Position numbers and translations under genes: made by a program | Assembly: GCF_014842915.1 (NCBI RefSeq) | Contig: NZ_JACYXI010000003.1 | Coordinates: 1 to 64,000 of the forward strand | DNA from: Roseibium litorale | GTDB taxonomy: Bacteria; Pseudomonadota; Alphaproteobacteria; Rhizobiales; Stappiaceae | Direction of reading: 5' to 3' | Length of the DNA: 64,000 nucleotides | Shown here: piece after piece, positions 1 through 64,000 of the stretch | How positions within the stretch are numbered: position 1 is the stretch's first letter | Layout: the number at the start of each line of letters is the position of its first letter | The notes under the pieces: model-generated | The model's input: only the letters and a program-made list of their open reading frames with translations | Database searches by the model: none | Told to the model about the DNA's origin: nothing

Positions 1-112
1 TGCCGCCAGAACCTATGAAGACCTGTGGAATGCCGTCGGGCACGTCTGCAATCTCTTCCCCGAGGAGGAGTGCTACAACTTCCTCAAAGCGGCGGGATAT
101 CAAAGTGATTAA
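1..112 (+). CDS. IS630-family transposase, C-terminal end (cut by window edge)
   Basis: The open frame enters from the left edge and ends with TAA at 110-112, leaving about 36 residues. The peptide (RTYEDLWNAVGHVCNLF, then PEEECYNFLKAAGY) matches the pattern that closes IS630-type DDE transposases: an R-T-x-x-x-L-W-x-A-I/V-G segment, an aromatic-proline turn, E-C-x-N-F/Y and a final A-G-Y. The catalytic DDE core lies outside the window, so whether the element is intact cannot be judged. Two CTAG tetramers at 124-127 and 141-144 lie just beyond the stop. IS630 elements favour TA-containing targets, so one of these may mark the element's end, but no matching terminal repeat can be tested here. 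Confidence 0.7.
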   Translation, partial: AARTYEDLWNAVGHVCNLFPEEECYNFLKAAGYQSD

Positions 113-201
113 ACGCGACACGCTCTAGAAGCCGCACGGTCTAGTGGCAAGCACTTCTGCGGGAGGGAGGCTGGCGTCAGCCGGAGATTACCGGGAGCGC
201 A

Positions 202-229
202 ACCGGCGGGCCTGTTGGTGCCCGCCGGT
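202..229 (-). terminator. GC-rich hairpin downstream of the chemoreceptor gene
   Basis: A perfect 9-bp stem (ACCGGCGGG / CCCGCCGGT) with a 10-nt loop starts about 10 nt after the stop codon of the minus-strand chemoreceptor. There is no clear T-run on the minus-strand exit side. It is either a weak intrinsic terminator or a 3'-end stabilising stem. Confidence 0.45.
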
Positions 230-239
230 CAATCGCGGG

Positions 240-2375
240 TCAAGCGGCCAGGATCTGCTTGATGAAGCTGGACATGCTGTCTCGCAGGCCGCTTGCTTCC
301 TGGCCAAGTTTACGCGCTTGCTCGGCAACACTGCCAGCGGCGCTATCGGTCCGTTCCACGGAGTTGCGCACGTCGCCGATGTTCGCAGACACGCTGCTGG
401 TGCCTTCCGAGGCGCTTTGCGCGGATCGTGCGATTTCGCTGGTGGCGGCAGATTGCTCCTCAACAGCGGCGGCAACTGACCCTACGGCATTGCCGATCTC
501 ACCAACAACAGCACGGATCTTGCGGATTGCGTCAACCGCATTCTGGGTTGCTCCACGCATGTCGGAAATCTGTCCCGCAATTTCCTCGGTTGCCTTCGCC
601 GTCTGGCTGGCGAGGCTCTTGACCTCGCCTGCAACGACCGCAAAACCCTTGCCCATTTCTCCCGCTCTTGCAGCTTCAATCGTCGCGTTCAAGGCAAGAA
701 GATTGGTTTGCTCGGCGATGGACTGAATGATGTCGACCACCGTACCGATCTGGGCAGCTGTGCCTGCGAGAGACTCCACGATGTTATTGGTGGAGGCTGC
801 GTGTTCGTCTGCGTCCTTGGCAATGTCGCCGGATCTCTGGATGAGCTGCGAGACCTCGCGGATCGAGCTGAACAATTGGTCTGAGGCCGCTGCAACGGAC
901 CGGACATTGCCGCTGGCCTGATCCGAGGCTTCTGCAACGGCATTGGAGCGGTCGCTGCTCTGTTCTGCAATGACCGCCATTTCTTCAGCGGATTTCTCCA
1001 GGGCTGCGGCGGCTTCGACGAATGTTTCGACGACAGAGCCGACTTTTGATTCAAAGTCCCGAGCCAGCTGAGATGTCATCTCACGACGTTCTTCTTCCTG
1101 GCGCTGGTGTTCTTGTGCTTCCGCCTCCCGGCGCTTCAGCGCGTCCGCTTCCGTCATTTCTCGGATGCCGACCACTGCCTGTGCAATGTCGCCGACCTCG
1201 TCGTTTCGGTTCGCGCCGGCAATCGGAACATCGCTTTCTCCTGAAGCCATGACCTGCAGGGTCTTCGTCAGGGAGGCTAGAGGCTTCGTGATCCCGCGGG
1301 CAGCGAACAAGCCGATCAGGACAGTTCCGATCAGGAGGCCAACGGCGGCCATGAGCATGGTGTCGCTTATGTCGTTGACAGCCTGCAAGGCCTCCTTTTT
1401 AGATTGTGAGGCGATCAACAGCCATGAGCTGTCAAAGATATCGACAGAGCTCGTTGTCGACAGGTAGGGAACGCCGTTTCTCATGTAGAGGACTTCTTCC
1501 CCGGCAGACGGAAGGCTCTGGAAACCAAGCTTTGCGACCGGATCACCGGCTACCGCCTCTCCTCCGGGAGTGGCCGTGCGCAGGAGGCCGTCCATCCCGG
1601 CCGCGATGGTCTCGCCTGTTTCTCCAAGGTTCTTGCGGTCTGAGAGAACTGCGTTGAAGACGGAGGGACTGAGGCGGATGACAAGAAAGCCAGCCAGCTC
1701 CACCGTTTGCGCCGCGTTCATTGCTCCGTTGCTGTTCCGCTGTAGCGCCTGGCCGAGGAAGGCGCTTTCGCTGCCGCCCGCCAGACTGTAATGGTCAAAG
1801 TCTTCAAAAGCCAAGGTGCCAGGATTGGCTGTCATCTTTTGATATATCTTGCCTAGGCCACTCGCGGCGACGTCAGAGTTATCCTGTGAGAGTGAAAAGT
1901 CCGCGCCTTTGGTTACGGAGTAAACGACCTGACCTGTTGGAGAGAGGAGCAGGATATCGGCAAAGCCACCCCTTCGGGTTGCTTCAAGAAGTGCAGGGTG
2001 AACTTTTGCGTGCCGGTAGCCATACATGGTGTCGGAGTCCGCGCCGTCCTTCTCAAGAACTTCCTCTGCAGCGCCTGAGAAATACGCAAGATTCTTTTCC
2101 TGCTCTTTTGCGGTGTTGATGCTCTTGTCGAGATCTTTGATACTCGCGATGACCAGCTTGTCCTCAGCCAAATTGACAAAGCTCAGGGATATCCGCCGTG
2201 CTGACGCCTCTAGAAGGTCTTTCCGGGCATCTGCCGCCAGCATCAAGCGTGTTTCTGCCGCATCAGAGAGTGCGGTGCGCGCGCCGCTCCATCCGATGAA
2301 CCCCATTGTCGCAGCGCTCACCAGCGCAAGGCCAACAATAATCGCAGGCAGTTTTACCTTGATGGCAAATCTCAT
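240..2375 (-). CDS. Methyl-accepting chemotaxis protein
   Basis: A 711-residue transmembrane chemoreceptor. A first membrane helix spans residues ~9-29. A large periplasmic sensor region of about 310 residues follows, then a second helix at ~340-359 and a HAMP domain at ~358-412. The cytoplasmic signalling coiled coil contains the nearly invariant hairpin tip ([20 protein letters not shown], residues ~553-572, then [17 protein letters not shown]). It would signal through CheA/CheW to the flagellar motor. No C-terminal NWETF-type tether for CheR/CheB is present. The periplasmic part has PAS/Cache-like features ([17 protein letters not shown]; the [13 protein letters not shown] stretch), but the ligand cannot be read from sequence. 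It has no chemotaxis neighbours and lies alone between an IS end and tex. The ATG start is directly followed by the first membrane helix, which supports it. Confidence 0.93.
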
Positions 2376-2741
2376 CTTTTACTCCGCAGCGTCTCGAAGA
2401 ATTACGAAATTAATTTCGGAATATGAGTGCTGGGAATTAAAATTATAATAACTCCAACGGTATCCTTGATTTGATATTATGTATTAATACCAATACAAAA
2501 GTTGTAATTAGAAATCACTGTTTCTTTCCGGAGTATGGGGATCTTTCTGCTTTTCCTCTTGGTAGTTTACGTTTCGGCATCGTGAGGGGCTCCCGGAGCT
2601 CAGGCTGTGCTGCTCCTATTTCCGTGGACTTCGCGATCCTGTCTCTTTATCGCCTGGATTGGCGGCTCTATCGTCCCCGTTCTTGGCTTGCCGCCGTTGG
2701 TGGCAGGCAGGCCTCACGATACGACAACATGGAAACGCCGC
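2376..2741. other. AT-rich divergent promoter region between the chemoreceptor and tex
   Basis: 366 bp without a supportable gene. The part from 2395 to about 2515 is strikingly AT-rich compared with the flanking genes. It contains a perfect 10-bp palindrome GTATTAATAC at 2481-2490, flanked by GGTAT (2459-2463) and ATACC (2487-2491) half-repeats. The region must hold the promoter of the minus-strand chemoreceptor and that of tex. An open frame runs through 2607-2741 in phase with tex, but it lacks family similarity and is taken as non-coding. Confidence 0.5.
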
Positions 2742-5177
2742 ATGTCCGAGTTCTCTGACCTGACCCTTTCTGCTCCCGGCACCAAGGCGTCTGCCCTTGC
2801 CCCGGATGTTGCCCTCCGCATTGCGCGGCAGATCGCAGATGAGATCGGGTGCCAGCCGACGCAGGTAAACTCTGCGGTCCAGCTTCTGGACGAAGGCTCG
2901 ACGGTTCCCTTCATCGCCCGTTACCGCAAGGAAGCAACCGGCGGCCTGGACGACACCCAGCTGCGCAAACTTGAAGAGCGGTTGATCTATCTGCGTGAGC
3001 TGGAAGACAGGCGCGTTGCCATCGTCAAGTCGATTGAGGAGCAGGGCAAGCTGACGGACGAGCTGGCCAAGAGCATTGCTCTGGCCGACACCAAGTCTGT
3101 TCTTGAAGATCTCTATCTGCCGTTCAAGAAGAAGCGCCGCACCAAGGCGCAGATTGCCCGGGAAGCTGGTCTTGAGCCTTTGGCCGACGCGCTGTTGGGT
3201 GACCCTTCGAAGGACCCGGAACAGGAAGCTGCCAGCTATATCTCCGAAGAGAAGGGCGTTGCCGACACCAAGGCAGCTCTTGATGGCGCGCGCCAGATCC
3301 TGATGGAGCGCTTTGCGGAAAACGCTGCTCTCGTTGGCCAGCTCCGCCGCTATGTCGCGGAAAAGGGCGTTGTTCAGTCCAAACTGATCGATGGCCAGAG
3401 TGAGAAGGGTGCAAAATTCGCCGACTATTTCGACTATTCCGAGCCGCTCTCCAAGATCCCAAGCCACCGTGCGCTGGCGCTGTTCCGTGGCCGCAATGAA
3501 GGTGTTCTTTCCGTTGATCTGACCGTGGATGCGGATGATGTGTCGCCGGTGAAGCCCGCCGAAAAGCTGGTGGCCGACACCTATGGTATCGCTGAGCGGG
3601 GCCGTCCAGGCGACAAGTGGCTGATGGATGTTGCGCGCTGGGCCTGGAAGGTGAAGCTGGCGCTCCATATCGAACTGGATCTCATGGGGGACCTGCGCGA
3701 CAAGGCGGAAGAGGAGGCGATCCAGGTCTTCGCCCGGAATCTGAAGGATCTGCTGCTGGCGGCACCTGCTGGCGCCAAGGCGACACTGGGCCTCGACCCT
3801 GGCATCCGGACCGGCGTCAAGGTTGCTGTTGTCGACGCCACCGGTAAGCTGATCGACACGGCAACGATCTACCCGTTCCAGCCGCGCAACGATATTGCAG
3901 GTTCACGGGCAACGCTGCTGGCGCTGATCGCCAAGCACAAGGTGGGGCTGATCGCCATCGGCAACGGCACCGCCAGCCGCGAAACGGACCGTCTGACTGC
4001 CGAGGTTCTGGGCGACATTCCACCCGCCAGCCGTCCGGTCAAGGTGATTGTCAACGAAGCCGGCGCGTCGGTCTATTCGGCCTCCGAGCTGGCTTCCAAG
4101 GAAATGCCGGGCATCGACGTGTCCCTGCGCGGGGCTGCCTCCATCGCCCGCCGTCTCCAGGATCCGCTGGCGGAGCTGGTGAAGATCGAGCCGAAATCCA
4201 TCGGCGTTGGCCAGTATCAGCATGACGTCAACCAGACCAAGCTTGCCCGAGCCCTTGATGCCGTCGTGGAAGATGCGGTGAACGCGGTTGGCGTCGATCT
4301 CAACACGGCGTCTCCGGCACTTCTGTCGCGCATTTCCGGTCTGTCGGATAGTCTTGCCCGCGCTGTAGTCGAGCATCGTGACAGCATCGGACGGTTCACC
4401 AGCCGTAAGCAGCTCAAGGAAGTGCCCCGTCTTGGCGCCAAGGCGTTTGAGCTTTGCGCAGGCTTCCTGCGCATCAATGATGGCGAGGAGGCGCTGGATG
4501 CTTCCTCCGTACATCCGGAAGCCTATCCGCTGGCAAAGCGCATCGTGAAGGCCTGCGGCCGAGACGTGCGCCAGCTCATGGGCGACAGCTCGGTGCTGCG
4601 CGGACTTGATCCAAAGGAATTCACCGACGAGCGCTTCGGTCTTCCCACCGTGAAGGACATCCTGTCGGAACTGGAAAAGCCGGGGCGTGACCCCCGTCCG
4701 GAGTTCAAGACAGCCTCCCTTGCCGATGGTGTCGAGGAAATCTCCGACCTGAAGCCGGGCATGAAGCTGGAAGGCACGGTGACCAACGTCACCAACTTCG
4801 GTGCTTTCGTGGATGTGGGTGTTCACCAGGATGGTCTGGTTCACGTCTCGCAGCTGGCGGACAAGTTCGTTGATGACCCGCACAAGGTGGTCAAGGCTGG
4901 CGATATCGTGAAAGTGACGATCCTGGAAGTGGATGTGAAGCGCAAGCGGATCTCCATGACCATGAAATCAGACGTAGACTATCAGGGCCAGCGCGAGCGC
5001 GCAGCGGACAACCGCCAGGCTGGGCATCGTAATGACCGGGGCACGGGCGGCCGTGGACCTGGCGGCACGGGTTCCGGCGGTGGTTCCGGCGGCGGCAAGC
5101 CGGGCAATGCCCCAGCTCCCGCCAACAACGCCATGGCAGCCGCACTTGCCGCTGCCATGAACCGTGGTCGGAAGTAA
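2742..5177 (+). CDS. tex: Tex-type RNA-binding transcription accessory protein
   Basis: About 811 residues from the chosen ATG at 2742 (MSEFSDLTL). An in-frame extension back to 2607 would add 45 residues that do not resemble the family. The domain order is that of Tex: an N-terminal helical region with the conserved [20 protein letters not shown] block, a YqgF/RNase-H-like domain ([17 protein letters not shown], residue ~349 on), tandem helix-hairpin-helix motifs ([12 protein letters not shown], ~516 on), and an S1 RNA-binding domain (~669-744). The tail after ~760 is glycine/proline-rich and low-complexity, a common addition in alphaproteobacterial Tex. Tex binds nucleic acid and is thought to affect transcription and RNA turnover, but its precise role is unsettled. 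The gene is monocistronic and followed by its own terminator. Confidence 0.95.
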
Positions 5178-5201
5178 TTTTCGCATCCTGGATTGCAATT
5201 G

Positions 5202-5237
5202 GAGCCCGGTACTGGAAGGTGCCGGGCTCGCGCTTTT
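5202..5237 (+). terminator. Intrinsic terminator of tex
   Basis: An 11-bp stem (GAGCCCGGTAC / GTGCCGGGCTC, one G-U pair) with a 6-nt loop lies 24 nt after the tex stop. TTTT follows at 5234-5237. Confidence 0.75.
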
Positions 5238-5362
5238 CTGGGCCGTGAAATTGAAAAAGCGAACTCTTTGGGCGTTCTGTGGAATTGCGGACTGCGAGCA
5301 AACTGGGATATTACGCTGCCAGCGAACACGCGAGATCGAACAAGAAGCGAAAGGAGCTTTCC

Positions 5363-6787
5363 ATGTCCGCAACGACGGCGACTGCCGAGATCGGATTGAT
5401 CGGCCTTGGCACCATGGGGGGAAACCTGGCGCTGAACATTGCTGAGAATGGTTTTTCCATCGCGGTCTTCAACCGCACCACGGACAAGACCGATCAGTTC
5501 ATGGCGAAGGCTGGCCCGCTTGCGGAAAAGCTGGTTCCAGCAAAGACGCTTGAAGATTTTATCAAGGCGATCAAGAGCCCGCGCGCGATCATCCTGATGG
5601 TACCGGCAGGCGAGGCTGTGGATGCGCAGATCGAAGCGCTCCGTCCTCTTCTGGATCCGCAGGACCTGATCATCGATGCCGGCAACGCCAACTATCACGA
5701 CACCAACCGCCGCGATGAGGAAGCCGCTGCCAAAGGCCCGCGCTTCATGGGTATCGGTGTCTCCGGCGGTGAAGAGGGGGCCCGGTTCGGTCCCTCCATC
5801 ATGGCTGGCGGTCCGGCTGATGCCTGGACACAGGTTGGTCATATCCTGGAAGCGATCTCCGCAAAGCATGAAGGTACGCCCTGCGCTGCCCATCTGGGTG
5901 CAGCTGGTGCCGGTCATCTGGTGAAGACGGTTCACAACGGCATCGAATATGCCGACATGCAGATGATCGCAGAAGTCTATGGCGTGATGCGGGACGGTCT
6001 CGGTATGACCTCCGCTGAAATCGGTTCCGTGTTCGAGACCTGGAACGGCGGAATTCTGCAGTCCTACCTGATCGAGATTTCCGGCAAGGTTGCCAATACG
6101 GCTGATCCGGACACCGGCAAACCGATGCTCGACATCATCCTGGACACGGCTGGCCAGAAGGGCACCGGCCGCTGGACGGCCATCGAGGGCTTGATGCTGG
6201 GTACGCCTGCCAGCGCCATCGAGGCGGCCGTCGCCGCCCGCAACATGTCGGCGAGAATTGCTGAGCGCAAGGAAGGCGAGGCTGTGTTCGGTGCGGCCCC
6301 GGTAGCGCTCGACAAGGCCGCCATTGCCACCTCCGTTCTGGAGTCCGCTCTGGTTGCCGGCAAGATCGTCTGCTACGCGCAGGGCTTCGGCCTGATTCTG
6401 GAAGCTGCCAAGCAGTATGGCTGGGCCATGCCGCTGCCGGAAATCGCCAAGATCTGGCGCAACGGCTGTATCATCCGCTCCGCCATGCTGAACGACATGG
6501 CCAGCGCGCTGGCCGAAGATCCGGCCCGCAATCTGATGCTTGCGCCGTTCTTCGCAGACAAGCTCAAGGAAACCCACGGCGCCCTGCGTCAGGTGGTGGC
6601 TCTTGGCGCTCTGAACGGCCTGGCCGTTCCTGCCCTGTCGTCTGCGCTGTCCTATTTCGACATCATGCGCACTGGCCGCTCGACCGCCAACATGCTGCAG
6701 GGACAGCGCGATTTCTTCGGCGCCCACGGTTTCGAGCGCACCGACAAGGATGGCAAGGGCTATCATGGCCCCTGGGCCATGGGCTGA
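5363..6787 (+). CDS. gnd: 6-phosphogluconate dehydrogenase, decarboxylating
   Basis: 474 residues, the usual length for the decarboxylating enzyme. It oxidises 6-phosphogluconate to ribulose 5-phosphate and CO2 with NADP+ in the cytosolic pentose-phosphate pathway. The dinucleotide fold begins GLGTMGGNLALN (residues ~12-23). The substrate signature IIDAGNANYHDT and the GVSGGEEGARFGPS loop (~132-145) are present, as is the catalytic lysine region HLVKTVHNGIEYADMQ. The start is the ATG at 5363, preceded at a 6-nt spacing by AAGGAG (5351-5356). An in-frame ATG at 5279 lacks a ribosome site and is rejected. Codon use and GC match the neighbours. No zwf or pgl lies beside it, so it stands alone. 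Confidence 0.97.
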   Translation: MSATTATAEIGLIGLGTMGGNLALNIAENGFSIAVFNRTTDKTDQFMAKAGPLAEKLVPAKTLEDFIKAIKSPRAIILMVPAGEAVDAQIEALRPLLDPQDLIIDAGNANYHDTNRRDEEAAAKGPRFMGIGVSGGEEGARFGPSIMAGGPADAWTQVGHILEAISAKHEGTPCAAHLGAAGAGHLVKTVHNGIEYADMQMIAEVYGVMRDGLGMTSAEIGSVFETWNGGILQSYLIEISGKVANTADPDTGKPMLDIILDTAGQKGTGRWTAIEGLMLGTPASAIEAAVAARNMSARIAERKEGEAVFGAAPVALDKAAIATSVLESALVAGKIVCYAQGFGLILEAAKQYGWAMPLPEIAKIWRNGCIIRSAMLNDMASALAEDPARNLMLAPFFADKLKETHGALRQVVALGALNGLAVPALSSALSYFDIMRTGRSTANMLQGQRDFFGAHGFERTDKDGKGYHGPWAMG

Positions 6788-6815
6788 TTGGTCCAGCCTT
6801 TCTGAAGACAAAAAG

Positions 6816-6837
6816 CCCCGCGCAAATCTGCGCGGGG
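6816..6837. terminator. Strong stem-loop between convergent gnd and hydroxyacid dehydrogenase genes
   Basis: A 9-bp stem CCCCGCGCA / TGCGCGGGG with a 4-nt loop. On the minus strand the stem is followed by CTTTTT, so it reads as a canonical intrinsic terminator for transcription arriving from the dehydrogenase side. On the plus strand it has no T-tract but may still end gnd transcription. Confidence 0.65.
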
Positions 6838-6869
6838 TCAGACTGCTGACAAACCCCACCACCGCGCTT

Positions 6870-6966
6870 TCCCGGACGTAGCGAAGCGAAGATCCGGGAT
6901 CTATCGTCTATTTATTCCATTGAAAGAAATAGGATTTTTAGACAGGTCCCGGCTCAAGGCCGGGAC
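6870..6966. repeat. Pair of REP-like palindromes in the gnd / dehydrogenase interval
   Basis: Two separate palindromes share a CCCGG core. The first, at 6870-6899, has a 7-bp stem TCCCGGA / TCCGGGA around a purine-rich loop. The second, at 6946-6966, has an 8-bp perfect stem GTCCCGGC / GCCGGGAC with a 5-nt loop. An AT-rich 45-nt spacer lies between them. Short intergenic palindromes of this CCCGG...CCGGG kind recur in many alphaproteobacterial genomes as REP-like units. Copy number cannot be assessed in one window, and no other copy was noticed here. Confidence 0.55.
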
Positions 6967-7097
6967 GGCACGGAGAAAAATCCTGGAGACTTGGGTTTGT
7001 CATCAAGCTCGCCCAGCGCAGGTTTGCGCGGGTCTTTTTGGTTTCAGATTTTACCAAATGGTGTTTTTGCGCTGATCCTGCCCGAAGGCCTCGTTCC

Positions 7098-8045
7098 TCA
7101 ATAACCCCGGCTGCGGTCGATGGCCGCGGGAATTTCTCCCGTGTTGAGGAAGGCCATGACATTGCGCTTCACAAGCTGGGATGCGGTTTTCTTGATCGTG
7201 GGGGCGGAGATGTGCGGCAGCACCGTTACCGACGGATGAGTCCAGTAGCGGTGACCGGCAGGAAGAGGCTCGGTCGCAAAGACATCGAGAACGGCATGCT
7301 TCACGTGCCCATTGTCGAGGGCTTCGAGGAGGGCGCTGTCATCAATGACCGGCCCACGGGCGAAGTTGATCAGGCTCGCGCCCGGCTTCAGCGCTGCGAG
7401 GGCTTCCTTGCCCATAAGTCCGCGGGTCTCGCTGGTCAGGGGCATCAGCACGACGGCGATGTGCGTCGTGGCCAAGGCTTGTTTCAGGCCTGCCTCGCCC
7501 GAGAAGGTCCTGATGCCATCCAGCGTCTTCTCACTCCGGCTCCAGCCCTGAACGGTAAAGCCATTGGCCTTGAGACGTTGCGCGGCGGCGGCTCCCAGGT
7601 GGCCGAGGCCAAGTAGCGTGACCGTCTGGTCCTCCGGCAGCTTGAGATCGTGCTCCTGCCAGCGCTGCTGGGCCTGCTGCCTTGCGTAGGTTGGCATGTC
7701 CCGGTGGAGATAGAGCGTCCAGGCCAGAACGGCTTCCGACATGGTTTCTGCCATTTGGGGGTCGACCAGACGGACGATCTTGAGGCTGGAAGGAGGAAGC
7801 TCTGCGGCCATCCGCTCAACGCCCGCCCACAGACTCTGAACCCACTTGAGATTCGGCAGCAAAAGCAATTCGGCCGGATCCGGATTGGCAACGATTGCGA
7901 GTTCGGTAACCTGCCGGTCGGCTTGACTGACGTCCGCAAGCAGCCGGATTTCGGCATGGGGCGCGAGGACGCCGTTCAGCGCGGTCAGCCAGCCGGCCGC
8001 CTCGCTTTTGCCGCTGCGGGTGACAAAGGGAATGATCCGGGTCAT
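7098..8045 (-). CDS. D-2-hydroxyacid dehydrogenase, GhrA-like (glyoxylate/hydroxypyruvate reductase family)
   Basis: 315 residues, a typical length for GhrA-type enzymes, which reduce glyoxylate or hydroxypyruvate with NADPH. The Rossmann motif LLGLGHLGAAAA sits at ~144-155. The catalytic triad is visible as Arg230 (INFARGP), Glu259 (VFATEPLP) and His278 (VLPHISAPT). The N-terminal substrate domain carries the LPNLKWVQSLWAGVE stretch typical of this subfamily. The start ATG at 8045 overlaps the stop of the upstream VOC gene by 4 bp (ATGA), so the two are translationally coupled. The substrate is not determined by sequence; other 2-keto acids are possible. Confidence 0.88.
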   Translation of the reverse strand: MTRIIPFVTRSGKSEAAGWLTALNGVLAPHAEIRLLADVSQADRQVTELAIVANPDPAELLLLPNLKWVQSLWAGVERMAAELPPSSLKIVRLVDPQMAETMSEAVLAWTLYLHRDMPTYARQQAQQRWQEHDLKLPEDQTVTLLGLGHLGAAAAQRLKANGFTVQGWSRSEKTLDGIRTFSGEAGLKQALATTHIAVVLMPLTSETRGLMGKEALAALKPGASLINFARGPVIDDSALLEALDNGHVKHAVLDVFATEPLPAGHRYWTHPSVTVLPHISAPTIKKTASQLVKRNVMAFLNTGEIPAAIDRSRGY

Positions 8046-8455
8046 GCGGCGAAAACTCCGGACGTGTCCTTGAACCCCTTGACCTCAATCGGATTGCCTG
8101 AGGGGTCGCGGAAAAACATGGTGCTCTGCTCACCCGGCTCCCCTTTGAAGCGGACGGAGGGCGGCAGAACGAATTCAATGCCAGCAGTGGTCAGCTTATC
8201 CGCAAGGGACTGCCAGTCATCCATCCCGAGCACCACGCCCAGATGGGGCATCGGCACCATGTGGTCACCGACCTTGCCGGTGTTCGTGGTCTTGAAGGGT
8301 TCTCCAAGATGAAGGGAGATCTGGTGGCCGAAGAAATCGAAGTCGACCCAGGTCCCGGTGCTGCGGCCTTCCGGGCAGCCAAGCAAGCCGCCGTAGAAGG
8401 CGCGGGCTTCATCAAGATCCGTGACATGGTAGGCGAGGTGGAAACAGGAGCGCAT
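8042..8455 (-). CDS. VOC-family (glyoxalase/dioxygenase fold) protein
   Basis: 138 residues from ATG 8455 (MRSCFHLAYHVTDLDEARAFY). An upstream in-frame codon at 8497 would add 14 residues with no family match. Two beta-alpha-beta-beta-beta modules are apparent: HLAYHVTDLDEARAFYGGLLG, and then DDWQSLADKLTTAGIEFVLPP leading to MFFRDPSGNPIEVKGF. Candidate metal ligands are His6/His10, a His in the middle (VPMPHLGVVLG) and the Glu of NPIEVKGF. The family includes glyoxalase I, extradiol dioxygenases and resistance proteins, and the reaction here cannot be assigned. The gene overlaps the hydroxyacid dehydrogenase by 4 bp, which hints at a shared role in keto-acid or aldehyde metabolism. Confidence 0.85.
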   Translation of the reverse strand: MRSCFHLAYHVTDLDEARAFYGGLLGCPEGRSTGTWVDFDFFGHQISLHLGEPFKTTNTGKVGDHMVPMPHLGVVLGMDDWQSLADKLTTAGIEFVLPPSVRFKGEPGEQSTMFFRDPSGNPIEVKGFKDTSGVFAA

Positions 8456-8577
8456 GATTTCAAGTCCCTGTTGTGAAAAGACATGACGCTGCGACAAAAA
8501 GGGGTGACCATAATCGACAATCGTCTTTAATGTCAGGAGATATCATTGACGGTTCGGTTATGTACAGGAGCGCAAAC

Positions 8578-9924
8578 GTGAAATTCGGGCTTAGCACGCC
8601 GTTTAGAACATTATTGAATTTGGAAACGGAAGCTGTTTCCGTTCACCGGAATGAGGCTTTCGCGGTCATGGACGCAGCCCTTCGTCAGATCACGTTGCCA
8701 ACAGACATATTGAGCGCACGCCTGATTGATGCCGGAACAAGTGAGTCCAAGCTGGGATTTCGTAGCCTCGACGAAGATCAACTCGCTTGGTTCAGCCGGC
8801 CGGTATTGGTCCTAACGCTTGATCCGGCGGCGGTGGCGAGGAAAATCGGCGGGCTTGCCCCTGAAACGCAGCTTAGGCTTGGCTTGTCTGGATTTTCGAT
8901 CGAACGTGCCTATGTGGATCTCTACGACAATACCATCGCCGTGCTGTCGATCTGCGGTTCTTTTTCGCCCACAAACATAAAAGCTGATGGGGTTGCCGGG
9001 GAGTTTGAGGGCTTCTTCTCGGACATCGGCCAATGCATTTGTGAGACGATCAACAACGAATTTCTTGCGCTGTATCTCGAAAAAATGAGCGCATTTGACC
9101 GAAAGAGAAATAAAATCAAGGTGCTGCGTCCTGCGCGGCGCTTTGAAGTCTTTTCCGATTTGAACGCGCATCCGTTTCCAAGATGGGACGAGACCTTGTC
9201 ATCCTGTTTCTGGACGCACCGGGTTTTCTCGAAACAGGATGTCGATGCGAACGACGGGTGTGCCGCGCTGCTGCGGTACGACGAGCTGGTGAAGAACGGC
9301 GTTCATGATCGGGATGGCTCGGTGTTTCACGTCGGAACCAGTTTTATTTCCAGGGACGATCTGCTCGACCAGTTCCTGTTCGCTTCGAGCATTGCACAAT
9401 ACTATTTCTGCCTGTTCGATATCATGAACGCCAACCAAAATCAGATCTTCCGGCTGATCTCGCTGGAGAACAACAAGAACAAGCTTCAAAAACTCATAAG
9501 GCGATACAGCCGGATGGAAGATTTCATCGGCTACATCGAGAATGAATTAATTGATGTCGAGTTGTCCCTTCAGCATGTCCGGAAGACTCATTTTGTTCAT
9601 TTGTGCCAAGTTTTCAGTATCTCGCGGATTTGCGATGTCATCAAGGGAAGGGACGTCATCGTCGAAGCGCGAATCAAGCGCAGGAGCTATTTCGTCGGCC
9701 GCTCTGACCGCCGTGTTGTCAAATTTTTCCTGGTCATTCTCGCTTCTTTACAAGTCCTCCAATTGCTCGTTGACCTGTTTGCCTTCTCCAGCAGTCCGCG
9801 GAAGAACGCGATATACGGGCTTCACGACGTTTTCTCATGGATCGATTTCAATGTGACGACCAATATCTTTGCGTTGATACTAGTAGTTGGCGCAATATAT
9901 GCCTCCTACCGAAGCGAGGAGTGA
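8578..9924 (+). CDS. Unrecognised membrane protein with two C-terminal transmembrane helices
   Basis: No family recognised. The best start is GTG 8578, with AGGAG (8566-8570) 7 nt upstream, giving 448 residues. In-frame ATGs at 8473, 8530 and 8560 lack such a site. The N-terminal ~230 residues look mixed alpha/beta and soluble (RPVLVLTLDPAAVARKIGG; YVDLYDNTIAVLSICGSF). A long helical, charged stretch follows (around SLENNKNKLQKLIRRYSRM and FIGYIENELIDVELSLQHV). Two hydrophobic helices close the protein (FFLVILASLQVLQLLVDLF and IFALILVVGAIYASY), separated by ~28 residues. This soluble-domain/long-helix/two-helix layout recalls CorA-type topology, but the GMN motif is absent. Its stop is 4 nt before the start of the lyase-like gene, so the two form an operon. 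GC appears lower than in flanking metabolic genes. Confidence 0.75.
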   Translation: MKFGLSTPFRTLLNLETEAVSVHRNEAFAVMDAALRQITLPTDILSARLIDAGTSESKLGFRSLDEDQLAWFSRPVLVLTLDPAAVARKIGGLAPETQLRLGLSGFSIERAYVDLYDNTIAVLSICGSFSPTNIKADGVAGEFEGFFSDIGQCICETINNEFLALYLEKMSAFDRKRNKIKVLRPARRFEVFSDLNAHPFPRWDETLSSCFWTHRVFSKQDVDANDGCAALLRYDELVKNGVHDRDGSVFHVGTSFISRDDLLDQFLFASSIAQYYFCLFDIMNANQNQIFRLISLENNKNKLQKLIRRYSRMEDFIGYIENELIDVELSLQHVRKTHFVHLCQVFSISRICDVIKGRDVIVEARIKRRSYFVGRSDRRVVKFFLVILASLQVLQLLVDLFAFSSSPRKNAIYGLHDVFSWIDFNVTTNIFALILVVGAIYASYRSEE

Positions 9925-9928
9925 CGCA

Positions 9929-11257
9929 ATGGCCGCACCGATACCCCTAGACGATTTGCGGGGTTTCGTTTCCGAATGTCAGGAACGGCGAGTTGGGCCG
10001 ATACTTTGTGAGAGACTTGCCATCGTACGGCACCGGTATACGTCCTTTTTCAAGGGCTATGATGAGCGCGAAAAGGTCTACGGTCTGAACACCTTTCCCG
10101 GGCACAGGGAGGGTGAGACGCCTACGGTGGACTATGTCGCGAACTATCAGACCGACCTGATTGAAAACCATTGCCTGCCAACCGGCGACTATTTTCCGGA
10201 AACGACCGGTATTTTCGTGTCATTCGCCAAGGCTTACAGCATTTCTTTCGGTGGAACGCTTGTCTCGGACCGGTTCTTTGAGTTGCTGCTTGGTCTACTC
10301 GGTGAGCCGACCTATTCTCCGTCCATTCCTCGTGACTTGTCCTATTCCTCAGGGGATGTAGTGCCGGGCGCCCATTGGAGCCGTCAGACATTGGCGCTCC
10401 TTCCCGACTATCGGTTGCAGGCCGGAGAGGGCATGGCGCTGATCAACGGAGCATTCGTTCATGTGGGTGCCGCCGCGTGGATTTTCACTTTGCTTAACTC
10501 GGACTGGCTGAGGTTCGTATCCAATACCTGCCGTTTTCATAGCTTGTTTCCGGTACGGCGGGTGGCTCCCTGGCCCAGTGACGGTTCAATGCTGCCGGAT
10601 CTGTTCCGTCTCATCCATGACGGTGCTCCTGAGGCGGTCGACGATACGCAGGGGCGCGTTTCAATGCGCAGCTCAAACGAAATTATCGCCGCCTATTCCG
10701 GAGCCCTTTCTGAACTCGCGCTCGAGATCCAGACCGGATTGATGAAATCGACCGGTAATCCGCTCATTTTCGAAGGCCAGGGCAAAATCGATGTTGCTCC
10801 GAGTGGGTCGTTCGTGAATCCAGCGCTTGCGCTGGCGCAGGGCAAGTTAATAGATGCTTTGCTGATGGTAGCGTGGTTCGTAACTCGTCGAGTTGATTAT
10901 GTTCTGAGCGGCGAGATCGAATGTATCAGCCGCGATTTCGCCAGCGATGAAAACCCGCTCGGATTGATCCAATGGCCAAAGATCGCCAAAGCGCGCCTGG
11001 AAAGGATGCGTTTGAGGCACGCGCGCCGGGTCTTCGTTTCGGGGGATAGTACGTCGCATGGTATCGAGGATTTCTGGACGAATGGTCTCAACCTTGTAGC
11101 CGAGCTTGAAGCAATCCGGCAGGACTTCGATGCGCTGTTGCAGATGGAGGAGCATGTGATCCGGGCTGCGTCGGTAGGCGATGTAGATGTTGATCTGTGT
11201 GCATCATCCGGAAAATTGTTCCGCGAAGCAGAGCTTGCAGCCTTTTCTTTTCTATAG
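9929..11257 (+). CDS. Divergent aromatic amino-acid lyase-like protein (HAL/PAL superfamily) with altered MIO triad
   Basis: 442 residues from ATG 9929, with AGGAG at 9917-9921. Landmarks of histidine/phenylalanine ammonia-lyases appear in the right order. VYGLNTF (50-56) corresponds to the catalytic-tyrosine loop. PSIPRDLSYSSGDVVPGAHW (131-150) corresponds to the P-x-x-G-S-x-G-A-S-G-D-L-x-P-L segment, with Ser140-Ser141-Gly142 where the family has Ala-Ser-Gly. GMALINGAFVHVGA (168-181) carries the conserved Asn173. VSMRSSNEIIAAYSGAL (244-260) keeps the Arg but not the QDxYS tyrosine. SGSFVNPALAL matches the SGGNFHG block, and DSTSHGIEDFW (373-383) matches the DSIPTSxxQED block. Family members form a cofactor (MIO) from Ala-Ser-Gly and deaminate or isomerise aromatic amino acids. 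Whether this protein is active is unknown. It lies 4 nt after the membrane-protein gene. Confidence 0.72.
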   Translation: MAAPIPLDDLRGFVSECQERRVGPILCERLAIVRHRYTSFFKGYDEREKVYGLNTFPGHREGETPTVDYVANYQTDLIENHCLPTGDYFPETTGIFVSFAKAYSISFGGTLVSDRFFELLLGLLGEPTYSPSIPRDLSYSSGDVVPGAHWSRQTLALLPDYRLQAGEGMALINGAFVHVGAAAWIFTLLNSDWLRFVSNTCRFHSLFPVRRVAPWPSDGSMLPDLFRLIHDGAPEAVDDTQGRVSMRSSNEIIAAYSGALSELALEIQTGLMKSTGNPLIFEGQGKIDVAPSGSFVNPALALAQGKLIDALLMVAWFVTRRVDYVLSGEIECISRDFASDENPLGLIQWPKIAKARLERMRLRHARRVFVSGDSTSHGIEDFWTNGLNLVAELEAIRQDFDALLQMEEHVIRAASVGDVDVDLCASSGKLFREAELAAFSFL

Positions 11258-11535
11258 TCAAGCAGCTTAGACGTCTATTGGCAAAGCTTTCTATTTCGAC
11301 TGGTTCAGCATCCAGTAGACAGCCCTATCGGCATTTTGTTTGCTCCATTCTGACCTACCACTGGAATTTCATCCAGTTGCGATTACAATTTTGACCAACT
11401 GTGTTAATCTATCGGGGGTGCTGTGGGAGCAAGCGGTTGAGGCCCTGAGCATTTAATTTATGCAGCGTCGTCTCCGGTGGACGGGGGTGCTATAACGGAT
11501 CGTCTTGCGCTCCAAGCCGACGATAGCGCTGGCCC
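11258..11535. other. Non-coding junction region before the truncated proV
   Basis: 278 bp with no supportable gene. Small open frames here (for example one ending at 11394) have no recognisable features. From 11536 onwards the plus strand encodes a proV N-terminus (ASVSIDIRGLYKIFGPDGAE), but the codons immediately before it contain no start and reach an in-frame TAG at 11524-11526. The point around 11535 therefore looks like a recombination boundary between the lyase-like operon segment and an old proV locus. Confidence 0.5.
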
Positions 11536-11622
11536 AATGCGTCGGTCAGCATCGACATCCGGGGGCTCTACAAGATCTTCGGTCCGGACGGTGCTGAGCT
11601 GGTCGGGAAGGTCAAGGAAGGG

Positions 11623-12564
11623 ATGTCCAAGTCCGAACTGAACGAAAAGTACAATCATGTGCTTGGGCTCAAGGATATCAACATCTCCATGCCAGCGGGG
11701 AAAATCCAGGTTGTGATGGGGCTTTCAGGTTCTGGAAAGTCCACCCTGATCCGGCACATCAACCGCCTGATCGAGCCGACCACCGGTGAAGTGCTCTATG
11801 GCGATGCGGATGTCTGCAAGATGTCCAAGATGGAGCTCCGGCAGTTCCGGCGGCTCAAGACAGCTATGGTGTTTCAGAAATTTGCGCTGCTGCCGCACCG
11901 CACGGTTCTGAAGAACACCGTCTACGGCTTGGAGATCCAGGGCGTTAATTCGAGAGAGGCCGAACAGCGGGCTGCCAAGTGGATTACCCGTGTCGGTCTC
12001 GAGGGCTATGAGGATTATTATCCCAATCAGCTTTCAGGTGGCATGCAGCAGCGTGTAGGCCTAGCCCGGGCGCTGGCCAATGATTCCGACATCCTGCTCA
12101 TGGATGAGGCCTTCTCCGCGCTGGATCCGCTGATCCGGATGGACATGCAGAGCGTTTTGCTGGACCTGCAGAAGGAGCTGCACAAAACGATCGTCTTCAT
12201 CACCCATGATCTGGACGAGGCTCTGCGGCTTGGTGACCGGATTGCCATCCTTCGCGATGGAGAGGTTATCCAGCAGGGAACTGGCCAGGAAATTGTCCTG
12301 CGGCCGCAGGATGAGTATATCGCCAGCTTCGTCAAGGAAGTGAACCGGGGACGCGTGATCATGGTCGACACGATCATGGATAAATCCCGTACCCTTCCAG
12401 ATGGCCTGACTATTCCGCGCGGTGTGCGTCTTGAACATGCGGCCAAGCACTTTGCCGATACCGGCCAGTCGGAAGCCAATGTGATCGACAAGAAGGGCAT
12501 GCCGGTCGGTGTTCTGACCGTACAGGACACGATCTCCGCGATGGTGACGCCGGCTGAGCACTGA
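11623..12564 (+). CDS. proV: Glycine betaine/proline-type ABC transporter ATPase, 5'-truncated and orphaned
   Basis: From ATG 11623 the frame gives 313 residues with all nucleotide-binding motifs: Walker A GLSGSGKST, signature LSGGMQQRVGLARAL and Walker B ILLMDEAFSALDP. It also has the ProV/OpuAA hallmarks INRLIEPTTGEVLYGD and THDLDEALRLGDRIAI. A short C-terminal CBS-like region follows (GRVIMVDTIMD onward). ProV proteins normally begin ~30 residues earlier with a LYKIFG motif. That stretch is encoded in phase from 11536 but has no initiation codon before an in-frame TAG at 11524. Translation from 11623 would have GGAAGG abutting the ATG, a poor spacing. No proW permease or proX binding protein lies beside it. 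It is likely a decaying remnant, though a shortened product is possible. Confidence 0.7.
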   Translation: MSKSELNEKYNHVLGLKDINISMPAGKIQVVMGLSGSGKSTLIRHINRLIEPTTGEVLYGDADVCKMSKMELRQFRRLKTAMVFQKFALLPHRTVLKNTVYGLEIQGVNSREAEQRAAKWITRVGLEGYEDYYPNQLSGGMQQRVGLARALANDSDILLMDEAFSALDPLIRMDMQSVLLDLQKELHKTIVFITHDLDEALRLGDRIAILRDGEVIQQGTGQEIVLRPQDEYIASFVKEVNRGRVIMVDTIMDKSRTLPDGLTIPRGVRLEHAAKHFADTGQSEANVIDKKGMPVGVLTVQDTISAMVTPAEH

Positions 12565-12624
12565 TGGTCCGTTTGATCGAGTTTATGTAATCGGGTCCGC
12601 GTTTGGTCCGGTATGAATCCTTAG

Positions 12625-12662
12625 GTGGCGGCGTCTTTATAGATTCCGCCACTTATTTTTTA
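12625..12662 (+). terminator. Intrinsic terminator after proV-like gene
   Basis: A 7-bp stem GTGGCGG / CCGCCAC (12625-12631 and 12646-12652) with a 14-nt loop is followed by TTATTTTTTAT. This is a clear rho-independent terminator 60 nt after the stop. Confidence 0.8.
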
Positions 12663-12947
12663 TCTTTGCTATGAGATTTGAATAAAATTGTACTTTAATC
12701 TCTCCTATTGTCTGGATTTATATTTTTAGACTATTTTTCACCTCAATGAATGTATGCACAATTTTCCACATAAGCCGGATTATTAGCGGTATACATAAAA
12801 TGCGAAGTTTCTTTTTAACTCTCGCTAACCAAATTCCCGGCAGAACAGATAACCGAAGGCTGAATTTGCATCGGAATAAATGGCAGGGGCCCATAGGCGC
12901 CTGACGTGTTCCGTGCGCTTGTTTTTTACCTAAGGTTTGCGCGTCTG
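12663..12947 (+). other. AT-rich leader/promoter region of the GntR gene
   Basis: 285 bp that is notably AT-rich to about 12830 and then returns to normal composition. It contains GTATAC within AGCGGTATACATAA (about 12788-12801) and TGTATGCACAA (about 12750), which resemble half-sites used by FCD-type GntR regulators. Autoregulation is plausible but unproven. No coding sequence is supported here. Confidence 0.35.
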
Positions 12948-13619
12948 ATGGAACCCAGAAACAAAACAACCCGTGTCGACAATGCGTATGATCGCCTTAA
13001 GGAAGAGATTCTGAGCAGTCAGTTGCCGCCGGGCTTTCAGGCTCCGGAGCCGGATATTGCGGACCGTTTGGGAATGAGCCGCACACCGGTACGTGAGGCA
13101 TTGATTCGTCTGGAGGCGGATGGACTGGTGGAGCTTATTCCCCGGCGGGGTGCGCGGATTTTGGGCCTTTCCCCCCAGGATTTCAGAGATATCTATGAAC
13201 TGCTGCTCGTTCTTGAACCCGTCGCCGCCGGGCGTCTTGCAAGTCAGCCCTTGGACACGGTCTGCGTTGAAAAGCTGGAGTCTATTCTCGATGCCATGGA
13301 AGAGGCATCCGCGACAGGCGATCTGGAAGCGTGGATTGAAGCTGACGATATGTTCCACCTGACGCTGGCCCGGATGTCTGGAAACTCACGTCTCGCGGGC
13401 TACCTGGAGAGCCTCGTCAATCAGGTCCGGCGCGGACGCCTGGTCCTATTGCGCTTGATGAAGGCGCCGGTTGACGGCGTAGAGGTTCACAGGGAACTGC
13501 TGTCTGCTATTCTTTCCAGGGATGTGGATGCGGCCAGGGAGGCTGCCCGCAACCACAGGGAAGAAGCGCACACGGCGCTTGCCGCGATTTTCGAGAATTT
13601 CCGTCTGCCTCAGATTTGA
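12948..13619 (+). CDS. GntR-family transcriptional regulator (FCD subfamily)
   Basis: 223 residues from ATG 12948 (MEPRNKTTRVDNAYDRLKEE). An upstream in-frame codon at 12906 is less likely. The winged helix spans ~12-75 with the core PDIADRLGMSRTPVREALIRLEADG. The FCD ligand domain follows from ~85, with the metal-binding Asp/His pattern visible as EADDMFHLTLARMSGNSRL and RELLSAILSRDVDAAREAARNH. FCD regulators respond to organic acids or sugar acids. The gene is 132 bp upstream of fumC in the same direction, so it may control fumC or a distant target. No catabolic operon adjoins it directly. Confidence 0.9.
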   Translation: MEPRNKTTRVDNAYDRLKEEILSSQLPPGFQAPEPDIADRLGMSRTPVREALIRLEADGLVELIPRRGARILGLSPQDFRDIYELLLVLEPVAAGRLASQPLDTVCVEKLESILDAMEEASATGDLEAWIEADDMFHLTLARMSGNSRLAGYLESLVNQVRRGRLVLLRLMKAPVDGVEVHRELLSAILSRDVDAAREAARNHREEAHTALAAIFENFRLPQI

Positions 13620-13700
13620 CCGGCATATTGTCTCTTCCAAAAGAGAGCTTCGATGTGCCGGGTGGTTCAGGTTCTTCATTGGGCGGGCGTCTTCGGATTG

Positions 13701-13734
13701 CCTGTCCCGCCTCTCTCCCTACATTAGGGACAGG
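13701..13734 (+). promoter_or_regulatory. Nested inverted repeats upstream of fumC
   Basis: An outer repeat CCTGTCCC / GGGACAGG (13701-13708 and 13727-13734) encloses an inner palindrome TCCCTA-CAT-TAGGGA at 13716-13730. The block ends 17 nt before the fumC ATG and just ahead of its AAGGAG ribosome site. It could be a regulator operator or an mRNA stem sequestering the leader. Which protein might bind is unknown; the GntR gene just upstream is a candidate. Confidence 0.4.
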
Positions 13735-13751
13735 TAACGAAGGAGACGCCG

Positions 13752-15128
13752 ATGCGTACCGAAGTCGACGGAATTGGTCCAATTGAAGTGTCAAAGGACC
13801 GGTATTGGGGCGCGCAAACCCAGCGGTCCTTGAAATACTTCGCTATTGGCTCCGATCTGATGCCCCTGGAGTTGATCCATGTCTATGGCACGCAGAAGAA
13901 GGCGGCAGCTCTCACCAACCGGGATCTCGGACTTCTCGATGCAAAACTTTGCGAGTTGATCTGTGCCGCTGCGGACGAGGTTTCGGCAGGAAAGCTGGAC
14001 GATCATTTTCCACTCAGGGTCTGGATGACCGGCAGCGGAACCCAGACCAACATGAACGTCAACGAGGTTATCTCCAACCGTGCCATCGAAATGGCGGGAG
14101 GGGTGCTTGGCAGCAAGTCGCCTGTACACCCGAATGACCACGTCAACATGTCCCAGTCGACCAATGACAGCTTTCCTTCCGCCATGCATATGGCTGCCGC
14201 GATCCAGGTATCACGGAATGTCTTGCCGGCAATCAAGCATCTGAGAAACGGGCTGGATGCCAAGGCAAAGGAATGGGCGGACGTCATCAAGATCGGCCGT
14301 ACCCACCTGCAGGATGCTACGCCGCTGACCCTTGGGCAGGAGTTCTCCGGCTTCGTTCATATGCTCGATCAGGACATGGACCGGATTTCCTATGCACTGA
14401 ACGACGTTTATGAGCTTGCTCTTGGGGGCACTGCCGTTGGAACCGGAATCAATGCCCATCCGGATTTTGCGGAAAAGGCGGCTGGGCATATCGCAAAGAT
14501 GACCGGCCTTCCCTTCCGCACGGCGGCGAATAAATTCTCGGCGCAAGGAGCCCATGCTGCGCTTGTTGCTTTGTCCGGCGCGCTCAAGACCTTGGCGGGC
14601 TCCTTGTTCAAGATCGCCAACGACATCCGTTTTCTGGCCTGCGGTCCCCGTAGCGGCATCGCTGAGCTGTCGCTTCCAGCGAATGAACCCGGGTCCTCGA
14701 TCATGCCGGGCAAGATCAATCCGACCCAGTGCGAAGCCCTAACGATGGTTGCGTTGCAGGTGATGGGCAATGATGTGACCATCGGTATGGCCAGCAGCGC
14801 CGGGCATCTGGAGATGAATGCCTACAAGCCGGTGATCATCAATGCGCTGCTGCAGTCCGGCCGGATCCTCGCGGACTCAAGCCGCAGCTTTGCAGATCAC
14901 CTCGTCAAGGGGATGATAGCCGACCGCAAGCGGATAGGTGAGTTGCTGGAGCGGTCCTTGATGCTGGTCACGGCTCTCAGCCCGGTGATCGGCTATGACA
15001 AGGCAAGCGAAGTGGCTCACAAAGCGCATGAAGAGGGGACGACCCTGAAAGAGGCTGCTCTCTCTCTCGGCTATGTCAGTCCGGCGGAGTTTGACGAAAT
15101 TGTCGATCCGGCGAAGATGATCGGCTGA
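13752..15128 (+). CDS. fumC: Class II fumarate hydratase
   Basis: 458 residues, the normal length for iron-independent homotetrameric fumarase, which interconverts fumarate and L-malate in the TCA cycle. The superfamily signature [13 protein letters not shown] is at ~316-328 with its catalytic serine loop. The [34 protein letters not shown] and [21 protein letters not shown] blocks are all present, the last with the catalytic histidine. Start ATG 13752 is preceded by AAGGAG (13740-13745) at 6 nt. Its stop lies 8 nt from the convergent stop of the LacI gene. Fumarase rather than aspartase is favoured because of the [13 protein letters not shown] motif and length. Confidence 0.96.
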
Positions 15129-15136
15129 ACGGCGTT

Positions 15137-16159
15137 TTAGCGCTGACGCGGACCGGTCGAACGGCCGATGATCAGCTCTGCTTCCAGGTGTTCCTCGATC
15201 CTCGTATCCGGATCGGGCAAAATCTTTTCGATCAGAAGCTCGGCTGCGCGGCGGCCGGCGTAGCGGACGGATGAGCGGGTGCAGGTGAAAATTGGCACCT
15301 CTCCGCTGTTCGGCAGGAAGGACAGGGCGTCATCATGCGTGATGACAGACACGTCCTTGCCAATTTCAAGGCCGCAAAGGCTGATGGCGCGGGAGACGCC
15401 TATCGCGGATATCATACTGGAGACGAGAAAGGCGGTAGGAGGCTTGTCCGTGCGCAGCATTTCAAGCGCGCAATCAGCGCCGTAAGGTTCCGTCATTTCG
15501 GACTGGCGCATGAGAGATGGATCGGGAGCAAGGCCCCGGTTCTGGAATGCCCTTTCGAAGCCCGCCCGTCTTCGGATCGCGAAGTCCATATTCTCCAGAC
15601 CGTTCAGAAAGGCGATCCTGCGATGGCCTAGATCCAGCAGCAGGTCGGTAGCCCGTTCGAAGGCGCGGGTGTTGTTGACGTCAATCCAGGAGGTTGAGCT
15701 TTCCGCACCCGGAACCCGGCCGTGAACGAGGAAGGGGATGCCCAGCTCTTTCAGCAGCAGGTGCCGTTTGTCGTTGTTGCGGGGGCCATGCACCATCACC
15801 GCATCCGCCTTCTTTTTCGCGGCTATTTCCCGGTAAGTGGCTTCGACCTGACGGTCTTCGACCACCGAAATGATCATGTCATAGCCCAAGCGGGAATAGG
15901 CTTCGCCTGCGCCGGCAATGAACTCCATGAAGATCGGGTTCATCATTTCATGCAAGGTGCGGGGAATTACATGGCCGATAGACATGGAGCGGCCTGTCGC
16001 CAGGCGGCGGGCCTGCTGGTTGGGTGCGTATCCCAGTTTACGGGCCATCGTCTCGACCCGCTTTCGGGTGTCCTCGTTGACTTCAGGATAGCCGTTCAAT
16101 GCGCGGCTGACCGTCGTCTGGGACAGCTCCAGTGCTTTCGCCAGATCCTTGAGGTTCAA
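15137..16159 (-). CDS. aglR: LacI-family repressor of the alpha-glucoside operon (AglR-like)
   Basis: 340 residues. The N-terminal helix-turn-helix (MNLKDLAKALELSQTTVSRALNG) plus hinge helix (YAPNQQARRLATGRS) is followed by a periplasmic-binding-protein-like effector domain. The start codon is TTG at 16159: an in-frame TAG lies 5 codons upstream, no ATG/GTG intervenes, and GGGAG sits 8 nt before the TTG. The gene diverges from an aglE-type binding-protein gene, as aglR does in rhizobia, so it probably represses that operon and itself until an alpha-glucoside-derived ligand is present. Two CAAA-NCGN-TTTG boxes lie in the divergent region. The name is assigned from gene order and overall similarity, not from a known ligand. 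Confidence 0.85.
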   Translation of the reverse strand: MNLKDLAKALELSQTTVSRALNGYPEVNEDTRKRVETMARKLGYAPNQQARRLATGRSMSIGHVIPRTLHEMMNPIFMEFIAGAGEAYSRLGYDMIISVVEDRQVEATYREIAAKKKADAVMVHGPRNNDKRHLLLKELGIPFLVHGRVPGAESSTSWIDVNNTRAFERATDLLLDLGHRRIAFLNGLENMDFAIRRRAGFERAFQNRGLAPDPSLMRQSEMTEPYGADCALEMLRTDKPPTAFLVSSMISAIGVSRAISLCGLEIGKDVSVITHDDALSFLPNSGEVPIFTCTRSSVRYAGRRAAELLIEKILPDPDTRIEEHLEAELIIGRSTGPRQR

Positions 16160-16177
16160 ACGCCTGACTCCCTAGTC

Positions 16178-16189
16178 CAAATCGCTTTG
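16178..16189. promoter_or_regulatory. LacI-type operator candidate near the repressor start
   Basis: CAAATCGCTTTG is a near-palindrome of the CAAA-N-CG-N-TTTG form bound by LacI/GalR proteins. It lies 18 nt upstream of the repressor's TTG start, suited to autorepression. Confidence 0.5.
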
Positions 16190-16248
16190 AGCGTCCTGCC
16201 AGAGGAGCGCATTGTTCGCAAGTAGAGCTTATGAGCCAAATAGTGTTC

Positions 16249-16300
16249 TTGACAAGAGACTGGTCTGCGGTGATGTTTCTCTCGTATTCAAAGCGGTTTG
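16249..16300 (+). promoter_or_regulatory. Putative aglE promoter with overlapping LacI-type operator
   Basis: A perfect -35 hexamer TTGACA (16249-16254) is followed about 17 nt later by a weak -10 (GATGTT, about 16272). The operator-like CAAAGCGGTTTG lies at 16289-16300, around the expected +5 to +17 region. A repressor bound there would block initiation or escape. This box and the one at 16178 share the CAAA...CG...TTTG pattern. Confidence 0.45.
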
Positions 16301-16399
16301 GAAGATTGTTTCGGATCACCTGTTGCAATCTGCTCGTGTGTTGGCCGAACCTGAATGCTGGCGCCGGAGTGTGCCGGGTGAAGATCTGGGAGGATCGTA

Positions 16400-17761
16400 A
16401 TGACTATTCGTTTGTTTGGCTGCACCGCGGCCATTGCGCTGATGATTGGCGCGGCAGGTGCTGCCTCTGCTGCCGAGCTGAAGTTCAAACCGGGTGAGGA
16501 CCCGCGCTTCAATTGGGAAAGCTATGAAGCTTTCAAGTCGACCGGTTCAACCGGAAAGAAGCTGACCGTGTTCGGGCCCTGGCTTGGGCCAGACAAGGAC
16601 TTGGTGGAAAACACGCTGGCCTATTTCGAAGAGGCGACAGGGATCGAGGTCGAATATTCCGGGTCCGATAGCTTTGAACAGCAGATCGTAATCGACACAC
16701 AGGCTGGCTCTGCTCCCAATATCGCGGTCTTTCCGCAGCCGGGCCTTGCTGCCGATCTAGCTTCGAAAGGCTTTCTGGCGCCGCTTGGGCAGGAAACGGC
16801 AGACTGGGTGAAGGACAACTACGCTGCGGGTCAGTCCTGGGTGGATCTCGGCACGTTTGCAGGCAAGGACGGCAAGAAGGATCTCTACGGCTTTTTCTAC
16901 AAGGTCGATGTGAAGTCACTGGTCTGGTACAGCCCCGACAACTTCGAGGATGCGGGATACGACGTTCCCAAGACCATGGAAGAGCTGAAGGCGCTGACAG
17001 AAAAGATAGTCGCCGATGGTGGAACGCCATGGTGTATCGGTCTGGGCTCAGGTGGAGCGACAGGCTGGCCAGGGACCGACTGGGTTGAGGACATGATGCT
17101 CAGAACCCAGACCCCTGAAGTCTATGACAAGTGGGTCAGCAACGAGATCAAGTTCAACGACCCGCGCGTCGTTGGCGCAATCGAGGAGTTTGGCTGGTTC
17201 GCCAACAATCCGAAATTCGTTGATGCTCCGGGTGCTGTCGCTGCCCAAGACTTCCGGGACAGCCCGAAGGGGCTCTTCACCTCTCCTCCCGCTTGCTACA
17301 TGCATCGCCAAGCCTCGTTTATTCCTTCCTTCTTCCCGGAAGGCACGGAAATGGGGGTCGACGCGGACTTCTTCTATTTCCCGGCCTATGCGGGCAAGGA
17401 CCTCGGTTCTCCGGTTCTGGGAGCAGGCACGGTCTTTGCGATCACCAACGATAGCCCTGAAGCACGGGCTCTGATCGAATTCCTGAAGACGCCGATCGCG
17501 CATGAAGTCTGGATGGCTCAGTCCGGTTTCCTGACGCCGCACCGGGGCGTGAACCTGGATGCTTATGCCAATGACACGCTCAAGGGTCTCGGTCAGATCC
17601 TGCTGAATGCCACGACATTCCGCTTCGACGGCTCTGACCTGATGCCAGGCGCGGTTGGTGCAGGCTCCTTCTGGAGTGGCATGGTGGACTTCGTGGGCGG
17701 AAAGTCCGCGCAGGCCGTGGGGGATGAAATCCAGGCCAGCTGGGACGCCATCAAGAAGTAA
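16400..17761 (+). CDS. aglE: Alpha-glucoside ABC transporter, substrate-binding protein
   Basis: 453 residues. A cleavable signal peptide ends near AGAASA (residues ~18-24), directing export to the periplasm. The mature part is a cluster-D sugar-binding protein that shares ordering and motifs with AglE of rhizobia: FGPWLGPDKDLVENTLAYFEE, ATGIEVEYSGSDSFEQQI, and the aromatic-rich TGWPGTDWVEDMMLR. It should deliver maltose/sucrose/trehalose-type alpha-glucosides to the AglFG permease. GGGAGG lies 8 nt before the ATG. The gene heads an aglE-F-G-K operon and is separated from aglF by a strong stem-loop, which would keep binding-protein mRNA in excess. No aglA glucosidase is present in the operon. 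Confidence 0.88.
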   Translation: MTIRLFGCTAAIALMIGAAGAASAAELKFKPGEDPRFNWESYEAFKSTGSTGKKLTVFGPWLGPDKDLVENTLAYFEEATGIEVEYSGSDSFEQQIVIDTQAGSAPNIAVFPQPGLAADLASKGFLAPLGQETADWVKDNYAAGQSWVDLGTFAGKDGKKDLYGFFYKVDVKSLVWYSPDNFEDAGYDVPKTMEELKALTEKIVADGGTPWCIGLGSGGATGWPGTDWVEDMMLRTQTPEVYDKWVSNEIKFNDPRVVGAIEEFGWFANNPKFVDAPGAVAAQDFRDSPKGLFTSPPACYMHRQASFIPSFFPEGTEMGVDADFFYFPAYAGKDLGSPVLGAGTVFAITNDSPEARALIEFLKTPIAHEVWMAQSGFLTPHRGVNLDAYANDTLKGLGQILLNATTFRFDGSDLMPGAVGAGSFWSGMVDFVGGKSAQAVGDEIQASWDAIKK

Positions 17762-17777
17762 CGGATAAGCAAAAAAA

Positions 17778-17806
17778 GGCCGTGCGGGCTTCTGCTCCGC
17801 ACGGCC
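17778..17806 (+). terminator. Attenuating/stabilising stem-loop between aglE and aglF
   Basis: A perfect 10-bp stem GGCCGTGCGG / CCGCACGGCC with a 9-nt loop lies 17 nt after the aglE stop, without a following T-run. It is probably a 3' protection or partial-termination element inside the operon rather than a full terminator. Confidence 0.6.
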
Positions 17807-17879
17807 GCAATCCGGCACTCCGGTTGGGAAGAAGCTCTGAAGAGCCTTTTCCGGAGGCTGTGAACCTGGGGAGGAATTT

Positions 17880-18869
17880 ATGGAGCAATTGCTTGGCGCT
17901 TTGGCTTCCATGGCGGCTGGGGTCGGCGCCTGTGTCCTGTATTTTTGGGGCGGAAACGCTGTTCTGGACCTGATTTTTCCGGCTCGCGGCCCCGATATTG
18001 GGCCGAACATCCGCAGGGCCAATATGGTCAGGCCCTGGCTCTTTCTCGGGCCAGCACTGGTGTTGCTGACAGTCTATCTTATCTATCCGGTCTTCAACTC
18101 GCTCGTTTTGTCTTTCTACGGGCCTTCGGCGGAGACCTACGTGGGCTTCTCGAATTACACGTGGCTGCTCGCGGATCCTGGTTTCCATGAGAGCATGCGC
18201 AACAATCTCCTTTGGCTGATCGTTGTTCCGGCTGCGGCGACCTTCTTCGGGCTCATCGCGGCGACGCTCACCGACAATATTGGCTGGGGGAACATCGCCA
18301 AGTCGCTGATCTTCATGCCCATGGCGATTTCCTTCGTCGGTGCCTCGGTGATCTGGAAATTCGTCTATGACATCCGCAGTGAGGATGTGGATCAGATCGG
18401 TCTTCTGAATGCCATCGTCGTTGCGCTGGGCGGGGAACCGCAGGCCTGGATCGCGCTGCCTTTCTGGAACAATTTTTTCCTCATGATCATCCTGATCTGG
18501 ATCCAGACCGGCTTCGCCATGGTCATCCTATCGGCGGCCCTCAGGGGGATCCCGGAGGAGACGGTAGAGGCCGCGGTGCTGGACGGTGCCAATCCCTTCC
18601 AGATCTTCCTGAAGATCAAGGTGCCGCAGATCTGGGGCACCATTGCAGTGGTCTGGACCACCATTACGATCCTGGTCCTCAAGGTCTTCGACATTGTTCT
18701 GGCGATGACGAACGGCCAATGGGGATCCCAGGTGCTCGCCAATTACATGTTCGACTGGATGTTCCGGGGGCTCGATTTCGGCCGTTCGGCCACGATTGCG
18801 CTCGTGATCATGGTCATGGTCGTTCCGATCATGATCTGGAACATCCGCGAAGCCCGCAAGGACGCATAG
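17880..18869 (+). CDS. aglF: Alpha-glucoside ABC transporter, permease subunit AglF
   Basis: 329 residues, an integral inner-membrane permease. It has an unusual extra N-terminal helix (residues ~1-32) before the standard binding-protein-dependent permease core, as in rhizobial AglF. The EAA loop that docks the ATPase is visible as EETVEAAVLDGANPFQIFLK (~221-240). About seven hydrophobic segments are apparent. GGGGAGG lies 7 nt upstream of the ATG. Its stop is 11 nt before aglG, so the two permease genes are coupled. Confidence 0.9.
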   Translation: MEQLLGALASMAAGVGACVLYFWGGNAVLDLIFPARGPDIGPNIRRANMVRPWLFLGPALVLLTVYLIYPVFNSLVLSFYGPSAETYVGFSNYTWLLADPGFHESMRNNLLWLIVVPAAATFFGLIAATLTDNIGWGNIAKSLIFMPMAISFVGASVIWKFVYDIRSEDVDQIGLLNAIVVALGGEPQAWIALPFWNNFFLMIILIWIQTGFAMVILSAALRGIPEETVEAAVLDGANPFQIFLKIKVPQIWGTIAVVWTTITILVLKVFDIVLAMTNGQWGSQVLANYMFDWMFRGLDFGRSATIALVIMVMVVPIMIWNIREARKDA

Positions 18870-18880
18870 GAGAGACTAAT

Positions 18881-20014
18881 ATGGATGGAATCGCAGGGCG
18901 CAAGCCCATGCTCCTCTGGGTCGTTCACCTGTCCGTGCTGGCACTTGTCGTGCTTTGGACCATCCCGACCTTCGGCTTGCTGGTGTCCTCTTTCCGGGAT
19001 GGGGACCAGCTCTCGGTCTCCGGCTGGTGGACCGCATTAACATCCACCGAGCGTAACATTGTCTTCCGCGCTCCGGCAGCCGACGCTCAAGTGGAGGAAG
19101 GCGGGCAATGGGTTATTGCCGGAAATGTCTTTGAAGACAGCCAGCCCGGCCGGATCACTGCCTTTGGCGTTTCCAGCCGTGAGCCTGCGGCCTATACGCC
19201 CGGGACCCCGGTTGAACTGAAGGACGGGGCCAGTCTGTCACTCAGCGAGACTGGTGATTTCCGGATCAGCTCACCTGAAAAGATGACGGACAAGCGTGGT
19301 ACGCGGATCTTTTTCACGTCCATCGATCCGCCGCGTTTCACGCTGGAGAACTACCGGAAAGTTCTTTTCTCCGAAGGCATCGGCAAGTCGTTCATCAACA
19401 CGATGACCGTGACTATTCCAGCGACGGTGATCCCGATCCTGATCGCTGCCTATGCGGCCTATGCCTTGTCCTGGATGGCATTTCCCGGTCGGTCGCTGCT
19501 GGTGGCCGTGGTGGTCGGTTTGCTGGTCGTGCCGCTGCAGATGTCGCTTATTCCCTTGCTGAGGCTCTACACGGATGTTGGCATCGGTAAGAGCTATGTG
19601 GGGATCTGGCTGGCGCACACAGGCTTCGGGCTGCCGCTCGCGATCTATCTTCTGCGCAATTACATCAAGGGGCTGCCCAAGGAGATTATCGAGAGCGCAC
19701 GTGTCGATGGAGCTTCGGACTTTGCGATATTTGTGAAGATCGTTCTGCCCTTGTCCTTTCCGGCTCTGGCCTCTTTCGCGATCTTCCAGTTCCTGTGGGT
19801 GTGGAACGACCTGCTGGTGGCAACCGTCTTTCTCGGCAACAACGAAGAGCAATTGGTGATGACCGGGCGGCTGCGCGAACTGCTCGGTTCCCGTGGTGGC
19901 AACTGGGAAATTCTTACAGCGTCCGCCTTCGTGTCCATCGCGGTGCCCTTGCTCGTCTTCTTCACCTTGCAGCGCTATCTCGTGCGCGGGCTGCTGGCGG
20001 GGTCGGTGAAATGA
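18881..20014 (+). CDS. aglG: Alpha-glucoside ABC transporter, permease subunit AglG
   Basis: 377 residues from ATG 18881 (MDGIAGRKPMLLW), preceded by AGGAG. The in-frame region back to 18719 lies inside aglF and is not used. The first membrane helix (~11-34) is followed by a hydrophilic, beta-rich insertion of about 115 residues (GWWTALTSTERNIVF through PPRFTLENYRKVL), then five further helices. The EAA loop is KEIIESARVDGASDFAIFVK. A large loop after the first helix is characteristic of AglG/MalG-like subunits and may contact the binding protein. The gene is cotranscribed with aglF and aglK. Confidence 0.9.
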   Translation: MDGIAGRKPMLLWVVHLSVLALVVLWTIPTFGLLVSSFRDGDQLSVSGWWTALTSTERNIVFRAPAADAQVEEGGQWVIAGNVFEDSQPGRITAFGVSSREPAAYTPGTPVELKDGASLSLSETGDFRISSPEKMTDKRGTRIFFTSIDPPRFTLENYRKVLFSEGIGKSFINTMTVTIPATVIPILIAAYAAYALSWMAFPGRSLLVAVVVGLLVVPLQMSLIPLLRLYTDVGIGKSYVGIWLAHTGFGLPLAIYLLRNYIKGLPKEIIESARVDGASDFAIFVKIVLPLSFPALASFAIFQFLWVWNDLLVATVFLGNNEEQLVMTGRLRELLGSRGGNWEILTASAFVSIAVPLLVFFTLQRYLVRGLLAGSVK

Positions 20015-20060
20015 CCAAGAGCGTTTTCAAACAAGAAAAAGATCATGAGGGGCGGTACGC

Positions 20061-21158
20061 ATGACCTCGGTTTCGCTGAAAAATGTGAGCAAGTCCTACG
20101 GCACGGTGGAGGTTCTCAGGAACATCGACCTTGAGATTGAACAAGGGGAGCTGATTGTCTTCGTGGGCCCATCCGGCTGCGGCAAGTCCACCTTGTTGCG
20201 AATGATCGCGGGGCTCGAGACCATCACCGGCGGAGATCTTACGATCGATGATATCCGCATGAACGACACGCCCCCGGCGCAACGCGGCATCGCAATGGTG
20301 TTTCAGACCTACGCGCTCTATCCTCATATGACGGTTCGCGACAACATGGCTTTCGGCATGAAAATCGCCAAGAAGCCGAAAGCGGAGATTGATGCCGCCG
20401 TTGCCAATGCGGCCCGCATTCTTCAACTGGAGCCTTATCTGGACCGTTTGCCCAAGGCCCTGTCGGGCGGCCAGCGTCAGCGCGTTGCCATCGGACGGGC
20501 CATTGTGCGCGATCCGAAGGTTTTCCTGTTCGACGAGCCGCTGTCCAATCTGGATGCCGCTCTTCGTGTTGCGACCCGGATCGAGATCGCCCAGCTGAAG
20601 GAAAGCATGCCGGAAAGCACGATGATCTATGTGACCCACGATCAGGTGGAAGCAATGACGCTGGCGAGCCGGATTGTGGTGCTTCATGGCGGGGATATTG
20701 AGCAGGTCGGGGCGCCGCTGGAACTCTACGAGCGTCCGGCCAACACGTTTGTTGCCCAGTTTATCGGCTCACCAGCGATGAACCTGCTGAATGCCTCTGT
20801 TGTGAAAACCGGAGCCTCAACAACCGTCCGGCTCGACCACGGTGGTGAGGTGACCGTTCCGATTGCCTCGCGTGCCGAGGATGCCGGTGCGAAAGTGCGT
20901 CTGGGCGTGCGTCCGGAAGACCTCACGCTGGCGCCGCCGGAAGGCAGCTTCCTCAAGGCGGATGTCGAGATTATCGAAGCGCTCGGCGAGACCACCGTCA
21001 TCTATTTCAAGCCGGTCGATACGGGGACAGATCCTTTGATTGCCAAGCTGCCCGGCATTCATAAGGTGGCGAAAGGCGCAGGCCTCAGTCTGGCGGCTGC
21101 GCCTGAAAAACTGCATCTCTTTGGAGAGGATGGTCTGTCTTATCTTTACCGCGATTGA
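20061..21158 (+). CDS. aglK: Alpha-glucoside ABC transporter, ATP-binding subunit (MalK/AglK type)
   Basis: 365 residues, the length of MalK-type ATPases. Walker A is GPSGCGKST (~36-44), signature LSGGQRQRVAIGRA (~135-148), Walker B VFLFDEPLSNLDA and switch His in YVTHDQVEAM. The C-terminal ~130 residues form a TOBE/OB regulatory domain (RLGVRPEDLTLAPPEG; VIEALGETTVIYFK). It powers import through AglFG. GAGGGG lies near the ATG, 46 nt after aglG. The stop is 18 nt from the convergent fhuF stop, with no evident terminator between them. Confidence 0.9.
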   Translation: MTSVSLKNVSKSYGTVEVLRNIDLEIEQGELIVFVGPSGCGKSTLLRMIAGLETITGGDLTIDDIRMNDTPPAQRGIAMVFQTYALYPHMTVRDNMAFGMKIAKKPKAEIDAAVANAARILQLEPYLDRLPKALSGGQRQRVAIGRAIVRDPKVFLFDEPLSNLDAALRVATRIEIAQLKESMPESTMIYVTHDQVEAMTLASRIVVLHGGDIEQVGAPLELYERPANTFVAQFIGSPAMNLLNASVVKTGASTTVRLDHGGEVTVPIASRAEDAGAKVRLGVRPEDLTLAPPEGSFLKADVEIIEALGETTVIYFKPVDTGTDPLIAKLPGIHKVAKGAGLSLAAAPEKLHLFGEDGLSYLYRD

Positions 21159-21176
21159 CGCCGTGAAGCTGGCTGA

Positions 21177-21962
21177 TCAATCGGTCCGTCCGGCCCCCGG
21201 AACGACGGGCCGTTCGGTCTTGCCGGAAGCCGGCATCAGAGAGCAATCCGGACAGCGGTCGACGCCTTCCAGAAGGTAGCGCAGGCAGCAGACACGGCGT
21301 GTGCGTGTGAGTTCCGATCCGGAGGGGCGGTAGGGGCCGAAGAGCGGGTTCCGTCCGCCGTTCGGGCGTGCCGGCGCTTGGGTCACCGCCTTGAATGCCG
21401 GTGCCTTGCCATCAAGCAGCACGTCGCAGGTGTAATCGATGGCAACCGCTGCATTCATCCAGAACACCTTCGCAGACGCTCCGGACCGTGCCGCCAGAGA
21501 AAAGACCAGTGGCGACAAATGATTGTCGATCAGCTCACTCATCAGATCGAATGGGCTGTCGTCCGGTTCCGATGTGATCGCTGACGGCTGAATGAGCTTG
21601 AAACTGAAGGGCTGTCCCTTGCCGTCGTGGCGGAACGTCAGCCGTCCGGGATTGGCAGGGACACGGGTTCCTGCAGCTTGACTGAGCATCAGTAGCGGCG
21701 GGATCAGGAAGCCGAAATACCACTGGGACCAGAAGGAGGCGATGGCGCGGCGGTCGCTCGTCGGGAGCTTGCCCGAGCGGTATGTCTCCAGAATGTCGGT
21801 GAGACCTTTCGGGTCGAGCATCCGAATGCAGCTGATGTCGCCCTGAACAGCCGGAGCGGCCTCGAACCGGCTCGCCAGATGGGCTGCCGGGCCGTGGAAC
21901 AGCGATCCGGCGAAGTCGGTGAGATCCACCATTTCGCCCGGGCGATGCTCGGGAGCGGCCAT
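21177..21962 (-). CDS. fhuF: Siderophore-iron reductase FhuF-like
   Basis: About 261 residues from ATG 21962, matching the length of FhuF; an in-frame extension to 22067 is not needed. The C-terminus carries the FhuF [2Fe-2S] ligand set C-C-x-R-Y ... C-x2-C (RVCCLRYLLEGVDRCPDCSL). The N-terminal IucA/FhuF-like domain includes ASFWSQWYFGFLIPPLLML and the PFDLMSELIDNHLSPLVF block. The enzyme reduces ferric iron bound to hydroxamate siderophores in the cytoplasm to release Fe2+. It stands alone: no siderophore receptor or ABC importer is in the window, and both flanking operons are for sugars. Its promoter must lie in 21963-22145. No confident iron box was recognised there. Confidence 0.85.
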   Translation of the reverse strand: MAAPEHRPGEMVDLTDFAGSLFHGPAAHLASRFEAAPAVQGDISCIRMLDPKGLTDILETYRSGKLPTSDRRAIASFWSQWYFGFLIPPLLMLSQAAGTRVPANPGRLTFRHDGKGQPFSFKLIQPSAITSEPDDSPFDLMSELIDNHLSPLVFSLAARSGASAKVFWMNAAVAIDYTCDVLLDGKAPAFKAVTQAPARPNGGRNPLFGPYRPSGSELTRTRRVCCLRYLLEGVDRCPDCSLMPASGKTERPVVPGAGRTD

Positions 21963-22079
21963 TTGAGTTGCGTCCTGCGGTTCAGCGTCGCGCTGGCGGG
22001 ACCCATCAAGGATAGGGAGCCAACGCAATTGCGCGCACCTTATCCAACCAATCGCAGGAAAAGGCAAGAAATGTCGAGT

Positions 22080-22109
22080 GCTTTCCTCAGGAATTCCTGC
22101 GAGGAAAGC
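22080..22109 (-). terminator. Stem-loop at the 3' end of the uronate operon
   Basis: A 9-bp stem GCTTTCCTC / GAGGAAAGC encloses a self-complementary AGGAATTCCT segment, 36 nt beyond the uxaA stop in minus-strand reading. The T-run is weak. Confidence 0.5.
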
Positions 22110-22145
22110 TCCCCTGCCATTTCAAGTTCCGGTCACATCATGGGT

Positions 22146-23675
22146 CTACATCACCGCGCCGACCTGCCAGGGCACAAACTCATTGTCACCCAGCCCAAGT
22201 GCTTCGGACTTGCTCTGCTTGCCAGAGGCGATCTCCAGGATCATGTCCAGGATTTCTGCGCCCTTTTCTGCGATGGAAACCTTGCCCGAGAGAATGTCGC
22301 CGCAGTTCAGGTCCATGTCTTCAGGCATGGAGTGGAACAGGGCTTCATTGGTCGCCAGCTTGATGGTGGGAGCCGGTTTGGAGCCGAAAGCCGATCCACG
22401 GCCGGTCGTAAAGACAACGATCTGCGCACCGCCTGCAATCTGACCGGTTGCAGAGACCGGATCATAGCCCGGCGTGTCCATGAAGACGAAACCAGCGTCG
22501 GTGACAGGTTCGGCATAGTCATAGACCGCAGTCAGGGGTGTCGAACCGCCCTTTGCGGCAGCGCCGAGCGACTTTTCCAGGATCGTGGTCAGGCCACCTG
22601 CCTTGTTTCCGGGGCTTGGATTGTTGTCCATGCTGCCGCCGTTCATTTCCGTATAGCGTTCCCACCAGTGGATCTGGTTGATCAGCTTCTGAGCTACGGC
22701 GTCACTGGCTGCCCGGCGCAGCAGAAGCTGCTCCGCGCCGTAGATCTCAGGGGTTTCCGACAGAATGGCCGTGCCGCCAAGTCCGACCAGAAGGTCCGAG
22801 GCAACGCCGAGGGCGGGGTTGGCGGTGATGCCGGAAAATCCGTCCGAGCCGCCGCATTGCAAGGCGACCTTGAGGCTGGAGGCCGGGCAGGGCGAACGCT
22901 CGATCCGGTTGACCTCCGGCAGCAGTTCCAGAACCTTGGCCTTTACCTGCTCGATGGTGGCGCGGGTTCCGCCGGTTTCCTGGATGGTCAGGCCATGGAA
23001 GCGGTCGGCAAGCGTGTCACCAAACTGGGACTTCATCCGGCCAACCTGCATGACTTCGCAACCAAGACCGACGAAGACGGTAGCGCCGACGTTGGGATGG
23101 GTGGCGTGGCCCCAGAGAACGCGCTGCAGGATCTTGAAGCCTGCTCCCTCGCTGTCCATGCCGCAGCCGGTGCCATGGGCGAAGGCGACAATGCCGTCCA
23201 CATTCGGAAAGGCCTCAAGCGCACCGGAGGCTTCCAGTTCGAAGGCCGCGCGGCGGACGACGGTCGCCGAACAGTTCACCGTTGCGCAAAGGGCGATGTA
23301 ATTGCGGGTGCCGATCTGGCCATTGCCGCGGCGGTAGCCCATGAAGCTGCGTTCCGGAGGCGCCGGGATGGCCGCAAGGGCCTGCGCCAGATCGGCACCG
23401 ATCGCATAGTCCTCATCATGGGAGGAGAAGGCGCAATTGTGCGTATGCACATGCTCGCCGGGCCGGATCGGCTGCGTGGCCGTCCCGATGATCTGGCCGA
23501 ACTTGTAGATCCAGTCGCCCGGCGCATGTTCCTTGCGGGCAAGCTTGTGGCCGGGGGAAACAGGACCCGCCAGCGGAGCGCCGAGATCAAGAGGATCTTC
23601 GCCCTTGGCTGCGCGGGTGGTCAGGATGGCTACTGTGTCCGACGGATGCAGGACAATTGGCTTCTGGGTGCTCAT
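22146..23675 (-). CDS. uxaA: Altronate dehydratase
   Basis: 509 residues, the UxaA length. It dehydrates D-altronate to 2-keto-3-deoxygluconate in galacturonate catabolism. An N-terminal SAF domain (~10-90, with GEHVHTHNCAF) precedes the catalytic region containing GYRRGNGQIGTRNYIALCATVNCS, FAHGTGCGM, LGCEVMQ, LQCGGSDGFSGITANPALG and MDTPGYDPVSATGQIAGGAQ. The cysteines in these motifs are probable Fe ligands. The start ATG overlaps the uxuA stop by 4 bp. It is the last gene of the ten-gene operon. Galactarate dehydratase (GarD) is related, but the operon context favours altronate. Confidence 0.93.
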   Translation of the reverse strand: MSTQKPIVLHPSDTVAILTTRAAKGEDPLDLGAPLAGPVSPGHKLARKEHAPGDWIYKFGQIIGTATQPIRPGEHVHTHNCAFSSHDEDYAIGADLAQALAAIPAPPERSFMGYRRGNGQIGTRNYIALCATVNCSATVVRRAAFELEASGALEAFPNVDGIVAFAHGTGCGMDSEGAGFKILQRVLWGHATHPNVGATVFVGLGCEVMQVGRMKSQFGDTLADRFHGLTIQETGGTRATIEQVKAKVLELLPEVNRIERSPCPASSLKVALQCGGSDGFSGITANPALGVASDLLVGLGGTAILSETPEIYGAEQLLLRRAASDAVAQKLINQIHWWERYTEMNGGSMDNNPSPGNKAGGLTTILEKSLGAAAKGGSTPLTAVYDYAEPVTDAGFVFMDTPGYDPVSATGQIAGGAQIVVFTTGRGSAFGSKPAPTIKLATNEALFHSMPEDMDLNCGDILSGKVSIAEKGAEILDMILEIASGKQSKSEALGLGDNEFVPWQVGAVM

Positions 23676-24856
23676 GCGGCATTCCTGGTGTAGGTCAGGG
23701 CGGCAATAACGCCGCGAAGTTCTGCAAGTCCGCGCAGACGTCCGATCAGCGGATAGCCTGGGTGGGTTCCCTTGGCGGCGTCGTCCAGCAGCTCATGGCC
23801 ATGGTCCGGGCGGAAGACGATCTCATAATCCGTACGGCCTTCCGCGTGGCGGCGGGTCTCTTCTTCCAGAAGAGCGCTGACAAGGTCGACCATATTGGTG
23901 TCGCCGGCAAGATGCGCAGCTTCCTCGAAGGACCCATCGGCATCCTTGCGCACGTTTCGCAGGTGGGCGAAATGGATCTTGCTGGCAAAGCGCCGGGCGA
24001 TGGCTGGAACGTCATTGGCCGGATTTGCTCCCAGTGAGCCGGAACACAGCGTCAGCCCGTTGGCGGGGCTGACGTGAGCCGAAAGAATCCAGCCGATATC
24101 CTCGGCGTTGGAGACGATGCGCGGCAGGCCCAGGATATCCCGCGGAGGGTCATCCGGATGAACGCCAAAACTTAGTCCCAAATCTTCCGCCGCCGGGATG
24201 ACCTCGTCCAGGAAACGCTTGTAATTTGCCCGAAGCTCGGCGCGTCCTATGCCTTCATAGGCCTTCAGAGCGGAGCGAAGCCCGGCGGCATCATACCGGT
24301 CGTAAGCACCGGGCAGTCCGGCCATGACCGCATGGATCAGCCCGTCGCGGTCTTCCTGGGTGGAGCCGTCGAACCAGGCCTTTGCCGCAGTCACGACCTC
24401 CGGCAGATAGTCCTTTTCGGCTTCGGCGCGCTCGACCATGAAGAGTTCGAGGGCCGCCATCCGGACGGAAGAAAAGCGCAGGCAGGAGCCGCCGCGTGTG
24501 ACCGGGGCGGCCAGATCGGTGCGCGTCCAGTCGAGCAGCGGCATGAAATTGTAACAGATGACCTTGATGCCTTCGGCCGCAAGGTTCGCCATTGACTGGC
24601 GGTAGTTGGCGAAGAGGGCGGACAAGTCGCCCTCTCCACGCTTGATCCTTTCATGGATCGGCAGGCTTTCAACAATGTGCCAGCCAAAACCGGCGCTGGT
24701 GATTTCGGTCCGGCAAGCCGCAATGGCTTCCCGTGTCCAGACTTCGCCATAGGGCACTTCATGGAGCGCGGTGATGATCTCACTTGCTCCTGTCTGGGCG
24801 ATTTCACTCAACGAGATCCGGTCAAAACCGCCGTACCAGCGCCAGCCTTCTTTCAT
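23672..24856 (-). CDS. uxuA: Mannonate dehydratase
   Basis: 394 residues, the length of UxuA, which converts D-mannonate to 2-keto-3-deoxygluconate with a divalent metal. It is a TIM-barrel protein. Conserved features are MKEGWRWYGGFDRISLSEI at the N-terminus, YNFMPLLDWTRTDL, SFGVHPDDPP, LTLCSGSLGANPANDV, HFAHLRNV and the C-terminal FRPDHGHELLDDA with metal-binding His residues. Both ends overlap neighbours by 4 bp (ATGA), so translation is coupled with uxuB and uxaA. Together with uxaA it lets both the galacturonate and the glucuronate branches converge on KDG. Confidence 0.96.
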   Translation of the reverse strand: MKEGWRWYGGFDRISLSEIAQTGASEIITALHEVPYGEVWTREAIAACRTEITSAGFGWHIVESLPIHERIKRGEGDLSALFANYRQSMANLAAEGIKVICYNFMPLLDWTRTDLAAPVTRGGSCLRFSSVRMAALELFMVERAEAEKDYLPEVVTAAKAWFDGSTQEDRDGLIHAVMAGLPGAYDRYDAAGLRSALKAYEGIGRAELRANYKRFLDEVIPAAEDLGLSFGVHPDDPPRDILGLPRIVSNAEDIGWILSAHVSPANGLTLCSGSLGANPANDVPAIARRFASKIHFAHLRNVRKDADGSFEEAAHLAGDTNMVDLVSALLEEETRRHAEGRTDYEIVFRPDHGHELLDDAAKGTHPGYPLIGRLRGLAELRGVIAALTYTRNAA

Positions 24857-26316
24857 CCCAGGTCCTCCAGAACCTTCCGGACGCCATCGGCCTTCAGCAG
24901 GATATAGGAGGCTTCAAGGTCGAGACGGATCTGCGAGGCAAGCTTTGCGTCGAAGATCTGATCGACGGACAGAAGCGCAGCGACCTTTTCGCCCGGCGTC
25001 TGAGCTGCGTCGGAAAGTTCCTTCAGCTTGGCTGCCAACGGATCTCGGACGTCGATCGGATTGCCGTTCAGGTCGACGCCACCGACATAGATCATCCAGG
25101 CGGCAATTGCCGTTCCAAGGCCAGGGCAGCTACGGCCAGCTGCCAGATTGTCCCGGACGGTGCCGAGGATGCGCTGGGGCAGCTTCTGGCTGCCGTCCAT
25201 GGCAATCTGCCAGGTCCGGTGCCGTATCGACGGGTTTGCGTAGCGCTCGAACAGAGCGTCCGCATAGGCGGTCAGGTCCACGCCTTCCGGCGGGGTGAAG
25301 GACGGGATGATCTCACGGCGCCACAGGGCCTTCACGAAATCCGCAAGGATCGGGTCAGCCACGGTTTCCGAAATAGTTTCGTAGCCGGCCAGATAGCCGA
25401 GATAAGCGAGGGACGAGTGGGTGCCGTTGAGCATCCGGAGTTTCATGTGCTCATAGGCGGTCACGTTGGAGACCATCTGAACGCCGACGGCACCGAGATC
25501 CGGACGGGCGTCCTTGCCATAGGCTTCGACGAATTCGTCTTCGACAACCCACTGGCGGAAGGGTTCGTGCAGAACCGGAGCTGCATCCTTGAAGCCGGTC
25601 TTTGCGGCCAGAGCTTCAATGTCCTCGGGCTTGGTGGCTGGAACGATCCGGTCGACCATGGTTGCCGGGAAGCGGCCATCGGCCTCGATCCAGCTTGCAA
25701 GGTCCGGGTCGATCAGGCCTGCGAGTTCCAGAACGATACCCTTCACGAGACGGCCGTTTTCTGGCAGGTTGTCGCAAGTCAGCACGGTGAACGGCGGCAG
25801 ACCGGCAGCCTTCCGGCGTTGCAAGGCGCGAACCAGGAAGCCAGGCGCGGAAACCGGCAGCTCGTTCTCCAGGTCCTTGAGGATGTCCGGGTGCTGGCGG
25901 TTCAGACGGCCGGTCGCCGGGTCATGGCAATAGCCTTTTTCCGTCACGGTCAGGCTGACGATACGGATGTTTTCACCCGACATCACAGACAGAACAGCAT
26001 CGGGATCTTCACGGGCAACCAGAACGCCAGTGATGATCTCGACCTGCCTCAGGGTCTCGCCCTTCGGGCCGAGTTCCTGTGCCGTATAGACGAATTCCTG
26101 CGGAGCCAGCTGGTCGCGCATGGTCGGGCTTTGCAGGCTGACGCCGACAATGCCCCAGTCGCCACCGGACTTTTCCATGGCTTCTTCGATATAGACCGCG
26201 CCATGGGCACGGAAGAACGCGCCCAGACCCAGATGGACGATGCCTGCCTTTGGGGCAGGGCCCTTCTTGCGGGTCAGGCTGGGAAGATCAGCGGGCAAGC
26301 CAGCCTCCATCAACAT
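24853..26316 (-). CDS. uxuB: Mannitol dehydrogenase-family uronate reductase (fructuronate reductase type)
   Basis: 487 residues, a polyol-specific long-chain dehydrogenase. The N-terminal nucleotide-binding segment is HLGLGAFFRAHGAVYIEEAM. The catalytic lysine region is MKLRMLNGTHSSLAYLG, and TCDNLPENGRLVKGIVLE and TMVDRIVPAT are conserved for the family. It reduces fructuronate to mannonate with NADH. No separate tagaturonate reductase (uxaB) is in the operon, although uxaA (altronate dehydratase) is. This enzyme may therefore serve both keto-uronates, or uxaB may be elsewhere. The start ATG at 26316 lies 29 bp inside the 3' end of kduD; an ATG at 26310 is an alternative. Confidence 0.9.
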   Translation of the reverse strand: MLMEAGLPADLPSLTRKKGPAPKAGIVHLGLGAFFRAHGAVYIEEAMEKSGGDWGIVGVSLQSPTMRDQLAPQEFVYTAQELGPKGETLRQVEIITGVLVAREDPDAVLSVMSGENIRIVSLTVTEKGYCHDPATGRLNRQHPDILKDLENELPVSAPGFLVRALQRRKAAGLPPFTVLTCDNLPENGRLVKGIVLELAGLIDPDLASWIEADGRFPATMVDRIVPATKPEDIEALAAKTGFKDAAPVLHEPFRQWVVEDEFVEAYGKDARPDLGAVGVQMVSNVTAYEHMKLRMLNGTHSSLAYLGYLAGYETISETVADPILADFVKALWRREIIPSFTPPEGVDLTAYADALFERYANPSIRHRTWQIAMDGSQKLPQRILGTVRDNLAAGRSCPGLGTAIAAWMIYVGGVDLNGNPIDVRDPLAAKLKELSDAAQTPGEKVAALLSVDQIFDAKLASQIRLDLEASYILLKADGVRKVLEDLG

Positions 26317-27016
26317 TCAGGATCGCGCCGTGGATGTACCGGGCAGCCGGAGACGACAGGAACACAGCTGCCTCGCCAATGTCGCTTGCCTCACCCCAGC
26401 GGCCAGCCGGAATGCGGTCCAGAATGGCCTTGTTGCGATCCGGATCGTTGCGCAGGGCTTCGGTATTGTTGGTCGTGATGTAGCCCGGAGCAATGGCATT
26501 CACATTGATGCCCTTTGCCGCCCACTCGTTCGCAAGCAGCTTGGTCAGACCGGCAACGCCATGCTTGGAGGCGGTGTAGGATGGCACGCGGATGCCACCT
26601 TGGAACGACAGCAGCGACGCGATGTTGACCACTGCGCCATTGCCGCCACGGGCCAGCACGGCCTTGCCGAATGCCTGGCAAGTGAAGAACAGGGCCTTCA
26701 GGTTGACGTCCATGACGTCGTCCCAGTCAGCTTCCGAGAAGTCGACCGCATCTGCACGGCGGATGATGCCGGCGTTGTTGACCAAAATGTCGACATGCTC
26801 GTCGTTGAACACGTCGCGGGCCGCCATCGGATCGGAAAAGTCGAGGCTGATGGCCTTGCCGTTCTTGATCTGGGCGAGGGTTTCGTCACAGTCGCGGCGG
26901 GCGGCGCAGAGAACCTCTGCACCGGCCGCTCCCATGGCGATGGCGATGGCCTGGCCAATGCCGGTGTTGGCACCGGTGACCAGGGCACGTTTACCTTCCA
27001 GGGAGAAAGGGTTCAC
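26288..27016 (-). CDS. kduD: 2-dehydro-3-deoxy-D-gluconate 5-dehydrogenase
   Basis: 242-residue short-chain dehydrogenase. The cofactor motif is TGANTGIGQA (~14-23), followed by NNAG (~80-83) and the catalytic Ser134, Tyr147 and Lys151 (YTASK). It reduces 2,5-diketo-3-deoxygluconate to 2-keto-3-deoxygluconate, the last step for unsaturated uronates released by pectin or alginate-type lyases. The identity is supported by immediate linkage to kduI (4-bp overlap at its start) and by the KduD-like MNPFSLEGKRALVTGANTGI opening. The C-terminal VDGGWLAR ending is also family-typical. Confidence 0.94.
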   Translation of the reverse strand: MNPFSLEGKRALVTGANTGIGQAIAIAMGAAGAEVLCAARRDCDETLAQIKNGKAISLDFSDPMAARDVFNDEHVDILVNNAGIIRRADAVDFSEADWDDVMDVNLKALFFTCQAFGKAVLARGGNGAVVNIASLLSFQGGIRVPSYTASKHGVAGLTKLLANEWAAKGINVNAIAPGYITTNNTEALRNDPDRNKAILDRIPAGRWGEASDIGEAAVFLSSPAARYIHGAILNVDGGWLAR

Positions 27017-27837
27017 CGCAGGTCCTCCATTGCAACCATTTCAACGTCCTTGTAGTCGACGTTGTCGCCAGCCATTGCCCAAATGAAGGTGTAGCTGCCG
27101 GTGCCTGCACCGCAGTGGATGGACCACGGCGGGGATACGACGACCTCTTCGTTCTTCATGACCAGGTGGCGGGTCTCATCCGGGCGGCCCATGAAGTGGA
27201 ACACGCGTGAATTCGCGTCCATGTCGAAGTAGCAATAGGCTTCCATGCGGCGGTCATGCAGGTGGGCCGGCATGGTGTTCCAGACCGAGCCACCGTGGAA
27301 CTGGGTATAGCCCACAACCAGCTGGCAGGATTCCATGACTTCCGGATGGACGAACTGGTAGATCGTGCGGTCGTTGGCGGTCTCTGCAGACCCGGTGCGG
27401 AAGCTCTTGGCGTCTTCGATGCGGATCAGGCGGGCCGGAAGAGCCTTATGAGCCGGTGCGGAGGTGATGTAGAAGCGGCCTTCACCGGAGAAGGTCACTG
27501 CGCCTGCGCCCAGCGGGATGTAGAGCACGTCGCCACGGTTCATCGGATAGGTTTCACCACCGGCGGAAACGGAACCGGCTGCACCGATGTTGACGACGGC
27601 CATTTCGCGGCGGTCGAGAATGCTCTTGGTGCCGCATTCCTTGACTTCGTCCAGGACCAGATCCTTGCCGGCCGGCACGGCGCCGCCGACGATCATGCGG
27701 TCGTAATGGGTGTAGGTCAGCCGGATTTCACCATCGGCGAACAGGCCGCCAACATGGAAATGCGCGCGCAGGCCGTCGGTGTCGAGCGTCTTTGCAGTCG
27801 CCGGATCGATGGCGTGGCGGGTTTCGACTGTAAGCAT
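27013..27837 (-). CDS. kduI: 5-dehydro-4-deoxy-D-glucuronate isomerase
   Basis: 274 residues, a bicupin that isomerises 5-keto-4-deoxyuronate to 2,5-diketo-3-deoxygluconate. The zinc ligands expected for KduI are all present: His192, His194, Glu199 (MPAHLHDRRMEAYCYF) and His241 (WSIHCGAG). The N-terminal block FHVGGLFADGEIRLTYTHYDR is diagnostic of the family. It sits between kdgF and kduD, overlapping the latter by 4 bp. AAGGA precedes the ATG. Confidence 0.97.
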   Translation of the reverse strand: MLTVETRHAIDPATAKTLDTDGLRAHFHVGGLFADGEIRLTYTHYDRMIVGGAVPAGKDLVLDEVKECGTKSILDRREMAVVNIGAAGSVSAGGETYPMNRGDVLYIPLGAGAVTFSGEGRFYITSAPAHKALPARLIRIEDAKSFRTGSAETANDRTIYQFVHPEVMESCQLVVGYTQFHGGSVWNTMPAHLHDRRMEAYCYFDMDANSRVFHFMGRPDETRHLVMKNEEVVVSPPWSIHCGAGTGSYTFIWAMAGDNVDYKDVEMVAMEDLR

Positions 27838-27874
27838 AACTAAGTCCTTTGCTTGGGAGGAGGGACGTTAATTG

Positions 27875-28192
27875 TTAGAGAAAATCGTCACGCCGGGGCG
27901 TGAAGGTGTCGATCAGGGTGCCAGGTTCCAGGCAGGTGCAGCCATGAACGGCCATAGAGGGGATCACAAAGCTGTCGCCGGGGCCGACCTGCAGCTCTTC
28001 ACCGTCAACGGTGAAGACGAAGCGGCCGGACTCGACATAGGTCGACTGGACATGCGGATGGTTGTGCAGCTTGCCCTGCGCGCCTTCTTCCTGGAAGCGG
28101 AACGCGACGACCATCAGCTCCGGGCTGTCGGACAGAACCTGGCGTTTGACGCCAGGATCCGCGGGTACTTCTGGAAAGGTCTTGACCAGCAT
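27875..28192 (-). CDS. kdgF: Single-domain cupin, KdgF-type unsaturated uronate opening protein
   Basis: 105-residue single cupin. Metal-binding residues are His43, His45, Gln49 (KLHNHPHVQSTYVESG) and His83 (MAVHGCTC), the arrangement of KdgF. KdgF proteins speed conversion of 4,5-unsaturated galacturonate/guluronate to the linear ketouronate that KduI uses. The position directly before kduI and kduD fits that step exactly. The upstream dctM stop is 10 nt away. A generic cupin cannot be excluded by sequence alone, but the context is strong. Confidence 0.85.
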   Translation of the reverse strand: MLVKTFPEVPADPGVKRQVLSDSPELMVVAFRFQEEGAQGKLHNHPHVQSTYVESGRFVFTVDGEELQVGPGDSFVIPSMAVHGCTCLEPGTLIDTFTPRRDDFL

Positions 28193-28202
28193 CTGGGTCT
28201 CC

Positions 28203-29483
28203 TTAGTGGAACATGGATGGAAGCCAGAGCGACAGGAACGGTATGTAGGTTACCAGCATGAGTGTCGCAAAGGCTGCGGCGTAGAAGGGCCAGATGGTCC
28301 GGATGGCTTCCCAGACTGAAATCCGGCCAACGGCACAGCCGACGAAAAGCACCGTGCCGACGGGTGGGGTGCAAAGGCCGATGCCGAGATTAAGAACCAG
28401 AATGACGCCGAAATGGATCGGGTCGATCCCGAAGGCAGCCGCCACTGGCAGGAAGATGGGCGTGGTAATCACGATCAGGGGGGACATATCCATGAACGTT
28501 CCCAGGACCAAGAGCACCACGTTGATCAGCAGCAGGATGACAATCGGATTGGACGAGACTTCACGCATGAAGTTGACCAGTTCGGCCGGGATGCGCAGGA
28601 AGGCCAGAAGCCAGCCGAAGGACGCTGCACAGCCGATGACCAGAAGAACCATCGCCGTGGTACGCACCGCTGCCTTCGTTGCTTCCAGGAAGTCACGCCA
28701 GTTCATGGTGCGATAGGCAAGGGTCGTGACGCCGAGCGCGTAGACCGCCGCGATGCAGGAGCTTTCCGAAGCAGTGAAAATGCCCGAACGCACGCCGCCG
28801 AAGATGATGGCGATCAGCAGGATGCCCGGAATCGCGTTGATGAAGAGATTGCCGAGAGCGCCCCAGCCGGGGAAGATTTCCGTCGGATAGTTGCGCTTCT
28901 TCGCCACCAGCCAGGCTGCGACCATCAGCGAAATCGCCAGGATGATGCCCGGAATGATGCCTGCGGTGAACAGATCCGCGATGGACAGGCGCCCACCGGC
29001 GGAAATGGAATAAATGATCATGTTGTGCGAGGGTGGGATCATCAGGGCGATGATCGAGGACACAACGGTCACGTTGACGCCGTAGGAGACGTCATAGCCC
29101 TTTTCCTTCATCTGCGGGATCATGAGGCCGCCGATGGCGGTCGCGTCCGCTGCCGCAGAACCGGAAATGCCGCCGAACATGAGGGACGCGGTGATGTTCA
29201 CCTGTCCGAGGCCGCCCCGCATATGCCCGACCAGGGCGCCTGCGAGAGCCACGAGGCGCCGGGCGATGTCGCCGCGCACCATCAGTTCACCGGCAAAGAT
29301 GAAGAAGGGAATGGCCATCAGGGCGAAGACTGACACGCCCGAGTTCAGGCGCTGAAAGACCACGACGGGCGGAAGCCCGAGATAGACGACGGTGGCTAGA
29401 GACGACGCGCCGAGGCAGAAGGCCACGGGCGTGCCGATCAGAAGAAGGAACACGAAAGTTCCGAAGAGAACCCAGACTTCCAT
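28203..29483 (-). CDS. dctM: TRAP transporter large permease subunit (DctM)
   Basis: 426 residues from ATG 29483 (MEVWVLFGTFVFLLLIGTP). The in-frame codons back to 29552 lie inside dctQ. It is a highly hydrophobic protein with about a dozen membrane segments. DctM motifs include FFIFAGELMVRGDIARRLV, MFGGISGSAAADATAIGG, PPSHNMIIYSISAGG and LNLGIGLCTPPVGTVLFVG. It uses the Na+ gradient, with DctQ, to import an organic anion delivered by DctP. The 1-nt gap to dctQ indicates coupling. The operon points to a uronate (galacturonate/glucuronate or the unsaturated forms) as substrate. Confidence 0.95.
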   Translation of the reverse strand: MEVWVLFGTFVFLLLIGTPVAFCLGASSLATVVYLGLPPVVVFQRLNSGVSVFALMAIPFFIFAGELMVRGDIARRLVALAGALVGHMRGGLGQVNITASLMFGGISGSAAADATAIGGLMIPQMKEKGYDVSYGVNVTVVSSIIALMIPPSHNMIIYSISAGGRLSIADLFTAGIIPGIILAISLMVAAWLVAKKRNYPTEIFPGWGALGNLFINAIPGILLIAIIFGGVRSGIFTASESSCIAAVYALGVTTLAYRTMNWRDFLEATKAAVRTTAMVLLVIGCAASFGWLLAFLRIPAELVNFMREVSSNPIVILLLINVVLLVLGTFMDMSPLIVITTPIFLPVAAAFGIDPIHFGVILVLNLGIGLCTPPVGTVLFVGCAVGRISVWEAIRTIWPFYAAAFATLMLVTYIPFLSLWLPSMFH

Positions 29484-29484
29484 A

Positions 29485-30003
29485 TCATTCCTCCACAACG
29501 TCGCCGAAGCGGGACGTCGGCAAGCCGGCCGCGCGGCGGGCCAGGCGTTCAAGCGAGAACAGCATCACGAGAGCGCCTCCGCCGACCAGCGGCAGGAAGT
29601 CGAAGGCTCCGGAAATACCAAGGGAAGGAAGGGTGACGTCCCAGGCCGAGAGCATAAGCTGTCCGCCATACCAGAACATGCCGAAGCCGAAGGCCGTGAC
29701 GATGACATCGGAAATGCTGAACAGCCAGTTCTTAGCGCTTTCGGGCAGAAAATAGAGCAGGACATCAAAGCTGAGGTGATAGCCTTCGCGGATACCGACA
29801 GACGCGCCCAGAAAAATAAACCACCCCATCAGGATCACGGCGGCGGGCTCACTCCAGACGAGTGAGCTGTTCAGCACGTAACGCATGAAGACCTGTGCCG
29901 AAATGAAGACGGTCATCAGGATCAGGCCGGCACAGGCCAGCAAAAGAGCAACTCTCGCAACCAGGGACATCCCTATTGCGATTTTCTCCATCAAGTTCTG
30001 CAC
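29485..30003 (-). CDS. dctQ: TRAP transporter small permease subunit (DctQ)
   Basis: 172 residues with four membrane helices and the DctQ motifs QVFMRYVLNSSLVWSEP and EGYHLSFDVLL. A GTG at 30003 preceded by GGGGGAG at 4-5 nt is preferred over the ATG four codons later, which has no well-placed site. It is the accessory membrane subunit for DctM. A small stem-loop separates it from the upstream dctP. Confidence 0.9.
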   Translation of the reverse strand: MQNLMEKIAIGMSLVARVALLLACAGLILMTVFISAQVFMRYVLNSSLVWSEPAAVILMGWFIFLGASVGIREGYHLSFDVLLYFLPESAKNWLFSISDVIVTAFGFGMFWYGGQLMLSAWDVTLPSLGISGAFDFLPLVGGGALVMLFSLERLARRAAGLPTSRFGDVVEE

Positions 30004-30026
30004 GTTTCTCCCCCCACGAAGGGTCC

Positions 30027-30044
30027 ATGGCGGAAGGCCGCCAT
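30027..30044 (-). terminator. Stem-loop between dctP and dctQ
   Basis: A 7-bp stem ATGGCGG / CCGCCAT with a 4-nt loop lies 17 nt after the dctP stop in minus reading and has no T-run. It likely raises dctP transcript level relative to the permease genes. Confidence 0.5.
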
Positions 30045-30061
30045 AGACCGGGTAAACTCTA

Positions 30062-31042
30062 TCAGTCGGTTGCGCGGATGCGCTTTACGAGGTCCTTGAG
30101 CTTGTCCGACGTGACATGCTTCTCATAGACACTGTCCATAGCTGCCATGAATGGAGCCTTGTCGATGTCTGTGATAACTTCCACACCAGCGGCGCGGACT
30201 TTTTCCTCGGAGGCTTTTTCACGGGCCGCCCACAGATCACGCATGACCGGAACGGAGTCCTTGGCTGCCTGACGGACTGCTGCCTGGTCTTCCGGAGACA
30301 GCTGGTCCCAGCTCACCTTGGACATGACGAAGATTTCCGGAACGATCAGGTGTTCGTCGAGCGTGTAGTAGCCCGCGACTTCATAGTGGCCGGAGGACTC
30401 AAAGGACGGCCAGTTGTTTTCAGCCCCGTCGATAACGCCGGTCTGGATGGCTGAATACACTTCGCCATAAGGCATCGGGGTGGCGTTCGCACCAAGGGCC
30501 GTCATCATGTCGACGAAGATGTCGGACTGCATGACACGGACCTTCATGCCCTTCAGGTCATCAATCGACTTGATCGGCTTGACCTTGTTGTAGAAGCTGC
30601 GCGAGCCGCCATCATAGAAGGCCAGACCGACATATCCATGAGGCTCGAAGGCCTTGAGGATCTCGTCACCAACCGGACCATCCATCACTTTGTGCATGTG
30701 CTCGGTGTTCTTGAAGATATAAGGCAGCGAAACGACCTTGGTCTCTTCGATCAGGTTGTTGAACGGGCCCATTGATACGCGGTTCAGGTCGATCACACCG
30801 AACTTGGTCTGCTCGATGGTGTCCTTTTCCTGACCGAGCTGCGCGGAATGGAAAACTTCAACGCAAAGACGGCCGCCGGTGCGTTCTTCCAGAAGCTTGC
30901 CCATCTGCTTGACAGCTTCGACCGTCGGGTAACCATCCGGATGCGTGTCCGAAGACTTCAATGTAACTTCGCAAGCTGCCGCCGAGGTGGCAATTGCAGC
31001 GCTGGCGAGCAGCGCTGCAGCAAAGGATTTCAAGTAGGACAT
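30062..31042 (-). CDS. dctP: TRAP transporter solute-binding protein (DctP), uronate type
   Basis: 326 residues from ATG 31042, with GGGAGGAGA 5 nt upstream. The first ~24 residues ([20 protein letters not shown]) form a signal peptide, so the protein is periplasmic. DctP landmarks follow: [38 protein letters not shown], the substrate-clamping Arg in [15 protein letters not shown], and [23 protein letters not shown] in two adjacent blocks. It sits between uxaC and the permease genes inside a uronate operon, so hexuronate or unsaturated hexuronate is the probable ligand. The specificity itself is inferred. Confidence 0.93.
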
Positions 31043-31068
31043 GGATTCTCCTCCCAAATGATGGCTCG

Positions 31069-32478
31069 TCAGAGCCGGTAGGCCTGCTTGGCAAGCCGGT
31101 ATCCGAGGTCATGCGCGACCTCGAAAGCCTCATCCTCCGCCAACCGGCCGGTTACGACCAGATGGGCGAGATAAGCACAGTCCACACGGCGGGCCACATC
31201 GTGGCGGGCCGGAATGGAGCAGAAGGCGCGGGTGTCATCGTTGAACCCGACCGTGTTGTAGAAGCCTGCGGTTTCCGTTGTGGCTTCACGGAACCGGCGC
31301 ATCCCTTCCGGACTGTCGAAGAACCACCATGCCGGGCCCAGCTTCAGCGCCGGATAGACACCAGCCAGCGGCGCCAGCTCGCGCGAGTATGAGGTTTCAT
31401 CAAGCGTGAAGGCGATGACAGACAGGTTCTTTTCCATGCCGACGGCATCGAGCAGCGGCCGCAGGGCGCGGACGTAGTCGGTGCGGCTAGGAATGTCGAA
31501 GCCCTTGTCGCGGCCGAAGGTCTTCATGACCGGGCCGGAATGGTTGCGGAAGCTGCCCGGATGGATCTGGAGCACCAGATCATCCTCAAGGCTCATGCGG
31601 GCCATTTCCGTCAGCATGTGGCCCCGGAATGCATCTGCCTCCTCCGCAGTGCATGTGCCCTTGAGGGCTTTCTGGAACAGGGCTTCCGCTTCTGCCTGAG
31701 GCAGGTTTTCCGTGCGGGCCGTTGCGTGGCCATGATCGGAAGACGTTGCACCGAATTCCTTGAAATAGGCGCGGCGGTTCCGGTGGGCTGCGAGATAGCC
31801 GGCCCAGGTGGTGGCATCTTCGCCAGCAAGTTCACCGAACTTCTCGACGTTTTCAGCAAAGCCGTCGAATTCCGGATCGACCACTGAGTCCGGACGGTAG
31901 GCGGTGATGACTTTGCCGGACCAGCCGCTTTCGCGGATCATGCGGTGCCACTTCAGGTCATCCAGAGCGGATTCCGTGGTGGCGATGGCTTCGATCTTGA
32001 ACCGTTCGAACAGGGCGCGCGGCCGGAAGTCCGGCCGGGTCAGGCAGTCAGCGATGTGATCATAGGCCTCGTCGGCGGTTTCCGCGTTCAGGCGCTTGGT
32101 CCAGCCGAAAACGGTTTCGAACGAATGATCCAGCCACATGCGGGACGGGGTAGCGCGGAACAGATGATAGTTTGAAGCGAAGAGCTTCCAAATCTTGCGG
32201 CCATCGGTCTCGGTCCAGCCACCGTCAATGCGCGGCACGCCGAGGCTTTCCAGCGCGATGCCCTGTGAGCAGAGCATGCGGAAAACGTAGTGGTCCGGAG
32301 TGATGAAAAGCTGAGCCGGATCCGGGAAGGCTTCGTTCTCCGCAAACCAGCGGGGATCGGTGTGTCCATGAGGGCTGATAATCGGCAAATCCGCAATCGT
32401 TGCGTAGAGCGAACGTGCGATTTCGCGTGTGCGGGTATCTGCCGGAAACAGTCTGTCCGGGTCCAGCTGGGACGCCAT
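31069..32478 (-). CDS. uxaC: Glucuronate/galacturonate isomerase
   Basis: 469 residues, the UxaC length. It isomerises D-glucuronate to D-fructuronate and D-galacturonate to D-tagaturonate. It belongs to the amidohydrolase-like barrel family. Recognisable segments are [37 protein letters not shown] with the metal-binding H-x-[12 protein letters not shown]-like [11 protein letters not shown], and [11 protein letters not shown]. It is the first gene of the long minus-strand operon, with its promoter in the region shared with the divergent GntR gene. GGGAAG precedes the ATG weakly. Confidence 0.96.
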
Positions 32479-32535
32479 TTTCTTCCCTCAATCAATGTCT
32501 TGATGGTTTGCAGAACTTGCATTCTCTATCGCTTC

Positions 32536-32545
32536 TAGTATACTA
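32536..32545. promoter_or_regulatory. TAGTATACTA palindrome in the uxaC / gntR divergent region
   Basis: A perfect 10-bp palindrome centred on GTATAC lies 57 nt upstream of uxaC and about 200 nt upstream of the GntR gene. GTATAC-centred palindromes are typical of FCD-type GntR operators such as those of uronate regulators. The adjacent GntR product is the obvious candidate binder, controlling both directions. Confidence 0.5.
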
Positions 32546-32743
32546 ATATGCCAGATGATGTCAAATCAGACTTTAGGGCGATAGTCTCCGGAAAGGCTCA
32601 AATCACACTCCCTTTTGTGCGGGGTCGTGACTGGGCCGGGAAGGGTTCCGGTGGAGTCCCGAGGCTGATTGGCAGGAAGAAAAACAAGCACGGCTACAAT
32701 CCGGAAACCGGATGCGCCGGGATGTGAATGGGATGGAGAGGCC

Positions 32744-33451
32744 ATGTTGGAGAAGGGGCCGTTGAAGGCACTTGAGCCGTTGCAGAGGCAATCTGTCGCC
32801 GACACTGTGTTCGAGACGCTTTACCGGCAGATCCTGTCCCTGGACTTGCCCCCTGCGACCAAGATGTCCGAGGCGGAAGTCGCCAAGGCGCTGGGCGTGT
32901 CGCGGCAGCCTGTGCGCGATGCTTTCTACCGGCTTTCCAAGCTGGGTTTTCTTCTCATCCGGCCCCAGCGGGCAACTACCGTGACGCAGATCTCTGAGAG
33001 CGCGGTCTACCAGGCCCGGTTTGTGCGCAATGCCATTGAGGTTCAGACCGTTCAGGTGGCCTGCGACACGCTGACCTCTACTGATCTCGCCGCTCTCGAC
33101 GGTATCATGAACCGCCAGAAACAGGCGGTCGAGGAATTGGATCCCGAGACCTTTCACCGATATGACGACCTGTTTCATAAGGAAATCTGTGAACGGTCCG
33201 GACTGGAATTTGCCTGGGATATCATCCGCGAGAACAAGGCGCACATGGACCGTGTCCGGTTTCTCTCTCTGTCCTTTGCATCACGGGATGCGTTCGAGGA
33301 TCACATCAAGGTCCTGGACGCGCTGAAGTCCCGTGAAAAGACCCGTGCGGTCGAGGCCATGACGCGGCATCTCGCCCGCATCAAGGAACAGTTGCCGCGC
33401 ATCCGCCGCAACTACGAAGAGTTTTTCGTAAACGAGGCTTCCAGTGACTAA
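32744..33451 (+). CDS. GntR-family regulator (FCD subfamily), probable uronate regulon repressor
   Basis: 235 residues from ATG 32744, with GGAGAGG just upstream; a longer in-frame form from 32669 is less likely. The winged helix spans ~18-82 (core EAEVAKALGVSRQPVRDAFYRLSKLG). The FCD effector domain follows with YDDLFHKEICERSG and the His-rich end AVEAMTRHLARIKEQL. It is divergent from the ten-gene uronate operon and overlaps kdgK, so its effector is probably a uronate intermediate such as KDG, fructuronate or tagaturonate. It resembles UxuR/ExuR by family and context, but the exact identity is not claimed. Confidence 0.9.
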   Translation: MLEKGPLKALEPLQRQSVADTVFETLYRQILSLDLPPATKMSEAEVAKALGVSRQPVRDAFYRLSKLGFLLIRPQRATTVTQISESAVYQARFVRNAIEVQTVQVACDTLTSTDLAALDGIMNRQKQAVEELDPETFHRYDDLFHKEICERSGLEFAWDIIRENKAHMDRVRFLSLSFASRDAFEDHIKVLDALKSREKTRAVEAMTRHLARIKEQLPRIRRNYEEFFVNEASSD

Positions 33452-34355
33452 TCGATTTGTCGCCATAGGCGAATGCATGGTGGAAATGGCTCCGACCGTG
33501 GAGGGCACTTATTCCATGGGCTTTGCGGGCGATACGCTGAACACCGCGTGGTATGCCCGCCGTATGTTCCCTGCCAATTGGGATGTGTCCTATCTGACCG
33601 CCGTCGGGACGGATGCGGTGTCCGACAGGATGGTTGCCTTCATGCAGGATTCCGGCATCACGACGGATCCAATTCAGCGCCGCACCGACAAGACTGTCGG
33701 CCTCTACATGATTCAGCTCACCAATGGCGAGCGCAGCTTTGCCTATTGGCGCTCCGATTCCGCTGCGCGCTGCTTGGCTGCTGACATCGCTCACGTCGAA
33801 AAGGTTCTGGCGCCGGCAAAGATCGTCTATTTCTCCGGCATCACCATCGCGGTTCTGCCAGAGGCTGACCGTACGGCCTTTCTTGCGGCGGTTGGCCGGG
33901 CACGGGCAAAGGGTGCGACTGTCGTGTTCGATCCCAACCTGCGTCCGCGTCTGTGGCCGGATGTGGTGACCATGTGCAACTCCATCATGGACGCCGCTGC
34001 GGTTTGCGACATTGCTCTTCCCTCTTACGAGGACGAGGCGTCCTATTTTGGCGACAAGACGCCGGACGATACAGCAGAGCGCTACCGCAAGGCCGGTTGC
34101 GGCCTGGTGGTTGTCAAGAACGGCCCGGAAGAAGTTGTTTGCGTGTCCGGCGAGGGCCGGACCGTTGTTCCGGTTCAGCCGGTCGCCATCGTGGTGGACA
34201 CGACCGCAGCAGGCGACAGCTTCAATGCCGGTTTCCTGGCCGCCTATTGCGAGGGTGTCGCCCTCGAACAGGCTGTGCAGGCCGGAGTGCGGCTTGCCGG
34301 TGCGGTGATCGGCGCCCGCGGCGCCCTTGTCGACCGCGCCGAGACGGCTGCCTGA
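33444..34355 (+). CDS. kdgK: 2-keto-3-deoxygluconate kinase
   Basis: 303-residue PfkB/ribokinase-fold kinase. It phosphorylates KDG to KDPG with ATP, linking all the uronate branches to Entner-Doudoroff aldolase. The N-terminal sugar motif is GECMVEMAPTVEGTYSMGFAGDT (split), and the C-terminal PfkB signature with the catalytic Asp is DTTAAGDSFNAGF (~250-262). The start GTG at 33444 overlaps the GntR stop by 8 bp, so regulator and kinase are coupled. No KDPG aldolase gene (eda) is in the window. A clear terminator follows. Confidence 0.94.
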   Translation: MTNRFVAIGECMVEMAPTVEGTYSMGFAGDTLNTAWYARRMFPANWDVSYLTAVGTDAVSDRMVAFMQDSGITTDPIQRRTDKTVGLYMIQLTNGERSFAYWRSDSAARCLAADIAHVEKVLAPAKIVYFSGITIAVLPEADRTAFLAAVGRARAKGATVVFDPNLRPRLWPDVVTMCNSIMDAAAVCDIALPSYEDEASYFGDKTPDDTAERYRKAGCGLVVVKNGPEEVVCVSGEGRTVVPVQPVAIVVDTTAAGDSFNAGFLAAYCEGVALEQAVQAGVRLAGAVIGARGALVDRAETAA

Positions 34356-34397
34356 CCTGGAATTGATCGTCCAGGGGCGGAATGATTTGTCAAATCA

Positions 34398-34434
34398 GAA
34401 GCTGGCAGGCTATGCACGTGCCAGCTTCTTTTTT
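34398..34434 (+). terminator. Intrinsic terminator after kdgK
   Basis: A 10-bp stem GAAGCTGGCA / TGCCAGCTTC with an 11-nt loop is followed by TTTTTT at 34429-34434. It is a strong rho-independent terminator. Confidence 0.88.
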
Positions 34435-34462
34435 GAATCCGCTTCTTTGAGGTCATTGCTGC

Positions 34463-35473
34463 ATGCGCACTGCTCTTGTCACCGGATCGGCCGGGTTCAT
34501 CGGATACTTTCTCTGCACGCGCCTGCTGGCAGACGGGTTCCGGGTCATCGGCCTAGATGCCATGACGGACTACTACGATGTGGCGCTGAAGCAGCGGCGG
34601 CAGCAAATGCTGCTGCAGCACGAGCATTTCACCGCCATCAATGACCGGGTCGAGACGCCGGATCTCTTGATGAACCTCTTCAGCCGGGAGCGGCCGGATG
34701 TGGTGATCCATCTGGCGGCCCAGGCGGGTGTGCGCTACTCGATTGAAAATCCGCGGTCCTATCTGGAAAGCAACATCTGCGGCACGTTCGAGCTGCTGGA
34801 AGCCGCCCGCGCCCATCCGCCGCAGCATCTGCTGGTGGCCTCAACCTCGTCGGCCTATGGCGCCAACACCGAGATGCCTTACCGGGAGACAGACAAGGCA
34901 GACCATCAGATGTCCTTCTACGCCGCCACCAAGAAGGCGACGGAGAACATGGCCCATTCCTACGCCCATCTCTTCGATCTGCCGGTGACCATGTTCCGCT
35001 TCTTTACGGTCTATGGTCCCTGGGGACGCCCGGACATGGCGCTCTTCAAATTCACCAAGGCGATCCTCGAAGGCAAGCCGATCGATGTCTACAATCATGG
35101 CGACATGAAGCGGGACTTCACCTATGTCGAAGATCTGGTCGAGGGAATCCGGCTTTTGATCGACGCGGTTCCCGTGCGTCCCGAAGACGGTGTGGTGGAA
35201 GAGGGCGACAGCCTCTCTCCCGTTGCGCCATGGCGGGTGGTGAACATCGGTAATTCCAATACGGTGCAGTTGACCGACTTCATCGGTGCCATTGAAGAAG
35301 CGACGGGCAAGCGCGCCGAACGGAACCTGATGCCGATGCAGGCGGGCGACGTTCCTGCGACATGGGCCGATGCCAATCTCCTGCAGAAGCTCACCGGATA
35401 CCGGCCCCGGACCACGGTCCAGGAAGGGGTTGGCCGGTTCGTGAAATGGTACCGGGACTACTACAGCGTCTGA
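34463..35473 (+). CDS. lspL: NAD-dependent epimerase, UDP-glucuronate 4-epimerase type
   Basis: 336-residue extended short-chain dehydrogenase. The cofactor motif is TGSAGFIG (7-14). The catalytic region has STSSAYG and YAATKK (Tyr ~153, Lys ~157). The RFFTVYGPWGRPDMALFKF block is characteristic of UDP-glucuronate 4-epimerases (LspL/CapI). These make UDP-galacturonate for cell-surface polysaccharide or LPS. The gene lies immediately after the kdgK terminator and is not obviously part of a polysaccharide locus, so its link to uronate catabolism is only positional. Confidence 0.88.
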   Translation: MRTALVTGSAGFIGYFLCTRLLADGFRVIGLDAMTDYYDVALKQRRQQMLLQHEHFTAINDRVETPDLLMNLFSRERPDVVIHLAAQAGVRYSIENPRSYLESNICGTFELLEAARAHPPQHLLVASTSSAYGANTEMPYRETDKADHQMSFYAATKKATENMAHSYAHLFDLPVTMFRFFTVYGPWGRPDMALFKFTKAILEGKPIDVYNHGDMKRDFTYVEDLVEGIRLLIDAVPVRPEDGVVEEGDSLSPVAPWRVVNIGNSNTVQLTDFIGAIEEATGKRAERNLMPMQAGDVPATWADANLLQKLTGYRPRTTVQEGVGRFVKWYRDYYSV

Positions 35474-35624
35474 GACTGTCCGGGACGGGCCTGTTTCAGG
35501 CACTTGCCCTGCGGCCTTGAGCTTCATCGAGCCGCAGGCTACTTATTCAAGTGATTGTGCGGTGCGATCCGCTCCGTGCTCACGCCTTCACAGGGTGTGT
35601 TCCGCCTCCGGCCGAAAGACACAG

Positions 35625-36803
35625 ATGCCGTATTTCATGATGCCCAAGGCCCGGCCCACAAGCCGGGAAGTGCTTGCAGATCTTGTTTCTTTCGACACTA
35701 CGAGCGGAAATTCCAATCTGCCCCTGATCGACCACGTGGAAGACTGGCTGCGTTCCTTTGGTCTTGAGCCGTGCCGTTTTCCCGATGCGACGGGCACCAA
35801 GTCCAATCTGCTTGTGACCATCGGTCCTGAGGATGTGCCGGGCTATATTCTGTCCGGGCATACGGACGTGGTGCCGGTGAAGGGCCAGGACTGGACGTCC
35901 GACCCGTTTGTGCTGCGTGAAGAAGATGGCAAGCTCTTCGGGCGCGGTGCCTGCGACATGAAGGGCTACGTGGCCTGCTGCCTGTCCAAGGTGCCCCATT
36001 TTCTGGAAGCGGATCTAAAGTCGCCATTCCATATCGCCCTTTCCTATGACGAGGAAGTCGGCTGTATCGGCGTGCGCAGCATGGTTGCGGATATGGCCGG
36101 ATGGGATTTGAAACCGCTCGGCTGTTTCGTCGGTGAGCCGACGAAGATGGATGTGATCACCGGCCACAAGGCCAAGCACAGTTTCCGGGTGACAGTAACG
36201 GGCAAGTCCGGTCACTCTTCGCTGGCGCCAAATTTCGTCAATGCCATTGAATATGCGGCGGCGCTGATCATGAAGATCCGCGAGATTGGCGAGCGTCTGG
36301 CCAAGGGCCGCCATGATGAGCTGTACGACATGCCGGTGACAACCAGTCATGTGGGGGTGATCCGGGGCGGCACCCAGCTCAACATCGTTCCGGAGCTTTG
36401 CAGCTTCGACTTCGAGTTCCGCTCCCTGCCGGAGGAAGATGCGGAGGCCCTGAATGAGGAAGTCTTCGCCTATGCCCGTGACGTTCTGGAGCCGCGCATG
36501 AAGGCGGTGGACCCGGACTGCGGAATCGGCTTCCATCTGATCTCCAGCATTCCGGGGCTTGCGACCGGGGCAGATGAGGAGATCGTGGCGCTCGCCAAGC
36601 ATCTGGCGGGCCGCAATGGCTTCTCCAAGGTTGCCTATGGCACGGAAGCCGGGTTGTTCCGCGAGATGGCGGGCATTCCGACCGTCGTCGTTGGTCCGGG
36701 AGATATTGCCCAGGCGCATACGCCGGACGAATTCGTCGAAATCAGCGAACTGGCTGCCTGCGACGCCTTCCTCAACCGCCTGATTGCGCATTGCTCGGCC
36801 TGA
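35625..36803 (+). CDS. argE: Acetylornithine deacetylase / ArgE-like M20 peptidase
   Basis: About 392 residues from ATG 35625; ATGs at 35637 and 35640 are alternatives and none has a good ribosome site. It is an M20-family zinc amidohydrolase. The first metal ligand is His79 in SGHTDVVPVKGQDW, the bridging Asp is in FGRGACDMKGYVAC, and the catalytic Glu is in SYDEEVGCIG (~143). GTEAGLFREMAGIPTVVVGPG is typical of ArgE. The dimerisation domain begins near GKSGHSSLAPNFVNAIEYAA. It probably hydrolyses N-acetylornithine or a similar N-acyl amino acid. No arginine genes adjoin it, so the substrate could differ. Confidence 0.85.
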   Translation: MPYFMMPKARPTSREVLADLVSFDTTSGNSNLPLIDHVEDWLRSFGLEPCRFPDATGTKSNLLVTIGPEDVPGYILSGHTDVVPVKGQDWTSDPFVLREEDGKLFGRGACDMKGYVACCLSKVPHFLEADLKSPFHIALSYDEEVGCIGVRSMVADMAGWDLKPLGCFVGEPTKMDVITGHKAKHSFRVTVTGKSGHSSLAPNFVNAIEYAAALIMKIREIGERLAKGRHDELYDMPVTTSHVGVIRGGTQLNIVPELCSFDFEFRSLPEEDAEALNEEVFAYARDVLEPRMKAVDPDCGIGFHLISSIPGLATGADEEIVALAKHLAGRNGFSKVAYGTEAGLFREMAGIPTVVVGPGDIAQAHTPDEFVEISELAACDAFLNRLIAHCSA

Positions 36804-36940
36804 CGGTAGCCTGACGAAAGCGATCCTCCTCATTCTTTTGGCGAGCTTCCCTTAGGTTGCGGCTGGATCCGTTCTCCTGAGCCCGTTACCTTGCGCTTCA
36901 ATGAAAGAAGTCAGGCCCGGCCGGCCAGGAGGAGAAGCTC

Positions 36941-38122
36941 ATGTCCCGTTCTGTTGTCATTGCATCCGGTGTCCGCACCGCCATCGGAGATTTTGGCGGA
37001 TCGCTCGCCAGCATTTCCCCGTGCGACATGGGAGCAGCTGTTGCCCGTGAGGCCATTGCCCGGGCGGGTTGTGAAGGCAAGGATATCCAGCAGTCGGTTT
37101 TCGGCAGCGTGATCCACACGGCGCCGGAGGACATGTATGTCAGCCGCGTCGCCGCCATGCGTGCCGGTGTTCCGGAAACCTCACCGGCGCTGACGCTCAA
37201 CCGCCTGTGTGGTTCCGGCCTTCAGGCGGTGGTGACGGCGGCAGAGCAGGTCATGCTCGGCAATGCGGATATCGTTCTGGCGGGTGGTACGGAAAGCATG
37301 AGCCGCGCGGGGCATCTCCTGACTCAAGCCCGTAACGGCCAGAAGATGGGCGATGCAGTTGTGGTCGACATGATGCTCGGTGCGCTCAACGATCCTTTCG
37401 GCAACGGCCATATGGGCATCACGGCAGAGAACGTCGCCGAGCGGGGCAAGATCGACCGGGCGGCCCAGGATGCGTTTGCTGTCGAGTCCCATCGCCGGGC
37501 AGCGCGTGCGATCGAGGCAGGCTATTTCAAGGATCAGATCCTGCCGATGATGGTGAAGAAGGGCCGGAGCGAAACGGTGTTCGACACGGATGAGCACGTG
37601 CGTCCGGGTGTAACCCTTGAGGACATGGCCAAGCTTCGCCCTGCCTTCCGCAAGGAGGGAACGGTCACCGCAGGCAACGCCAGCGGCATCAATGACGGGG
37701 CAGGTGCTGTGGTGCTGATGGCCGAAGACTTAGCGGCAGCGCGGGGCGTAAAGCCGCTAGCGCGGATCGTTGCTTATGGTCTTGGTGGTGTTGCGCCGGA
37801 AGTGATGGGCCTTGGGCCGGTTCCGGCCTCGCGCCAGGCGCTGGAGCGGGCGGGGTTGACGGTTGCCGATCTCGATGTGATCGAATCCAACGAGGCCTTT
37901 GCGGCGCAGGCCTGTGCGGTGACGCAGGACCTCGGGCTTGATCCGGCCAAGGTCAATCCGAATGGCGGCGCGGTCGCTCTCGGTCATCCGGTCGGGGCAT
38001 CGGGGACAATCATTCTGGTGAAGCTGGCCTATGAGCTTCAGCGCACCGGTGGCCGCTATGGCCTTGCCACCATGTGCATTGGCGGTGGTCAGGGCATCGC
38101 CGTCATCATCGAACGGATGTGA
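36941..38122 (+). CDS. Acetyl-CoA C-acetyltransferase (thiolase)
   Basis: 393 residues, the length of biosynthetic thiolases (PhaA/AtoB), which condense or cleave acetoacetyl-CoA. The acylated Cys is in [11 protein letters not shown] (~90), the catalytic His in GHPVGASG (~348) and the second Cys in MCIGGGQG (~378). [13 protein letters not shown] is also conserved. AGGAGGAG lies 7 nt before the ATG. There is no phaB, phaC, atoDA or other CoA-metabolism neighbour, so the role (polyhydroxybutyrate, ketone-body or fatty-acid metabolism) is not fixed. Confidence 0.93.
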
Positions 38123-38142
38123 TTGTCTTTCGTCAAATGAAG

Positions 38143-38177
38143 TACACCCCGCCGGGTGCTGATTCAGGCGGGGTGTA
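38143..38177. terminator. Bidirectional stem-loop between thiolase and galactose dehydrogenase genes
   Basis: An 11-bp perfect stem TACACCCCGCC / GGCGGGGTGTA with a 13-nt loop lies between two convergent genes. T-runs are absent, but position and strength suggest termination from both sides. Confidence 0.6.
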
Positions 38178-38213
38178 ACATGATAGTTTGCTTCAGTCCG
38201 GGCGGTACATTCT

Positions 38214-39155
38214 TCAGTCGAAGAAGGCTTCCGTCTGGAGGCGTTTGCCAAGCATGAAGGCGTCGGCGACATGAACCAGAGGTGTCAGGTCGACGTCGCT
38301 GGTGCGGGATGCCAGCAGATCGGCGAAATGGGCATAGATGCCGTCATATTCCGAGGCGAGGGCCTCGTCTGACGATACTTCTTTACCGTCAATGGTGACA
38401 GTTGCACCGCCGCCGGACAGCAGGATTGTTCCCTGGTCCGTGACAACTTCGATTTCCCACGTCTGCGTGCCGGTCTGGCGCCAGTCGAAGTCCGCCTCCA
38501 CCGTCAGGCCGTCCGCACCGTTGAGACGGATAGCAGCGGCAATCGGAGTGTCGCGGTTTTCCGGAAAAGTCAGGTCCGCAGACGAGACATGCACTGGCAC
38601 CGGCAGGATCTCGGTCATGATTGACAGGGCGTTGATACCCGGATCGAAGACGCCGAGACCGCCAGCCTCCCAGATCCACGCCTGACCCGGATGCCAGTGG
38701 CGCACGTCTTCACGCCAGGTGATGCGGGCGGACAAGGGCTTGCGGCTTGCCAGCCATGCCTTTGCACCGGCGACGCCCATGGCGTGGCGGGAATGCCAGG
38801 TCGCATAGAGCACGCAGCCGTTTTCCCTTGCGAGCCGTTCGAGCGCATGCACCTCGGCAACGCTGGCTCCCGGCGGCTTTTCAAGCAGCACATCCCGCTT
38901 GCGGGACAGCGCCAGCCTTGCCATGTCGAACCGGACCTGGGGCGGGACGCAGAGCGAGACGACCTTGATATCCGGCTCGCCGGCCAGCATCGCGTCGAGC
39001 GTTTCATACACCGGTACCTTCTGACCGGTGGCGCTGCGGCTGACGATGGCGCCAACTTCGAACGCTTCGGACTTGGTGATCGAGGGAACGTGCTGGTCTT
39101 TCGCGATCTTGCCAAGGCCGACGAGAGCGACCTTGTGAGGGGGCTTTTGAGTCAT
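38214..39155 (-). CDS. gal: Gfo/Idh/MocA oxidoreductase, D-galactose / L-arabinose 1-dehydrogenase type
   Basis: 313 residues. The N-terminal Rossmann domain has ALVGLGKIAKDQHVPSI (~9-25), and the family's catalytic Lys is in LLEKPPGASVAEV (~92-104). The C-terminal alpha/beta domain includes WHPGQAWIWEAGGLGVFDPGINAL in two adjacent parts, a feature of galactose/arabinose 1-dehydrogenases. It should oxidise the aldose to its lactone as the first step of the non-phosphorylating pathway. It is the last gene of the chvE-gguABC-dehydratase operon, 18 bp after the dehydratase gene, which agrees with the substrates ChvE binds. Confidence 0.87.
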   Translation of the reverse strand: MTQKPPHKVALVGLGKIAKDQHVPSITKSEAFEVGAIVSRSATGQKVPVYETLDAMLAGEPDIKVVSLCVPPQVRFDMARLALSRKRDVLLEKPPGASVAEVHALERLARENGCVLYATWHSRHAMGVAGAKAWLASRKPLSARITWREDVRHWHPGQAWIWEAGGLGVFDPGINALSIMTEILPVPVHVSSADLTFPENRDTPIAAAIRLNGADGLTVEADFDWRQTGTQTWEIEVVTDQGTILLSGGGATVTIDGKEVSSDEALASEYDGIYAHFADLLASRTSDVDLTPLVHVADAFMLGKRLQTEAFFD

Positions 39156-39173
39156 CTTGATTGTGTCTTGCCT

Positions 39174-40928
39174 TTAATGCGCCTCGCGGGCCACCGCATT
39201 GCCACGGCCACCGCGCAGGAAGTCGAAGTCCGCGCCTTCGTCAGCCCCCATCACATGTTGATGGTAAAGGCTCGCATAGCCGCTTTCCGGAGCCGCGACA
39301 GGCGGGGTCCATGCGGCAAGGCGCCGGTCGATTTCCTCCTGCGGGATATCGAGATGCAAGCGGCGGCGTGGCACGTCGACCTCGATCCAGTCACCGGTCT
39401 GGACGATGGCGAGCGGTCCGCCAACAGCGGCTTCCGGTGCGGTGTGCAGGATCACGGTGCCATAGGCCGTGCCGGACATGCGGGCATCGGAAATGCGGAT
39501 CATGTCCTTGATGCCCTTGCGCAGCACCTTGGGCGGCAGGCCCATGTTGCCAACTTCCGCCATGCCCGGATAGCCGCGCGGTCCGCAGTTCTTCATCACC
39601 ATGATGCAGCTCTCGTCGATGTCGAGATCTTCGTCATTGATGCGGGCCTTGTAGTCGTCGATATCCTCGAAGACGACCGCGCGGCCACGGTGCTGCATCA
39701 GGTGCTCGGATGCAGCCGACGGCTTCAGCACTGCGCCCTTGGGGGCAAGGTTGCCGCGCAGGATCGCAATGCCGCCTGATGCGGTCAGGGCCTTATCGAC
39801 CGGACGGATAACGTCTTCATTCCAGTTGCGGGCCGGAGCGATTTCTTCTGCCATGGTCCGGCCGGAGACTGTCAGGCTGTCACCATGGAGATGGTTGCCC
39901 TCCAGAAGGGACTTCAGCACCACCGGCAGGCCGCCGGCATAGAAGAACTCTTCCATCAGATATTTGCCGGAGGGCATCAGGTTCACGATGGTCGGAATGT
40001 CCCGGCCGAACTTGTCCCAATCATCGAGGGTCAGGTCGAGACCGAGGCGGCCTGCGATTGCCAGCAGGTGAACCACCGCATTGGTGGAGCCACCGATGGC
40101 CGCATTGGCGCGGATGGCATTTTCAAAGGCCTTGCGGGTCATGATTTCAGAAGGCTTCAGGTCTTCCTTCACCATATCCACGATGCGGCGGCCGGTCAGA
40201 TGGGCCATCACCCGGCGGCGGCTGTCGACAGCGGGAATGGCGGCATTGCCGGACAGGGCCATGCCGAGCGCTTCCGCCATGCAGGCCATGGAAGAGGCGG
40301 TGCCCATGGTGTTGCAGGAGCCGGGGGAGCGGGACATGGCCTGCTCGGCTTCCACGAAATCATCTGTCGTTAGCTCGCCGGACTTTACCATTTCCGAGAA
40401 CTGCCAGAGAGCGGTGCCCGAGCCGATGTCTTGATTGCGCCATTTGCCGTTCAGCATCGGGCCGCCAGTGACCACGATGGCCGGAATGTCCACGCTGGCA
40501 GCTCCCATCAGAAGCGCCGGCGTGGTCTTGTCACAGCCGACCATAAGGACTACGCCATCGAGCGGATTGCCGCGCAGGGCCTCCTCGACGCCCATGGCGC
40601 AGAGATTGCGGAACATCATGGCCGTGGGGCGAAGTGAGCTTTCGCCTGGAGAGAACACCGGAAACTCCAGCGGCAGACCGCCTGCCTCGTAGATGCCGTG
40701 CTTCACCCGCTGGGCCAGGTCGCGCAGATGCGCGTTACAGGGTGTCAGTTCGGACCAGGTGTTGCAGATGCCGATGACCGGACGGCCATCGAACAGGTCG
40801 GCGGGCAGGCCCTGGTTGCGCATCCAGGAGCGGTGATAGATCTGGTCTTTTTCCGTGCCTTCAAACCATTCCTGCGAACGCAGACGTCTGGGCCATTGGG
40901 GCAGCTTGCGCATTTTCTTCGTGTCCAT
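39174..40928 (-). CDS. L-arabinonate dehydratase (IlvD/Edd family)
   Basis: 584 residues, typical of the sugar-acid dehydratases. Three Fe-S ligands are visible: Cys55 (GICNTWSE), Cys132 (VGCDKTTPA) and Cys205 (PGSCNTMGTAS). Further motifs are AAIGGSTNAVVHLLAIAGR and the C-terminal MKNCGPRGYPGMAEVGNMGLP, followed by RISDARMSGTAYGTVI. The enzyme converts L-arabinonate (and often D-galactonate/D-fuconate) to 2-keto-3-deoxy acid. The N-terminal PQWPRRLRSQEWFEGTEKDQ region fits the arabinonate subgroup. There is little of a ribosome site at ATG 40928; an A/U-loop hairpin precedes it. Confidence 0.9.
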   Translation of the reverse strand: MDTKKMRKLPQWPRRLRSQEWFEGTEKDQIYHRSWMRNQGLPADLFDGRPVIGICNTWSELTPCNAHLRDLAQRVKHGIYEAGGLPLEFPVFSPGESSLRPTAMMFRNLCAMGVEEALRGNPLDGVVLMVGCDKTTPALLMGAASVDIPAIVVTGGPMLNGKWRNQDIGSGTALWQFSEMVKSGELTTDDFVEAEQAMSRSPGSCNTMGTASSMACMAEALGMALSGNAAIPAVDSRRRVMAHLTGRRIVDMVKEDLKPSEIMTRKAFENAIRANAAIGGSTNAVVHLLAIAGRLGLDLTLDDWDKFGRDIPTIVNLMPSGKYLMEEFFYAGGLPVVLKSLLEGNHLHGDSLTVSGRTMAEEIAPARNWNEDVIRPVDKALTASGGIAILRGNLAPKGAVLKPSAASEHLMQHRGRAVVFEDIDDYKARINDEDLDIDESCIMVMKNCGPRGYPGMAEVGNMGLPPKVLRKGIKDMIRISDARMSGTAYGTVILHTAPEAAVGGPLAIVQTGDWIEVDVPRRRLHLDIPQEEIDRRLAAWTPPVAAPESGYASLYHQHVMGADEGADFDFLRGGRGNAVAREAH

Positions 40929-40937
40929 TTGGAGTTC

Positions 40938-40987
40938 TGGAGCTTTTTTGCTCCATCTGGTCAGCCGGGCACATGTGCGTCCGGCTG
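40938..40987 (-). other. Two hairpins between gguC and the dehydratase gene
   Basis: In the 71-nt gap, CAGCCGG / CCGGCTG (40962-40968 and 40981-40987) forms the first stem after the gguC stop. TGGAGC / GCTCCA with a six-A loop in the mRNA (40938-40955) forms a second stem ending 9 nt before the dehydratase ATG. The second stem sits where a ribosome site would be expected and may tune translation of the dehydratase. Confidence 0.4.
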
Positions 40988-40999
40988 ATGGGATGCATC

Positions 41000-42001
41000 T
41001 TAAAGAGCGGTGACTTTCGTCATGGCCGCAGCTTCGCCTTCACCGGTCATTTTCAGCGGATTGCGCAGAGGCAGACCGAAGGCCGGGGCCGAGATCTCGA
41101 ACACGTCCCCATCCTGTGTGCGGATCTTGTCCGAGAAGGAGAGGGTTGCCGTGCCGAACATGTGCACATGAACGTCGCCGGGCTTGCGGAATACGTCATA
41201 TTTGAAGTGGTGGTGTTCCAGGTTGGCCAGCGAATAGGACATGTTCGCCTCGCCGGAAACGAAGGGCTTTTCCCAGAAGGTCTGGCCGTCGCGGATCAGC
41301 TTCGAGGTGCCCTCGATGTTCTGAGGCAGGTCGCCGAGCAGGATCTCCGGACCGAATGCCGCCGGGCGCAGCTTGGAATGGGCGAGATACAGATAGTTGA
41401 TCTGCTCCATCACATGGTCGGAGAACTCGTTGGCGAGCGCAAAGCCAATGCGATAGGGCGTGCCATCATCGCCGATGACGTAGATCCCGGCGATTTCCGG
41501 CTCTTCCCCACCATCGAGCGCGAAGTCGGGCGCGTTGAGCGGGGCGCCCGAAGGGACGGCGCAGTAACCGTTGCCCTTGTAGAACCACTCGGGCTGAACG
41601 CCGGGCTTGTCACCGTCAGGCTTGCCGCCTTCAAGACCCAGGCGGAACATCTTCATGGAATCGGTCAGTTCTTCCGCGTCGCCTGCCAGCTTCTGGTGCA
41701 TGGCGTTGCGGGCGGAGGCGGAGCCCAGATGGGTGAGGCCAGTGCCGGTCAGATGAAGGTGAGCCGGATCCGGCGGCAGGATCGGCAGCAGCAGCCGGCC
41801 TTCTTCGGCAGCGCGGTGCAGATCAACCGCTTCCCCGACGCCAAGGCTTGCGACCTTGGCTGCGATGGATTGGCCGGAACGGATGCAATCAAGCGCCAGA
41901 TCGTAGATGGAGGCAACGCCCTTCACCACATAGGCTTCGGTGCCCTCGCGCGCGACGACTGCGGTTGCGCCGTCCGGCATCTGGATTTGTGACAGAAGCA
42001 T
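41000..42001 (-). CDS. gguC: GguC / AraD1-family FAH-fold protein
   Basis: 333 residues from ATG 42001, with GGAGAGG 5 nt upstream. A GTG at 42022 would also overlap gguB. The C-terminal ~200 residues have the fumarylacetoacetase-like fold, with candidate metal-binding acids in AGIYVIGDDGTPYRIGFALANEFSDH. It matches GguC, the last gene of chvE-gguABC in Agrobacterium. In related sugar-acid pathways FAH-fold enzymes dehydrate or cleave 2-keto-3-deoxy acids. Placed right before an arabinonate dehydratase, GguC is a good candidate for the next step, but its reaction is not established by the sequence. Confidence 0.88.
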   Translation of the reverse strand: MLLSQIQMPDGATAVVAREGTEAYVVKGVASIYDLALDCIRSGQSIAAKVASLGVGEAVDLHRAAEEGRLLLPILPPDPAHLHLTGTGLTHLGSASARNAMHQKLAGDAEELTDSMKMFRLGLEGGKPDGDKPGVQPEWFYKGNGYCAVPSGAPLNAPDFALDGGEEPEIAGIYVIGDDGTPYRIGFALANEFSDHVMEQINYLYLAHSKLRPAAFGPEILLGDLPQNIEGTSKLIRDGQTFWEKPFVSGEANMSYSLANLEHHHFKYDVFRKPGDVHVHMFGTATLSFSDKIRTQDGDVFEISAPAFGLPLRNPLKMTGEGEAAAMTKVTAL

Positions 42002-42018
42002 TTGAACCTCTCCACCGC

Positions 42019-43242
42019 TCACGCGGACTTGTTCTTGTTGTAGACATCGAAGATCACGGCAGCGAGCAGGACAAGGCCCTTGATCATCTGCTGATAGTCG
42101 ATGCCGATGCCCATGATGGACATGCCATTGTTCATGACGCCCATGATGAAGGCGCCGACCACTGCGCCGACGATCTTGCCAACGCCGCCGGACATGGATG
42201 CCCCGCCGATAAACACGGCTGCGATCACATCCAGCTCAAAGGAAACCCCGGCCTTGGGTGTAGCCGTGTTGAGGCGGGCCGCGAAAATCAGACCAGCCAG
42301 AGCTGCAAGCATGCCCATGTTGATGAAGGTCAGGAAGGTCAGCCGTTCGGTTTTGATACCGGACAGTTTCGCTGCCTTCTGGTTGCCGCCAAGCGCATAG
42401 ATCCGGCGCCCAAGAACGGTGCTCTCAGTCAGGAAGGCGTAGATCACCGTCAGAATGCCCATGGTGATCAGAACATTGGGCAGGCCGCGGAAGGTCGACA
42501 GCTTGTAGGACACGAAGATGATCGCGCCTGCCACCAGAACGTTGCGCAGAACAAAGAAGCTGAATGGCTCGCCTTCGATGCCATATGCCTTGTTTCTGGT
42601 GCGCGCCCGCATGCCGAGCCAGACCAGTACAGCAGCGATTGCAATGCCTGCGACAACCGCAAGACCGTTCATGCGCTGCAAGCCGAAGATCGACTTGATG
42701 AAGGGCAGAAGGTCCGGGATGAAGCCGGTGGAAAGCGCCTGGAATTCGCGCGGGAACGGGCCAACCGATTGGCCTTCCAGCAGCCACAGGGATGCTCCGC
42801 GGAAGACGAGCATGCCTGCGAGCGTCACGATGAAGGACGGGATCTTCCAGAAGGCGACCCAGTAGCCCTGTGCCGCTCCGATCAAGATGCCGACCACCAG
42901 ACACACGGGGATCGTCATATAGACGGACCATTGCCATTCCACCATCATCACAGCGGCCAACGCGCCGACGAAGCCGACAACGGAGCCCACGGACAGATCA
43001 ATATGCCCTGCCACAATGACGAGCAGCATGCCGAGGGCCATAATGATGATATAGCTGTTCTGCAGGAACAGGTTCGTAATGTTGACGGGCTTTAAAAGCG
43101 TTCCGTCGGTAATGACTTGAAAGAACGCCATGATGGCGATCAGGGCCAGCAGCATGCCGTAGTCACGCAGGTGGCTCGCAAGATAACTGGCCACCGAAGC
43201 GCCGCCATGCGTCTTTTCAGCAAGGTCCGTGCTCATTCTCAA
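42019..43242 (-). CDS. gguB: Sugar ABC transporter permease GguB
   Basis: 407 residues, a XylH/GguB-type permease with about ten membrane segments. Family blocks are [61 protein letters not shown] (the cytoplasmic loop near the ATPase) and [22 protein letters not shown]. The N-terminus lacks a signal peptide. The start overlaps gguA by 4 bp and the stop lies 17 nt before gguC. It forms the membrane channel for sugars captured by ChvE (arabinose, galactose, xylose, glucose, fucose, some acidic sugars). Confidence 0.94.
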
Positions 43243-44759
43243 CTCCTCACGATGAACGACATGATGCGCTCCTGGCTTGCCTCAGCGGCAGCCAGTTCCC
43301 CAACCAGGGCACCTTCGTTCATCACGTAAATCCGGTCACACATGCCCAACAACTCGGGCATTTCAGAAGAGATCATCAGAACGCCGCGGCCTTCGTCGGC
43401 CAGCTTGTTCATGATGCCGTAAATTTCGAACTTCGCGCCCACGTCGATCCCGCGGGTCGGTTCGTCCAGAATCAGAACCTGCGGCTCGGTGAAGAGCCAC
43501 TTGGACAGAACAACCTTCTGCTGGTTTCCACCAGATAGGTTCACGACCTTCTGGTAGACGCCTGGCGTACGGATGTTCATGGCTTGCCGGTAGCCTTCGG
43601 CCACAGTCTGCTCATGAGCTTCGTTCAGAACACCGGCGCGCGAGATGCCTTCCAGATTGGCGAGGCTGATGTTCTTCTGGATGGTTTCGTCCAGGACCAG
43701 CCCAAGTGCCTTGCGGTCTTCCGTGACATAAGCAAGGCCTGACGCGATGGCGGATGACACTGTTGAGACGTCGATCGGCTTGCCATGCAGATGGGCTTCG
43801 CCAGAAATGTTCTGGCCATAGCTGCGCCCAAAGAGGCTCATTGCAAGCTCTGTCCGCCCAGAGCCCATCAGTCCGGCAATGCCGACGATTTCTCCCTTCC
43901 GGACGTGGAAACATGCCTTGCGGATGATCTGCCGTTCCGCATGCTCGGGATGATAGACTGTCCAGTCTTTCACCGCGAACAGCACCTCGCCAATAGAGCG
44001 CACGCGCTCCGGATAACGGTGGGCCATGTCCCGGCCAACCATGTCCCGGATAATGCGCTCCTCATTGATTTCGGACTTGGCTGCCTGCAGGGTCGAGACC
44101 GTCGTTCCGTCCCGGATGACCGTGATCCTGTCGGCAACACGTTCCACCTCATTCAGCTTGTGGCTGATCAGGATCGACGTGATGCCCTGAGATTTCAGTT
44201 CCAGTAAGAGATCCAGAAGGGCCTGACTGTCGGCTTCCGAAAGCGCTGCGGTCGGCTCATCCAGGATAAGCAGCTTGACTTCCTTGGCCAAGGCCTTGGC
44301 GATCTCAACGAGCTGCTGCTTACCGACACCGAGCTTGTCGACGAGGGTTGTCGGCGCTTCCCGGAGGCCAACCTTGCGCAGCAGCGTTTCCGTCTTGCGG
44401 AATGTTTCCTGCCAGTCGATCACGCCGCGGCTGGCGACTTCGTTGCCTAGGAACAGGTTTTCCGCAATGGATAGGAGTGGCACCAGGGCCAGTTCCTGAT
44501 GGATGATGATGATGCCCTGTTTCTCGCTGTCGGAAATCCCGGAGAATCGGGCCTCTGATCCCTCGAACAGGATTTGGCCTTCGTATTCTCCGTAAGGATA
44601 GACACCTGACAGCACTTTCATCAGGGTTGATTTTCCGGCGCCGTTTTCTCCGACTACCGCGTGAATTTCGCCTGCATTCACCTCAAGATTGACACTGTCC
44701 AGAGCTTTGACGCCCGGGAAGGTCTTGGTGATGTTCTGCATTCTCAAGAGGGTCGACAT
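43239..44759 (-). CDS. gguA: Sugar ABC transporter duplicated ATPase GguA
   Basis: 506 residues with two fused nucleotide-binding domains, as in MglA/XylG/GguA. The first Walker A is GENGAGKST (~36-44), and the first domain has [18 protein letters not shown]. The second domain begins with [20 protein letters not shown] and has [15 protein letters not shown] and [13 protein letters not shown]. It energises ChvE/GguB sugar import. A strong stem-loop separates it from chvE upstream, and it overlaps gguB by 4 bp. Confidence 0.95.
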
Positions 44760-44788
44760 GACACCTGCGCACCCGTTGGCAATAAGGA

Positions 44789-44823
44789 ACCTGCCCGCCC
44801 GGCCTGTGGCCAGGCGGGCAGGT
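44789..44823 (-). terminator. Stem-loop between chvE and gguA
   Basis: A perfect 11-bp stem ACCTGCCCGCC / GGCGGGCAGGT with a 13-nt loop starts 17 nt after the chvE stop. It lacks a strong T-run. It likely allows excess binding-protein transcript while the rest of the operon is read through. Confidence 0.65.
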
Positions 44824-44840
44824 CTGTTGCGTTGAACCGC

Positions 44841-45899
44841 TTACTTCACCTGATCTTCGGTGTAGTAGCCGCTGCCGATCAGGATTTCCTTCCAGTTGGA
44901 AGCATCCACGGAGACCGGCTCAAGCAGGTAAGACGGAACGACCTTTACGCCGTTGTCATAGGTGGTTGTGTCGTTGATTTCCGGCTCAGAACCGCCAAGA
45001 ACCGCGTTGACCATACCGACGGTGACACGCGCCAGTTCACGGGTGTCCTTGAACACGGTCGAGTACTGTTCGCCAGCCAGGATGGACTTGACCGACTGAA
45101 CTTCCGCGTCCTGACCAGTCACGATCGGCATCTTGAGATCGCCGGAGCCGTAACCAACGCCCTTGAGGGACGACAGGATGCCGATGGACAGGCCGTCATA
45201 CGGAGACAGTACGCCATTGACCTGTTTGTCGGTGTAGTGAGCGGACAAAAGGTTGTCCATGCGGGCCTGAGCGACAGCGCCGTCCCAGCGCAGGGTGCCG
45301 ACCTTGTCCATGCCCATCTGGCCGGAGGCAATGTTGACCGTACCGGCGTCGATCAGCGGCTGCAGGACGGACATGGCGCCATTGTAGAAGAAATAGGCGT
45401 TGTTATCGTCCGGAGAACCGCCGAAGAGCTCGACGTTGTACGGGCCGTCGCCGAAGCGTTCCTTCAGACCGTTGACCAGCGAAGTTGCCTGCTGCACGCC
45501 GACCTTGAAGTTGTCGAAGGTGGCGTAATAGTCGACGTTGCCGCTTTCACGAATGAGACGGTCATAAGCGATGACCTTGATGCCGGCAGCGGATGCGTTT
45601 TCCAGCGCGTTGGACAGCGTGGTGCCGTCAATCGCAGCGATGACCAGGACGTCGACGCCCTTGGTGATCATGTTCTCGATCTGGGCGAGCTGGTTCGGAA
45701 TGTCGTCTTCCGCATACTGTAGGTCGGTGGTGTAGCCGGCGGCCTGGAACTGCTCGACCATGGAGTTGCCGTCTGAAATCCAGCGTGCGGACGACTTGGT
45801 CGGCATGGAGATGCCCACGAGACCATCGGCCAGCGCAGGCACTGCAGACATGGATACAGAAAGAGCGAGTGCAGCCGCAGCCGCTTTCAAAAATTTCAT
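44841..45899 (-). CDS. chvE: Multiple sugar-binding periplasmic protein ChvE
   Basis: 352 residues. The signal peptide [20 protein letters not shown] is followed by PALADG, with cleavage near residue 24. The mature protein begins [20 protein letters not shown] and shows ChvE features [38 protein letters not shown] and [19 protein letters not shown]. In Agrobacterium ChvE binds arabinose, galactose, xylose, glucose and related sugars. It also interacts with chemoreceptors and, there, with VirA. Only transport is supported here. GGGAGG lies 5 nt before the ATG. It heads the gguABC operon and diverges from a gbpR-type gene. Confidence 0.95.
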
Positions 45900-46080
45900 G
45901 ATGTCCTCCCATCGAAATGGCTGGGCCGTTTGCCGGATCCTCCGGCCTTAGCGGCTGGGCGGCTTACCGGGAGCGCACCACTGCGGTCTCCCGTTCTGTC
46001 GCATCAGTCCGGCACGGCCTGCCATAGACGAAGGCACGTTAGTGCGGGAAGCTATATCAAACAAATCAGTATTTATGATT

Positions 46081-46106
46081 TTATTATATCGTTATTGATA
46101 TGATAA
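46081..46106. promoter_or_regulatory. LysR-type inverted repeat in the chvE / gbpR divergent region
   Basis: Arms TTATTATATC and GATATGATAA (46081-46090 and 46097-46106) match at 9 of 10 positions, with an inner perfect ATATC-N6-GATAT. The arms include T-N11-A spacing. The repeat lies 42 nt upstream of the gbpR ATG within an AT-rich patch, an expected place for a LysR regulator that controls both itself and the divergent chvE operon. Confidence 0.6.
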
Positions 46107-46148
46107 TGAGTGCCTTGCACCTAAGGTTGAAAAGGGGACGCCAATACC

Positions 46149-47141
46149 ATGCCCAAACGAAAAGGCCTGGATCCGCTGCTGCAGCTGGCCGAGGCAAAAA
46201 CGGCTGACCGGTTCCTGAAAAAGGGGCTTCGTCTCGCGCATCTGCGCCTTATTCTTGCGGTCGAGCGCACAGGGCATCTCAGCAGGGCGGCGGACCTTCT
46301 GGCCACTTCCCAGCCGGCTGCCTCCCGTCTCCTGACCGAGATGGAGCAGATCACCGGCGTCAAGCTGGCGGAGCGGCAGGGACGAGGCATGACCTTGACG
46401 CTTTATGGCGAGAGGCTGGCCGTCCGGGCGCGGCTGGTTCTTCGGGAGCTGGACGAAGCGGACCGTGAACTGGAGAATCTGAAGAGCGGTCTTGCGGGGA
46501 CTGTATCCATAGGCGCTGTGACTGGTGCCGCCGTGGAATATGTGCTTCCGGCCATTCGGCAGACCCGTGTCACCCATCCGCTGGTCAATGTTAGCGTGGA
46601 GGTGAACACGAGCGACGTGCTGACGGCCGCCCTGGATGACGGGCGCATAGATTTCTTCATCGGACGAGTGCCTGCTGGAAGTGATCCGCGCGGCTATGAG
46701 GCGCGCTATCTGGATCAGGAGCCTCTGCGGCTGATTGTTCGTGCAGAACACCCGCTTACCCGGATGAAGGACCTCACCTTAAGGGATTGCATCGCTTATG
46801 ATTGGGTTCTCCAGCCTGAGGGGGCAATGTTGCGGGTGGCCGTGGAAACTTATCTGCGCGACAGGGGCATTCCCTATCCGGCCAAGGTGCTCAATACCAG
46901 CTCCATCCTTTTGACGCTGATGGTGATCTGCCAGACCAACGCGATCACGATCGTCGCCGGACCGGTCGGCGATTTCTTCACCGCCGGTGTTGGTGCCGAT
47001 GCCCGCATCGCGTCTCTGGACATCGTAGGTGATGTCGCGATTCAGCCTTATTCGCTGATCAAGCTGGCAAACAGGAAACTCGCGCCTGTCGCGCAGAATT
47101 TCCATGACCTCATCCTGTCTCGCGCCTCAGTCCGGGAGTGA
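46149..47141 (+). CDS. gbpR: LysR-family regulator, GbpR-like
   Basis: 330 residues. The helix-turn-helix is at ~28-87 (LRLAHLRLILAVERTGHLS, then RAADLLATSQPAASRLLTEM), and a type-2 periplasmic-binding effector domain begins at ~110 (GTVSIGAVTGAAVEYVLPAI). Agrobacterium gbpR is divergent from chvE and activates it in response to galactose, arabinose or fucose; the same arrangement is seen here. AGGGGA precedes the ATG. Its stop is 6 nt from the convergent stop of a GntR gene. Confidence 0.88.
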   Translation: MPKRKGLDPLLQLAEAKTADRFLKKGLRLAHLRLILAVERTGHLSRAADLLATSQPAASRLLTEMEQITGVKLAERQGRGMTLTLYGERLAVRARLVLRELDEADRELENLKSGLAGTVSIGAVTGAAVEYVLPAIRQTRVTHPLVNVSVEVNTSDVLTAALDDGRIDFFIGRVPAGSDPRGYEARYLDQEPLRLIVRAEHPLTRMKDLTLRDCIAYDWVLQPEGAMLRVAVETYLRDRGIPYPAKVLNTSSILLTLMVICQTNAITIVAGPVGDFFTAGVGADARIASLDIVGDVAIQPYSLIKLANRKLAPVAQNFHDLILSRASVRE

Positions 47142-47147
47142 CGCCTG

Positions 47148-47873
47148 TCAGGCCTTGCCGGCAACCCGTTCCGCACCCACGATGATGACCTTACGCATGG
47201 CCGCGGAAGCAGCGTCCTGATCGCGTGCTGCTATGGCATCGACTATGGCCCGGTGGTTTCCGGCGTTACGGGCAATATCCTCCGGATTTGAGGCTGGTGA
47301 ACTGCGATGGAAAATGCGGTTCAGCGCAGCGCCGATCAGAGAGCCGACAGACCACATGAACGGGTTCTTGGACATGCCCAGAACCGCCAGGTGAAGCTTG
47401 AGGTCGGCCCTGACAAACTCAGTGCTGCTTTCAGCAGCGGCCATGTCGTCCGCATGCTTGTACAGCTCGGCAATATCCTCGGCACTCGCGTGCAGAGCCG
47501 CCATAGCTGCTGCCGCTGGTTCCAATGTTAGGCGGACGTCCACGAGATGCTTGAAGAGATCCTCGTTGGAGGAATACTTGAAGTGCCAGGACAGGACATC
47601 GCTGTCGAAAAGATTCCAGCGCTTGCGGTCGGTAACCCGCGTGCCGATCCGGGCGCGGGCTTCAACCAGGCCTTTCGCCGCCAGTGTCTTCATGGCCTCC
47701 CGCAGCACGGTTCTGGAGACATGAAACCGCTGTTCGAGTTCCGCGTCTCCCGGCAAAGTCGATCCGACCGGGAAAACACCTGCCACGATCTCTCCTCCAA
47801 GCTCTGCGACCACATGGGCGTGGCTCGTCCGGGGTTTCCGGCTGGCGTGATCTGGGGAGAGAAGTTCAAACAA
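47148..47873 (-). CDS. GntR-family regulator (FCD subfamily) at the end of the ytf operon
   Basis: About 241 residues. The winged helix covers ~20-85 (AELEQRFHVSRTVLREAMKTLAAKGLV with flanks), and the FCD domain follows with RADLKLHLAVLGMSKNPFMW and the C-terminal NHRAIVDAIAARDQDAASAAM. The frame opens with TTG at 47873, 4 nt after the yjfF stop; AGGA lies about 12 nt before it. The start is uncertain, but an internal start would cut the DNA-binding domain only if past residue ~20. The regulator is apparently cotranscribed with ytfQRT-yjfF, so it is likely their feedback regulator. It resembles DgoR/GntR types for galactonate-like effectors; the effector is inferred. Confidence 0.85.
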   Translation of the reverse strand: MFELLSPDHASRKPRTSHAHVVAELGGEIVAGVFPVGSTLPGDAELEQRFHVSRTVLREAMKTLAAKGLVEARARIGTRVTDRKRWNLFDSDVLSWHFKYSSNEDLFKHLVDVRLTLEPAAAAMAALHASAEDIAELYKHADDMAAAESSTEFVRADLKLHLAVLGMSKNPFMWSVGSLIGAALNRIFHRSSPASNPEDIARNAGNHRAIVDAIAARDQDAASAAMRKVIIVGAERVAGKA

Positions 47874-47877
47874 GGGT

Positions 47878-48858
47878 CTATGCTGTCCTGTGTGCTGGGG
47901 CGATGCCTCTTGAGGATGCCCAGGTTAACCCCTTTTGGAGCAAAATGAACAAGAGCAGAAGCAGGCCAATCACGATTTTGGTCCACCAGCTCGACAGACT
48001 GCCATCGAAAATGATGTAGGTCTGGATGAGTCCCATGATGAAGACACCAAACAAGGTGCCTGCAATATAGCCGCTGCCGCCTGTCAGCAAGGTGCCGCCA
48101 ATCACAACTGCTGCAATGGCATCCAGTTCCACACCTACGGCGGACAGGGAATATCCAGCGGATGTGTAGAGGGAAAACACGATGCCGGAAAGACCTGCAA
48201 GAAAACCAGACAGTGCATAGATGCCGATGGTTGTCACGGCGATGGGAACGCCCATCAGCCGGGCGGTGGCCTGACCGCCGCCGAGAGCATAGACGTTTGA
48301 ACCGAAGCGGGTTCTGTGGGCAATCAGCATGCCGACACCGACTGTGACCAGCATGATCCCGCCAATAAGGGTCAAGCGGCCTTTGCCGGGCATCCGCCAG
48401 AACAGCTCCTGAAGCGTTCCATAGAACTCATGGGAGATTGGTACTGAATCCGTCGAGAGCACAAAGGCAAGGCCGCGCGCAAGGAACATCCCGGCAAGTG
48501 TCACGATGAAGGCCGGCATCTCGAGGAAATGGATGACTGCTCCCATGGCCGCACCAAAGAGGCAGGTGATCAGCAGAACCATGGCAAAGACGGTCATGGG
48601 ATGCAGGCCGGTGTTCTTCAGCATGACCGCAATGAAGACACCGGTGAAGGCAATCACCGAGCCTATCGACAGATCGATACCGCCAGAAATGATGACAAAG
48701 GTCATCCCCACGGCCGCGATGCCCAGAAAGGCATTGTCTGTCAGCAAGTTGCCGATAACCCGCGTGGACAGCATGGCGGGGAACTGCGTGTAGCAGAGCG
48801 CGTAGGCCAGCACGAAGATGACCAATGTGGCAACGAAGGGAAGGTGGCGGGTCTTCAT
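47878..48858 (-). CDS. yjfF: Sugar ABC transporter permease YjfF
   Basis: 326 residues from ATG 48858, which overlaps the ytfT stop by 4 bp. The frame remains open far upstream to 49632, but that part is antiparallel-frame shadow of ytfT. Eight to ten membrane segments are apparent. Motifs include [58 protein letters not shown] and ELDAIAAVVIGGTLLTGGSGYI. It pairs with YtfT as a heterodimeric channel. In E. coli YtfQRT-YjfF imports galactofuranose. Confidence 0.92.
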   Translation of the reverse strand: MKTRHLPFVATLVIFVLAYALCYTQFPAMLSTRVIGNLLTDNAFLGIAAVGMTFVIISGGIDLSIGSVIAFTGVFIAVMLKNTGLHPMTVFAMVLLITCLFGAAMGAVIHFLEMPAFIVTLAGMFLARGLAFVLSTDSVPISHEFYGTLQELFWRMPGKGRLTLIGGIMLVTVGVGMLIAHRTRFGSNVYALGGGQATARLMGVPIAVTTIGIYALSGFLAGLSGIVFSLYTSAGYSLSAVGVELDAIAAVVIGGTLLTGGSGYIAGTLFGVFIMGLIQTYIIFDGSLSSWWTKIVIGLLLLLFILLQKGLTWASSRGIAPAHRTA

Positions 48859-49880
48859 GGCTTCACCAGAATTCTCGTTTCGCCTTGTCCGCTCTTGCGG
48901 CGGGCCGATTTGAGGCGGGTGCGCAGGGCGGGCGATTGGATCAGAAGGATCAGGATGATGATCAGGGCCTTGATCACGAGATTGAATTCCGGCGGGAACC
49001 CGGAAATCAGGATGCTCGTGTTGACCGACTGGATGATCATGGCGCCCATCATCGATCCGAGGAGGGTGAAGCGGCCGCCGAGCAGCGAGGTGCCGCCAAT
49101 GACCACGGCAAGGATCGCATCCAGCTCCAGCCAGAGGCCCGCGTTGTTTGCGTCGGCGCCTTTGATGTCTGCTGCCGCAATCGTCCCTGCAGCTGAAGCG
49201 CAGAGCCCGGCAATCATATAGACGCAGACTAGCAGAATGCCGCTGTTCACACCGGAGAGGGTACTTGCCCGGCGGTTGATGCCGATGGCCTCGATCAGCA
49301 TACCGAGAGCTGTCCGCCTTACCAGGATCATGGCCAGCGCGGCTGCCGTGATCCAGATGACAATGGGTGTCGGCACCGTGAAAAGCGCGCCGCTGCCCAG
49401 AAAGACAAGGTTCTCGTTGGTAAACGTGAGGATCGTGCCCTCGGTAATCAGCTGGGCGATGCCGCGGCCCGCGACCATGAGGATCAGCGTGGCGATAATC
49501 GGCTGAATTCCAGCGACGGCGACCAGCAGACCGTTCCAGAGCCCGCAGGCGAGCCCAACCGCAAGAGCGAGGGTCACGGCCTGAAGAGCGCTGCCGGTCG
49601 CTGTGACGGTGGCAGCTGCAACGGCGCCGCAAATCGCCATGACCGCGCCGACCGACAGGTCAATGCCCTTGGTCGCGATCACCAGCGTCATGCCGATTGC
49701 CAGAAGGGCGACGGGGGCGCCGCGGTTCAAGATGTCGATCAGGCTGCCATAGAGGCGGCCATTTGCCATTTCGATGCTCAGGAAACCCGGGAACAGGAAG
49801 GCTGACAGTCCGAGAACGGCCAGAAGTGTAATGATCTGAGGGGCGTACCTGACTCCGGGAAGGGTCGTCTGGGGTGTCAT
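48855..49880 (-). CDS. ytfT: Sugar ABC transporter permease YtfT
   Basis: 341 residues, a ribose-type permease with ~10 helices. Motifs are LLAIGMTLVIATKGIDLSVGAV, GLLVAVAGIQPIIATLILMVAG and ELDAILAVVIGGTSLLGGRFTL. Both ends overlap neighbours by 4 bp (ytfR upstream, yjfF downstream), so the complex is translated in a coupled series. It is similar in fold to YjfF and GguB but a distinct subfamily. Confidence 0.92.
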   Translation of the reverse strand: MTPQTTLPGVRYAPQIITLLAVLGLSAFLFPGFLSIEMANGRLYGSLIDILNRGAPVALLAIGMTLVIATKGIDLSVGAVMAICGAVAAATVTATGSALQAVTLALAVGLACGLWNGLLVAVAGIQPIIATLILMVAGRGIAQLITEGTILTFTNENLVFLGSGALFTVPTPIVIWITAAALAMILVRRTALGMLIEAIGINRRASTLSGVNSGILLVCVYMIAGLCASAAGTIAAADIKGADANNAGLWLELDAILAVVIGGTSLLGGRFTLLGSMMGAMIIQSVNTSILISGFPPEFNLVIKALIIILILLIQSPALRTRLKSARRKSGQGETRILVKP

Positions 49881-51442
49881 TCCGCAAGCTCCTGCACCGC
49901 TAGGCCGCTGCCAGCGATGGCGTCAACCACCGCTGATGTGGTGATGTCTTTGCCCGCCAGTTCCGCGACATGCTTCCGGTCGCGGACCACGATGATCCGG
50001 TGGCTGTAGACAGTCAGCTCTTCCAGTTCGGAGGAAATGACCAGCAGGGACATGCCCTGGTCGCAGAGATCTTCAATCAGGCGGATGATCTCGGCATGCG
50101 CGCCCACGTCAATACCACGGGTCGGCTCGTCCAGGATCAGGAAACGGGGATGAGTGGCGAGCCAGCGGGCCAGGATCGCCTTTTGCTGGTTGCCGCCGGA
50201 CAGCTGCCCAATGGGCTTTTCCCTGTCGGTGGTCCGGATGTCCAGCGCCTTGATGTATTTGTCGGCAATGGCGTTCTGTTCCTTGCGCGGGATCGGCTTG
50301 GTCCAGCCGCGCAGGGCCTGAAGGGCAAGGATGATGTTTTCCCGGATCGAGAGATCGGCGATGATGCCATCCACCTTGCGGTCTTCCGGGCAAAAGCCAA
50401 ACCCTTGCAGCACGGCAGAGCGCGGGGTCGGCAATGAGACCTCGGTGCTTCCAATCATAGCCTTGCCGCTGTCGGCGGCGTGAATGCCGAAGAGGGTCTC
50501 GGCAGTCTCTGTCCGGCCGGAGCCGAGGAGACCGGCAATGCCGACGGCTTCGCCCTTGCGGATTTCCAGATCGAACGGTTCGATCCTGCCCTTCCGGCCA
50601 AAGCCCTTGAAGGAGAACTGCACCGGGCCGGCGCTGGAGTGAACCTTGCCGTGCTCTCTGGTTTCTTCTTCCAGTTCGCGGCCCAGCATCATGGCGACCA
50701 GTTCCAGGCGGCCAAGGCCTTCCGCAGGACGGGTTCCAACCTTTTGTCCATTGCGCAGAACGGTAATCGTGTCGCTGATCTCGAACACCTGGTCGAGGAA
50801 GTGGGAAATGAAGACAATGCCGAGGCCGCGGGCCTTGAGACGCCGGACCACATCGAACAGCAGCCGGACCTCGTGGGCGTCCAGACTGGCGGTCGGCTCA
50901 TCCAGGATCAGGACCTTTCCGGACAGATCGACCGCCCGGGCGATGGCAATGATCTGCTGAATGGCCACGGAGTAGCTGCCAAGGTCCTCCGTTACATCGA
51001 TGTGAAGATCATACTCGGCCAGCAGTGCGGCGGCCTCTCGGTTCATCTTGCGGCTGTCGACCACGCCGAAACGGGTAGGCTGGCGCCCAAGGTACATGTT
51101 TTCTGCCACGGTCAGGTTCGGAAGGAGATTGACCTCCTGATAAACGGTGCCAATGCCGTGGTCCTGTGCATCCTGCGTGCTGCGCGGTGTAATCGCGGTG
51201 CCGTCGAGCAGGATTGAACCGCCTTCCGGCCTGTAGACCCCGGTGAGGCATTTGATCAAGGTGGACTTGCCCGCACCATTTTCGCCAAGGAGAGCATGAA
51301 CCTCTCCCGCCTTGAGCACGAAGTCGACGTTGTCGAGCGCCAGAGCTCCGGGGAAGGACTTTGTAATGCCCATGCCGTGCAGCAGCGGCACATCAGCACC
51401 GGCAGACGGCTGACGTTGAGGGGAGGGCGTGGGGTTTGGCAC
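49877..51442 (-). CDS. ytfR: Sugar ABC transporter duplicated ATPase YtfR
   Basis: 521 residues with two nucleotide-binding domains. The first has [29 protein letters not shown] and [17 protein letters not shown]. The second starts at GIAGLLGSGRTETAETLFG and has [15 protein letters not shown] and [13 protein letters not shown]. The Q-signature in the first domain departs from LSGGQ, as is common in this family. It energises YtfT/YjfF. A 14-bp stem-loop separates it from ytfQ. Confidence 0.94.
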   Translation of the reverse strand: MPNPTPSPQRQPSAGADVPLLHGMGITKSFPGALALDNVDFVLKAGEVHALLGENGAGKSTLIKCLTGVYRPEGGSILLDGTAITPRSTQDAQDHGIGTVYQEVNLLPNLTVAENMYLGRQPTRFGVVDSRKMNREAAALLAEYDLHIDVTEDLGSYSVAIQQIIAIARAVDLSGKVLILDEPTASLDAHEVRLLFDVVRRLKARGLGIVFISHFLDQVFEISDTITVLRNGQKVGTRPAEGLGRLELVAMMLGRELEEETREHGKVHSSAGPVQFSFKGFGRKGRIEPFDLEIRKGEAVGIAGLLGSGRTETAETLFGIHAADSGKAMIGSTEVSLPTPRSAVLQGFGFCPEDRKVDGIIADLSIRENIILALQALRGWTKPIPRKEQNAIADKYIKALDIRTTDREKPIGQLSGGNQQKAILARWLATHPRFLILDEPTRGIDVGAHAEIIRLIEDLCDQGMSLLVISSELEELTVYSHRIIVVRDRKHVAELAGKDITTSAVVDAIAGSGLAVQELAE

Positions 51443-51479
51443 CGTCCAGCTCCAGGTAAATGTATTTGGTCAAACAGAA

Positions 51480-51512
51480 ACGGACCAGACAGGGTTCTCC
51501 TGTCTGGTCCGT
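51480..51512 (-). terminator. Strong stem-loop between ytfQ and ytfR
   Basis: A perfect 14-bp stem ACGGACCAGACAGG / CCTGTCTGGTCCGT with a 5-nt loop starts 10 nt after the ytfQ stop. On the minus strand it is followed by TTCTGTTT, a partial T-tract. It is likely a partial terminator that favours ytfQ expression. Confidence 0.75.
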
Positions 51513-51522
51513 GGCGCTGGGC

Positions 51523-52485
51523 TTAGTAGCCGAGGCCCTTCTTTTCTTCGTAGACTTTCTTGGGGTCGTCAGCCTGGGTGTAGAGCTTGGACTCGGTCTG
51601 GATGAACTTCGGAGGCAGGGTGCCGTCCTTGAAGAAGGCGTCCAGAGCATCGTAGGCCGGGCCAGCCATGTTCGGGGTCAGCTCGACGGTGGCGTTGGCT
51701 TCACCGGCTGCCAGAGCGAGGAAGATATCCGGAACAGCGTCGATGGAGACGACGAGAATGTCCTTGCCCGGCTGGAGGCCTGCTTCCTTGATGGCCTGGA
51801 TGGCGCCGACGGCCATATCGTCGTTATGAGCGTAGAGGGCGCAGATGTTCTTGCCGCCGTCTTCTGCCTTCAGGAAGCTTTCCATGACTTCCTTGCCCTT
51901 GGTGCGGGTGAAGTCGCCGGTCTGGCTGCGGATGATCTTGAGGTTGTCATGACCTGCCAGGGCCTGCTCGAAGCCATTCTTGCGATCGATGGCGGGAGAG
52001 GAGCCGGTCGTACCCTGAAGTTCGACAACGTTGCAGGGCTTGCCGTTGACTTCGGTGACCAGCCAGTCGCCTGCGACCTTGCCTTCATGAACCAGATCAG
52101 AACCGACAGCGGTCAAATAAAGGTCCTTGTCGCTGTCGACCATGCGGTCGAGCAGAACGACCGGGATCTCGGCTTCTTTGGCTTCCTTGAGAACGGCATC
52201 CCAGCCAGTTGCAACCACAGGTGCGACCAGGATAGCATCAACACCCTGAGCAATGAACGAGCGCAGAGCCTTGATCTGGTTTTCCTGCTTCTGCTGAGCG
52301 TCGGCGAACTTGAGGTCGATGCCGCGCTGTTCAGCTTGCTGCTTGGTCAAGGTCGTTTCTGCAGCGCGCCAGCCGGACTCGGATCCGATCTGCGAAAAGC
52401 CGACGGTCAAGGCGAGTGCAGAAGTTGAGGCGAGCGAAAGGGTGGCCAGGAGTGTGGCTCCCGCCAGAACAGTCTTAAAAGTCAT
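51523..52485 (-). CDS. ytfQ: Sugar-binding periplasmic protein YtfQ
   Basis: 320 residues from ATG 52485, with GGGAGG 5 nt upstream. The signal peptide covers ~1-26 (MTFKTVLAGATLLATLSLAS and on to ALA). The mature protein shows YtfQ features TVGFSQIGSESGWRAAETTL, KALRSFIAQGVDAILVAPVV, ELQGTTGSSPAIDRKNGF and ALYAHNDDMAVGAIQAIKEAG. E. coli YtfQ binds galactofuranose and some arabinose/galactose. It heads the operon. Its promoter lies in the large gap to macA, where TTTACA is seen about 68 nt upstream on the minus strand. Confidence 0.94.
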   Translation of the reverse strand: MTFKTVLAGATLLATLSLASTSALALTVGFSQIGSESGWRAAETTLTKQQAEQRGIDLKFADAQQKQENQIKALRSFIAQGVDAILVAPVVATGWDAVLKEAKEAEIPVVLLDRMVDSDKDLYLTAVGSDLVHEGKVAGDWLVTEVNGKPCNVVELQGTTGSSPAIDRKNGFEQALAGHDNLKIIRSQTGDFTRTKGKEVMESFLKAEDGGKNICALYAHNDDMAVGAIQAIKEAGLQPGKDILVVSIDAVPDIFLALAAGEANATVELTPNMAGPAYDALDAFFKDGTLPPKFIQTESKLYTQADDPKKVYEEKKGLGY

Positions 52486-53368
52486 TGGTTCCTCCCAGAA
52501 CAACATATGTGACCGAAGTCAGTCTCTTAAAAATCATATAGTATTACTTTTGTAAAGTGAGAAAGAGGTGCTGCAGCTGGTATTCCCACTCAGGTTGCAG
52601 GCAAGGTCGCGCAACGGCAACAAAGGAGAGGTATTCGGGGGGGGATTGGTCGCGAGTTTCCGATCTCGGTAACCAGGCAGAAGTCATTGAGAGTGAACAA
52701 AAAACACTGACTTACGTCCAGATTAACGGATCGTTGGATCCCACTTTTCTGAAGTGAGCTGGGTTTATCTAAGGTAGGTGAGGACTCTCAGGCTATGTCT
52801 TGTCGTTCGTAGCTTCGACAGCAAGGGTTGTCATGTCCACTGAAGTGAGGGCAGTGCCGAGATCGCTGACTGTTGCCATACAAACTTCTTAATCGCTTGT
52901 AGAAAGCTCGTCTGTCGAGGCTTTAATGCCTGAGTTGCGCTGCAGAGCGGGAAACTGATTCTACTACTGAATAAAACCATGTATGTATATATTCGTATTT
53001 ACGATGCTCTAAGCGACTTAAATGTGAAAATATCCTAAAAAAAGTCATCTTACAGAATAAAATTGAATAAATTTATCAAATTTTTCCAGCTTTTATTTCT
53101 TGACCATTTCAGACTTTTATTTCCATTCTTTTCTCATGTTGCGTTCAAACGTATCGATGTGGTCATTTTGTTACAATCTTCTGTCTTGAGCTTTAAGGCA
53201 TGTCTCTATATGCCTGTGCGGCGCCTTGCGGAAAGGTGAGCAGTGGATGGTGGGCTGTGCTGGCTCGTGGCGGTACTTTCGCGGAATGGCGGAAGCCGCG
53301 CTTCTCCGCAACGCAGATTGTTAGTCCGGTTCCGTAGAGCTGGATGAGTTCTGTGCGAAAGTAGATGT
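52486..53368. other. 883-bp gene-free region between ytfQ and macA
   Basis: This is the largest gap in the window. It contains the promoters of ytfQ (minus) and macA (plus). The stretch from about 52970 to 53190 is strongly AT-rich. The rest has near-average composition, yet only short frames without homology features occur (for example 52557-52757). A GGGGGGGG run is at about 52638. No transposon ends, RNA gene or riboswitch was recognised. It may be decayed sequence or hold an unrecognised small RNA. Confidence 0.5.
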
Positions 53369-54595
53369 ATGAAGCGGAAATCGGCTCTCAAGGCCACTGT
53401 CAAAGTCCTCGGTTTTCTTGCGCTTGCCGCAGCGGGAGGCCTGACTTGGGCCTATGCGACCGGCCGTCTTGAAGAACGGGATCCGCTCGCCGGATACATG
53501 GTTTCAACCCTGACCAAGGGAAGGGTCGAAGAGACGGTTCTCGCTACCGGTATTCTCAAGCCGAAAAACCTTGTCGCCGTCGGCGCGCAGGCGTCCGGGC
53601 GGATTACGGCACTTCATGTCGCGCTTGGGCAGGAGGTGAAGGCTGGAGATCTCGTCGCCGAGATTGATTCCGTCAGTCAGGAGAATGCTCTTCTAGAGGC
53701 AGAGGCCGCCAGGGCGAAGACAGAGGCGGAACTTGCCGAAAAAGAAGCGGAACTGGTTCTGGCGCGGCAGACACTGAAGCGGGAACAAAGCCTCGCAAAC
53801 ATGAAGATTTCCGCAACCTCGGACCTGGACAGCGCGGTTGCAGGCGAAAAGACGATACTGGCTCAGATCGAAGCTTTGAAAGCCGAAATCAAGTCGGCAG
53901 ACGTTGCTGTCGCGGCTGCCGAAGTTGATCTTGGATATACCAAGATCAAGGCTCCTTCCGATGGAACGGTTCTCGCGATTGTCAGCCAGGAAGGCCAGAC
54001 AGTGAATGCGGTGCAGTCAGCTCCGACAATCATCGTGTTGGGCGACTTGAACACCATGGCTGTCCGGACCGAAATTTCCGAAGCCGACATCGTCAAGATC
54101 AAGCCAGGGCTACCGGTGACCTTCTCGGTTATGGGGGCGCCGGATGTTACCTATTCAGCAAAGCTGGAGACCATCGAGCCTGCGCCTGAATCCATTGTGG
54201 ATGATAGCAGCCTGCCGTCTTCCTCGTCCTCTTCCTCGACTTCGACATCTGCGGTCTATTACATCGGGGTGTTTCACGTGCCCAACCCGGATGGTGACCT
54301 GCGAACCTACATGACTGCGGATGTGCGGATTCGGCTTGGGCTGGCGGAGAACGTGCTGACCGTTCCTTCTTCCGCTCTGCAAAGCAGGGATGCGGACGGA
54401 CGCTATATGGTTCTCGTCGCTGCGAAGGACGGCAGCATGGAGAACCGGAAGGTGGAGATCGGTCTGAATGACAAGATCACTGCGGAGGTCCTGTCCGGGC
54501 TTTCTGAGGGAGAGCGCGTGATCTCAGGTCAGAAGGCGGCCGGGGCATCTACAGCGACGGCTCAGCGCGGCGGTCCTCCGCCGATGGGTCTTTAA
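53369..54595 (+). CDS. macA: MacA-type periplasmic adaptor (membrane fusion protein)
   Basis: 408 residues. An N-terminal membrane anchor spans ~9-29 (VLGFLALAAAGGLTWAYATG). A lipoyl-like half follows (VAVGAQASGRITALHVALGQ), then a long coiled-coil hairpin (~105-190), the second lipoyl half, and beta-barrel domains. A serine-only-rich insertion (SSLPSSSSSSSTSTSA, ~279-294) interrupts the beta-barrel region, more serine-rich than usual. MacA bridges the MacB pump to an outer-membrane channel for export of macrolides, peptides or toxins. No TolC gene is adjacent. It is 11 nt upstream of macB. Confidence 0.92.
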   Translation: MKRKSALKATVKVLGFLALAAAGGLTWAYATGRLEERDPLAGYMVSTLTKGRVEETVLATGILKPKNLVAVGAQASGRITALHVALGQEVKAGDLVAEIDSVSQENALLEAEAARAKTEAELAEKEAELVLARQTLKREQSLANMKISATSDLDSAVAGEKTILAQIEALKAEIKSADVAVAAAEVDLGYTKIKAPSDGTVLAIVSQEGQTVNAVQSAPTIIVLGDLNTMAVRTEISEADIVKIKPGLPVTFSVMGAPDVTYSAKLETIEPAPESIVDDSSLPSSSSSSSTSTSAVYYIGVFHVPNPDGDLRTYMTADVRIRLGLAENVLTVPSSALQSRDADGRYMVLVAAKDGSMENRKVEIGLNDKITAEVLSGLSEGERVISGQKAAGASTATAQRGGPPPMGL

Positions 54596-54606
54596 GGAGC
54601 GCCGTC

Positions 54607-56577
54607 ATGCTCAAACTGCGCGGTGTCGGCAGAGCCTATCCCTCCGGAGAGGGGACGGTGCAGGTTCTCAAGGGCATTGATCTGGACATCGGCCGTGGCG
54701 AGTTTGTGGCCATTGTCGGCCAGTCCGGATCGGGTAAGTCGACGCTTATGAACATCCTCGGTTGCCTGGACCGGCCTTCGAGCGGCAGCTACGAGGTCAA
54801 TGGCATCGAGATCTCGATGCTGGAGCCCGACGATCTGTCCCGTCTGCGGCGGGAACATTTCGGCTTTATTTTTCAGCGTTATCATCTTCTTCCCGAGTTG
54901 AATGCTATCGGCAATGTCGAAATTCCGGCGATTTACGCCGGGGTCGATGCACGTCATCGCCGGGAAAGGGCCATTTCCTTGCTGGAGCGTCTTGGTCTTG
55001 GGGACCGGACGACGCACCGGCCTGGCCAGCTTTCGGGCGGGCAGCAACAGCGGGTCTCCATTGCCCGCGCGCTTATGAACGGGGCGGATGTCATCCTTGC
55101 CGACGAGCCGACTGGCGCACTGGACAGTCAGAGCGGCGCGGATGTGCTTGCAGAGCTGAAAGCACTGCACGCCGTTGGGAAGACAATTATTCTTGTCACG
55201 CACGATGCCGATATCGCCTCGCGGGCGGAACGGATCATCGAAATACGCGACGGTATGATCATCTCGGACAGTCCGAACCCGGAGCCTTCCGCCGGTCAAC
55301 CTCGGTCTGCCGAGATGGCGGGCGCAGAAGGGTCACCGGAGAAGGCCAGTAACCAGATGAACTGGTTCCGTGCAAGGATTGACCGGGCAGGAGAAGCCCT
55401 GCGAATGGCGGTCAGGTCGATGCTGGCGCGTAAGGTCCGGGCTTTGCTGACCATGCTCGGGATTGTTATCGGCATTGCCTCCGTGGTCTGTGTCGTCGCG
55501 CTGGGAACGGGGTCGCAGCAAAAGGTTTTGGAGAATATCAGCAGCCTTGGCACCAACACGCTGGAGATCTTTCCCGGAAAGGACTTCGGCGATATGCGGT
55601 CCGGAAAGATCACAACACTTGTTGTGGCGGATGCTGATCAGCTTGCCCGCCAGCCTTATGTGGCGGCAGTCACTCCTACCGTTTCGACGAGCGCAACGCT
55701 GCGCCGCGGAAATGTCGAGGCGACAGGTCAGATCAGCGGTGTCGGAGCGGGATACTTCCTTGCCAAAGGTTTGACCCTGGAAGAAGGCCGCTTCTTCGAT
55801 GTATCAAGCGTTTCTGGCCGTCAGCCGGATGGGGTGATCGACGAGAATACGCGTAAATCCTTGTTCGCAGACCATGCCGGAAGCGTGATCGGGCAGGTCA
55901 TTCTTGCGGACAATGTTCCTGTGCGCGTGGTTGGTGTTGTCGCGAAGCAGCAGGGGTTCGGGGATAGCCAGAACCTTTCCGTCTATCTGCCCTACACTGC
56001 TGTTCAAACCCGTCTTCTCGGCAGCACGAGCCTGCGCAGCATCACGGTACGTGTTTCCGATGAGGTTGATATGAGCGTTGCGGAACAAGCCGTGACCGAG
56101 TTCCTGACCCGGCGCCACGGAACCAAAGACTTCTTCATTCTCAACACCGACGACATCCGGAAAACCATCACCAGCACAACCCAGACCCTGGCCCTGCTGA
56201 TCTCTGCCATTGCGGTGATCGCGCTGATCGTCGGCGGAATTGGTGTGATGAACATTATGCTGGTCACCGTGTCCGAGAGGATCTCGGAGATAGGTGTCCG
56301 AATGGCGGTCGGGGCACGTCAGGGCGACATTCTGCAGCAATTCCTCATTGAGGCGGTGCTGGTCTGCCTGATTGGCGGCGTGCTCGGCATAAGCCTCGCG
56401 CTGGCGTTCGGATATGGCTTCAGTCTGCTCAGCACAAACTTCCAGCTTATCTATTCGGCCCAGTCGATGGTGGCAGCCTTTGCTGTCTCCAGCCTGATCG
56501 GGGTCGTGTTCGGCTATTTGCCAGCCCGTAATGCGGCGCGCCTCGACCCGGTTGCCGCACTCTCGGGAACACGTTGA
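54607..56577 (+). CDS. macB: MacB-type efflux ABC transporter
   Basis: 656 residues. The N-terminal ATPase (1-230) has Walker [10 protein letters not shown] (~39-47), signature [15 protein letters not shown] and Walker [14 protein letters not shown] linker leads to the first membrane helix (~280-305, [20 protein letters not shown]). A periplasmic domain of ~220 residues comes next, then three C-terminal helices ([20 protein letters not shown] onward) with the Mac[14 protein letters not shown] motif. It works with MacA as a mechanotransmission pump. AAGGAG lies 6 nt before the ATG. The substrate is unknown. Confidence 0.95.
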
Positions 56578-56584
56578 AATCTGG

Positions 56585-56614
56585 CTCCGGTCCGCAGAAA
56601 GCTGCGGACCGGAG
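56585..56614. terminator. Bidirectional terminator between macB and mmuM
   Basis: A perfect 13-bp stem CTCCGGTCCGCAG / CTGCGGACCGGAG with a 4-nt loop AAAG lies between two convergent stops (7 nt after macB, 19 nt from mmuM). It lacks T-runs. Confidence 0.7.
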
Positions 56615-56633
56615 TGGGCAAGTTCGGGCTGCT

Positions 56634-57554
56634 TCAGTTCGTCCGGTGCCTCAAGGTGGAGGCAAGGCTATGTATATGCTCCGCGCCAATGCCGCAGCAG
56701 CCGCCGACCATTGTCGCGCCCGCTTCCACCCACTCACAGGCAAAGCCGGTATAACTTGCCCCGGTGAGATCGGCCCGCGTGCCATGCAGCTTGCCGTTTG
56801 CCGCACCGTCGTCAGCCTCCGAATCCAGGGCATTCGCATAGACGCCGATTTCAAGTGCAACGCCTTTCTGACCGAAAACAGCAGAGGCAACCTTGACTGC
56901 ATTGGCCATGACTTCCGGTTTTGCGCAGTTGAAGAGAAGGGCGGACGCACCTGACGAGGCAGCCCACTCCGCCGCTGCTGCTACGGTTTCCCCGCCACGC
57001 AGTTTCGGATTGGAGATAGCTTCCGCCGTGTCGCTATCCTCAAGGGTGAAGGAGATCCAGAAGGGCTTGCCGGTGCTGGCTGTGGCCTGACGAACGGCTT
57101 CGCCTTCCGCGATCAGGCTCAGAGTCTCGCCGAGCCAGACGTCGGAATAGGGCGCAAGCTCTTCCACGAGAACGGAGAGATAGTCTTGTACGCGGGCGGG
57201 ATCGAAGTTTTCGGGCTCATAAGAGCCGAAAATCGGCGGCAATCCGCCCGCCACGAGCACCTTGCGGGAGGTTTCGGCATCGGCAGCCTCCCGTGCCAGA
57301 CGCCCGGACAGGGCGATCAGGCGTCTGCCTTCTTGCTGAAACCGCTCCTCACCAATGTGGTAGGGCACGAGGGCATAGCTGTTGGTGGTCACGACGTCTG
57401 CGCCCGCCTGGATGAAATCCTCATGCACCTGACGGACGATGTCCGGTGTGTTGATGAGAGCAAGGGCCGACCACTCCGGCTGCTTCAGCTCGGCGCCAAG
57501 ACGCAGCAGTTCGCGGCTCATGCCGCCATCAAGGATCCGGATCTTGCCGGTCAT
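56634..57554 (-). CDS. mmuM: Homocysteine S-methyltransferase family protein
   Basis: 306 residues, the length of MmuM, which makes methionine from homocysteine using S-methylmethionine (or SAM) as donor. The zinc ligands are visible: Cys210 (LLFNCAKP) and Cys286/Cys287 (VGGCCGIG). The N-terminal ILDGGMSRELLRLG and GADVVTTNSYALVPYHIG are typical. It is the last gene after a four-gene amino-acid ABC operon, 41 nt downstream of a permease gene, which suggests that the transporter brings in S-methylmethionine or a related compound. Confidence 0.87.
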   Translation of the reverse strand: MTGKIRILDGGMSRELLRLGAELKQPEWSALALINTPDIVRQVHEDFIQAGADVVTTNSYALVPYHIGEERFQQEGRRLIALSGRLAREAADAETSRKVLVAGGLPPIFGSYEPENFDPARVQDYLSVLVEELAPYSDVWLGETLSLIAEGEAVRQATASTGKPFWISFTLEDSDTAEAISNPKLRGGETVAAAAEWAASSGASALLFNCAKPEVMANAVKVASAVFGQKGVALEIGVYANALDSEADDGAANGKLHGTRADLTGASYTGFACEWVEAGATMVGGCCGIGAEHIHSLASTLRHRTN

Positions 57555-57595
57555 TGTGTGTTCCTTCTCGTGTGTGCCTCAAGGCTCCGCAGCGT

Positions 57596-58285
57596 TTAGC
57601 GGCGGATAGGCACTTGATGCTCGATATGCCTGAAGACTCTTGTCAGGATGAGAGTCAGGCAGACGTAAAAAACAGTGACGACAAGCAGCGGCTCATAGAC
57701 GAGCAGCGTATCTTGCCGGACCTTGTAAGCGACCGCATAGAGATCCATCACCGTGACCGTGAAGGCGAGAGGTGTGGATTTCAGCTGCAGAACAATTTCG
57801 CCCGTAATGCTGGGAAGAGCTGTGCGGATGGCGCGCGGCAGCCAGATGCGGCGCAGCAGCAACGCGGGAGTCATACCGAAGGCGCGGCCTGCTTCCAGCT
57901 CTCCCTTCGGCACGCTGAGCAGCGCGCCGCGCAGGATCTCCGCCTGATAGGCGGCGTGGTTCAGGGTGAAGCTGACAGCTGCAAAGAAGAACCCTTCGCG
58001 CAGAACCGGCCACAGGAAACTGCCGCGCAATCCTGGCACCATCGGCAGCAGGGAACCGACGCCGTAGTAAAGCAGCCAGAGCTGGATCAGCAGGGGCGTG
58101 CCCCGGAAGAAGCCGCAATAGCCGCGTGCCAGGAGCTTCAACCAGCGCGGACTGGAGACTTGAGCAAGGGCAAGGCCAATCGCAAGCGTGAACCCGCAGA
58201 CAACGGAAATCACAAGCAGGGCTACCGTTTGCCATGCGCCTGAAAGAAGCAGAGGGGCGTATTGGGCGATCCAGCTGAAATCCAT
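57596..58285 (-). CDS. Polar amino-acid ABC transporter permease (HisM-like)
   Basis: 229 residues with about five membrane helices. The His/Glu/Gln/Arg/opine-family permease signature is present as RGTPLLIQLWLLYYG and HAAYQAEILRGALLSVPKGE, followed by LEAGRAFGMTPALLLRRIWLP (EAA-like loop). It pairs with the next permease as a heterodimer. The gap to the preceding permease gene is 12 nt. Confidence 0.92.
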   Translation of the reverse strand: MDFSWIAQYAPLLLSGAWQTVALLVISVVCGFTLAIGLALAQVSSPRWLKLLARGYCGFFRGTPLLIQLWLLYYGVGSLLPMVPGLRGSFLWPVLREGFFFAAVSFTLNHAAYQAEILRGALLSVPKGELEAGRAFGMTPALLLRRIWLPRAIRTALPSITGEIVLQLKSTPLAFTVTVMDLYAVAYKVRQDTLLVYEPLLVVTVFYVCLTLILTRVFRHIEHQVPIRR

Positions 58286-58297
58286 ATCCGTCCTCCC

Positions 58298-59017
58298 TCA
58301 GTGCGGCAGCGGCTGGCCGCGCCGGGCACGGCGTTCCAGCAGGTTGAAAAGGCGGGTGGAGAGAAGGCTGATCACCAGATAGATCGCTGCGGCGGCCAGG
58401 AAGAACAGGAAATAGTGCTTGGTGTTTCCCGCCGCAATCCGGGTTGCGAGCGCAAGCTCCTGATAGCCGAGAACGGCGATCAATGCGCTGTCCTTGGTTA
58501 CGGACATCCAGAGGTTCGCCAGACCCGGGAGCGCATTGGGGATCATCGCAGGCAGGATGACCCTACGGAAGCGTAAGGAGGGGCGCATGCCGAAAGCTGC
58601 GGCGGCTTCGATCTGGCCGGTTGGAACGGCGAGGATCGCGCCGCGGAACACTTCCGTCATATACGCGCCCTGGACGATCCCGAGCACGGCAACAGCGGCG
58701 ATGAAGCCGTTGACTTCGACCGGCGGCAGTCCAAGGCCGGCTAGAAGCCGGTTCAATCCGTCGGTGCCCGCATAATAGAGACCGATGATCAGAATCAGCT
58801 CGGGGATGGCCCGGATGCCTGTGGTGTAGCCATCCAGCAGCAACGCCGATATCCTGCCGCCCTTCAGCTTGCCCCAGGCGCCCATAAGGCCAAGGGCCAT
58901 ACCGGTCAGATAGGCGCCGAAGGAAATGGCAAGGGTCGAGGCCGCGCCAGCCAGAAGCACGCCGCCCCATCCGGGTGGATAGGGTGCCAGAAGCTCAAGA
59001 TAGGACAGGTTCGCCAT
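58298..59017 (-). CDS. Polar amino-acid ABC transporter permease (HisQ-like)
   Basis: 239 residues with five or so helices. The family loop appears as AYMTEVFRGAILAVPTGQIE and AAAFGMRPSLRFRRVILPAM. The motif around IRAIPELILIIGLYYAG corresponds to the first half of the permease signature. It forms the channel with the HisM-like protein. The binding-protein gene lies 61 nt upstream. Confidence 0.92.
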   Translation of the reverse strand: MANLSYLELLAPYPPGWGGVLLAGAASTLAISFGAYLTGMALGLMGAWGKLKGGRISALLLDGYTTGIRAIPELILIIGLYYAGTDGLNRLLAGLGLPPVEVNGFIAAVAVLGIVQGAYMTEVFRGAILAVPTGQIEAAAAFGMRPSLRFRRVILPAMIPNALPGLANLWMSVTKDSALIAVLGYQELALATRIAAGNTKHYFLFFLAAAAIYLVISLLSTRLFNLLERRARRGQPLPH

Positions 59018-59078
59018 GCCGCCTCGAAGGAGTGCAAGGGAGCGGCGGCTGCCGCTCCCAAGAGGTCACGGTTCCGGA

Positions 59079-59852
59079 TCAGTCGCCGTAGACGTCGAAT
59101 GAGAAGTACTTGTCGGTGATTTCCTTGTACTTCCCGCTGGCGCGGACGGCAGCGATGGCCTTGTTCAGCTTTTCCTTCAGTTCCGTGTCGTCCTTGCGCA
59201 GACCACCGCCGACGCCCTCACCGAGAATGGCCGGATCGTCCTTGACGTTGCCCTTGTCCTCGCAGCAGCCGCTGCCGAAATCGGACTTCAGGAATTCTTC
59301 CAGCGCCATGGAGTCGCCAAAGACATAGTCGATACGTCCAGCCGCCAGATCCTGGAAGGCTTCATCCAGGGTGGCGTAGGTCTGCTCGTCCGCCTTGTCC
59401 TTGAAATACTTGGCGTAGTAGTTCGACTGAATGGTCGACACCTGGATGCCGATGATCTTGCCCGCAACATCATCGGGACCGGCGCCAATGTTGCCGTCCT
59501 TGTAGCCGATCAGTTTGCTCGGGGTCTTGTAGTACTTGTCCGTGAAGTCGATGATCTTCTGGCGGTCCTCAGTGATGGACATGGACGACCAGATGACGTC
59601 GAACTTCTTGGCTTCAAGAGCCGGGATCAAGCCATCCCAGGACATGTCGACAGTGGAGCAGGTTTCCTGCATTTCCGCGCAGACAGCGTCCATCAGCTCG
59701 ATCTCCCAGCCGACCCACTTGCCCGAAGCGTCCTTGGTGAAGAAGGGAGGATAGGGCTCGTTCATGATGCCGAAGCGCACTTCGGCAGAGGCGGACAGAG
59801 TGGTGGCTGCGAGGGCTGCGCCTGCAAGGAGGCCGGAAAGAAGCTTCTTCAT
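59079..59852 (-). CDS. Polar amino-acid ABC transporter substrate-binding protein
   Basis: 257 residues. The signal peptide MKKLLSGLLAGAALAATTLS leads to cleavage near SASA (~24). The mature region has the family-3 pattern FGIMNEPYPPFFTKDASGKW, VGWEIELMDAVCAEM, MSWDGLIPALEAKKFDVIWS and MSITEDRQKIIDFTDKYY. The aromatic and Asp/Arg residues that clamp an amino-acid backbone are apparent. A CC pair (GSGCCEDKG) is unusual. The mmuM linkage suggests S-methylmethionine or another sulfur/cationic amino acid; histidine, arginine and opines remain possible. Confidence 0.9.
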   Translation of the reverse strand: MKKLLSGLLAGAALAATTLSASAEVRFGIMNEPYPPFFTKDASGKWVGWEIELMDAVCAEMQETCSTVDMSWDGLIPALEAKKFDVIWSSMSITEDRQKIIDFTDKYYKTPSKLIGYKDGNIGAGPDDVAGKIIGIQVSTIQSNYYAKYFKDKADEQTYATLDEAFQDLAAGRIDYVFGDSMALEEFLKSDFGSGCCEDKGNVKDDPAILGEGVGGGLRKDDTELKEKLNKAIAAVRASGKYKEITDKYFSFDVYGD

Positions 59853-59885
59853 GAAGAATATCCGTTGGTTGAGATGGATCTGGGA

Positions 59886-60665
59886 TCAGTTTCTGAGATT
59901 GGCGGTAAAGTCCCGGCAGCGCGCACTGTCGGGGGAACCGAAGACTTTTTCCGGCGTGCCTTCTTCCTCAACGCGGCCCTGGTGCAGGAACATCACGTGG
60001 TCGGAAACATCGCGCGCGAAACTCATTTCATGGGTCACGAGGATCATGGTGCGGCCTTCTTCTGCCAGATCACGAATGACCTTCAGCACCTCGCCGACCA
60101 GCTCCGGGTCCAGCGCAGAGGTCGGTTCGTCGAACAGCATCACGGAAGGCTCCATGCAGAGCGCGCGGGCGATGGCCGCTCGTTGCTGCTGGCCGCCGGA
60201 GAGAAAGGCAGGGTAGGCGTCGCGCTTGTCGAAGAGGCCGACCTTGGCAAGCAGCGCCTCTGCGCGCTCAGTTGCCTCCCGGCGGTTCTGTCCAAGAACA
60301 TGCATCGGCGCTTCGATGACGTTTTGCAGAACCGTCATGTGCGCCCAGAGATTGAAGCTTTGAAACACCATGGACAGGCCGGTGCGCAGGCGTTCGATCT
60401 GGCGCCAGTTCTCCGGATGAAGCCGTCCCTGTTTATCCGCTTTCAGCGCAACTTCCTCGCCATTGACGATGAAGCGGCCGCGGTCGGGCTGTTCCAGAAA
60501 ATTGAGGCAGCGCAGGAAGGTGCTCTTGCCTGCCCCGGAAGAGCCGATGAGCGAGATCACGTCACCCTTGCGGGCAGACATGGAAATCCCCTTCAGGACC
60601 TCATTGTTCCCGTAGCTTTTGTGAACATCCTCAACCTCAAGGGCGAAGGCGGGTTCCTGTGTCAT
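59886..60665 (-). CDS. Polar amino-acid ABC transporter ATP-binding protein (HisP-like)
   Basis: 259 residues. Walker A is GSSGAGKST (~40-48), signature [15 protein letters not shown], Walker B VMLFDEPTSALDPELV and switch His in LVTHEMSFARDVSD. The extended N-terminal domain and FQSFNLWAHMTVLQNVIEAP block are typical of HisP/GlnQ-type ATPases. It is the first gene of the five-gene operon. A 187-bp gap separates it from rhaI, so it probably has its own promoter there. Confidence 0.93.
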   Translation of the reverse strand: MTQEPAFALEVEDVHKSYGNNEVLKGISMSARKGDVISLIGSSGAGKSTFLRCLNFLEQPDRGRFIVNGEEVALKADKQGRLHPENWRQIERLRTGLSMVFQSFNLWAHMTVLQNVIEAPMHVLGQNRREATERAEALLAKVGLFDKRDAYPAFLSGGQQQRAAIARALCMEPSVMLFDEPTSALDPELVGEVLKVIRDLAEEGRTMILVTHEMSFARDVSDHVMFLHQGRVEEEGTPEKVFGSPDSARCRDFTANLRN

Positions 60666-60852
60666 CGGCGGCTGCTTCCATATTGCTGCAGCCGCCTGTT
60701 AGCCCGGTTTTGCCGGCTTGCCAATGTGTTTGGCGCCGGTGGGGAAAGATATTCCTTCCGGCTTCTTCTGATGACAACTGCATCCTTCCCGGTTGCGGTT
60801 TGACGGTTAAGCCGTTCGCCCGCAGCCGATTGTCTGCCGGGTCAGCTGTGGA

Positions 60853-62139
60853 TTACACGATTCCCCCACCGGCGCCGGAGACCGCCGGGCGGATACCCGC
60901 GACCTTCGCCCGGTATCCGGAGGCGCGGTAGGTTGCGACCGGATCAATGGCAGCGCCCTGTTCCAGGCGGGCCATGGCAAGGATCGGCTCCACATCCGTG
61001 CGGAAGGCGGTCTTCAGGGTTCCAGTCGCCATCAGCGCATCGTTGCTTTCCTGGAAACCCTCAAGTGCCTTGCGGTCCACCAGCAGAGCCTGGGCATAGG
61101 CCCGCTGCACTTCCATGGCGCTGACCATCAGGCTTTCAATCGGATCGGTCACATTGTGCGACTGGTCCAGCATGTGGGCCGGATTGAAGCCCGGTGCCCT
61201 GCGCGTCTCCGCGTCCACCAGCTCGTTGAAGACAAGGAACAACCGGTAGGGATCGATAGATCCGGTGTCCAGATCATCATCTCCGTATTTGCTGTCGTTG
61301 AAATGGAAGCCGCCAAGTTTGCCGAACTGAATGAGCCGGGCGACGATCATCTCAATGTTGACGTTCGGCGCATGGTGGCCAAGATCGACGAGGCAGTATG
61401 CCTGATCGCCGAGTTCCTGGGCGATCATGTAGTTGGTGCCCCAATCCTGCACAACGGTGGAGTAGAAGGCCGGCTCATACATCTTGTGTTCGGTGAAGAG
61501 GCGCCAGTCACCCGGAAGAGCCGCGTAGATCTGCTTGGCCGCGCCCAGATAGCGTTCGAACTGGCGGGTGAAATTGGCTTGGCCCGGAAAGTTGGAGCCA
61601 TCACCGATCCAGATGGTCAGGGCCTTGGAGCCGATGGCCTTGCCGATCTCGATACATTCCAGATTGTGCTCAACCGCCTGAGCGCGGGTTGCCGCATCCG
61701 TATGGGAGAGAGAGCCGAACTTGTAGGACTTCTCCTGACCGTCTTGATCCTGAAAAGTGTTGGAATTCATTGCATCGAAGGTCAGGCCCAGCTCTTCTGC
61801 TTTGGCCAGAAGCGCTTTCGGATCGTCCTTGTCCCACGGAATATGCAGGGACACGGCTGGCGTTGCGCGGGTCAGCTGCTGAATGACGCCGCAGTCTTCC
61901 AGCTTGTCAAAAATGTGCCGTGGCTCGCCAGCGCCCGGGAAACGGGCAAAGCGCGTGCCGCCGGTGCCGACGCCCCAGGAGGGAACGGCAACGCCATAGG
62001 CGGATACCCTGGCCTTTACCTCGTCAATGGCGATGCTGCGCCGGGCGAGCTGTTCACCCAGATGATCATAGTCCTGCCGCAGCGCGCTTTCGCGGGCGGA
62101 ATTGTCTTTCTCTAGGACGTCTTTGCTGATCATGGTCAT
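60853..62139 (-). CDS. rhaI: L-rhamnose isomerase, RhaI type
   Basis: 428 residues, the length of the rhizobial/Pseudomonas-type L-rhamnose isomerase, which differs from E. coli RhaA. It is a xylose-isomerase-like barrel. Metal/active-site segments include LHIPWDKDD, IWIGDGSNFPGQANF, LFTEHKMYEPAFYSTVVQDWG (split), DLGHHAPNVNIEMI and FHFNDSKYGDDDLDTGSIDP. It converts L-rhamnose to L-rhamnulose. It follows rhaD by 12 nt, so both are cotranscribed. Confidence 0.94.
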   Translation of the reverse strand: MTMISKDVLEKDNSARESALRQDYDHLGEQLARRSIAIDEVKARVSAYGVAVPSWGVGTGGTRFARFPGAGEPRHIFDKLEDCGVIQQLTRATPAVSLHIPWDKDDPKALLAKAEELGLTFDAMNSNTFQDQDGQEKSYKFGSLSHTDAATRAQAVEHNLECIEIGKAIGSKALTIWIGDGSNFPGQANFTRQFERYLGAAKQIYAALPGDWRLFTEHKMYEPAFYSTVVQDWGTNYMIAQELGDQAYCLVDLGHHAPNVNIEMIVARLIQFGKLGGFHFNDSKYGDDDLDTGSIDPYRLFLVFNELVDAETRRAPGFNPAHMLDQSHNVTDPIESLMVSAMEVQRAYAQALLVDRKALEGFQESNDALMATGTLKTAFRTDVEPILAMARLEQGAAIDPVATYRASGYRAKVAGIRPAVSGAGGGIV

Positions 62140-62151
62140 GTCAAAGCCTCC

Positions 62152-64000
62152 TCAACGTGTGAAGGACTGGACGTTGCCAGCATCGACATTGATGATGTTG
62201 CCGGTCGACTTCGCGGAATTCTCAGAGGCGAAGAAGTAAGTCGCCTCCGCAATATCCTCGGGCAGAACCGAGCGCTTCAGAAGCGAGCGCTGGCGGTAGT
62301 GCTCTTCAAGATCGGCCGTGTCCTTGCCATAGGCCTGGGCCCGTTCCTTCAGCCAGTCGCCCGACCAGATCTTGGAGCCGCGCAGAACCGCATCCGGGTT
62401 GACCACATTGACGCGGATGCCGTCCGGCGCACCTTCCAGCGCCAGGCAGCGGGCGAGGTGGATTTCCGAGGCCTTCGCCGTGCAATAGGCGCTGGCGCCA
62501 GGCGAAGCGGCAAGGCCGTTCTTGGAGGCGATGAAGACGATGGATCCGCCCACCTTTTGTGCCTTCATAACCTTGAACGCGGCCCGCGAGACAAGGAAAT
62601 AGCCGGTCGACAGGATCGACATGTTCTTGTTCCAGAGGTCGAGGCTGGTTTCCTCAATCGGTGCGGAGGAGGCGATCCCCGCATTGGAGACCAGAATGTC
62701 GATGCCCCCGAAGGCCACACAGGCATTGGCATAGGCCGCGTCTACAGCCGCCTCGCTGGTCACATCCATGGTAACTGTGTGCACCACGTCCGGGGTGTAG
62801 CGGTTGGAGAGCTGCTCTGCCGTCTGGGCCAGAGCGGCCGCATCGATGTCTGCCAGAACCACGCAGGCGCCTTCCTTGAGGAAGCGTTCTGCTGTCGCCG
62901 AGCCGATGCCGCCTGCGCCGCCGGTGACGAAGGCGACCCGGCCTGCCAGGCTCTTCGGCTTGGGCATGCGCTGCAGCTTTGCTTCTTCCAGCAGCCAGTA
63001 TTCGATGTCGAAGGCTTCCTGTTCCGGCAGGCCGCAATAGGTCGATACACCGGAAGCGCCACGCATCACGTTGATGGCGTTGGTGTAGAACTCAGCCGAA
63101 ATACGGGCGGTTGCCTTGTCCTTGGCAAAGGTGATCATGCCGACGCCGGGGACCAGATAGACAACGGCGTTGGGATCGCGCAGGGCAGGGCTGTTGGCGT
63201 GTTTGCAGCGCTCGTAATAGGCCGTGTAATCGCGGCGGTAGGCGTCCACGGCGTCCGGCAGTCTGGCGAGCGTCGCCGTCACATCCGGGTTCTGCGGATC
63301 GAAATCGACCACCAGAGGACGGATCTTGGTGCGAAGGAAATGGTCCGGGCAGCTGGTGCCGAGAGCTGCAAGCGCTTCCATGTCCCTGGCGCAGACGAAT
63401 TCCAGAACGGCGTCGGTGTCATCGAAATGACCGGCCATATGCTGCTGGCCACTGACCATGCCACGGATGGCGGGCATCAGCTGGGCTGCGATGGCGCGGC
63501 GGTCTTCGGCAGCGAGGGCCTGTACCTTCTGGCCGCCAAAGGCTGCCTTGCCGGCAAGCTTGCCTTCAAACCAGCCGATGGCCTTGTTGATGATCTCGAT
63601 GGTGGTCTCGTAGCATTCCTTGGCATCATCCGCCCAGGTGAAGAGGCCATGGCTTTCAAGCACGACGCCGCGGGCATCGGGGTTTTCCAGGCAGAACTTT
63701 TCCAGCCACAGACCCAACTCGTAGCCGGGACGCTTCCACGGCAGCCAGCCGATGTCGGCGCCGAAGATCTCTGCGGTCAGCTCCTTGCTGTTCTTTGAGG
63801 CGGCAATGGCGATGATCGCGTCCGGATGCATGTGGTCCACATGCTTGCGTGGCACATAAGCGTGCAGCGGCGTATCGATGGAGGCCGCGCGCGGGTTCAG
63901 GTTGAAGGTGCAGTGGGGCAGATAGCCGACCATCTCGTCTTCAAACTCGACGCCCCGGTAGAGATCTTTGAGGGTACGGAGCTTGTCCATATAGAGGGTG
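62152..64000 (-). CDS. rhaD: Bifunctional rhamnulose-1-phosphate aldolase / short-chain dehydrogenase RhaD (N-terminus beyond window)
   Basis: At least 615 residues; the frame remains open at the right edge (TLYMDKLRTLKDLYRGVEFE). In homologues ~85 residues precede this point. The N-terminal part is a class II aldolase with metal-binding histidines in DTPLHAYVPRKHVDHMHPDA. The C-terminal ~230 residues are a short-chain dehydrogenase with VTGGAGGIGSATAERFLKEG, a NAG motif (VSNAGIASS) and YCTAK. It cleaves rhamnulose-1-phosphate to dihydroxyacetone phosphate and lactaldehyde, and the dehydrogenase domain likely oxidises lactaldehyde. The internal Met at 63990 is not the true start. No rhamnulokinase is visible in the window. 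Confidence 0.93.
   Translation of the reverse strand, partial: TLYMDKLRTLKDLYRGVEFEDEMVGYLPHCTFNLNPRAASIDTPLHAYVPRKHVDHMHPDAIIAIAASKNSKELTAEIFGADIGWLPWKRPGYELGLWLEKFCLENPDARGVVLESHGLFTWADDAKECYETTIEIINKAIGWFEGKLAGKAAFGGQKVQALAAEDRRAIAAQLMPAIRGMVSGQQHMAGHFDDTDAVLEFVCARDMEALAALGTSCPDHFLRTKIRPLVVDFDPQNPDVTATLARLPDAVDAYRRDYTAYYERCKHANSPALRDPNAVVYLVPGVGMITFAKDKATARISAEFYTNAINVMRGASGVSTYCGLPEQEAFDIEYWLLEEAKLQRMPKPKSLAGRVAFVTGGAGGIGSATAERFLKEGACVVLADIDAAALAQTAEQLSNRYTPDVVHTVTMDVTSEAAVDAAYANACVAFGGIDILVSNAGIASSAPIEETSLDLWNKNMSILSTGYFLVSRAAFKVMKAQKVGGSIVFIASKNGLAASPGASAYCTAKASEIHLARCLALEGAPDGIRVNVVNPDAVLRGSKIWSGDWLKERAQAYGKDTADLEEHYRQRSLLKRSVLPEDIAEATYFFASENSAKSTGNIINVDAGNVQSFTR

Follow-up and report, generated by a model that had tools for sequence, protein, structure and literature searches.

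A histidine ammonia-lyase-fold protein with a Ser-Ser-Gly triad and a membrane-protein partner in Roseibium litorale and a few other Alphaproteobacteria

What does a protein of the ammonia-lyase fold do when the Ala-Ser-Gly (ASG) triad that forms the MIO cofactor reads Ser-Ser-Gly (SSG), and its gene lies beside one for a membrane protein? The question is raised by a stretch of 64,000 nucleotides of Roseibium litorale DNA (the window), in which a first-pass annotation had noticed such a gene (P1) and its neighbour (P2; Table 1). The reading that we put first, tentatively and with somewhat less than even confidence, is that P1 would be a catalytically competent enzyme of the histidine ammonia-lyase (HAL)/phenylalanine ammonia-lyase (PAL)/aminomutase superfamily with changed specificity, most likely MIO-based, forming one unit with the membrane-anchored P2. 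More broadly, this rare alphaproteobacterial unit suggests that a well-known enzyme design has been reused for a different job.

Table 1. Positions of the features discussed (window coordinates unless a locus is named)
Feature	Position	Strand	Basis
AGGAG, ribosome-binding-site-like, 7 nt ahead of the P2 GTG start at 8578	8566..8570	+	sequence reading
P2, 448 aa; two membrane helices at the C-terminus, preceded by a soluble N-terminal part and long helices	8578..9924	+	structure prediction and alignment; no Pfam family
GAGGAG, ribosome-binding-site-like, 7 nt ahead of the P1 ATG at 9929, overlapping the P2 3' end	9916..9921	+	sequence reading
P1, HAL-fold gene of 442 aa with SSG triad and Val at the Tyr280 place of HAL	9929..11257	+	exact ORF; profile search, fold prediction, alignment
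P1 Tyr loop, Y51-G-L-N-T-F-P-G-H59-R60 (HAL Tyr53 loop)	10079..10108	+	alignment
P1 Ser140-Ser141-Gly142, at the site of MIO-forming Ala142-Ser143-Gly144	10346..10354	+	8/8 members; alignments
P1 Val244-Ser-Met-Arg247 (HAL Tyr280 and Arg283)	10658..10669	+	Val 8/8, Arg 8/8
proV-like ABC ATPase gene without its start; right-hand edge of acquired segment	11549..12564	+	first in-frame start codon 11623; congener similarity
PF00221 gene, L010	L010:1069-2541		
PF00221 gene, L011	L011:7953-9362		
PF00221 gene, L012	L012:3005-4432		
PF00221 gene, L013	L013:7740-9332		
PF00221 gene, L014	L014:7701-9164		

P1 and ordinary ammonia-lyases

P1 is a member of the aromatic amino acid lyase superfamily (PF00221; 67.7 bits in the profile search, cut-off 27.3), and structure prediction together with structure matches, among them the ergothionase 6s7j, gave it the overall HAL fold that the first-pass annotation had claimed; confidence in the model is moderate, and poor for residues 368-382, which include E380. 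HAL numbering was transferred to P1 by motif and by hhalign (E 6.8e-24), and the residues read from the open reading frame are Y51, S140-S141-G142-D143, N173, Q241, V244, R247 and E380.

It is extremely improbable, in our view, that P1 is an ordinary histidine or phenylalanine ammonia-lyase that has drifted in sequence beside an unrelated gene. PF00221 membership and the existence of some fast-evolving HALs speak for such a reading, but P1 falls far below the NCBIfam cut-offs, scoring 51.6 bits against the hutH equivalog (cut-off 539.15), 27.0 against Phe_D_beta_mut (cut-off 800) and 16.7 against Tyr_2_3_mutase (cut-off 501), so that the close match to an ordinary ammonia-lyase that would have spoken against the first-pass annotation did not appear. 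In addition, the same genome encodes a separate ordinary HAL (613 bits, ASG triad), the pairing with P2 is invariant, and a 100/100 branch separates the eight SSG rows described below from 23 HALs in a tree with flagged long branches, as expected of the distinct branch that had been proposed. We rejected an ordinary HAL on the NCBIfam scores, the pocket residues and the separate HAL.

Compared with HutH (EC 4.3.1.3), P1 is shorter, has SSG rather than ASG, Val for Tyr280, a new PGHR and one residue fewer ahead of the triad, and has a membrane partner and no hut context. Unlike the Tyr/Phe 2,3-aminomutases (SgTAM, AdmH) it lacks an equivalent of Tyr280, and the window holds no biosynthetic cluster. 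By these scores and residues, P1 is not HutH, PAL, TAM or PAM.

A scan of genome contigs with P1 as query found 11 related loci, five of which were close, at 36-40% identity (two Hyphomonas-like, Henriciella, Ponticaulis and one alphaproteobacterial MAG). With two further members, G504 and G511, found among 105 Hyphomonas-family genomes surveyed, these form a clade of eight genomes including that of the window, all of which have the SSG triad and Val at the place of HAL Tyr280 (the SSG clade). The eight represent five lineages (L004/L005/G511, L006/G504, L007, L008 and the window), with identities mostly of 33-44% among lineages and 58-93% within them. Judging by the alignments, the SSG triad and the Val are features of the clade and not a single mutation.

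P1 proved rare in every survey that we made with it (the family, class, order and phylum samples overlap). In the family of the window's genome, matches at E 0.001 occurred in 39 of 87 genomes, full-length in the window's genome only and partial, with no more than 26.9 bits, in the other 38; of 14 loci fetched there beside the window, 13 held ordinary HALs and one (L021) was not readable. The class survey returned 2 of 385 genomes at E 1e-25, the window's and one with an ordinary HAL. The phylum survey returned 6 of 299, the window's and five with ordinary HALs. The order of the Hyphomonas genome gave 6 of 348, the same six as the Hyphomonas-family survey.

The active site and MIO

All twelve mapped pocket positions are invariant in the SSG clade, compared with 62 of 430 other positions (Fisher p 2.2e-10), and ten of the twelve carry the HAL residue, including the MIO serine, Gly, Asp143, Phe295, His81 and Glu380. 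In HAL numbering, equivalents of Tyr53, His83, Ser143, Gly144, Asp145, Asn195, Gln277, Arg283, Phe329 and Glu414 are kept throughout. The MIO ring-forming Ser and Gly and the Asp that follows (S141, G142, D143) are thus present in 8/8, as are the Tyr ahead of the triad and the Tyr-loop residues Y51, G52, T55, P57, G58, H59 and R60. The first-pass annotation had pointed to the retention of Arg247, Asn173 and Glu380 in the window, and this retention holds for all eight members. Published mutants, as given in the available text of each source, touch the same residues: S153A of RxPAL abolished both MIO and activity (PMC3903478), and in GkHAL activity was lost on changing Y52, H82, N194 or E411 but only lowered by Q274N, R280K and F325Y (PMC11432326). 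P1 keeps the serine equivalent to RxPAL S153 and equivalents of all seven mutated GkHAL positions, with Y52, H82, N194 and E411 corresponding to Y51, H81, N173 and E380. Pocket conservation of this kind favours a working enzyme, as far as sequence can tell.

The triad itself was found to be SSG, not ASG, in every member of the clade, as had been read from the window. In the 23 compared HALs ASG is present by construction, these having been picked for containing GASGDLAPL, which leaves their other pocket residues free; a motif reading that left the first triad residue free gave ASG in 19 of 19 rows outside the clade (duplicate loci included), and the five ordinary HALs of the phylum survey all have ASG. 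On this alignment evidence P1 is not an MIO enzyme in the strict ASG sense, and a search of the open PubMed Central literature gave no report of an ammonia-lyase with SSG at this place. The clade has another triad and lacks a catalytic Tyr, both as fixed features, set against a motif that the available text of PMC3903478 describes as strictly conserved in MIO enzymes.

As evidence of an altered enzyme, however, the triad weighs less than the first-pass annotation implied, because the first triad residue does not supply the MIO methylidene; AdmH has a Thr-Ser-Gly triad. Stronger departures are the loop deletion ahead of the triad (a one-residue gap relative to HAL directly ahead of it in hhalign, with which MAFFT agrees) and the loss of the second catalytic Tyr, Tyr280, correctly noticed at the outset, which is Val in 8/8 SSG members and Tyr in 23/23 HALs. 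Both bear on our preferred reading: the Val counts against a competent MIO enzyme, and the missing residue may hinder MIO cyclisation.

We infer MIO formation, activity and substrate class as follows. Ser140-Ser141-Gly142 would most likely still cyclise to an MIO-type electrophile, Ser141 and Gly142 supplying what Ser143 and Gly144 supply in HAL; Tyr51 would be the loop base and Arg247 would hold a carboxylate, while Val244 with the new His59-Arg60 would give the site a new shape, suited to a substrate that is not His, Phe or Tyr.

An enzyme that dispenses with MIO altogether, working by acid-base elimination alone in the manner of ergothionase with SSG as an ordinary loop, strikes us as a somewhat unlikely alternative. 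Ergothionase, whose structure is among the P1 matches, is HAL-like but is reported in the available text of PMC13405746 to have no MIO, and so gives a precedent for an MIO-free mechanism. More telling are the five weak matches of the contig scan (L010-L014), PF00221 proteins (133-151 bits; 16-20% identity) from Pseudonocardia, Actinomycetospora, a Nocardiopsaceae MAG and two Rhodococcus. At the triad place they read EPG (three), DPG (one) or EAG (one), and since the Ser is absent they are predicted to be unable to form MIO, although they keep the Tyr, Asn, Gln and Arg of the active site. They share with the SSG clade the one-residue gap ahead of the triad, the GEGMALING motif and, in four of five, Val at the Tyr280 place (Ala in the other), which indicates that MIO is dispensable in this part of the family.

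These relatives cut both ways, judging from the alignment. They have lost not only the MIO serine but also His83 and Glu414 in 5/5, and Phe329 in 4/5 (Tyr there), whereas the SSG clade keeps Ser141, Gly142, Asp143, Phe295, His81 and Glu380 in 8/8; the retention of Ser, His and Glu, which the relatives dropped, provides an internal contrast in favour of a competent enzyme. Nor does the tree show the two as sisters: SSG clade (100/100), L010-L014 (100/100) and HAL (97/98) each stand on their own branch in an unrooted tree with flagged long branches, which does not give the sister pair among the three. Together, the SSG clade and L010-L014 form a natural series from MIO-competent to MIO-incompetent sites within one family, which makes testable which residues are needed for MIO formation and which for MIO-free elimination.

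Upstream of the L013 and L014 genes lie a putative MFS-like transporter and a 392-residue regulator-like gene, a setting that suggests a catabolic role, and a putative FAD-oxidase-like gene follows in L014. The L010-L014 proteins are likely annotated as histidine ammonia-lyases.

The membrane-protein partner

The first-pass annotation had described the pairing with a membrane protein as unlike hut or PAL contexts, and it holds across the clade: P2, of roughly 450 residues in the members, directly precedes P1 in 8/8 loci. With homologue P1 starts chosen by hand from internal Met codons, the genes overlap by 23 nt in six loci and by 4 nt in L008, and a 4-nt gap separates them in the window. The survey proposed at the outset as a check on the pair gave the same picture, with separate profiles for P1 (E 1e-25) and P2 (0.001) finding the same six of the 105 Hyphomonas-family genomes and neither gene alone; the profiles were built from four of the six, so that G504 and G511 are the independent part. 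The P1 and P2 distance matrices correlate (r 0.93), as expected for adjacent co-inherited genes, and both genes are under purifying selection in the L004-L005 pair (dN/dS about 0.17 for P1 and 0.12 for P2). As far as the open PubMed Central literature shows, a fixed membrane-protein partner would be new for the HAL fold.

The best start of P2 is the GTG at 8578, which matches the N-terminus of its homologues in the alignment. Setting aside designed and SNARE helix bundles, a CorA-like architecture tops both P2 fold lists, weakly. P2 resembles CorA/MRS2 in its predicted soluble alpha/beta part, its helices, a long stalk into TM1, a short loop and TM2; unlike them it has no GMN motif between TM1 and TM2 (absent in nine aligned rows, with a conserved [IVP]xG there instead), no sequence-profile match connected it with the genome's own CorA, and no Pfam family matched it. 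Sequence thus gives no support for P2 being a true CorA.

A functional link between P1 and P2 beyond co-inheritance, which we likewise infer, would have P1 working as a unit with a membrane-anchored P2 of CorA-like layout. Simplest would be that P1 forms or clears a small compound derived from an amino acid, for P2 to carry or sense. No metabolic neighbour gene is common to the P1-P2 loci, and hence they give no hint of a pathway.

That absence of shared pathway genes, the obligate membrane partner and the lost second Tyr would also suit a non-catalytic pseudo-lyase, with P1 sensing an amino acid and regulating P2. We judge this unlikely, given that the invariance of the twelve pocket positions extends to Tyr51 and Glu380, which binding alone would not need. 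Another specific form of the pairing appears distinctly unlikely: recruitment of the HAL fold, with its altered triad and rebuilt site, to a self-contained membrane module of two genes, whose lyase would produce or clear an amine ligand sensed or conducted by the CorA-like protein. If true, MIO-type chemistry would serve signalling or transport gating rather than amino acid metabolism. Very unlikely, finally, is a signalling or defence module in which a ligand produced or destroyed by P1 would open P2 as a CorA-like effector. It is consistent with the CorA-like architecture of P2, with a two-gene unit of patchy distribution that was apparently transferred whole, and, by analogy of layout, with the CorA and SAM-AMP-degrading enzymes of type III CRISPR described in the available text of PMC10600005. 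Against the PADLOC anti-phage defence profiles P2 gave a best match of 15 bits (E 0.0028, over 62 helical residues), which is not convincing.

P2 matched 2 of 385 genomes in the class survey, among them G395 with two copies, and 2 of 269 in the phylum survey, among them G1087 with a weak copy. These copies (L055:1498-2916 and L056:1486-2928, both G395; L065:1354-2574, G1087, weak) have no HAL-like neighbour. No P2-like gene was found in the L010-L014 loci, where matches were at chance level only. As P2-like proteins without P1 exist further out, P2 seems to be the older gene, with P1 added later as its partner. No Pfam model covers the P2-like proteins (L055 and L056 were scanned), which look like a membrane protein family not yet described.

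In the Hyphomonas-like loci L004 and L005 (L005:3364-16951) the pair sits between FecI/FecR-like genes and a TonB receptor, in a cluster with an S9 peptidase weakly like the lasso peptide isopeptidase Atxe2 (31 bits) and an Asn-synthase-like macrolactam cyclase (121 bits, cut-off 300). We did not adopt a lasso-peptide function for the pair, as members other than L004 and L005 sit in other contexts.

Arrival of the pair in the Roseibium genome

The locus was compared with that of nine congeners (of 44 from the survey of the window's family). All nine have a dehydrogenase gene on one side and proX, proW and proV on the other, seven have the glyoxalase-like gene, and none has P1 and P2. Nucleotide similarity between the window and the congeners ends near 8456 and picks up again at about 11549-11566, a few codons inside proV, and proX and proW are absent from the 64-kb window; by this comparison, the pair has taken the place of proX, proW and the beginning of proV. 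Its occupation of that site indicates that P1 and P2 probably arrived as a unit.

The GC content of the pair is 0.506 and 0.551, that of the window 0.592, a contrast that says little by itself because P2 is GC-poor against its surroundings throughout the clade. We saw neither a mobile gene nor, at the boundaries of the acquired segment, a long terminal repeat. Searches of viral contigs gave no relative of either gene and phages none of P1; plasmids gave one weak partial match to P1 (24.5%) and none to P2, and PHROG one 18-bit match over 54 residues to P2 and none to P1. Without a convincing match in any of these searches, we rejected a phage or plasmid origin.

In Henriciella (L006) and G504 (L048) the pair has the same phosphoglycerate-mutase-like gene as its right-hand neighbour, which points to vertical inheritance there. 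In the window, the start-less proV-like gene looks like what is left of a betaine/choline ABC operon that was displaced.
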